Below, in pieces: positions 1-27,402 of a stretch of 27,402 bases of DNA (positions are counted from its first letter, which is position 1; the number at the start of each line of letters is the position of its first letter). Source of the DNA: a virus; IMG/VR virus record IMGVR_UViG_3300039186_001174, positions 1 through 27,402 of that record, one strand, 5' to 3'. The translations under genes were made by a program, and so were the position numbers. Below the pieces are notes generated by a model, which was given only the letters and a program-made list of their open reading frames with translations, searched no databases and was not told the DNA's origin.

Positions 1-139
1 CTATCCACGGTAGAGACGCTTCTAAATCAAGAAAGATTTCACTTATCGCTTCTGGCCAGAGAGATGTTGACATTATCGTTCTTCAAAATGACGGCTCTTA
101 TGTGTATATGAGAAAAGCACAGCTTAATACTATCGCTGA
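1..139. repeat. Left copy of terminal direct repeat (circular overlap)
   Basis: Bases 1-139 match 27264-27402. The first 126 bases are identical, base 127 (A) differs from 27390 (C), and the last 12 are identical. The reading frame at the right end continues correctly into the left end, so this is an assembly overlap of a circular or circularly permuted genome, or a short true terminal redundancy. The mismatch changes an Asn codon (AAT, left) to Thr (ACT, right). Confidence 0.95.
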
Positions 140-251
140 TGGTACTGGAGCAGCTAAAACAGAAGGTTCAAAGTATACTTTAACCTTTATGGCAGAAGCA
201 GAGCAGCTTGCATATTTCGTAACATCTGCAGCCGTAACAAGCGTTATCTAA
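1..251 (+). CDS. Probable major tail (tube) protein, C-terminal part (gene continues from right end)
   Basis: The open frame enters at the left edge (codons begin at base 3) and stops with TAA at 249-251. Joined through the terminal repeat to the start at 26990, it gives a 174-aa protein. This part is beta-rich with alternating polar and hydrophobic residues and ends in an Ala/Thr/Val-rich tail. Size, position just after the major capsid gene and composition fit a tail-tube subunit of a Bacteroidota siphovirus. That role is inferred; no catalytic motif exists to confirm it. Asn42 in this copy is Thr in the right-hand copy (numbered from the first full codon here). A hairpin terminator follows at 290-320. 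Confidence 0.6.
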   Translation, partial: IHGRDASKSRKISLIASGQRDVDIIVLQNDGSYVYMRKAQLNTIADGTGAAKTEGSKYTLTFMAEAEQLAYFVTSAAVTSVI

Positions 252-289
252 AAAACGTTAAGAATAAAATTAAAGGCTTGTTCTTTAGG

Positions 290-325
290 AAAGGGTATCT
301 ATTTAGTTAGGTACCCTTTTCTTAT
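290..325 (+). terminator. Rho-independent terminator after tail-tube gene
   Basis: AAAGGGTA (290-297) pairs with TACCCTTT (312-319), an 8-bp stem around a 14-base loop, followed by a T-rich run (316-327, interrupted by C). It lies 39 bases after the stop at 251 and just ahead of the late promoter-like motif at 333-368, so it separates two transcription units. Confidence 0.7.
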
Positions 326-332
326 TTAAAAA

Positions 333-368
333 ATGTTGTTTTACATTGGTTACTACAATATTTAAAAA
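333..368 (+). promoter_or_regulatory. Late phage promoter-like motif, copy 1
   Basis: An ATG box (333) lies 22 bases before ACAATATTTAAAAA (355-368); the first gene starts at 378. The stretch from 330 to 367 is also nearly identical to the minus-strand copy at 24615-24650, including the intervening TTGGTTnCT, which indicates a conserved element rather than chance AT-rich sequence. It precedes the portal/lysis unit. Confidence 0.7.
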
Positions 369-377
369 CAATGATGA

Positions 378-800
378 ATGATTTTTATTAACAAAGATAC
401 TGCAAACAATTTTATCACTAGATTTGAAGGCAAGATAACGTTAACGAATCCATATTACCTCTGGAAATTAACCAAGGTGATGAGTAATAATGATAATGAT
501 GACATCTATAATGTAAGCAAGAATAGCATATATTTTATGTTAACAGATACAAGTGCTTACGAGAACGCTTACAACCTATTTACATTAACTGAATCACCAA
601 CTGGTTCAACTGTTGGAGGTATCAATACACCGCTGGCGCTTGACGGTGGACAATATGAATATGAGGTTTATGAATCAAGCGGATTAACATTATCTACTTC
701 AGCTGTGACTGGTACATATATCGAAAGAGATATACTTGTTGTTGAAATAGAAAAAACAGTTAACACATCATCATCAAAAATAAATGACATTTACTATTAA
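378..800 (+). CDS. Small virion-associated beta-rich protein, Bacteroidota phage type
   Basis: A 140-aa soluble protein without signal peptide or membrane segment. It has an early TLTNPYYLW segment, and a GGQYEYEVYES segment followed by a GTYIERDILVVE strand. This layout resembles a family of small conserved proteins that I recall from structural clusters of Bacteroidota phages, where no enzymatic role is known. It is the first gene after a late motif and lies 2 bases before the portal gene, so a head or neck structural role is likely but inferred. The start at 378 is chosen because ATGs at 371 and 374 lead to quick stops or are out of frame. Confidence 0.7.
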   Translation: MIFINKDTANNFITRFEGKITLTNPYYLWKLTKVMSNNDNDDIYNVSKNSIYFMLTDTSAYENAYNLFTLTESPTGSTVGGINTPLALDGGQYEYEVYESSGLTLSTSAVTGTYIERDILVVEIEKTVNTSSSKINDIYY

Positions 801-802
801 TT

Positions 803-2191
803 ATGGGATTTTTTACAAGAAAAAATAAGAAACAAGAATTCACTAACACAAGTGATTTAGGCAATGCTAAGGTTACTCATCAACAATTCGGTACACCATT
901 AGTTAAAATTGGTAAAGGTGACGTTACAAAGCCTTATATTGATTCAAATTACCAAGGCAGTGGTACGTTCGTTAGATTTGGTTGGGATAACTTATATCCA
1001 AGCTTGATTGACCAAATGTATTACCAATCACCATTACATTCATCTCTTATTGATTTTCAAATTAATGCTGCTATTGGTGGTGGATATGAAATTGAAGGAG
1101 AAAAGACAGGTAAAGAGAAAGTTGCAGAATACACATTCATCAAGCAATCTAAATTCAACAAGCTTTTAAGAGGTGTTGCCTTAGATATTAAAATGCACGG
1201 CAGATGTCACATCAAGATATATAAAAAAGATGGAGTACCATATAAACTAGAGAGAGTTATCCCATCTAAGGTACGTCATAATGCTGATTCAACATTGTAT
1301 TGGATTTCAAATAACTGGCTTACAAGTAATACTTATGCAACATTACCAGTGTATTCAATTACAAGCAAAGATGAATGTAGTATTTATACATTTACAGATG
1401 TTGGTGAATCACCAGGTCAAGACTGTTATGCACTTCCAAAAGAGATTGCATCATTCAACTGGTGTTATTTAGATGGTCAATCATCTACACTTCAAAAGAA
1501 GAACATCGAGAAATCAATATTTGGTTCAACTGTAATAAGTAGACCAAAATCTTTTGATAGTCAAGAGGAATTTAATCAATTTAAAGATGATGTAGCCAAC
1601 AAAGAAGGTGAAGTTGTACCAGTATTGGTATTCGCTGCTGACGGTAAAGATAATCTACCTACAATTGAATCATTCCCAGCTAATCAAAACGATAAAGCAT
1701 TTGAAGGAATGTTCAGAAGAATTGATGAGAAGATATGTCAAGCACATAGCATCAACCCAGTGTTGATAATTGAAGGTACTGGGGGATTAGGTTCTGGTTC
1801 CGATATTACAGCGGTATACCCAATCTGGGAAAAGAACGTTGTAATTCCATATAGAGGAAAAATTGAAGAAGCGATGGATGACATCCTTATGATATTTGGA
1901 ATCAAAGGTGATTTCGTTTTAAACAACTACCAAATCATTAACGGCCAAGTTCAAGACGTTGAGTCTAAGGAGTTTGAGGCATCTACTGCAAGTAAAGCCT
2001 TACTTGAGAATAGCCCAGCTGCTGAGGTTAATGACAACCTTAAAGGACTTTCAGCTAAAGAGAACAGCGACATTTATAGAATCATCAGAGACTATGGTAA
2101 AGGCAGATTAAACAAAGCAGTTGCAAGTTCTAGGTTATCAGCTTATGGATTTGACAAAGCAACAATAGAAGAATTTTTAAAAGAAGATTAA
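803..2191 (+). CDS. Portal protein
   Basis: A 462-aa protein, within the range of phage portal proteins. An N-terminal basic stretch is followed by an FGWDNLYPSLIDQ segment, a wing/stem-like middle region, and, around residues 320-340, an HSINPVLI...GGLGSGSDI segment. That segment corresponds to the portal region where a conserved Pro and Gly-rich loop precede the long stem helix. Portals form the dodecameric ring at the capsid vertex through which TerL pumps DNA and to which the neck attaches. The downstream neck gene begins 2 bases after the stop and the capsid gene lies upstream across the terminal repeat. Unusually, portal is far from the terminase genes. Confidence 0.8.
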   Translation: MGFFTRKNKKQEFTNTSDLGNAKVTHQQFGTPLVKIGKGDVTKPYIDSNYQGSGTFVRFGWDNLYPSLIDQMYYQSPLHSSLIDFQINAAIGGGYEIEGEKTGKEKVAEYTFIKQSKFNKLLRGVALDIKMHGRCHIKIYKKDGVPYKLERVIPSKVRHNADSTLYWISNNWLTSNTYATLPVYSITSKDECSIYTFTDVGESPGQDCYALPKEIASFNWCYLDGQSSTLQKKNIEKSIFGSTVISRPKSFDSQEEFNQFKDDVANKEGEVVPVLVFAADGKDNLPTIESFPANQNDKAFEGMFRRIDEKICQAHSINPVLIIEGTGGLGSGSDITAVYPIWEKNVVIPYRGKIEEAMDDILMIFGIKGDFVLNNYQIINGQVQDVESKEFEASTASKALLENSPAAEVNDNLKGLSAKENSDIYRIIRDYGKGRLNKAVASSRLSAYGFDKATIEEFLKED

Positions 2192-2193
2192 TT

Positions 2194-2715
2194 ATGGCAA
2201 GCAAGATATATTTTATAACAGAAAGTCGTCTGAAGGATTTCACTACCGTATTAGGCAATGTGGATGCGCAACTTATCTCACCGCTTATTCCAACCTTAGC
2301 AGCAATGTGGGTAGAATCGAGAGTTGGTAGCTACTTTTATGACCACTTACTTACAGTGTATAACGCTGAAACAGCTAATGCAGCTGAGGTTACTTTGATT
2401 ACACTTATCCAACAATCATTACTTTGGAGAGCAGCTGCTGATGTTTACATCACCACATCTGGTCAGATAACCAATAAGGGACCACAAGACCAAAATGGTA
2501 TTAACTCTTCGGCAAGTGATTTGAATAAGATTGGTTTAATCTCAAGGCACTATACGAACAAAGCAGAGTTCTTTGATTCAAGAATAGAGGCGCACCTTAG
2601 ATTAAATAAAGCTGATTACCCAGAATTCATAGCTGACGCAAATAACAACTGTACAATTGTTGACATCGTACCAGAAGATGGTAAAGGTTACAACAGAGAT
2701 ATTACATTTTTTTAA
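2194..2715 (+). CDS. Head-tail connector (neck) protein candidate
   Basis: A 173-aa protein, mostly helical: an N-terminal segment (MASKIYFITESRLKDFT), a helix-rich core with WVESRVGSYFYDHLL, then LLWRAAADVY. This resembles the DUF6712-type proteins found next to portal genes in Bacteroidota phages, and the size and helix pattern of gp6-like adaptors that dock under the portal. Position immediately after portal (2-base gap) supports a connector or head-completion role. The family link is from memory and could not be searched here. The C-terminal GKGYNRDITFF tail appears unstructured. Confidence 0.55.
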   Translation: MASKIYFITESRLKDFTTVLGNVDAQLISPLIPTLAAMWVESRVGSYFYDHLLTVYNAETANAAEVTLITLIQQSLLWRAAADVYITTSGQITNKGPQDQNGINSSASDLNKIGLISRHYTNKAEFFDSRIEAHLRLNKADYPEFIADANNNCTIVDIVPEDGKGYNRDITFF

Positions 2716-2743
2716 ATAAGAGAAACACCCTAAACCCAAAGTT

Positions 2744-3043
2744 ATGATTGAAGATTTATTAATAAGTGCTGCCCAACTGTCTCCAGTAATTGGAATACTA
2801 ATAGCTGTTGTATGGTATCTTAAGAACCAAGTAAAAGAAAAAGAGGAAACAAACAATAAACTTAATGTTGTAATTATGGATTGCAACAAGGAGAATCTTG
2901 AGATATTGTATAAAGTACTTTCGTTTTTTGAGAAGTTCGAAGATACAGATAAGATTCAACACGCTGCATTACTTGCTGAGATTGGAAAAATGCGTTCTGT
3001 TATTGAAATTAGATTAGAAAAACTAGATAGAAATGACAAATAA
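2744..3043 (+). CDS. Holin-like small membrane protein
   Basis: A 99-aa protein with one hydrophobic segment at about residues 12-26 (SPVIGILIAVVWYL), a short polar N-terminus and a charged coiled-coil C-terminal half (about 28-98) ending in DRNDK. Single-spanning small proteins with a coiled-coil tail directly upstream of an endolysin are typical holin or holin-accessory proteins, which permeabilise the inner membrane and time lysis. The next gene overlaps it by 11 bases and the endolysin follows at 3267. A spanin is less likely because there is no lipobox or periplasmic Pro-rich region. Confidence 0.55.
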   Translation: MIEDLLISAAQLSPVIGILIAVVWYLKNQVKEKEETNNKLNVVIMDCNKENLEILYKVLSFFEKFEDTDKIQHAALLAEIGKMRSVIEIRLEKLDRNDK

Positions 3044-3242
3044 AAGCAGTAAAGTAAAGAAAATGCTCAATGCCCAGATAGATAAATTCTGTCCAGAAGT
3101 AGAAACAAGAGAATTAGTGTTTGATGATTTGACACCAATTGAGGTTAAATTGAAGATAATTTCATTGAAAGATAAGTTCGATAAACTAACATTTAGTATT
3201 GGTAGTAATGGTGATTATCCAGCGCAACCAAGTGAAAAATAA
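3033..3242 (+). CDS. Small unknown protein in the lysis cassette
   Basis: A 69-aa soluble protein starting with a basic segment (MTNKSSKVKKML), with a central TPIEVKLKIISLKDKFDKL segment and a polar end. It begins inside the last 11 bases of the holin-like gene in another frame and ends 24 bases before the endolysin, so the three genes look translationally coupled. No domain recognised. No membrane segment or signal peptide is visible, so it is not an obvious holin or spanin; an antiholin or lysis regulator is possible by position only. Confidence 0.6.
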   Translation: MTNKSSKVKKMLNAQIDKFCPEVETRELVFDDLTPIEVKLKIISLKDKFDKLTFSIGSNGDYPAQPSEK

Positions 3243-3264
3243 AATAATAATAATAATAATAATA
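3243..3264 (+). repeat. Trinucleotide (AAT/TAA) microsatellite before endolysin
   Basis: About seven AAT units fill the whole interval between the stop at 3240-3242 and the endolysin ATG at 3267. The run occupies the position of the A-rich leader that serves as ribosome loading site in Bacteroidota. It could vary in unit number by slippage. Confidence 0.85.
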
Positions 3265-3266
3265 TT

Positions 3267-3854
3267 ATGCATATACTTTTTGATAACGGCCATGGTGGAA
3301 TTAATCCATCAACTGGGAAATATGTTACTAAAGGTAAACGCTCACCAAAGTGGAGCGATGGCACTCAATTGTTTGAAGGAGTATTTAATCGCTCGATTGT
3401 AGAGAAGTTATCTAAGCTATGCTCTGACTATAATATTACCTCAACTATATTAGTAGACACCTGGGAGGATACAAGTCTGTCAGAGCGTGTTAAAATGGTT
3501 AATGAGATATATTCTGAAGTAAATGATACAATCCTCATATCAATTCACGCAAATGCTTTTAGAGATTCATCCGCAAATGGATTTGAAATCTTCACTTCAA
3601 GAGGAAAAACTAAATCAGATTACATTGCTAAAATAATTCATATTGAGTATATTGATGTAGTAACAGAAATCAGAGACCGTGGGATTAAAGAGGCTGGATT
3701 CTACATATTAAAAAGAACACATTGTCCAGCTGTGCTCATTGAGTGTGGTTTTATGACCAACTTTGAAGAGTGCCAATTTCTGATGAATGAAGAAGATAGA
3801 ATAGTTGAAGGCATATTCAATGGAATATTACAACTAAAAGATAAAGGGTATTAA
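3267..3854 (+). CDS. Endolysin: N-acetylmuramoyl-L-alanine amidase (Amidase_3)
   Basis: A 195-aa protein consisting of a single Amidase_3 catalytic domain. Zinc-binding and catalytic positions of the family are present: His9 in DNGHGG, Glu37 in FEGVFN, His94 in ISIHANAF, and the catalytic Glu159 in VLIECGFMTN. The enzyme cleaves the amide bond between MurNAc and L-Ala in peptidoglycan. No signal peptide or cell-wall-binding domain is present, so it depends on a holin for access, consistent with the membrane protein two genes upstream. It is the last gene of the late unit that starts at 378 and is followed by a strong terminator. Confidence 0.93.
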   Translation: MHILFDNGHGGINPSTGKYVTKGKRSPKWSDGTQLFEGVFNRSIVEKLSKLCSDYNITSTILVDTWEDTSLSERVKMVNEIYSEVNDTILISIHANAFRDSSANGFEIFTSRGKTKSDYIAKIIHIEYIDVVTEIRDRGIKEAGFYILKRTHCPAVLIECGFMTNFEECQFLMNEEDRIVEGIFNGILQLKDKGY

Positions 3855-3876
3855 TATAATGAAAGAATTGTATAAC

Positions 3877-3912
3877 AAAAAACCCCTTACATAACTGTTT
3901 GGGGTTTTTTTT
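3877..3912. terminator. Bidirectional rho-independent terminator
   Basis: AAAAAACCCC (3877-3886) pairs with GGGGTTTTTT (3901-3910) around a 14-base loop, with T-runs on both strands. It sits between the rightward lysis cassette and the leftward early gene ending at 3931, so it can stop both convergent transcripts. Confidence 0.9.
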
Positions 3913-3930
3913 AAACTAAAACTAAATTCC

Positions 3931-4032
3931 TTATACCTTCTTTACGTTGGCCAAGGTTTGTTTGACACTCGCAATAGCATCATCTAATTTCTTAATAATT
4001 GATTCTAACTTCTCTTCTAATTCCTTCTCCAT
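3931..4032 (-). CDS. 33-aa coiled-coil peptide, early gene
   Basis: Starting at the ATG at 4032, the product is 33 aa: MEKELEEKLESIIKKLDDAI and then ASVKQTLANVKKV, an amphipathic, heptad-like, charged helix. An upstream in-frame ATG at 4146 would add 38 residues, but that extension would run through the promoter motif at 4056-4066 and the 13-bp repeat at 4093-4105, so the shorter start, preceded by an A-rich leader, is preferred. Function unknown; short coiled-coil phage peptides are sometimes host-targeting effectors, but nothing here shows that. Confidence 0.6.
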   Translation of the reverse strand: MEKELEEKLESIIKKLDDAIASVKQTLANVKKV

Positions 4033-4055
4033 AATAATTGTTGTTTGTTTCTTTA

Positions 4056-4088
4056 TTATAAATACATTCAAAAAACTATTTCTCACAA
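4056..4088 (-). promoter_or_regulatory. Early promoter for the 33-aa peptide gene
   Basis: On the minus strand, TTG (4086-4088) is followed by 21 bases and TATTTATA (4057-4064), a variant of the Bacteroidota -33/-7 pattern. The 11-mer TGTATTTATAA (rc of 4056-4066) recurs exactly upstream of the genes starting at 6094 (-) and 8996 (+), each 18-24 bases from the ATG. Confidence 0.6.
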
Positions 4089-4092
4089 CTAA

Positions 4093-4105
4093 ATGATGAA
4101 CGGTA
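4093..4105 (-). repeat. 13-bp regulatory repeat, copy 1 (ATGATGAACGGTA)
   Basis: This is an exact copy of the two tandem repeats at 7688-7700 and 7709-7721. It lies 4 bases upstream of the TTG of the promoter at 4056-4088, in the same orientation relative to that promoter as the other two copies have to the replication-gene promoter. Likely a protein-binding site; the protein is unknown. Confidence 0.55.
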
Positions 4106-4188
4106 GTAATCATTGATTGAATGGTATAAAAAGAAGAGCCCCACACATTTCTGCATAGGGACCCTAAACCACAATTCCACTTCTTTAT

Positions 4189-4479
4189 TTACCATTCAAG
4201 GCCTAAACATTTTTCTTCGTGAACATATGGTTGTCCATCTGTGGCCGTCCAGTCATATAGATTTCCTGTACAATAGTTTTTAACTGTGTAATCCCAATAG
4301 TAGGTAAGTGAACCATCTCCAAAAACTATATCAGCTTCAGATGACACCCAAACTATTTCACCACACTTACAATCAACCTCTTCTACTGGGTCTGATTCAA
4401 CAACTGTGTCTACTTCTTCTTTCTTGCAGCTTCCAAATGTTAACGCTGCTAATAATAATACTAATACTAATTTTTTCAT
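4189..4479 (-). CDS. Surface-directed lipoprotein, possible superinfection-exclusion or conversion factor
   Basis: A 96-aa protein with a type II signal peptide: MKK, a hydrophobic core (residues 4-15) and lipobox TFGSC with Cys18. Immediately after Cys18 comes K-K-E-E, matching the K-(D/E)2 lipoprotein export signal described in Bacteroidota, so surface display is predicted. Four further cysteines (37, 39, 70, 91) suggest disulfides. The mature domain is rich in Trp, Tyr and Asp. It is encoded in the early leftward block, away from the virion genes. Phage lipoproteins of this size often block receptors or DNA entry of related phages; this role is inferred. A moron gene captured from the host is an alternative. 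Confidence 0.75.
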   Translation of the reverse strand: MKKLVLVLLLAALTFGSCKKEEVDTVVESDPVEEVDCKCGEIVWVSSEADIVFGDGSLTYYWDYTVKNYCTGNLYDWTATDGQPYVHEEKCLGLEW

Positions 4480-4553
4480 TTCGCTTATTTTTCTTTATGT
4501 TTATATTTATTTATACGTGCAAATTAAAATAATGTTACACTCATCGCTTTTAA

Positions 4554-4618
4554 TAAAAAACCAGGGCCGCCAAAACTTTAAGGAACAAGCGATGTAACCT
4601 TTAAAAAACAGCCCTGGT
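4554..4618 (-). terminator. Terminator of the gene at 4630-4932, with inner hairpin
   Basis: Read on the minus strand, ACCAGGGC (rc of 4611-4618) pairs with GCCCTGGT (rc of 4560-4567), followed by TTTTTT (4554-4559): a rho-independent terminator 12 bases after the stop at 4630. The 43-base loop is unusually long and can form an inner stem (CCTTTAAA at 4598-4605 against TTTAAGG at 4577-4583). The loop also exposes CATCGCTT (rc of 4587-4594), the complement of the AAGCGATG start region used by several early genes. Confidence 0.8.
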
Positions 4619-4629
4619 AATTATATATT

Positions 4630-4932
4630 CTACTGTCTCTCCAAGATAGTATTTTGTGAGCACTTATATTCTTGTAGGTGAAGTTGATTTAAGTGCTCAA
4701 TATCGAGTACTTCATCAATCTTAAACAACTTTGGTGTTGAATTCTCTATGAAGTCACCTGTGAACCTTATAATAGCTTCCATGGCAATTGGTAGATTTCT
4801 TTTGATGTGAGTTTGATAGAATATTTTTTTGTTATTCTTAAATTCAACCTCGTAATATCTGTTGCCAAGTTCATCACCACCAACTAATTTCATTCCTATT
4901 ACCTTACCTGTGTATACTTTTTCAAAAATCAT
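4630..4932 (-). CDS. Small early protein of unknown function
   Basis: A 100-aa protein with an N-terminal beta-rich part of alternating charged and hydrophobic strands (YTGKVIGMKL, NRYYEVEFKN, AIIRFTGDFIE) and a more helical, polar C-terminus with one Cys. The strand pattern would suit a small barrel (OB or SH3-like), but no signature was recognised. The start is set by the AAGCGATG leader at 4930-4937, the same start region as the gene at 6094. It has its own consensus promoter at 4955-4984 and its own terminator, so it is a monocistronic, probably well-expressed early gene. Confidence 0.7.
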   Translation of the reverse strand: MIFEKVYTGKVIGMKLVGGDELGNRYYEVEFKNNKKIFYQTHIKRNLPIAMEAIIRFTGDFIENSTPKLFKIDEVLDIEHLNQLHLQEYKCSQNTILERQ

Positions 4933-4954
4933 CGCTTAATTTGTTTGTTTTGTT

Positions 4955-4984
4955 CAAAGGTAATCTATTTATCTTGACTGGCAA
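4955..4984 (-). promoter_or_regulatory. Consensus Bacteroidota sigma-A promoter
   Basis: On the minus strand, TTG (4982-4984), 19 bases, then TACCTTTG (4955-4962) is an exact match to the -33 TTG / -7 TAnnTTTG pattern of Bacteroidota housekeeping promoters. The gene starts at 4932, giving a 5' leader of roughly 15-20 bases. This is the clearest evidence for the host phylum. Confidence 0.85.
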
Positions 4985-4997
4985 TGGAAATATTCAT

Positions 4998-5270
4998 TTA
5001 TTTTTCATTTAATATCAAATTCTGATACACTTGGCCAATTATTGCAGCGTAAACTGAAAAGTAAAAATCGAATGTCACACCTAGGACCAACCAAAAGCTT
5101 ACACATTTAAAGCACCCTGCTCCAACCATAATTGACCCAATGATATATTCACCCACTTTGCTAGTGAACTTGTCTGCAAGTTTAGCTAAGGTGCCTTGAA
5201 TCAAATCCTGCAGTGGTTCAAACTGTGTGATGAACCAGGCAATCAATAGTAAGTTTAAAAATAGTGTCAT
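4998..5270 (-). CDS. Small membrane protein with CxxCxxFW motif
   Basis: A 90-aa protein with hydrophobic segments at about residues 1-14, 43-66 and 66-82, and a CFKCVSFW motif at residues 53-60. Small phage membrane proteins with Cys-x-x-Cys followed by an aromatic Phe-Trp at a membrane border occur in several phage and Bacillus families (DUF1360-like), where the cysteines may bind metal or form a disulfide; whether this is homologous is uncertain. It is the last gene of the leftward unit (6094 to 4998), starting 1 base after the stop of the 49-aa gene. Function unknown; an early envelope-acting protein is plausible. Confidence 0.7.
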   Translation of the reverse strand: MTLFLNLLLIAWFITQFEPLQDLIQGTLAKLADKFTSKVGEYIIGSIMVGAGCFKCVSFWLVLGVTFDFYFSVYAAIIGQVYQNLILNEK

Positions 5271-5271
5271 C

Positions 5272-5421
5272 TTATTTGTTTTTTATTCTTGTTTCCAATC
5301 CTTTGAGTAGATAGATAATGTCAATCATAATATCTACACCGTCTGTTTGCTCTTCGATTTTCAAGACCTCATCCTTTATATGTTGAATGAGGTCTATCTG
5401 CCCTTGTTCGTAATCAGTCAT
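5272..5421 (-). CDS. 49-aa acidic helical protein
   Basis: The ATG at 5419-5421 opens a 49-codon frame ending with the stop at 5272-5274. The product begins MTDYEQGQIDLIQHIKDEVL and ends LLKGLETRIKNK; it is acidic, helical and coiled-coil-like. It overlaps the end of the upstream gene (5414) by 8 bases and ends 1 base before the next ATG (5270), the packing expected of a real translationally coupled phage gene. Without it the interval would be the only unexplained gap in this operon. No known domain. Confidence 0.7.
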   Translation of the reverse strand: MTDYEQGQIDLIQHIKDEVLKIEEQTDGVDIMIDIIYLLKGLETRIKNK

Positions 5422-5800
5422 TTGGTTTGTTTTTAAAAGCTTCTTCCATTACACCGATTATAGCACTAGCTGTGCAACCTGGATTTAACTGAAAAGCTTT
5501 AAGTTGTTTACTTGTTGCTACATAATCTTTGCAATCTCTATTTTTAAGGAAAAAACTTCTAATAGCCTCAATTTGTACTTTGTTGAACATAAGTTCTTTA
5601 TAACTTTTTTCTGATAATATTTTCATCTTCTTATTTGTTTTTTTTGAGAATCTTACTTTATCTTTTAATGAATTTTCACTAAATATTTGAATGAAGTTAA
5701 TTTTGACTTCACCGTCTGTAAATTCGAATTTAGAGAAATCTGTAATTTTAATTGCTTCAATCATTTCTCCTCTAATCAATTCTTGCATTTCTTTTTCCAT
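5414..5800 (-). CDS. Unknown early protein, 128 aa
   Basis: A soluble, lysine-rich protein. The first half (about 1-70) mixes short strands with basic residues (RFSKKTNKKMKIL); the second half looks helical, with an AIRSFFLKNRDCKDYVATSK segment and a C-terminal NPGCTASAIIGVMEEAFKN helix. No signal peptide, membrane segment or recognised domain. It lies 33 bases after the UVR-motif gene and overlaps the 49-aa gene by 8 bases, so it belongs to the operon driven from about 6118. The basic, helical character would allow nucleic-acid or host-protein binding, but there is no direct evidence. Confidence 0.65.
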   Translation of the reverse strand: MEKEMQELIRGEMIEAIKITDFSKFEFTDGEVKINFIQIFSENSLKDKVRFSKKTNKKMKILSEKSYKELMFNKVQIEAIRSFFLKNRDCKDYVATSKQLKAFQLNPGCTASAIIGVMEEAFKNKPND

Positions 5801-5833
5801 AATATATATTTATTTATTGAGATTCTTAAAGCT

Positions 5834-6094
5834 TCATCTCCCTTGCTTTGGTTTGTTTATTTGTTGTTTAATTAATTCAGCATCCTCATAGCGCTCTTCT
5901 GCTACAGCTTTATCTAATGCCTTTTGTAAGTCAATTGGCGGCACTACTTCGCTTATTACATGTTTAGTAAACACCCTTGAATACAATTCTAACTCAATTG
6001 CTTGGACCAAATCTTGGTGCTCCACCTTGTGTTTTATGAGAGATAGCATTTGATTCAACTGTGCATTACTCATTTCTTTTATGTTTTCTTTCAT
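5834..6094 (-). CDS. Small protein with UVR-like motif
   Basis: An 86-aa helical protein. Residues about 56-80 (LQKALDKAVAEERYEDAELI and following KQQI) match the UVR motif pattern of UvrB, UvrC, ClpC and McsA: a helical hairpin with Leu, a conserved acidic and aromatic pair (R-Y-E), Ala and a basic-hydrophobic end. In those proteins the motif mediates protein-protein contact. The N-terminal half is a separate helical segment. As a free-standing early phage protein it could bind a host UVR partner (UvrB/UvrC or Clp machinery); this is inference. The start is supported by the AAGCGATG leader and the promoter at 6118-6150. Confidence 0.7.
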   Translation of the reverse strand: MKENIKEMSNAQLNQMLSLIKHKVEHQDLVQAIELELYSRVFTKHVISEVVPPIDLQKALDKAVAEERYEDAELIKQQINKPKQGR

Positions 6095-6116
6095 CGCTTT
6101 TAGTTTTTGTGTTCAA

Positions 6117-6150
6117 TTATAAATACAAACAAATTTCATTAAATCGAAGT
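6117..6150 (-). promoter_or_regulatory. Early promoter/operator of the leftward small-gene operon
   Basis: On the minus strand, ACTTCGATTTAA (rc of 6139-6150) starts exactly 25 bases before TATTTATA (rc of 6118-6125). The same 12-mer at the same 25-base spacing precedes TATTTATT in front of the sigma gene at 8256. A second AAATCGAA copy lies at 6151-6158, one helical turn from 6141-6148. This suggests a shared promoter or regulator site. Confidence 0.6.
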
Positions 6151-6176
6151 AAATCGAAAAATGTTAGTAACTTTAT

Positions 6177-7538
6177 TTAAAACTTTTCTGTTTTAATACC
6201 TGGATTTAAATTATAGTTAAGTGCAAATACATCTTCAAGCACTTCTCTAAAGTAATCTAGGTTGTGTAGTTCACCGACAATTGAATCGTGAATGGTACTT
6301 ACGAACATATCTGGTTCCTCAATTCGAATCCTTCTTACGCACTCTGTAATCACCGCCTTACTCTCAACCTTCTGTAGTGAAATTGCAAGCTGTGTGTAAT
6401 CCTCCTGCTTCACCTCTCTTATTATTCTAAAGATAGTTGGGAATAAATTCTTAAATAACTCTTCTTCCTTCTTTAGCTTCTTTCTATTTACATCAAAAAA
6501 GACACGGCCAAAGAATAATAGTTTAAAATCCTTTCTTGCTTTGTCATTTGAATTATCAATTCCAAATGCTTCCATTAAATATTCGTAGAAGATACCGTCT
6601 TCTGTTAGTTTTTTATATTTGGCATACTCCGCATACTCTTTTTCATTCCTCATATTTATTCTTTTCTTTAGGATTAAATTAAGAAGGAATGGTTGTGAGT
6701 TCTTTAAATCAACCTGACCCAGCTTTCTACCTTCAAAGGTAATAAACTGCCTTAAATCGCTTGCTAGGTTGGTTAGGTTGGTGTGAGCTCTATTGCCTTT
6801 AGAGTCAACTATAAAGAATATGTCACCACCAATTATAAGTTCAACTGATAAACGTCTTGCTTCATATTCATCTGAGTATGGTGTGTAATTATCGTTGATA
6901 TACTTCATTGCGGCAGATTGATTAATCTTTATCTTGTGGATATAGTTAAATAGGTGTTCATAATCTGCTCCAGCTGCTCTTGCTTCTAATCTTTGTTTTT
7001 CTTTGAAATTGTTCATCTTTTTTATTATTAATTTATCTTCAATCTTGACTCTATAAAATGTATCGGAATAAGAGGGGCTGTTAGTTGGGAACCTGTAACC
7101 GTAACTCTTGCTCCCTACCTTTCTCTTGTAATCACATTCTATTATATCCCATGTTATTAGGTCACCTATAATCTCCTTACACTTCCTCTGGCTAATAACT
7201 TCTCTTAATGTATCTGTATTCAAATTAACAAAAGAATCCTTTGTTAGTTTCTTGTTCTTAAATCTTCCTAGATAGATTGTAGATATGATATAAGCGTAGT
7301 GAAAGAAGAAACGCTCCTTCCTTCCTTTATCTAAAATAAGTTGCTTTAAATCTATTCCTTTTGGTATATATAAAAATGTATCGGAATAAGGGGTGTTGTG
7401 ATAGTTGGTTGTAGATTGTGGTAAATCGCCTTTAGTGATTGTATCTGTATCTACTGGAGTAATAACTACTTCTTGTGAATAAGTTAATCCAGTCTGTAAT
7501 ACTGTACCTGTTTGATTGTCTGTTACTGTGTGTTTCAT
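6177..7538 (-). CDS. Replication protein: winged-helix plus family-A DNA polymerase palm-like domain
   Basis: A 453-aa protein. Residues about 60-150 look like a Rep-type winged helix (VNLNTDTLREVISQRKCKEI, then an IIECDYKRKVGSKSYGYRF wing). The C-terminal part carries motifs in the order and spacing of PolA palms: GNRAHTNLTNLASDLRQFI (248-266) leading to motif A GQVDLKNSQP with Asp277; a motif-B-like KARKDFKLLFFG (333-344); and motif C STIHDSIVGE with His417-Asp418. It lacks the 3'-5' exonuclease and N-terminal nuclease of PolA and is about half its length. It is the only replication enzyme visible in the genome, so it probably initiates and/or synthesises phage DNA (inferred). A structured leader and repeats lie just upstream. 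It could also be an inactive palm used as initiator. Confidence 0.75.
   Translation of the reverse strand: MKHTVTDNQTGTVLQTGLTYSQEVVITPVDTDTITKGDLPQSTTNYHNTPYSDTFLYIPKGIDLKQLILDKGRKERFFFHYAYIISTIYLGRFKNKKLTKDSFVNLNTDTLREVISQRKCKEIIGDLITWDIIECDYKRKVGSKSYGYRFPTNSPSYSDTFYRVKIEDKLIIKKMNNFKEKQRLEARAAGADYEHLFNYIHKIKINQSAAMKYINDNYTPYSDEYEARRLSVELIIGGDIFFIVDSKGNRAHTNLTNLASDLRQFITFEGRKLGQVDLKNSQPFLLNLILKKRINMRNEKEYAEYAKYKKLTEDGIFYEYLMEAFGIDNSNDKARKDFKLLFFGRVFFDVNRKKLKKEEELFKNLFPTIFRIIREVKQEDYTQLAISLQKVESKAVITECVRRIRIEEPDMFVSTIHDSIVGELHNLDYFREVLEDVFALNYNLNPGIKTEKF
7055..7072 (-). repeat. 18-bp repeat inside the replication gene, copy A
   Basis: AAAATGTATCGGAATAAG is identical to 7373-7390, 318 bp away and in the same frame. 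It encodes YSDTF at residues 157-161 of the replication protein, just after the winged-helix region; the other copy encodes the same peptide just before it. It could be a conserved peptide repeat or an iteron-like DNA site. Confidence 0.9.
7373..7390 (-). repeat. 18-bp repeat inside the replication gene, copy B
   Basis: Identical to 7055-7072. It encodes YSDTF at residues 51-55, on the N-terminal side of the winged-helix region. Both copies are also flanked by C-rich minus-strand sequence upstream (CCCC, CCCCT). Confidence 0.9.
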
Positions 7539-7566
7539 ATCTCTAATTTTAATATCTGCTTGTTAA

Positions 7567-7629
7567 CCGAGGCAGAGAGCGGAGGTAATTACTCCCCCGC
7601 AACTCGGCACATACATTAAACGGTATGTG
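7567..7629 (-). ncRNA. Structured leader RNA or origin hairpins upstream of the replication gene
   Basis: On the minus strand, CACATAC (rc of 7623-7629) and GTATGTG (rc of 7608-7614) form a 7-bp stem with an 8-base loop. Directly adjoining is a second structure: outer stem CCGAG/CTCGG (7603-7607 with 7567-7571) enclosing GCGGGGG/CCTCCGC (7594-7600 with 7579-7585) with an 8-base loop. The inner stem closes with one G-U pair on the minus strand but has an A-C mismatch on the plus strand, so a minus-strand RNA is favoured. The segment is strikingly GC-rich for this genome. It starts about where transcription from the promoter at 7640-7670 should begin and ends about 28 bases before the ATG. It may be a riboregulator, a replication origin, or both. 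Confidence 0.55.
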
Positions 7630-7639
7630 AGCGTCTGTA

Positions 7640-7670
7640 TATATATAGTTAATTAATTCCCTTAACTCAA
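7640..7670 (-). promoter_or_regulatory. Promoter of the replication gene
   Basis: On the minus strand, TTG (7668-7670), 20 bases, then TATATATA (7640-7647), a TATTTATA/TAnnTTTG-like -7 element. Predicted transcription start near 7630-7633 would give a leader of about 95 bases containing both hairpins at 7567-7629. Two 13-bp repeats lie just upstream. Confidence 0.5.
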
Positions 7671-7687
7671 GTCTTGTGTTTAATTAT

Positions 7688-7721
7688 ATGATGAACGGTA
7701 TGTATAGGATGATGAACGGTA
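7688..7721 (-). repeat. Two tandem 13-bp repeats, 21 bp apart (ATGATGAACGGTA)
   Basis: Exact copies at 7688-7700 and 7709-7721 lie on the same face of the helix (21 bp, two turns), and a third copy is at 4093-4105. A partial match, AACGGTATGT, lies at 7619-7628 inside the leader hairpin. All full copies are just upstream of TTG elements of leftward promoters. The 235-bp gap 7539-7773 holds no gene on either strand other than these elements. Confidence 0.7.
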
Positions 7722-7773
7722 TTATGTATTTATTTAAAAAAGAGAAAAAGAAATACATATGCCGAACCACCTG

Positions 7774-8166
7774 CTATTCAATTCCGAAGAAAGTGACCAA
7801 CCTATCCAGTTCATCACCAAATAAATCTAAAAAGCTACCTGGACCTTTTCCTCCACATTCAACCATATCTATTGTAAGTGAACTTATTTCGATATAGAAG
7901 CACATGGACCTCACCTTATCAAGATATTTATATGTCTCAGGCCTGTTTACAACGACTAATAGATATTTATTGTCCAAGACGGTAGATGACTTAAACCATT
8001 CCTTTATACGAGCTCTAATCTCTTTCTCCTTTTCTGGAACATCCTTCTGGGGGAGCATATACTTAATATTGAATTCAATATTAACATCTCTGCTTGGAGT
8101 ATTAAGCGCCATTGCCTTCGCACTATACCCTTTTTCTTTTTTTATAATCAATTTATCTTTTCTCAT
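7774..8166 (-). CDS. Unknown early protein, 130 aa
   Basis: A basic N-terminus (MRKDKLIIKKEKGYSAKAMA), then an alpha/beta-like middle with KEIRARIKEWF and YLLVVVNRPETYKYLDKVRS, and a C-terminal GGKGPGSFLDLFGDELDRL segment. No domain recognised and no signal peptide. An open frame of 96 codons runs antisense over its 5' half (7904-8194) but has a hydrophobic, low-complexity product. The leftward frame is preferred because it continues the operon direction and starts behind an A/T-rich leader. It faces the sigma gene divergently across 89 bp. Confidence 0.65.
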   Translation of the reverse strand: MRKDKLIIKKEKGYSAKAMALNTPSRDVNIEFNIKYMLPQKDVPEKEKEIRARIKEWFKSSTVLDNKYLLVVVNRPETYKYLDKVRSMCFYIEISSLTIDMVECGGKGPGSFLDLFGDELDRLVTFFGIE

Positions 8167-8209
8167 AATTTACTTTAAACAAAAGAATTCTTAAATAAAA
8201 ATGTTTTTC

Positions 8210-8242
8210 ACTTCGATTTAAGTTTTTTTCTTCCTATTTATT
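8210..8242 (+). promoter_or_regulatory. Promoter/operator of the phage sigma-factor gene
   Basis: ACTTCGATTTAA (8210-8221) lies 25 bases before TATTTATT (8235-8242), the same 12-mer and spacing as at 6150 to 6118 on the other strand. The sigma gene starts at 8256. The shared layout suggests that both are controlled together. Confidence 0.55.
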
Positions 8243-8255
8243 AATAAAGATATAT

Positions 8256-8939
8256 ATGACATTCAACGAACATAGAGATAAATTAAGAGCTAATAAATAT
8301 GAGCCAATCCCAAATAAAGAACTAAATCAATTAGCTATCCATGGTGAAGATAGAGATAGAGTAGTTAATTCATTACAGAGATTAGCCGTTAAAGCGGTGG
8401 GTAAGATAATGTTTTATAATTCCACCACCGACTCCACTCTTTTTGAATTGCTCCAGGTGGCCAATGAATCACTTGCAGTATCTCTTAGTCAATATAAAAT
8501 AGATAAGATAGACTTCTCGCTGTATGTATATACATCAATGCTAAACGCAATTATAAGCTATCTAAGGAATAAACATAATATAGTGAAGTCTTCTATTAAA
8601 GAAAAAAAAAGAGATTATGCAAACTACTTCTACATTGACAAGAAAATAGACATAGATGATGAACCGTTTGAACTTGAAGATGAAAGTGAAGAATTATTCA
8701 ATGATAAAATAGATATAGACTATTTATATAAATTGGTTAATAAAGTAAAGAAGCGTGACTGGACCATTTTTGTTTACCACTTTGGATTTTTGGACGATTG
8801 GCCAAAGAAAAATAAAGAAACAGCATTGAAGTTTAAAATTAGTGCAGAGAGAATTAGACAAATCATTTTAAGAACAAACTTAAAAATAAAAAACAGCGAA
8901 GAAGCGTTGGAATATTTACAAAATTTCCAATATAAATAA
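8256..8939 (+). CDS. Phage sigma-70-like RNA polymerase sigma factor
   Basis: A 227-aa protein with the two core sigma domains. Residues about 36-105 match sigma region 2: NSLQRLAVKAVGKIMFY, then LFELLQVANESLAVSLSQY, DFSLYVYTSMLNAIISYL, parallel to the DLIQEGNIGL...FSTYA...I pattern. Residues about 155-215 match region 4: a VKKRDWTIFVYHFGFLDDW helix pair, then the ETALKFKISAERIRQIILRT helix-turn-helix, parallel to EIG..LGVTRERVRQI. An acidic linker (130-152) separates them; regions 1.1 and 3 are absent or short. It should redirect host RNA polymerase to phage promoters. Its own promoter looks early. It is the best candidate to read the late motif or a middle class. Confidence 0.8.
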   Translation: MTFNEHRDKLRANKYEPIPNKELNQLAIHGEDRDRVVNSLQRLAVKAVGKIMFYNSTTDSTLFELLQVANESLAVSLSQYKIDKIDFSLYVYTSMLNAIISYLRNKHNIVKSSIKEKKRDYANYFYIDKKIDIDDEPFELEDESEELFNDKIDIDYLYKLVNKVKKRDWTIFVYHFGFLDDWPKKNKETALKFKISAERIRQIILRTNLKIKNSEEALEYLQNFQYK

Positions 8940-8967
8940 TAATAATTTAGTTTTTACTTTTTTTCAT

Positions 8968-8978
8968 TGTATTTATAA
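8968..8978 (+). promoter_or_regulatory. Early/middle promoter element TGTATTTATAA
   Basis: An exact copy of the 11-mer found at 4056-4066 and 6117-6127 (minus strand), placed 18 bases before the gene at 8996 and followed, as at 4032, by an A-rich AGAAACAAAC leader. It probably drives 8996-10618. Confidence 0.5.
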
Positions 8979-8995
8979 ATAGAAACAAACAAAAT

Positions 8996-9454
8996 ATGAA
9001 CAAGCAAGAATATATTGACAATAAGCAAGTGGAAGAGGAATTGAAATTCACTCAATTCGCAGCTTCAAATAATATCAACAGATACAACTACACACCAGTA
9101 GAGTCATCTTATGACGTTAAAATGCAATCAGGTACAACTTATTTCATTGGAGAAATAAAAGTGCGTGACAACTTTAAATTGAACTTCTTCGAAAAGTATG
9201 GCCCATTTTTGGAATATAAAAAAGCAAGCGGTATGATGAAAGAGAAAGAAGAACTTAAAGGTAAAGGAATAGAAGTTCAGATGTGCTACATCAATTTTGC
9301 TCAAGATGGAACTCAAATTTATTATCTGGATGAGCCATGGAAGTATAACTTTTCTTGGAAGTATCTGCCGAAGAATAATTATAACGTAAATGATAAAGAG
9401 TGGAAATTGGTTACAGATTTAAAAAAACCAGTTCAAACAATTAAAAAAATATAA
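8996..9454 (+). CDS. PD-(D/E)XK nuclease-like protein
   Basis: A 152-aa protein. A candidate PD-(D/E)XK core is visible: SSYDVKM (Asp40), a hairpin GTTYFIG, and EIKVR (Glu53-x-Lys55), i.e. Asp-x12-Glu-x-Lys, after an N-terminal helix (VEEELKFTQFAASNNI) that often carries a Glu in this superfamily. A following YKKASGMMKEKEEL helix and GIEVQMCYINF strand suit the fold. Such single-domain nucleases act as Holliday junction resolvases, VRR-type structure-specific nucleases or restriction-like enzymes. In a small phage, branch resolution before packaging is a likely role (inferred). Its stop overlaps the next ATG by one base. Confidence 0.6.
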   Translation: MNKQEYIDNKQVEEELKFTQFAASNNINRYNYTPVESSYDVKMQSGTTYFIGEIKVRDNFKLNFFEKYGPFLEYKKASGMMKEKEELKGKGIEVQMCYINFAQDGTQIYYLDEPWKYNFSWKYLPKNNYNVNDKEWKLVTDLKKPVQTIKKI

Positions 9455-9837
9455 TGGAAAATAATAACGAACGAGAAGAAGAAAGAAGACGCTGGATAGA
9501 CCTTTTTAACGTTGATGAATTAAGTGACATCTTTGAAAATGTTAAGGAAGAAATTCTCCTTGATGTCTTTGATTTAAATATGCACCTAAAAAATACAGAC
9601 ATCTTACCATTTATTTTTAAAATAGAATTAGTTGCCAAGTATGGGTTTATACTTAATAGAATATCAGAAATAGATACATCTGCAGCATATATGCATTGTG
9701 CAGAAATTTACAGGATGTTTATAATACTGATGACAACTGGTGGAGGAATTGAAGAAGAGGATGTTAAAGAAATGATTAATACTTCAATTGAAGTGTATAG
9801 AGAAATTAGTGAAAAAAATAAGAGAAATGACAGATAG
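9454..9837 (+). CDS. Unknown helical protein, 127 aa
   Basis: Starts at the TAATG junction with the nuclease gene. The N-terminus is very charged (ENNNEREEERRRW), followed by helical segments (VDELSDIFENVKEEILLDVF, FIFKIELVAKYGFILNRIS, YRMFIILMTTGGG) and a charged helical end. The hydrophobic stretches are too short and too interrupted to be clear membrane spans. No known domain. The tight coupling to the nuclease gene suggests that the two products may work together. Confidence 0.65.
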   Translation: MENNNEREEERRRWIDLFNVDELSDIFENVKEEILLDVFDLNMHLKNTDILPFIFKIELVAKYGFILNRISEIDTSAAYMHCAEIYRMFIILMTTGGGIEEEDVKEMINTSIEVYREISEKNKRNDR

Positions 9838-10027
9838 AGAGAGATTGCAAGGATTAGCAGAAGGTAAGCTTTCAAAAGTAAATGCTGTAAACCTTAGAAG
9901 GCAATTTAAAGATGCATCTGGAATTGCAATTACTGGTTGTATGTGTTCAACTGCTGAGAGACGTAAGCTGGCTGCTACAGTAACGCAGTGGTTGGTAGAT
10001 AATGAGCCAATTGAAGATAACGATTAA
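9827..10027 (+). CDS. Small conserved-looking protein, 66 aa
   Basis: The start is placed at the ATG at 9827 (MTDRERLQGLAEGK), which overlaps the previous gene by 11 bases; an upstream ATG at 9788 would overlap it by 50 bases and is less likely. The product has a GLAEGKLSKVNAVNLRRQFK helix region and an ASGIAITGCMCSTAERRKL segment with two close cysteines, then a helical, acidic end. No domain recognised. The basic N-terminal half and C-x-C could indicate nucleic-acid or metal binding, unproven. Confidence 0.65.
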   Translation: MTDRERLQGLAEGKLSKVNAVNLRRQFKDASGIAITGCMCSTAERRKLAATVTQWLVDNEPIEDND

Positions 10028-10042
10028 AAGAAAAAAAGAACA

Positions 10043-10618
10043 ATGACTAAACGAGCGATTGACAAATACTTCACGGCAAACCATAGTGATATTAAAAATT
10101 ACATAAAGAATCAATTCTTTAAAACTAATATATTTAAAGAATCTCCAGATTACTTCCTTACAGAGTGTTATCTATATGTAACTAAACGAAAGGATGATAT
10201 AAATGATGTGATTGAATTAAGTAAATACATTAGCACATTCATATTCAATCATACCAATTGGAAGAATTCAAGGGTTAGAGAATTAGATTGCTATCATAGG
10301 GCATCAAAACTGGTAGAATTCAATGTAGAAAAATACAACCAGGTTAATGAGGGTGGAATAGAAGAGAAGATTTTCAACGAACTGGCCATTACAGACTATA
10401 AAGCAATAAGTGAATTATACTATCAACAACTATCTACATTAGAAGAAAAAGTCGTATGGGAGATATACTTCCTTGAGGGTTGTACATCATATGCTAAGTT
10501 CGGAGCACACATAGGTCGCTCAAGAAGTGTTGGTGAAAAATACGTCAAATGGTTAAGGGAAGATTTGAAGTCCTTCTATATCGCTTACAAAGAGAAATAT
10601 GATAAATATGATAAATAA
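10043..10618 (+). CDS. Second sigma-like (ECF-type) transcription factor
   Basis: A 191-aa protein with an ECF-sigma-like plan. Residues about 33-80 resemble region 2 (SPDYFLTECYLYVTKRKDD, then VIELSKYISTFIFNHTNWK). Residues about 122-178 resemble region 4: ISELYYQQLSTLEEKVVWEI, FLEGCTSYAKFGAHIGRSRS, VGEKYVKWLREDL, i.e. the L...R.V...Y.EG.S..EIA..LG.S...V pattern. The match is weaker than for the factor at 8256. It lies directly upstream of the first late motif, whose ATG box is inside its last codons, so it is well placed to be the middle-to-late switch. It could instead be a DNA-binding protein derived from a sigma factor. Confidence 0.6.
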   Translation: MTKRAIDKYFTANHSDIKNYIKNQFFKTNIFKESPDYFLTECYLYVTKRKDDINDVIELSKYISTFIFNHTNWKNSRVRELDCYHRASKLVEFNVEKYNQVNEGGIEEKIFNELAITDYKAISELYYQQLSTLEEKVVWEIYFLEGCTSYAKFGAHIGRSRSVGEKYVKWLREDLKSFYIAYKEKYDKYDK

Positions 10619-10643
10619 CACAATCCACTACAATATTTAAAAA
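10608..10643 (+). promoter_or_regulatory. Late phage promoter-like motif, copy 2
   Basis: ATG box at 10608-10610, then ACAATATTTAAAAA starting at 10630 (22 bases), 8 bases before the gene at 10651. The upstream box overlaps the end of the sigma-like gene. It drives the packaging unit. Confidence 0.7.
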
Positions 10644-10650
10644 CAAACAT

Positions 10651-11082
10651 ATGTTAAAATTAAAAGACGAAATTAAAAATAACCCAATTGTTATATTTGT
10701 ACATAGGTCAAGAGGAAGAAGATTGAAATTCAACCCACTCACCGTATCGCCATCAGATTACCCGAAGTATAAAGCTTTGGGATTTGATATTTTTAGGTGT
10801 GATAGCTGTGAAACTGATGTGTGCTTTGGTGATTGTGGTATTATAAAAACAACCGTCCTAAGAGATGCTAAGATTAAAGTGGACAAAGTAGTTCCACCAA
10901 CAAAGAAAGTCTCTAAGAATGAAGATAAGGACCCACAAGAGGATGCAATAGATAGATTTCAAACCATTCAAAAGGAAGTAAATGACTACACTGGTGATAA
11001 AGGAAAGAAATTATGTATATGCGGAAACGAACTAAGTGGAAGGAAAAAGAAGTATTGCTCTAAGGAGTGTAAGAATAGGTAA
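10651..11082 (+). CDS. Zinc-ribbon protein upstream of terminase genes
   Basis: A 143-aa protein with three parts. N-terminal: a basic segment with HRSRGRRLKFNPLTVSPSDY and YKALGFDIF. Middle: a Cys cluster (CDSCETDVCFGDCG, about residues 50-63) and a polar Lys/Asp-rich linker. C-terminal: a short zinc-ribbon-like knuckle with CICGNELSGRKKKYCSKECK (C-x-C...C-x3-C). Two potential zinc sites and the basic character indicate nucleic-acid binding. As first gene of the packaging unit it may assist terminase or DNA recognition (inferred). The N-terminal part might also be a small structural module. Function not recognised. Confidence 0.65.
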   Translation: MLKLKDEIKNNPIVIFVHRSRGRRLKFNPLTVSPSDYPKYKALGFDIFRCDSCETDVCFGDCGIIKTTVLRDAKIKVDKVVPPTKKVSKNEDKDPQEDAIDRFQTIQKEVNDYTGDKGKKLCICGNELSGRKKKYCSKECKNR

Positions 11083-11083
11083 G

Positions 11084-11200
11084 ATGAAGAAGATTGTAAT
11101 AACCCAACACGAACTTCAACAAGCAACGAGAGGGAATGTGTACAAAAATAAGAAGAAGTACACGAGGAAGAAGAAACATAAAACCAAGAACAATGAGTGA
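11084..11200 (+). CDS. 38-aa highly basic peptide
   Basis: The ATG at 11084, 1 base after the previous stop, opens a 38-codon frame: MKKIVITQHELQQATRGNVY and then KNKKKYTRKKKHKTKNNE. The second half is almost entirely Lys/Arg. The gene overlaps the downstream ATG (11193) by 8 bases. Packing and coding character argue that it is real although short. I recall similar Lys-rich mini-proteins ahead of terminase genes in Bacteroidota phages, but could not check. DNA binding or condensation is a natural guess. Confidence 0.6.
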   Translation: MKKIVITQHELQQATRGNVYKNKKKYTRKKKHKTKNNE

Positions 11201-11834
11201 ATTAAAAAATAAACGACACCTAGCATTTGCAGATGAATATCTTGTTAATGGCCATAATGCCACGCAAGCTTATTTGAGCGTATATAAGAGTGTTAAAAAG
11301 AAAACTACAGCTGAGGTTAATGGTTCTAAATTGCTAAGTAAGATAGAAATCAAAGAGTACATCCAATCAGAAGTAGATAATGTCTCAGACAACATTAAAA
11401 GGTTACGAGAAGAGTTAGAAACAAAGAAACTACAGCTTGAAATCAAAAAGGTTGATAGTGAAATGTTGACAATAGATATTAAGAAAAAACTTTTATTAAA
11501 ACTTGATGGTGAAATGGATAATGAAACTAAAGAATTAATCATAAAATTAAAAAAAATGTTATGTGATGATTTATATTTTATTATTGCTGATGACCTAGGG
11601 TTAATTAAGATTGGTAGAAGTAACAACCCAAGTAAACGACTTAGAACTATTTCTAACGAATTGGATACTAAGGTGGAGATGATTAAAATACTTACTGGTA
11701 AAGGTGATATGGAAAATCTATTGCATAAAAGATTTAAACATTTAAACAAACGGTTTAAAACAAATGATAAGATTAATACCGAATGGTTTGAAATTACTGA
11801 TGAACTAACAGAATATATTAATAAGGTAAAATAA
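11193..11834 (+). CDS. TerS-like DNA-binding domain fused to GIY-YIG (T5orf172/MUG113-type) nuclease
   Basis: Taken from the ATG at 11193 (213 aa); an upstream in-frame start at 11136 would lie inside the 38-aa gene. Residues 1-60 match the N-terminal helix-turn-helix of phage small terminases (HLAFADEYLVNGHNATQAYL...SKLLSKIEIKEYI). A coiled coil follows (about 62-120). Residues 127-204 are a T5orf172-type GIY-YIG domain: LYFIIADDLGLIKIGRSNNP, KRL (Arg149), then MENLLHKRF (Glu174, His178) and TEWFEI. GIY-YIG domains cleave DNA. The gene precedes the ordinary TerS by 3 bases. Possible roles: homing endonuclease with a TerS-derived targeting arm, or a packaging-associated nuclease analogous to the HNH proteins beside terminases. 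Confidence 0.8.
   Translation: MSELKNKRHLAFADEYLVNGHNATQAYLSVYKSVKKKTTAEVNGSKLLSKIEIKEYIQSEVDNVSDNIKRLREELETKKLQLEIKKVDSEMLTIDIKKKLLLKLDGEMDNETKELIIKLKKMLCDDLYFIIADDLGLIKIGRSNNPSKRLRTISNELDTKVEMIKILTGKGDMENLLHKRFKHLNKRFKTNDKINTEWFEITDELTEYINKVK
11225..11242 (+). repeat. 18-bp direct repeat in terS-like genes, copy A
   Basis: ATTTGCAGATGAATATCT is identical to 11861-11878 and encodes FADEYL at the matching position of the two TerS-type helix-turn-helix domains, although the surrounding DNA has diverged. Confidence 0.9.
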
Positions 11835-11837
11835 GGT

Positions 11838-12248
11838 ATGAAAAATAAGAAATGGAAAATATTTGCAGATGAATATCTATTAGATATGAACGCATCAAGA
11901 GCATACGTAGCAGCTGGTTACTCTGGTAAAACACCAGATAAGAATGCGTACAAGCTACTACAAAAGGAAGTTATAAAAGATTACATTCAAGAACAACAGG
12001 ACAAAATGGCAGTTAATGCCAAAATTGACAGAGAATTCCTTATTCAAGAATATAAAGAATTATTAAAAAGCTGCAAAGCTGAGGGATTATATGGTGACGG
12101 AACAGTAAAGGACCGTGGGAATTGGAATAGAGCATTAGCACAAATGGCTAAGATGCTTGGTATTGATGCACCACAGGAGATTACAGGTGAGATAACTCAC
12201 GTCTGGAACGTTGGGTTTGATTTACCAGATTCAACCGAAGAAGAGTAA
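11838..12248 (+). CDS. terS: Terminase small subunit
   Basis: A 136-aa protein. The N-terminal helix-turn-helix is of the small-terminase type (KIFADEYLLDMNASRAYVAA, then a GYSGKTPDKNAYKLL segment and IKDYI), followed by a helical oligomerisation region (about 50-110) and an acidic C-terminus (PDSTEEE) that probably contacts TerL. TerS binds phage DNA and starts packaging. It lies 3 bases after the GIY-YIG fusion and overlaps terL by 1 base (TAATG). Its first 50 residues are clearly related to those of the upstream fusion protein, so the two derive from a duplication. Confidence 0.85.
   Translation: MKNKKWKIFADEYLLDMNASRAYVAAGYSGKTPDKNAYKLLQKEVIKDYIQEQQDKMAVNAKIDREFLIQEYKELLKSCKAEGLYGDGTVKDRGNWNRALAQMAKMLGIDAPQEITGEITHVWNVGFDLPDSTEEE
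11861..11878 (+). repeat. 18-bp direct repeat in terS-like genes, copy B
   Basis: Identical to 11225-11242, 636 bp apart. The two copies bracket the whole GIY-YIG portion, so recombination between them would remove the nuclease and leave one intact TerS reading frame (636 = 212 codons). Confidence 0.9.
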
Positions 12249-13480
12249 TGGAAACGATAAAGCTATATCGACCACATACCAAACAAATACCTATTCACGA
12301 AGCCTGTAACGATAAATCAACATTATACATAACGGTGAACGCTGGTCGTCAATCAGGAAAGACAGCACTATCTCAACAGCAAGCTTTATATTGGTCCTTA
12401 TCGAAAAGTAAGATGATAACCTATTGGGTATCTCCAGTTGCTTCGCAAGCACAGAAGGTCTATAAACAGATTCTTGAAATGATTGTTAATACACCGTTCA
12501 TCAAATCTTACAAAGGTTCTCAAGGTGATATAGAAATTGTATTTAAAAACAATAGTGTTATCAAATTCCGTTCTGGAGCACAAGAGAACTCACTAAGAGG
12601 TGAATCAGTTGACTACCTTATTATTGATGAAGCAGCGTTTATTAAAGAATCAACCTATCAAGAGATACTTCTACCAATGCTTAATGTAAGAGGTAAGAAG
12701 GTGCTGATAATCAGTACTCCTAAGGGAAAGAATTGGTTCTTCAGACAATACAATAGAGGTATTATTGGTGAGGACGGATGTATGTCATATAAGTTTACAT
12801 CACTTGAGAACCCTTACTCCAATCCTAGAATCATTCAATCAGCTAAAGATTCAATGCCAAGCTTATTATACCGTCAAGAGTACCTTGGTGAGTTCGTTGA
12901 TAATGCTGCAGTAATTGAAAACATAGAAGAATTAGCTATTGTTAATCAAATTAATTCCCCTGTACCTGGTGACACTTATTATATCGGTATTGATGTTGCT
13001 TTGAAGAGTGACTACAATGTGACCGTTATAATGAACCAACACGATGAGGTGGTGCATATGGATAGAGTTAATAATATAAGCGCTCCAGCGTTAAAGGAAC
13101 GTCTCGTATCTATATTCAACCTTTGGAAACCAATCAAGATATATATTGAAGAGAATAACCAAGGTCTTCCAATTATTCAAGACCTTAAACAAATTCATAA
13201 AATAAGGAATATTCAAGGATTCTTAACAACATCTAAGAGTAAGCCAGAGATAATCAACCATCTTATAAATGCATTTGCATCTAAGAAGATAATGATAATT
13301 GATGATGATGTATTAAAGTCAGAACTGGAGATGTTCACTATGAGCATATCACCTAGCGGTCACGTTAAATTTGCTGCCCCAGATGGGTTCCACGATGATT
13401 GCGTAATGGCACTGGCCATAGCTTGGGAGTGTCTGCAAAAACATAAAGGAAGTGGATTACTTCAAGTCTATAAGATATAA
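12248..13480 (+). CDS. terL: Terminase large subunit
   Basis: A 410-aa protein with both TerL domains. ATPase: Walker A GRQSGKT at residues 33-39, Walker B YLIIDEAAF with Asp127-Glu128, and a coupling motif VLIISTPKG. Nuclease (RNase H fold): GIDVALKSDYN with its first acidic residue near 248, IEENNQG around 300, and HDDCVMALAIA with Asp383/Asp384. It powers DNA translocation into the capsid and cuts the concatemer. It is slightly short for the family, with a compact N-terminus. It overlaps terS by one base and is the last gene before the late motif at 13484-13516. Portal, its partner, is about 15 kb away. Confidence 0.95.
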   Translation: METIKLYRPHTKQIPIHEACNDKSTLYITVNAGRQSGKTALSQQQALYWSLSKSKMITYWVSPVASQAQKVYKQILEMIVNTPFIKSYKGSQGDIEIVFKNNSVIKFRSGAQENSLRGESVDYLIIDEAAFIKESTYQEILLPMLNVRGKKVLIISTPKGKNWFFRQYNRGIIGEDGCMSYKFTSLENPYSNPRIIQSAKDSMPSLLYRQEYLGEFVDNAAVIENIEELAIVNQINSPVPGDTYYIGIDVALKSDYNVTVIMNQHDEVVHMDRVNNISAPALKERLVSIFNLWKPIKIYIEENNQGLPIIQDLKQIHKIRNIQGFLTTSKSKPEIINHLINAFASKKIMIIDDDVLKSELEMFTMSISPSGHVKFAAPDGFHDDCVMALAIAWECLQKHKGSGLLQVYKI

Positions 13481-13483
13481 TTG

Positions 13484-13516
13484 ATGAAAACATTAATATA
13501 ATACAATATTTAAAAA
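13484..13516 (+). promoter_or_regulatory. Late phage promoter-like motif, copy 3
   Basis: ATG box at 13484-13486, then ACAATATTTAAAAA starting at 13503 (19 bases, the shortest spacing of the seven), 11 bases before the gene at 13527. It drives the tail-tip unit. Confidence 0.65.
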
Positions 13517-13526
13517 ACAAAGATAA

Positions 13527-14969
13527 ATGGCAATTACAGTAATTTCTCAACCAGCAGATGTACACGCTGCATATAATCCAATTAAATTCACTTTGCAGAG
13601 CGATAACGCTGCATTGCCTGGGTTTCGTTATATTATCCAGATATTTGATGCTGGAACATCTAATCTATTGGTAGACTATAAAGCAGCACCAGACCCAACA
13701 CTCCCAAGTGGTCAGACTCAGTTTGATATATCTCGTATAATTCAAAACAAAGTTGATAAATTTTTAACATTTGAGAGTAATGCTGTAAACCTATCAACAG
13801 GTGCATACTATGAATATGATATTAAATTTGGTGAGAGTAGAAATTCTGACTGGGCATACCAAGATTATGTCTTTCATACAGTACCAGGTGGTAATACTGC
13901 CCTTACTTCTGATTCAGCTTTAATTGGTACAGGAACAGATATACCCCATGGTTATATCACATCAGACCAAATATTCCTTTCAAGGTCTGCGCCTTATGGT
14001 GATGATAGAGATTTGATTGATGGTTACTTTATAGTGCTTTCAGCTATATCAACAACAACAGTGGCAATTGACCTTTCTGGTATTGTTGATTCTGGTGGAG
14101 CGGCAACTGGAGACACAAGATATTCAGACTATCAAAAGTTAATTACCTTAGATATTGCAAGTGTAACTAGCTTAACAGCTGTAAATGCAGCACAGGACGT
14201 TGTGGAGTATGCTCTTGAATCTGGGAGTTTGGATGAATATGTATTGTCTGGTGCTTCAAGTCAGTTCCTAACAGACCTTGGAGGTAACTTCTATGCAACG
14301 GAGCTACAAAGTTTATTCGTTAATATGCTTCAACTCACTGAGCCAAGTGGTGAATTACTATATTTCGAGAATGATGGTGGTGATATACTTTCAAAAGCTA
14401 ATGCTGGTGTATTTCCAGTTTACTCTAATTCAATTGGACCTGGTAACCTAGGAGCACTTTCGTTGGTATCTGGCACAACAAATCTTATAAAGGATGATAC
14501 ATTGTATTATGATGTATATGTAATGGACGGAGCAACGCAAAAGTCTGAGAAGCTAAGAGTAAATATAGATAGAAGATGTAAGATTAATACAACTGAAATC
14601 TTGTTTATGGATAGGAAAGGAAGCTTTATGTCGTTCGCTTTCCAGAATAGAGGATTTGAAAGCATCAACGCTGATAGACAAACATATAGAAAATATGTAG
14701 CTGACTACAAAACTTCATCTGAAGGTGAAAGTACATACCATTCAAAGTATACCAAAATATTAAATTTGAATACCAACTTTATGAATGAGGATATGAACGT
14801 ATACTACGAGCAGTTATTTACTTCAAGGCACACATACATCAAGTATGATGGTATATGGTATGCTTGCACTGCAAAAGACACAAGTTTGAACAATGAGTAT
14901 GAATTAAATAATAAGAATATTAAGAAGAACCTATCTGTAACATTTGATTTGGTATCTCCAATAAACTAA
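13527..14969 (+). CDS. Tail-tip/distal tail structural protein
   Basis: A 480-aa beta-rich protein with no enzymatic motif. The N-terminus (VISQPADVHAAYNPIKFTLQ, GFRYIIQIFDAGT, FDISRIIQNKV) resembles a protein type I associate with the tail-tip region of Bacteroidota phages, encoded next to the large protein that follows. The C-terminal part contains an RRCKINTTEILFMDRKGSFM segment and ends SVTFDLVSPIN. Position between TerL and the 1170-aa tail-tip gene, under a late motif, supports a virion role. Whether it is Dit-like, adhesin-like or a baseplate spike cannot be decided here. Confidence 0.6.
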   Translation: MAITVISQPADVHAAYNPIKFTLQSDNAALPGFRYIIQIFDAGTSNLLVDYKAAPDPTLPSGQTQFDISRIIQNKVDKFLTFESNAVNLSTGAYYEYDIKFGESRNSDWAYQDYVFHTVPGGNTALTSDSALIGTGTDIPHGYITSDQIFLSRSAPYGDDRDLIDGYFIVLSAISTTTVAIDLSGIVDSGGAATGDTRYSDYQKLITLDIASVTSLTAVNAAQDVVEYALESGSLDEYVLSGASSQFLTDLGGNFYATELQSLFVNMLQLTEPSGELLYFENDGGDILSKANAGVFPVYSNSIGPGNLGALSLVSGTTNLIKDDTLYYDVYVMDGATQKSEKLRVNIDRRCKINTTEILFMDRKGSFMSFAFQNRGFESINADRQTYRKYVADYKTSSEGESTYHSKYTKILNLNTNFMNEDMNVYYEQLFTSRHTYIKYDGIWYACTAKDTSLNNEYELNNKNIKKNLSVTFDLVSPIN

Positions 14970-14976
14970 GATAATA

Positions 14977-17900
14977 ATGATTTCAACAATAGTTAGAATA
15001 CAATTGGTTGACGGTGACCAAGAGGGTTACCTTGATGTAATGGAAGGTACTGCATTTCCTATCACAAAGTCTATTAGTGATATACGTGATGTATCTTCTC
15101 GTTCTGGGTCGTTTTCAAAAACGATTAAGCTACCAGGTTCGAAGAATAATAGCTTAATGTTAAATAATTACTTCAAATTGAACGTTGAGAGTGGTAAGTT
15201 TGATATTAACAAGATTCAAATGTGTACTGTTATTCAAAACGGTGTTATTGTATTCGATAATGTTTATCTAAGATTGATGAAAGTTGTCACCAATGAGAAT
15301 CGTGGTGAAGAAATGTATGACGAGATTGAATATGAAGTTCAGATTAGAAATAGTGTTTCTGATTTCTTCAAGGATATTAACAATAAGTACTTAAGTGACC
15401 TTAAAGGTTGGGGTACATTTACTCACGACTACACAGTGGCCAATATTTCAGATTCATTTACACACACACAAGTTGATGGTTACAAATATGTAATGCCATA
15501 TATCGAAGGAGGTAATGAATATTCAATCCAAGAGTTTATGCCTGGTATTTATGCCAAACAATACTTTGATAGAATCCACCAACAAAATGGTTATAGCTAT
15601 GAGTGGGATTCAATATCTGCAAGTACTATCCAATTTGATAAATTAATCATACCTTACGGTGGTGACGTTAAGAAGATTAGTGATGACGTTATGTCTGGAA
15701 GAATAATTGAGGCTGATAAATTAGGTTTTGAACAAAGAGTTGAAATCTTTCAAGATTTATATGGTCTACCTTCAACTAGCGCAAAGGTACTTGAGGTTAG
15801 TGAGAATGAAGTTGACCCTCTTGACCTATATTCAGCATCAACATCAACATATGATAATGACCTTATCGTTAATCCACCATCTTCTATTCAATATAAGGTA
15901 ACATTAGATTGGAGATTAGAAGCACATAATTTTGAAGCTTTCGATATATATAATGGTTGGTGGGATATGGATAGTGGAACTCCTTATGAAGATTTAAACG
16001 CTATTAGACCAATGCTTTCGATTCGAGACCAAGTGGGTACCGTTAGAGGTACTGTTTTCCTTGAACCAGATACATACAATACGTTTGGTACATATTACCC
16101 AGACATGGCTGGGGTAGATGTAGGGAGATATGAAGATGGTTATGTTAAATATAATGGTAGTTTTGTCATTCCAACTAATTCTTCAAGAGTTGTTTGTAGT
16201 GGTGGTAGCCAATCATATTTAATCAACGTAACTGATATTGGACCAGCATCTGAAATGACACTACACGAGCAATTAGAATTACCGCACTTAGCTGGTATTC
16301 AAAGATTCCATAAAGAAGATACGCTTCACTACAATACATTTGCCTATAGATTATTTGTTGATAATATATCTATTGAGATAGCACCTTCAACTGATAGTGG
16401 TTTACTTCCAAATAGTGAGATTAATTTACAAAACTTCATACCTAAGAAATTTTTGCAAAGTAATTTCCTAAAATCAATTTATCAAAAATATAACTTATAT
16501 GCTGATATTGACCCAAATAATCCACGTAATATTATCTACAAAACTAGAGATAGTTTCTATGATGATGGTGAGGTAAAGGATTTTACCACTAAATTATGTA
16601 AAGAAATACCTCAAGAAACGTTCTTCATTCCAGAGATTTCATCTAAAAAACTTATATTAAGCTATGCTGATGATGACAAGGACCCTGTTTTAACGGCCTA
16701 TAAGAATGAAACCAATGAAACATATGCTCAAGTTGAAGTAACATTCGAAAATGAGAACGTTAAAGGTATTAAAAGAAATGATGAAAAGTTCTCATCAACA
16801 GTAAATGCTGTTTCATCATTCGGTGCTGTATTACCTATACTATCTCCTGATTTCAAATTCAACACAAGGATAATGATTGATGGTGGTGCATATGCTTGTA
16901 ACACCTTTAAAATTAAAGAGAGTGTAGATGATACATATTCATTCACTAGCTACCCTTACATCGGATTACTTGATAAACCATATGATGCTGATTTCTCAAT
17001 TGAGTATGCACAACCTGATTATTACGCTTACGACCCAGCAAACCTTACAAACAACAATCTATATGTAAATCACTGGAGACGTACACTTTCTCAAATGAAC
17101 TCTGGAAAGATGCTTAAAGCTTATTTCTGGTTAACCGAGGAGGATTTTAAAGGTATCAAGCTAAATGATATATTGAAGGTGAAGGAGTCATTCTTCTATA
17201 TTAATAAGGTTGCTGATTACGATGCTAATAGCAATTTACCAACATTGATTGAGTTATTAACAATTGAAGATGATTTAAGATTATTGCCAATTGGCAGAGA
17301 TGTTAAACAAACGCAAGTCGAAACTAACAGCGGAGTTCCGATTAGACCGAATAGGCCAACTGGACCAGTAATCGGACAACAAGGTGGTTTATCTCATATT
17401 ACACAGACAAGAAATACAATCACATCTATCTTTGGAACGGGTGTTAACACTCTTCAAAACCAAGGGACAGGAAATAACTTGCCGAATAACTTCAGAGGTT
17501 ACGTTGTTGGAGATAATCTATTCCCAACTGAGAGTGGATACTACATCGGTGGTGCCAGTTTAACGAGCACTAAGCTTAGTTTAAGCAATGATGCATCTGT
17601 TTTATCCAATGGAGCATTAACTCAATCTGATGAATTAGGTCAAGTGGTATTCAAACCAGATGGACTTGTATATAATCCAAAATATGTTGGTGATGGATAT
17701 GTGGAACCAGGTTACTATGATAACCCAATTTCGGATATCATATTTACTTACGATATTGTTGATAGTGGAACAACCGCTACAACAACTACAATGAATACTA
17801 CTAAACTACAAATCAATGCGGAAGAAGTTATATTCAGTACTGGTAAAACTATTCAAATGAGTGGAACAAGTGTTGATGTGACTAATACAACGTTAAGTTA

Positions 17901-18489
17901 TAGTGGTAACCCAGTGATTGAATTCACTAACGATGCTACAACAGTTAGTTATGATGGGGAAAAAAGAGTTGAAGTTAATGAAGCTGCTACAACAGTTAGT
18001 TATGATGGGGAAAAAAGAGTTGAAGTTAATGAAGCTGCTACAACAGTTAGTTATGATGGGGAAAAAAGAGTTGAAGTTAATGAAGCTGGAACACTATTCA
18101 CAGAACCTGTGTCATTTATTGATGATGGGTCTTTCAATAGTAGTTTATCAATTTATACAGCAACAACTACAGATGCAACCGTAACAACAATAAGAGAAAT
18201 TCCAATGAATGATACCAGCTTAAACTTATATAATATTAAAGTGGTTGGTAAAGGTGCTGGTTCACAATACTTCTATAAGAATAGTGAGTTATTAATTAAA
18301 GGTAATGGTGTTTCAGCACCAACACAGGTTAATAATGTATATGAGCGTGAGCACGTAACGTCAACAGAAGATAGTGATATCGAATTAACAACATCTGGTG
18401 GTATAGGTGTGATGAGGATAAGAGTTACTGGTATAATAGCAACAACATTCGATTGGATTGTTAAAATAGATGGAAATAAAATAGTATAA
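14977..18489 (+). CDS. Large tail-tip/baseplate protein with fibre-like repeat region
   Basis: A 1170-aa protein, the largest of the phage. The N-terminal module (VRIQLVDGDQEGYLDV, then FPITKSISDIRDVSSRSGSF and SKTIKLPGSKNN) is, as I recall, characteristic of large tail proteins of Bacteroidota phages. A long mixed alpha/beta middle follows. From about residue 790 it becomes fibre-like with Gly/Asn/Thr-rich sequence, and at about 988-1038 it has three 17-aa repeats (TTVSYDGEKRVEVNEAA). A degenerate fourth (TTLSYSGNPVIEFTNDA) directly precedes them. The end (1050-1170) is a compact beta domain. Likely role: tail tip that organises fibres or contacts the host receptor. It starts 7 bases after the previous gene. 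Confidence 0.65.
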   Translation: MISTIVRIQLVDGDQEGYLDVMEGTAFPITKSISDIRDVSSRSGSFSKTIKLPGSKNNSLMLNNYFKLNVESGKFDINKIQMCTVIQNGVIVFDNVYLRLMKVVTNENRGEEMYDEIEYEVQIRNSVSDFFKDINNKYLSDLKGWGTFTHDYTVANISDSFTHTQVDGYKYVMPYIEGGNEYSIQEFMPGIYAKQYFDRIHQQNGYSYEWDSISASTIQFDKLIIPYGGDVKKISDDVMSGRIIEADKLGFEQRVEIFQDLYGLPSTSAKVLEVSENEVDPLDLYSASTSTYDNDLIVNPPSSIQYKVTLDWRLEAHNFEAFDIYNGWWDMDSGTPYEDLNAIRPMLSIRDQVGTVRGTVFLEPDTYNTFGTYYPDMAGVDVGRYEDGYVKYNGSFVIPTNSSRVVCSGGSQSYLINVTDIGPASEMTLHEQLELPHLAGIQRFHKEDTLHYNTFAYRLFVDNISIEIAPSTDSGLLPNSEINLQNFIPKKFLQSNFLKSIYQKYNLYADIDPNNPRNIIYKTRDSFYDDGEVKDFTTKLCKEIPQETFFIPEISSKKLILSYADDDKDPVLTAYKNETNETYAQVEVTFENENVKGIKRNDEKFSSTVNAVSSFGAVLPILSPDFKFNTRIMIDGGAYACNTFKIKESVDDTYSFTSYPYIGLLDKPYDADFSIEYAQPDYYAYDPANLTNNNLYVNHWRRTLSQMNSGKMLKAYFWLTEEDFKGIKLNDILKVKESFFYINKVADYDANSNLPTLIELLTIEDDLRLLPIGRDVKQTQVETNSGVPIRPNRPTGPVIGQQGGLSHITQTRNTITSIFGTGVNTLQNQGTGNNLPNNFRGYVVGDNLFPTESGYYIGGASLTSTKLSLSNDASVLSNGALTQSDELGQVVFKPDGLVYNPKYVGDGYVEPGYYDNPISDIIFTYDIVDSGTTATTTTMNTTKLQINAEEVIFSTGKTIQMSGTSVDVTNTTLSYSGNPVIEFTNDATTVSYDGEKRVEVNEAATTVSYDGEKRVEVNEAATTVSYDGEKRVEVNEAGTLFTEPVSFIDDGSFNSSLSIYTATTTDATVTTIREIPMNDTSLNLYNIKVVGKGAGSQYFYKNSELLIKGNGVSAPTQVNNVYEREHVTSTEDSDIELTTSGGIGVMRIRVTGIIATTFDWIVKIDGNKIV
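17938..18090 (+). repeat. Three 51-bp tandem coding repeats
   Basis: Units start at 17938, 17989 and 18040. The first two are identical at every base and the third differs only in its last codon (GGA for GCT). Each encodes 17 residues, so copy-number changes keep the frame. Near-perfect DNA identity implies recent expansion. Confidence 0.95.
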
Positions 18490-18501
18490 AATTAAAGAAT
18501 T

Positions 18502-18897
18502 ATGAGTGGATTAAAAAATGGGATAACCCAATTAGGAATAGATGATGATGGCTCACCAGTAGTATTCGTACTTAAGCGTTTAGCTATTGGTGATTGGAAT
18601 ATGAATGCTAGTGGTGGTGGAAGTGGAAGTTTATTAAAAAGTGTGAATCACGGACTATCAGCCACTGAATGGAAAACAGTTTCTGAACCAAATATAGTAA
18701 TCAGAAATGATGCAGATACAGTATACTATAAATTGTTAGGTGGATATGATGGTGTTACAACCAGTGGAATATTCAATGGTTGGAATGTTTCATTCTTTGC
18801 TTTAGCTACTTCAACTGCTTCTGTTTTCGATAGTGCTTCATTTAATAGCACAAGTTATAATCGTGGCTGGATTAGCTTTTTATATATTCCAGATTAA
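18502..18897 (+). CDS. Short tail-fibre protein / fibre tip, paralogue of the next fibre's C-terminus
   Basis: A 131-aa protein. Its body (IGDWNMNASGGG, VNHGLS, IVIRNDADTVYY, FDSASFNS, RGWISFLYI) aligns in order with the last ~105 residues of the fibre at 18946-19809 (ITNWNMNVSAAG, VAHGLG, LIVQNDAVTTIY, FDSTDFDG, RGWVTITLNV). The shared unit is therefore a beta-rich fibre-tip domain present twice, here with only a short N-terminal extension. Probably a receptor-binding or trimer-capping domain; inferred from position and duplication. It is separated by 12 bases from the large tail-tip gene. Confidence 0.7.
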   Translation: MSGLKNGITQLGIDDDGSPVVFVLKRLAIGDWNMNASGGGSGSLLKSVNHGLSATEWKTVSEPNIVIRNDADTVYYKLLGGYDGVTTSGIFNGWNVSFFALATSTASVFDSASFNSTSYNRGWISFLYIPD

Positions 18898-18901
18898 TAA
18901 A

Positions 18902-18937
18902 ATGATAGAATTACTAATATAATACAATATTTAAAAA
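18902..18937 (+). promoter_or_regulatory. Late phage promoter-like motif, copy 4
   Basis: ATG box at 18902-18904, then ACAATATTTAAAAA starting at 18924 (22 bases), 9 bases before the fibre gene at 18946. Confidence 0.7.
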
Positions 18938-18945
18938 GAAAGAAA

Positions 18946-19809
18946 ATGGCAATAATTTATAGAAATACAAAAGGTTCACCACTAACATATACTGAATTAG
19001 ATAATAACTTTTTTGAGTTAGAATCTGGAATAACTGGTGGAACACTTGGACTTGATGCTGTATTGGTTGTTGGAAACGAAACTGATGGTAGTGATTTAAT
19101 CATATCATCTGGTGACACATTAGTTATCAACGGTTCAATAAGTGGTTTAACAGCTGAAACATTAGCTGAAACATTAGTAGAAGGTAATACAACATCTGGA
19201 ACTGATTTAGTTATTAGTGTTGGGGATAACCTATCAATATTAGGTACCGTTACAGGTATTCCGACTTCTACATTAGATGAGATTCTTGCAGAAGGAAATG
19301 AAACTGGTGGTAATAATTTAATCATTGATAGTGGTGATGAACTTGTGGTTGATGGTGATATTAATTCAGCAACTGAAATAAGCATACAACAATCTGGTAC
19401 TGATGTGGCAAGATTTGGAACAACAGGAACAACAATCTCACCAGTTTTAATTATACAAGATGGTATGCAATTTGGTAAAACTGGACCAAAGTTTATAAAA
19501 GTTGAATACACAATCACTAACTGGAATATGAATGTGTCTGCAGCTGGAACAGCAACATTTAACGTTGCACATGGACTTGGAGCATCATTTGTTAATATTA
19601 GAGAAGTTAGTTTAATTGTTCAAAATGATGCTGTCACAACAATATATGATTCAACTAATCCATTTGCTACATTTCAAACAATATTAGGTGTCTCTGCTAT
19701 TGATACAACTAATATTGTGTTAGGTATTAGAACTGGTACAGCGTTCGATTCAACAGATTTCGATGGCTCAGGCACAAGAGGTTGGGTGACAATAACATTA
19801 AACGTATAA
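18946..19809 (+). CDS. Tail fibre protein
   Basis: A 287-aa protein. The N-terminus (YRNTKGSPLTYTELDNNFFEL) is a common phage fibre attachment sequence. Residues about 33-145 contain three repeats of about 38 aa built on GNxTxGxxLIIxxGDxLxIxG (start points near VVGNETDGSDLIISSGD, VEGNTTSGTDLVISVGD and AEGNETGGNNLIIDSGD), suggesting a beta-helical or trimeric shaft. The last ~105 residues are the tip domain shared with the 131-aa protein upstream. It has its own late motif. Probably host recognition. Confidence 0.75.
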   Translation: MAIIYRNTKGSPLTYTELDNNFFELESGITGGTLGLDAVLVVGNETDGSDLIISSGDTLVINGSISGLTAETLAETLVEGNTTSGTDLVISVGDNLSILGTVTGIPTSTLDEILAEGNETGGNNLIIDSGDELVVDGDINSATEISIQQSGTDVARFGTTGTTISPVLIIQDGMQFGKTGPKFIKVEYTITNWNMNVSAAGTATFNVAHGLGASFVNIREVSLIVQNDAVTTIYDSTNPFATFQTILGVSAIDTTNIVLGIRTGTAFDSTDFDGSGTRGWVTITLNV

Positions 19810-19820
19810 AATCATAAACA

Positions 19821-21791
19821 ATGGCTGATATTACGAAAACAATAAAGATTGAAGCGACTGGTCTAAGAGAGATAAAATCTGAATTAGACGGGATTAATCA
19901 ATCTATGGATGAAGCTAGTGACCCAAGTAAATTCAAAGCTTTGTCATCAGAGGCTGATATGCTTACTAGCAAACTATCTCAAGCTAATACAGAATTAGAA
20001 GAAGTTGGGAAGAAGGATTACAGTCACGTCTCTGGTAGTTTATCTCAAATTGCTGGTGGACTTGGTGCGATAGCTACTGCTGCCGCTCTTGCGTTTGGTG
20101 GTGGTGATGATGCAGAAGAGTTCTTTAAAACACTTGCTACTGGTGCATCTATTACAATGGGTGTTGTTGGTGGTATTGAAGCTGTAAGTGGCGCTATTAA
20201 ATTACTTGGTGGTGTAACAAAGGTTCAAACTGTACTTCAAGCTGCACTTAATTTTGTGATGAGCGCAAACCCTATTATGTTAATAGTGGTTGGCATAGGC
20301 TTGCTTGTTGCGGCATTTATTGCATTCCAAGAACCAATAATGGATTTCATTAACTCATTCAAGAGTCTTGGTGATGTTATAATGTGGTTATTAACACCAT
20401 TTACCAATCTATTAAAGATGCTTGGTTTAATGGAGGATAAAGAAGGTGATTTAGAAAAAGTAAGAGCGGAGAACGCAAAGAAAGAACAAAAGAGGATAAC
20501 AGCAAAGAATATTGCACTTAGCAAAGAGTTAGAAGCAATTGATGAAGAACGAGATGCAATAATTTCAGCAAAGGATGATGTTTTAAAAGCACTTGAACTT
20601 GAAAAGGATACGCTTGAGGCTAACGGTGAATCAACTACTGAGGTAACTACAAAGGCTCTTGAAGCTGAGAAAGCAAAATTAGAAGCTGTATTAGAAGCTA
20701 ACAGACAGAAGATAGAAAACTGGGTAGAATACTATAGAACAGAAGCTGAATTGTCTGGACAATCTGTAGAAGATTATAAAGAACAAATGAAGCTAAGAGG
20801 GATTGACCTCGATTTACTTCAAAACAAAGCAAATGATTTACTTGCCGAAAACGAACGTAGTGTAAAATTCGCTGAGAATAAAATCACTAAATTCTTAAGA
20901 GAGCAACACGAGAGTAGAGCAAATGATGCTAAAGATACGATGGTTGAAACCATCGAGATAATGAAGGCTGAGTATTTATCTTACACAGAATGGATTAAAT
21001 CAATGGATGATTCAATCACTTTTGATGACGAAGAGGAATCTATACCAGAAGAGGATGATAAAATAATACCTGAGAAGATTTTCTTAACTGAAAAACAAAA
21101 GTTATTAAAAGAATATTATGACCAAGGCAAAATTGATAAGGATGAATTCGATTCTTACAATCTTGCATCTGAACAAGACTTGTCCGATAAATTAAGGGAC
21201 CTTAAAGTTCAAGAAGTTGATGGTAAGTTAGGTATCGCTCAAGATTATGCCAATTCAGCTAATGAGTTAGCTAGTGGTATATTTGCTTTATCAAATAGTT
21301 TTGGTAAACAAGATGAAGTAAGTAAAGAAAAGAGAGCGAAGAGACAATTCTACGTTCAAAAAGCTTTAAACTTATCTATGGCAGCTATTGATGGTGCTAG
21401 AGCAATAACGACTTCATTAGCAGCAGCACCAGTAGCAATTGCTGCTGCACCTAACCCAGTTGGTATTGCTTCATTAGCATTCGCTATTTCAAGCACAGCT
21501 GCTACAATGGCTAAAATCGCATCAGCAAGATACGGTGGTGGTGGTGGTGGTAGTTTATCTCCAACTGCTCCAAGCGGAATAGGTGCTGGTGGAAGTACTT
21601 CAACTGGACAACAAGTTCCAAATGGTCCAACTGGTCCTAACATCAACTTCAACAATAATGGAGATGGTAGTGGAAATAACGTAGGTGCTGGTGGTGGTAC
21701 AACAATAAGAACAGAAGTGGTTATTAGTGAAACAGCAATAACTGACGTACAAAGAAGAGTTGCGAATTATACAGAATCAGCACAATTATAA
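19821..21791 (+). CDS. Tape measure protein
   Basis: A 656-aa protein with tape-measure features: an N-terminal coiled-coil region (LREIKSELDGINQSMDEAS), hydrophobic Gly/Ala-rich segments (about 75-180, including IMLIVVGIGLLVAAFIAF) that form the membrane-inserting part, a long charged coiled coil (about 205-370), an Ala-rich hydrophobic segment (about 510-570), and a Gly/Asn-rich end. It sets tail length and helps DNA ejection. At the usual ratio of about 0.15 nm per residue the tail would be about 100 nm, suiting a siphovirus. It is downstream of the fibre genes, the reverse of the usual order, and its chaperone-like genes lie on the opposite strand at 23290-24605. Confidence 0.85.
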   Translation: MADITKTIKIEATGLREIKSELDGINQSMDEASDPSKFKALSSEADMLTSKLSQANTELEEVGKKDYSHVSGSLSQIAGGLGAIATAAALAFGGGDDAEEFFKTLATGASITMGVVGGIEAVSGAIKLLGGVTKVQTVLQAALNFVMSANPIMLIVVGIGLLVAAFIAFQEPIMDFINSFKSLGDVIMWLLTPFTNLLKMLGLMEDKEGDLEKVRAENAKKEQKRITAKNIALSKELEAIDEERDAIISAKDDVLKALELEKDTLEANGESTTEVTTKALEAEKAKLEAVLEANRQKIENWVEYYRTEAELSGQSVEDYKEQMKLRGIDLDLLQNKANDLLAENERSVKFAENKITKFLREQHESRANDAKDTMVETIEIMKAEYLSYTEWIKSMDDSITFDDEEESIPEEDDKIIPEKIFLTEKQKLLKEYYDQGKIDKDEFDSYNLASEQDLSDKLRDLKVQEVDGKLGIAQDYANSANELASGIFALSNSFGKQDEVSKEKRAKRQFYVQKALNLSMAAIDGARAITTSLAAAPVAIAAAPNPVGIASLAFAISSTAATMAKIASARYGGGGGGSLSPTAPSGIGAGGSTSTGQQVPNGPTGPNINFNNNGDGSGNNVGAGGGTTIRTEVVISETAITDVQRRVANYTESAQL

Positions 21792-21800
21792 ATTTAGAAA

Positions 21801-22994
21801 ATGATACAAGATAAGAACTATACATACAACGGAGTACTCAATATACTTGAGGCGTTTGCTAATGCACATCTTGATGTGAGAAGATTCATCGCTGAGGATG
21901 AGGACCAAATGAGTGAGATGACATCTAAGGAAGATAAATTCCCAGTGATGTTTGTTGCACCAGAAAATAATACTTATGATTGGCAAATGAATTCGTTTGG
22001 GATGCGTATATATGTGTACGACAGACTGATGAAAGATAGGTCAAATGTAAGCGACCTTAGAAGCAAGACGAATCAAATCTTAACTGACCTAGATGTTTAC
22101 TTAAGGTACGAGGATTTACCTGTTGATGTAACCAATATATCACAAGCATATACATTCTCTTCTGAATTAATGACTGATGTTACTGGTTGGTATTTTGATA
22201 TTTCAATTGATGTGCCTTCTTATGGTACTTGTAAAATACCATTTAGTGGTTCTCCAGTACCATCTGACCCAACTTGTGCTGTTGGTACAATTACTAATTC
22301 TGATGATTCATATAGTAATACTGTAGCAAGTGGTGGTGATTTAATCCTATCTGATATAACAGTAACTACTGGTAGTGGTGATTTAACTTATCCAGCAGCC
22401 ATTGATATTAACCTAAGTGGATATACTTCTGGTGGAACAATAGTATATAATACAGCTAATTTATTTAGAACTGGTGGACTTAATTGGGTAACTGGTGATG
22501 ACGGTGATTTAGGTTTTGGTCGTGGTGTTGATTTCTACACTCTTGATTTCAACAATGGCTTTGGTAATACCAATAGATTTACTGATGACATTGGAGGAAG
22601 TGGTTATACGAGTGACGTTGTTGTTGATTGGTCTACTTGGAATCAAGTAGATTCTACTGTTCTATGTTATTATAGAGTCGCTAATTCAAACACAACATTA
22701 ACTGTTCAATTAGCTGGACAACCTTATACTAGAGCAACATTATCTGGATGGTATGTACCAAATTACAAACAGATGAATAACATTCAGAATCTTGGTATTG
22801 CAAGAAATTATTTCAATTACCCACCATTCAATTTCCCATACACAGGAGCATCTGACAGATTATGGTGCTCTACAACAGATAGCGCAACTGTTGGATTGTT
22901 CTTCTTAAATACAGGAACAAGTTTAGGTGGGAAAAATGGTAACTATAAAGCACTTGTTTGTAGAACATATACATTAGCAGAACTTGGATTATAA
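21801..22994 (+). CDS. Tail terminator-like protein fused to DUF1566-type (C-lectin-like) domain
   Basis: A 397-aa protein in three parts. Residues 1-150 look like a tail terminator/completion protein (YNGVLNILEAFANAHLDVRR, FGMRIYVYDRLMKD, GWYFDISIDVPSYGTCKIPF). Residues 150-215 form a Cys/Ser/Thr-rich strand module (NSDDSYSNTVASGGDLILSD). Residues 215-397 resemble the DUF1566/Lcl C-terminal domain of the C-type-lectin-like superfamily: GRGVDFYTLDFNNGFGNTNR, VVVDWSTWNQVD, a YRVAN strand, SGWYVPNYKQMNN, and a final RTYTLAELGL. The lectin-like part suggests decoration or glycan binding at the head-tail junction. It ends one base into the next gene's ATG. Confidence 0.65.
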   Translation: MIQDKNYTYNGVLNILEAFANAHLDVRRFIAEDEDQMSEMTSKEDKFPVMFVAPENNTYDWQMNSFGMRIYVYDRLMKDRSNVSDLRSKTNQILTDLDVYLRYEDLPVDVTNISQAYTFSSELMTDVTGWYFDISIDVPSYGTCKIPFSGSPVPSDPTCAVGTITNSDDSYSNTVASGGDLILSDITVTTGSGDLTYPAAIDINLSGYTSGGTIVYNTANLFRTGGLNWVTGDDGDLGFGRGVDFYTLDFNNGFGNTNRFTDDIGGSGYTSDVVVDWSTWNQVDSTVLCYYRVANSNTTLTVQLAGQPYTRATLSGWYVPNYKQMNNIQNLGIARNYFNYPPFNFPYTGASDRLWCSTTDSATVGLFFLNTGTSLGGKNGNYKALVCRTYTLAELGL

Positions 22995-23293
22995 TGAAAA
23001 CGAATGCTAAAATAGAAGTTGAGAAGAATAGGCTTGAGCAGTTAATTACCACTGAACTTAAGAATAGGATTAAGGAACTTGATTTGATTGACACAGGCGC
23101 AATGCTTAGCACAATCAAATCAAGTATTAAATTCACTAGCAATGGTTATGATATTGATATTATGTCAACAGATTACTTTGACGAGATAGATTTGAAATAT
23201 GAGATTACTGATTATGTACTTAATCTTCCAATGGTTGAAGAAGGTATTGGTAATTTATTTGCAGATATAGTATTGTTAGAAATGCTTGATTAA
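22994..23293 (+). CDS. HK97 gp10-like tail/neck protein
   Basis: A 99-aa protein with an N-terminal helix (IEVEKNRLEQLITTELKNRI) and an LIDTGAMLSTIKSSI segment, the hallmark DTG...S motif of HK97 gp10-like tail-completion proteins, followed by beta strands and a helical end. Shorter than typical gp10 (130-150 aa), but such short forms occur. It is coupled to the terminator-like gene (TAATG overlap) and its end overlaps the convergent minus-strand gene by 4 bases, so late transcription here is convergent without an obvious terminator between. Confidence 0.65.
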   Translation: MKTNAKIEVEKNRLEQLITTELKNRIKELDLIDTGAMLSTIKSSIKFTSNGYDIDIMSTDYFDEIDLKYEITDYVLNLPMVEEGIGNLFADIVLLEMLD

Positions 23294-24045
23294 GATTTGT
23301 CAGCATAGACTTCTTTCATTGCCATCATATTGAATACGAATACAGCTGGTAATTCTAAGATAGCTTCAACCCTAGACCAATCACCACCGCTAACACCATC
23401 AAGCAGACTTTCCCAAGCATACTTACGTTTGACGTTATCCTTCTTTATCTCTTCTCTCTGCTCTTCAATTTCATTTGGGGTTAGATATTGTCTATCCTCT
23501 TCTGTTTCTTCGAAATTTTCATCTTCCAGTGAACCGAATAACTTGCTGAATTTATCCAAGACATTGGCTCTAAACTTAATTGCACCTTCAATAGAACCAA
23601 ACACAGTATTAACTGGTACTTCCATAAACTCATTAGCACGTTCTGAACACTTGAATTGATATGGTTCATAGATTGTATTACCCCACTCATCTTTATTGGT
23701 TCTACGGTACGCTAATGCCACTATCTTTTCATATGATTGGGTTGATATAAACTTGTCAAGGTCAATCCATTCCGCAAGTGTATATTTCATATATGGTTTA
23801 AGATTCCAATCATCGAATGATTCAGTTAACTTTGAGTCTGGTCTTGACAATAACCATTCATTCTCCTTAATGGCAGTATAGATGGTGGTAGATGTTTCAT
23901 CTTCCCAATCATCAGACTCTGAAAGTATACATAATTTCTCTAAGGATTTAGTAAAAAAGGGAGTTTCTTCATTTGAATCAACTTCTAATAATTCTAAATA
24001 CGTTACAAATGATACTTCTAGCCAACTCGTTGGTAGTTTTATCAT
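23290..24045 (-). CDS. Tail assembly chaperone-like protein (second of pair), antisense
   Basis: A 251-aa acidic protein. The N-terminus (KLPTSWLEVSFVTYLELLEV) and the NLKPYMKYTLAEWIDLDKFI and IVALAYRRTNKDEWGN segments fit a group of Bacteroidota phage proteins that I associate with tail assembly chaperones, which keep the tape measure soluble. The C-terminal half is helical and Glu-rich, ending with AVFVFNMMAMKEVYADKS. The start overlaps the stop of the upstream gene by one base (TAATG). Unlike lambda G/GT, I see no canonical slippery heptamer at the junction, so separate translation is expected. Being on the opposite strand from all other virion genes is unusual. Confidence 0.55.
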   Translation of the reverse strand: MIKLPTSWLEVSFVTYLELLEVDSNEETPFFTKSLEKLCILSESDDWEDETSTTIYTAIKENEWLLSRPDSKLTESFDDWNLKPYMKYTLAEWIDLDKFISTQSYEKIVALAYRRTNKDEWGNTIYEPYQFKCSERANEFMEVPVNTVFGSIEGAIKFRANVLDKFSKLFGSLEDENFEETEEDRQYLTPNEIEEQREEIKKDNVKRKYAWESLLDGVSGGDWSRVEAILELPAVFVFNMMAMKEVYADKS

Positions 24046-24605
24046 TATTTTATAGTTGCTAACATTTGAATGTTCTCCAAATAAGATTTAGAGACAGCCA
24101 TAACATATGGTAAACAAAAATCCATAGTCATTTCGTTCCCAAAGATTACTTGCTTATATCTTGTATGTGCTTCTGATTTATGTTCAGTATCTGGTGTATT
24201 CTCTTTTCTAAAAAGAATGGCCATTGCATATGAAATCCAACCACTACCATCTTCTTTCATCCTATTTTCAATAGAAGCGAAGTTTCTTGCATTCATTACA
24301 AATTCTTCACCTTCCTTAAAAGCGGAAAATTCTTTACCTTCAATAGTAATTGTTCTTGGAAGAGTTTCGGCTGGAACAAAGTCCTCTTGGAAGTCCTTAA
24401 TTATCTCAACCAATGTCTTGATGTCCATAATATCTAAAAAACTTTCAGTTAAACCTAATACTCCAAATGAATTCAAGTAGTAGTTATAGTCTAATCTTGC
24501 TTCACCACCATCAGTAGTTGTTATTTTAATGAATTCATTTAAAGTAATCTCACTTGGAAGAGTTCTTAAGGTTTCAATTGAACCTTTAACATCGTATTTT
24601 CTCAT
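24045..24605 (-). CDS. Tail assembly chaperone-like protein (first of pair), antisense
   Basis: A 186-aa protein. The N-terminus (LRTLPSEITLNEFIKITTTD) is followed by a small helical domain (LGLTESFLDIMDIKTLVEII), an ITIEGKEFSAFKEGEEF strand region and a helical end with WISYAMAILFRK. This layout resembles the N-terminal chaperone (G-like) proteins of Bacteroidota phages and parallels the protein encoded next to it. It has its own late motif on the minus strand at 24615-24650, so it is expressed with the virion genes although antisense to them. The role is inferred from pattern and pairing. Confidence 0.55.
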   Translation of the reverse strand: MRKYDVKGSIETLRTLPSEITLNEFIKITTTDGGEARLDYNYYLNSFGVLGLTESFLDIMDIKTLVEIIKDFQEDFVPAETLPRTITIEGKEFSAFKEGEEFVMNARNFASIENRMKEDGSGWISYAMAILFRKENTPDTEHKSEAHTRYKQVIFGNEMTMDFCLPYVMAVSKSYLENIQMLATIK

Positions 24606-24614
24606 AATTTGTTC

Positions 24615-24650
24615 TTTTCAAATATTGTAGCAACCAACGTAAAATGACAT
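24615..24650 (-). promoter_or_regulatory. Late phage promoter-like motif, minus strand
   Basis: On the minus strand, ATG box (rc of 24648-24650) then ACAATATTTGAAAA starting at 24628 (22 bases), 10 bases before the ATG of the chaperone-like gene at 24605. The whole stretch is nearly the same as copy 1 at 330-367. It diverges from the plus-strand copy at 24644-24677. Confidence 0.7.
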
Positions 24651-24677
24651 TTTTATAATTAATACAATATTTAAAAA
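24644..24677 (+). promoter_or_regulatory. Late phage promoter-like motif, copy 5
   Basis: ATG box at 24644-24646, then ACAATATTTAAAAA starting at 24664 (20 bases), 7 bases before the protease gene at 24684. Its upstream box is one half of the palindrome AAAATGACATTTT (24641-24653); the other half serves the divergent copy. Confidence 0.7.
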
Positions 24678-24683
24678 AGAAAT

Positions 24684-25916
24684 ATGCTAAAAAATAGCCT
24701 ACCTATATATAACGTTACGATTGACGATGAATACGGTGAGAACGGAGAAGTTCTTGGTATTGATTTAATCTCAAATGTAAAGAACCCAGCGTTTATCAAG
24801 GGTGTTGCATTTTCTAGTAAAGAACAGAAACAAATGCGTTTCACAGATTCAAAGAAATATAGAATAGCAGCTCCAGTGATGGTGCCAGATGATGTTTTTA
24901 GAAATGATGAAGACGGTGAGTATATGTTAACGTTCACTACTCAAGTCATTGAGAAGATAGCAAAGAAATTTATGAAAGGATTATCGAGTAAAGGCGGTGG
25001 TGTTTTCAATTTAGAGCACGAAGATGATATGGTTGATAGTTATATACTAGAAGCTATCCTTGTTGACGATGTAAATAAGATTAAGATGATTAAGGAATCA
25101 TATGGAGTAGATGTTCCAGAAGGTACTTTCTTCGTTGTTCAGCAATTCAACTCAATAGAAAAATTTGAAGAGTTAGTTGCTAATGGACAAACAGGATTTT
25201 CACTTGAAGGGTATTTAGGTATGTCTTTAGTTGAAGATGAAAATAAAAATAAAAAATCAAAATTAAGTAAGATGAAAAACAAAAAGAAATTTGTTGGATT
25301 TAAAAGAACTTTTAAATCAGCTTCAATGAAGAAGATGGAAGAAGTAATTGAAAACGATGATTTGATAATGGTTGCTGAGGAACTTGCTGAAGGTGCTTCA
25401 GTTATTGTTGTTGAAGATATTACTGCTGGTCCAATTGAGGACTTCTCTGGTGAGGTTGACACAATGGTTGACGGTGCTAAAGAAACTGTAATTATCGAGT
25501 CTGGTGTTATCACCGAAGTTGTTAAAGAAGCTGCACCAGTTGCAGAAGAAGTAATGTCCGAAGAAGTAATCGAAGAAGAAGTTACATTAGAAGAGTCTCC
25601 AAAAGAAGAAAAATTAGCTGAACCTATTGCGGAAGTAGTAGAGGAAGAATTAGCTGCACCAGTTGCTGAAGAAGTTGTTGAAGAAGAATTGGCAGAGCCA
25701 GTTGTTGAAGAAGCAATTGCTGAAGTTGCTGAGATTGTTGAAGAAGCACCAGCTGACAAAATGGAAGAGGTTTATCAAATGATTGCTGACCTTAAAGCTG
25801 AAATCGCTGACCTTAAACAAGAAGAAGTTGTTGAAGAAGAAGGAGAAATAGTTATGAACAAACAAAAATTTACCAACGTTTTAACAGCGTTTAACGAGTG
25901 GGCAGCTAGAAGCTAA
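24684..25916 (+). CDS. XkdF-type prohead protease fused to scaffold domain
   Basis: A 410-aa protein. The N-terminal domain (about 1-200) fits the XkdF-like phage serine protease family: LPIYNVTIDDEYG, ISNVKNPAFIKGVAF, YRIAAPVMVPDDVFRND, then the catalytic His112 in FNLEHED and Ser173 in TGFSLEGY. A Lys-rich linker follows (GFKRTFKSASMKKMEEV, about 205-222). The C-terminal part (about 270-390) is a Glu/Ala/Val/Pro low-complexity region plus a coiled coil (EVYQMIADLKAEIADLK), expected for an internal scaffold, and ends VLTAFNEWAARS. The protease should cleave the scaffold and mature the head. It precedes the capsid gene. A strong antisense frame over the Glu-rich region is a composition artefact. 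Confidence 0.88.
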   Translation: MLKNSLPIYNVTIDDEYGENGEVLGIDLISNVKNPAFIKGVAFSSKEQKQMRFTDSKKYRIAAPVMVPDDVFRNDEDGEYMLTFTTQVIEKIAKKFMKGLSSKGGGVFNLEHEDDMVDSYILEAILVDDVNKIKMIKESYGVDVPEGTFFVVQQFNSIEKFEELVANGQTGFSLEGYLGMSLVEDENKNKKSKLSKMKNKKKFVGFKRTFKSASMKKMEEVIENDDLIMVAEELAEGASVIVVEDITAGPIEDFSGEVDTMVDGAKETVIIESGVITEVVKEAAPVAEEVMSEEVIEEEVTLEESPKEEKLAEPIAEVVEEELAAPVAEEVVEEELAEPVVEEAIAEVAEIVEEAPADKMEEVYQMIADLKAEIADLKQEEVVEEEGEIVMNKQKFTNVLTAFNEWAARS

Positions 25917-25926
25917 TCCAAAAAAG

Positions 25927-25960
25927 TGTTAAAAAAATAATTAATACAATATTTAAAAAC
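25927..25960 (+). promoter_or_regulatory. Late phage promoter-like motif, copy 6 (major capsid)
   Basis: A GTG box (25927-25929, replacing ATG) then ACAATATTTAAAAA starting at 25947 (20 bases), followed by a tandem CAAA-rich leader (about 25960-25978) and the capsid ATG at 25979. The extended (CAAA)n leader is unique to this copy and may boost ribosome loading. Confidence 0.65.
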
Positions 25961-25978
25961 AAACAAACAAACAAAGAA

Positions 25979-26902
25979 ATGAGAAAATTAAAATTTGATT
26001 TAGACGTAGAAACTAATGCGTTACTATGCCCAAATCCTTCAGAATTTTTTGCAAAATCATATATTCAAGAGAATGTAGCAAATAACTTCAGGTCTATACC
26101 AGGTGTTAAAGAATCTACTAAAATAGCAAAAAACACATTTACTAACTTAATCAAAACTGCTGGTTGTTCTTGGAGCGACACTGATACAATTCTTGATGCT
26201 GAAACAGTGTCAGTTTGTCCCGCTGACATAATGCTGGAGGTTTGTCAATTTGATTTAGAATCTTCTTATGTAAGTATGAAAATGTCTGCAGGAGATGCAA
26301 ACTGGCAAGAAAATGAATTCCTTTCATATTTCTGGAGTGAACTTAGCGAAGCTGTTGCTGGTGAAGTTCAATCTATTAGATGGAATGGTGATACTAATTT
26401 AACTGGTGATACTTCAAACAAAGTTTGTGATGGTTATATCAAAAATATTGCTGCTGCAACAGGTTCAACAGAAACTACTGGTGCTACTGTAACTAGTTCA
26501 AACATCATTGCTACTCTTACTGCTCTTATTGGAACTCTTCCAGAGGCTGTAAAAGGAAATAAAAAGGATGTTAGAATCTATATGAGTGAAACTAATGCTT
26601 TCTATTACCAATTAGCAACATTAGGATTAAACAACAACTTTAACTACACTGGAGATTTAGACCTTAAATTTGCTGGTTATACAATCGCAGTTCAACCAGG
26701 TATGAATGATGATTATATCATCGCTGGTTCTGTTCAATCTTTCGGTTACATCTTCGATGGCGAAGGTGATGCAAAGAAATTAAAGATTGTAAATATGATT
26801 GACACTACTGCAGAGCCTATCCTTAGAGCTCGTATCGGAATGAAATTTGGATTTCCAATTTTGAATGACGGTGCTGAAACCGCATATTATAACGCATCAT
26901 AA
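25979..26902 (+). CDS. Major capsid protein
   Basis: A 307-aa protein following the protease/scaffold gene, within the HK97-fold size range. It has no catalytic motif. The N-terminal arm is followed by an Ala/Ser/Cys-containing core with long helices (about 115-130, ENEFLSYFWSELSEAVAGEV), a DVRIYMSETNAFYYQ segment typical of the P-domain of capsid proteins (strand-Ser-helix), a FAGYTIAVQPGMND segment, and a C-terminal ARIGMKFGFPILNDG strand pair. It has its own late motif and a strong terminator behind it, as expected for the most abundant virion protein. No cleavage site could be assigned. Confidence 0.85.
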   Translation: MRKLKFDLDVETNALLCPNPSEFFAKSYIQENVANNFRSIPGVKESTKIAKNTFTNLIKTAGCSWSDTDTILDAETVSVCPADIMLEVCQFDLESSYVSMKMSAGDANWQENEFLSYFWSELSEAVAGEVQSIRWNGDTNLTGDTSNKVCDGYIKNIAAATGSTETTGATVTSSNIIATLTALIGTLPEAVKGNKKDVRIYMSETNAFYYQLATLGLNNNFNYTGDLDLKFAGYTIAVQPGMNDDYIIAGSVQSFGYIFDGEGDAKKLKIVNMIDTTAEPILRARIGMKFGFPILNDGAETAYYNAS

Positions 26903-26930
26903 TAGAAGCGATAAAAAATAATAATTAACA

Positions 26931-26967
26931 AAAAAAAGGGTGAGTGTATTGCTCACCCTTTTTTTAT
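26931..26967 (+). terminator. Strong terminator behind the capsid gene
   Basis: A7-GGGTGAG (26931-26944) pairs with CTCACCC-T7 (26952-26965) around a 7-base loop, a 14-bp symmetric stem including the A/T tracts, with T-runs on both strands. The following tail gene at 26990 has no late motif, so it seems to depend on read-through past this terminator. Confidence 0.92.
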
Positions 26968-26989
26968 AAACAAAAAAAAATATAAAATT

Positions 26990-27402
26990 ATGGCATTAAA
27001 TTGTGATGACTTAGAGTCAATTGAAAAAGGTTGTGTATCCGCTATAGGTGGATTGAATCAAACAATCTATATAAACGATTCAGAGAACGTTGACTTCTCT
27101 GCATTCACTTTATCAGTATCTGCGCATACATACACAGCTTTAGCACTTGTTGGTGCAGTAACGTTCGAGAAGATTGAATTCAGAAAGAATTTAGCTACAT
27201 TCTCTGAAGATTACACTAAAGCTGATGATGGAAGTGTACTATTCACTGAAACATTAACACTACCTATCCACGGTAGAGACGCTTCTAAATCAAGAAAGAT
27301 TTCACTTATCGCTTCTGGCCAGAGAGATGTTGACATTATCGTTCTTCAAAATGACGGCTCTTATGTGTATATGAGAAAAGCACAGCTTACTACTATCGCT
27401 GA
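26990..27402 (+). CDS. Probable major tail (tube) protein, N-terminal part (gene continues at left end)
   Basis: The ATG at 26990 (MALNCDDLESIEKGCVSAIG) opens a frame that runs off the right end after 137 codons and continues in phase at base 140, ending at 251, for 174 aa in total. The sequence is beta-rich, with two N-terminal cysteines and segments GLNQTIYINDSENVDF, FTETLTLPIHGRDASKSRK, and a VDIIVLQNDGSYVYM hairpin. A tail-tube subunit placed after the capsid gene is the best reading. The region 26903-26989 holds only the terminator and an A-rich leader. Thr at the variable codon here is Asn in the left-end copy. Confidence 0.6.
   Translation, partial: MALNCDDLESIEKGCVSAIGGLNQTIYINDSENVDFSAFTLSVSAHTYTALALVGAVTFEKIEFRKNLATFSEDYTKADDGSVLFTETLTLPIHGRDASKSRKISLIASGQRDVDIIVLQNDGSYVYMRKAQLTTIA
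27264..27402. repeat. Right copy of terminal direct repeat
   Basis: Matches 1-139 except C27390 versus A127. See the left copy. Confidence 0.95.

Follow-up and report, generated by a model that had tools for sequence, protein, structure and literature searches.

To our knowledge, almost every known primase belongs to the DnaG or the AEP type, and for family-A polymerases an initiating-primase function has been established biochemically from SCC elements only. The TV-Pol family comprises exonuclease-less family-A polymerases of mobile elements, 400–600 aa in length, which were predicted to be primase-polymerases and occur in phages as well as in elements with an integrase or resolvase in Bacteroidetes, Planctomycetes and other groups (Iyer, Abhiman and Aravind 2008, PMC2579912). 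Sputnik has a TV-Pol-helicase fusion as its sole polymerase (PMC2579912), and CcPol-MP, the single TV-Pol-type member that was tested, is a primase making primers de novo (PMC7581432).

We analysed the virus record IMGVR_UViG_3300039186_001174 over its whole length (positions 1 to 27,402), hereafter called the window, to which the coordinates refer. A minus-strand gene of the window encodes a 453-aa protein, P0001 (Table 1), half as large as DNA polymerase I; the plus-strand reading of 6177–7538 was rejected because stops occur throughout. P0001 probably belongs with the TV-Pol polymerases. It shares with them the Arg beta-hairpin before the palm (hairpin 242–253, R250 in 91/91 relatives), and its family has the two palm Asp residues and the fingers RxxxK. 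The size is within the TV-Pol range, no nuclease is fused, and the bacterial relatives have integrase or resolvase neighbours. The TV-Pol thumb consists of two antiparallel helices; in the P0001 model several helices lie at 169–236. The N-terminal domain of P0001 is a predicted winged helix, whereas TV-Pols carry an all-helical TV-PolN domain or a C-terminal D5 helicase. This phage also lacks a helicase, although D5-like helicase linkage or fusion marks one TV-Pol subset only. Comparison of the P0001 family with MAP_030 of Microcystis phage Ma-LMM01, taken as a TV-Pol here by position and motifs, gave a HMMER E-value of about 10 and an hhalign probability of 0.4% against this single sequence. 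Some published TV-Pols (e.g. those of Cytophaga, Polaribacter and Gemmata) may belong to the same branch as P0001.

With CcPol-MP and the PolA-SSB primases (PMC7581432, PMC10061031), P0001 would have in common a family-A core serving as the replication primase of a mobile element. CcPol retains the E710/F762 equivalents (PMC7581432), whereas P0001 has Gln for Glu. CcPol, known from Bacillota, acts together with MP, its OB-fold partner, and with a D5-type helicase, while P0001 has a fused winged helix and neither an OB partner nor a helicase was identified for it. The divergent phage polymerases divPolA1 and divPolA2 (PMC11348598) are likewise exonuclease-less or exonuclease-dead PolAs that occur beside a regular DNA polymerase, and a Barbavirus DNA polymerase of divPolA size was among our fold-search matches. 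However, the TM-scores to divPolA-like entries were ~0.3, compared with 0.7 for true P0001 family members, and the N-domain of divPolA2 has no detectable similarity to known domains. What appears to be new is the defined branch in which a winged helix is fused on, absent from current family libraries and widely distributed, from 27-kb to 735-kb phages, together with a complete genome in which such a polymerase stands alone.

Table 1. Coordinates of the P0001 gene, its predicted domains and motifs, repeats of the window, and the second polymerase of three related contigs.
Feature	Position	Strand	Basis or remark
Winged-helix/family-A polymerase protein P0001, 453 aa	6177..7538	(-)	ORF, family and conserved catalytic residues
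N-terminal winged-helix domain, residues 55–150	7089..7376	(-)	AlphaFold2 model, domain model and Foldseek
Helical, thumb-like region, residues 161–240	6819..7058	(-)	AlphaFold2 helices 169–189, 191–200, 207–217, 223–236; putative thumb
Beta-hairpin with invariant Arg250 (D..GxRxHTN)	6780..6815	(-)	Strands 242–244/251–253; R250 91/91
Motif A, strand ending in D277, then NSQP	6690..6728	(-)	D277 91/91; N280–P283 89–90/91
Motif B/fingers O-helix R335xxxK339 (ARKDFK..F)	6492..6545	(-)	K339 91/91; R/K335 87/91
Motif C hairpin T-I-H417-D418-S (STIHDSI)	6270..6299	(-)	H417 and D418 91/91
27-nt intragenic repeat, copy 1	7055..7081	(-)	89% identical to 7373–7399
27-nt intragenic repeat, copy 2	7373..7399	(-)	Partner of 7055–7081
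Two exact copies of ATGATGAACGGTAT, 21 bp apart, in the gene leader	7688..7722	(+)	14-nt copies; possible origin or operator repeats
Terminal repeat, left copy	1..139		138/139 identical to 27264–27402
Terminal repeat, right copy	27264..27402		Pair of 1..139, one mismatch
Reduced second PolA (PF00476) of related contigs	L002 11152–12438; L008 9928–11217; L009 11281–12570		Nearest is actinophage DNA polymerase I

Family-A polymerase core of P0001

The AlphaFold2 model of P0001, built with 47 sequences, had a pLDDT of 85 and a pTM of 0.80. When the model was compared with the PDB using Foldseek, each of the best 50 fold matches was a family-A DNA polymerase (50/50, E from ~1e-5), with apicoplast Pol, Taq, Bst and Pol theta among them. 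In family-A polymerases the two catalytic acids sit in motifs A and C. The RRM palm with catalytic Asp in both motifs, a feature of the family-A DNA polymerase superfamily, was present in P0001 according to the fold match and the conservation in 91/91 relatives. Motif A (GQVDLKNSQP) was modelled as a strand (271–278) with D277 at its end, and H417-D418 as the turn of a hairpin (414–416/419–423) resembling that of the PolA palm. The order of the elements is canonical, from the Arg hairpin at 242–253 through the motif A strand and the R335xxxK339 fingers to the motif C hairpin. Seven residues (R250, D277, Y318, K339, E392, H417 and D418) were invariant in 91/91 aligned relatives; therefore the motifs are not due to chance and selection acts on the active site. 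No exonuclease domain was found in the AlphaFold2 model. On these points the results agree with the first-pass annotation, which had placed motifs in PolA order at GQVDLKNSQP (D277) and STIHDSI (H417-D418), had seen no exonuclease domain and had likened the core to the PolA palm and fingers.

The predicted fold and the invariant catalytic residues strongly suggest that P0001 is a DNA (or nucleic-acid) polymerase by activity. That it would act as a regulator binding DNA, its polymerase domain being dead or vestigial, is hardly credible: winged helices are frequent in repressors, and Fur and MarR were also among the fold matches of the N-domain, but across 91 diverse members neither the two catalytic Asp residues nor the fingers Lys or the hairpin Arg ever vary. 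Another reading concerns the product of the polymerase. The HDS form of motif C also occurs in T7-like RNA polymerases, and Q282 (Gln in 89/91 relatives) occupies the position of the PolA sugar-gate Glu E710, a residue that is usual in family-A polymerases but not defining for RNA-making branches, and that is retained in CcPol (PMC7581432). P0001 could accordingly be pictured as an RNA polymerase or RNA primase of T7-like kin, in which the winged helix would read the promoter. This is very unlikely, as neither T7 RNAP nor mitochondrial RNAP appeared among the best 50 PDB fold matches, all of them DNA polymerases, the R-x3-K-x3-F/Y spacing is of the type typical of DNA polymerases, and the phage has its own sigma-factor-like protein instead.

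Searches of Pfam, PHROGs, NCBIfam and PDB sequences with single proteins, members and profiles gave no credible match, and canonical DNA polymerase I (PF00476) matched none of 47 family members. Weak scattered Pfam matches (Myb, RAD51D_N and the DUF6293_C winged helix) were dismissed as chance. The best two fold matches in BFVD were phage proteins of 403–409 aa with TMq of 0.68–0.71. A0A8D9FR19 ("Putative DNA polymerase I" of an uncultured marine phage) and A0A516L5C2 are like P0001 in size and fold and come with an annotation only.

Winged-helix domain and repeats

The N-domain was modelled with helices 75–94, 108–114 and 117–129 and wing strands 134–136/147–149, and when residues 52–160 were modelled alone the pLDDT was 88.9. 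A winged helix was predicted across the whole family. The best PDB matches of this domain in Foldseek were 4pql, 4pt7 and 5kbj (TMq 0.57–0.58), which we take to be N-domains of RepA_N plasmid initiators; the match to 4pql (TMq 0.57, prob 0.97, E 0.047) is one of fold level only. Fur, MarR and other winged helices ranked close behind RepA_N in this search, no match was below E 0.001, and RepA_N (PF06970) was absent among the Pfam matches listed for 47 and 53 family members. The winged-helix assignment of the modelled domain is therefore secure, while its assignment as an initiator is not; the domain might bind the origin. The region at about 60–150, earlier described as a Rep-like winged helix, thus keeps the winged-helix fold, and its likeness to Rep is confined to the fold (4pql, TM 0.57), with no RepA_N sequence match.

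RepA_N initiators such as that of pSK41 (PMC5703833) resemble P0001 in their winged-helix N-domain, the best PDB fold match of ours. The pSK41 rep gene also has Rep boxes inside it (PMC5703833), and the P0001 gene holds a pair of 27-nt repeats whose copies lie 318 nt apart. This pair tentatively recalls RepA_N plasmids that have the origin inside rep. RepA_N proteins differ in that they have no polymerase and no sequence match to P0001, and the P0001 gene has two intragenic copies only. Near the family genes of relatives no consistent or common repeat that could form an iteron array was found, and the window leader holds two 14-nt copies only; an iteron origin is therefore unsupported across the relatives. 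The GC-skew minimum near 8250 was not accepted as an origin sign, because it is confounded by a coding-strand switch.

Other repeats were seen in the window. A 1170-aa structural gene (14977–18489) contains three perfect 51-bp tandem repeats at 17934–18088, and in the gene located immediately upstream of the putative capsid gene, imperfect 12–39-bp tandem repeats at 25604–25743 encode an acidic stretch rich in E, V and A.

Complete genome and gene company of relatives

The window is a complete, circularly closing phage genome of ~27,263 bp, since its ends share a 139-nt repeat and a related contig (L132) spans the junction, reading without a break from the window's right end into its left end. 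The database lists the record as linear despite the 139-nt end repeat. In the complete genome, the PolB, DnaE, DnaB, DnaG and Prim-Pol profiles had zero matches, no second polymerase-like ORF was present among the other ORFs, and no helicase-like P-loop protein was found, including one in D5-like helicase linkage or fusion. TerL is its sole genuine-looking P-loop protein; a second P-loop pattern match, in a small putative terminase subunit, is probably spurious. The first-pass annotation had recognised no other Rep, primase or polymerase. Because the genome is complete, the absence of any other recognised polymerase, primase or helicase holds for the whole 27,263 bp, in which several small genes carry no family assignment.

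Directly downstream of the polymerase gene and on the same strand, 5834–6094 encodes a protein of 86 aa whose UvrB/UvrC (UVR) motif exceeds the Pfam cut-off. A sigma-factor-like protein is located at 8256–8939 (phrog_351, E 4.8e-10), and a 191-aa protein at 10043–10618 has a C-terminal helix-turn-helix-like stretch resembling that of the sigma-factor-like protein.

As the sole recognised polymerase of a complete genome, P0001 could be a full replicase performing origin recognition, priming and copying of all 27 kb with host helicase as the only help, and small polymerases can serve small virus genomes, such as the TV-Pol-helicase of Sputnik (PMC2579912). We regard this as unlikely, because no proofreading domain, helicase or processivity factor was recognised, host Pol III serves many small phages, and a regular replicative polymerase accompanies the huge-phage relatives.

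A first viral scan with the single P0001 sequence gave zero relatives. Using tblastn, five megaphage genomes (595–735 kb, not counting a duplicate sixth record) and one Hymenobacter plasmid were found. The profile made from these tblastn relatives matched 118 viral contigs, and a narrower profile matched 41 bacterial loci, mostly of Bacteroidota with a few of Planctomycetota and others. Most members are 390–570 aa long. The family is uncatalogued, and its relatives are carried by integrated mobile elements, by a plasmid and by the largest phages known. In the surveys a match was carried by 22 of 249 genomes of one family and by 1 of 149 genomes of Planctomycetota, a sporadic occurrence consistent with mobile genes. 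In the tree, the huge-phage members formed one clade (45 rows, support 100/100), and the window protein formed a deep branch of its own among members from small phages and from elements of Planctomycetota and Bacteroidota.

At the bacterial loci, a tyrosine integrase was found within 6 kb in 21/41 cases and a serine recombinase (resolvase) in 9/41. A module of a Sak4-like AAA_24 ATPase and DUF3871 recurs near the family gene (L094, L098, L104, L106 and L112), and an unclassified protein of 110–130 aa recurs at five bacterial loci (L095, L098, L103, L106 and L112). This recurring neighbour is possibly a candidate OB-fold partner. Small unclassified neighbours of the polymerase gene also exist in the window (4630–4932 and 7774–8166), and none of these candidates, including the 110–130-aa cluster, had a family match. 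The Hymenobacter plasmid encodes a separate Rep_3 initiator; thus it is no proof of the family gene acting as a plasmid Rep, and that idea was dropped. A "nucleotide-binding protein" near the family gene on this plasmid (L007 23132–23905) was rejected as ParA, since it is a CAP12/Pycsar TIR effector, a defence protein.

In huge phages the family gene is accompanied by PolB in 11 records and by DnaE in two, mostly together with DnaB. Its distance from DnaB is no more than 20 kb in 6 of 9 large genomes, versus 0.7 expected, a count that includes related phages and uses a limit set after the data were seen. DnaG-type toprim primase-like proteins are present in several huge phages with the family gene, which are therefore not short of a primase; this counts against an initiating-primase role and weakens the idea that huge phages keep the gene for want of a primase. 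In LR756511 and two contigs, a second reduced PolA of 428–429 aa follows directly downstream of the family gene, its start overlapping the stop of that gene, and two large genomes with this second PolA carry DnaE elsewhere. In L008 (12394–14490), a MoxR-like AAA gene has its Walker A apparently split by an intein, while the equivalents in L002 and L009 are intact.

The company of PolB or DnaE in the huge-phage carriers would also fit an accessory polymerase for repair, gap filling or recombination that is dispensable for replication start. The AAA_24 (Sak4-like) ATPase and DUF3871 adjoining some bacterial relatives give a recombination-like context, and such a function is one option given for divPolA2 (PMC11348598). 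We nevertheless find it quite improbable, because a 27-kb phage in which no further replication gene was recognised retains P0001, the family gene travels with integrases in small elements, and a dedicated winged helix suits site recognition more than gap filling.

Proposed role in replication start

The relatives probably start or prime DNA replication, and for P0001 itself the gene company and the TV-Pol precedent of CcPol-MP suggest, with moderate confidence, a role at replication start. On balance, we consider it somewhat probable that P0001 is an active exonuclease-less TV-Pol-type family-A polymerase with a winged helix, and that the mobile element which encodes it uses it to start its own DNA replication. 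The winged helix would bind or melt the element DNA at the origin, and the palm/fingers core, whose polymerase chemistry is strongly supported, would lay the first strand or a primer. By analogy with CcPol-MP, this start may be primer-independent. Bulk synthesis would be done by host DnaB and Pol III, and in huge phages by phage DnaB with PolB or DnaE, since no helicase gene is present here and these enzymes coexist with the family gene in huge phages. With no helicase encoded, the host must supply the unwinding and probably most of the synthesis.

The initial proposal of an initiator and a polymerase fused in one protein, replacing Rep, primase and polymerase, is not without precedent, since TV-Pols and CcPol-MP are known. 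The fusion of a predicted winged helix to an exonuclease-less PolA core stands, while the initiator part comes down to fold similarity, in relatives without consistent iterons. As a general role of the family such replacement is unlikely, because huge phages carry PolB or DnaE with DnaB and some a DnaG-type toprim protein, and the Hymenobacter plasmid has Rep_3. It is conceivable, though doubtful, that the single 453-aa protein combines origin recognition, priming and synthesis, with a relaxed sugar gate, to start replication of the complete 27-kb phage, in which no other phage replication gene was recognised, and so founds a widespread, unnamed class of family-A initiator-primases common to small phages, integrative elements and the largest phages known.

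In conclusion, P0001 represents a conserved uncatalogued winged-helix branch that stands alone in a 27-kb phage and beside full replisomes in 600–735-kb phages. It offers a compact system for testing the start of DNA synthesis by a PolA core, and the proposed role would give a replication label to many "hypothetical" genes of Bacteroidota mobile elements.
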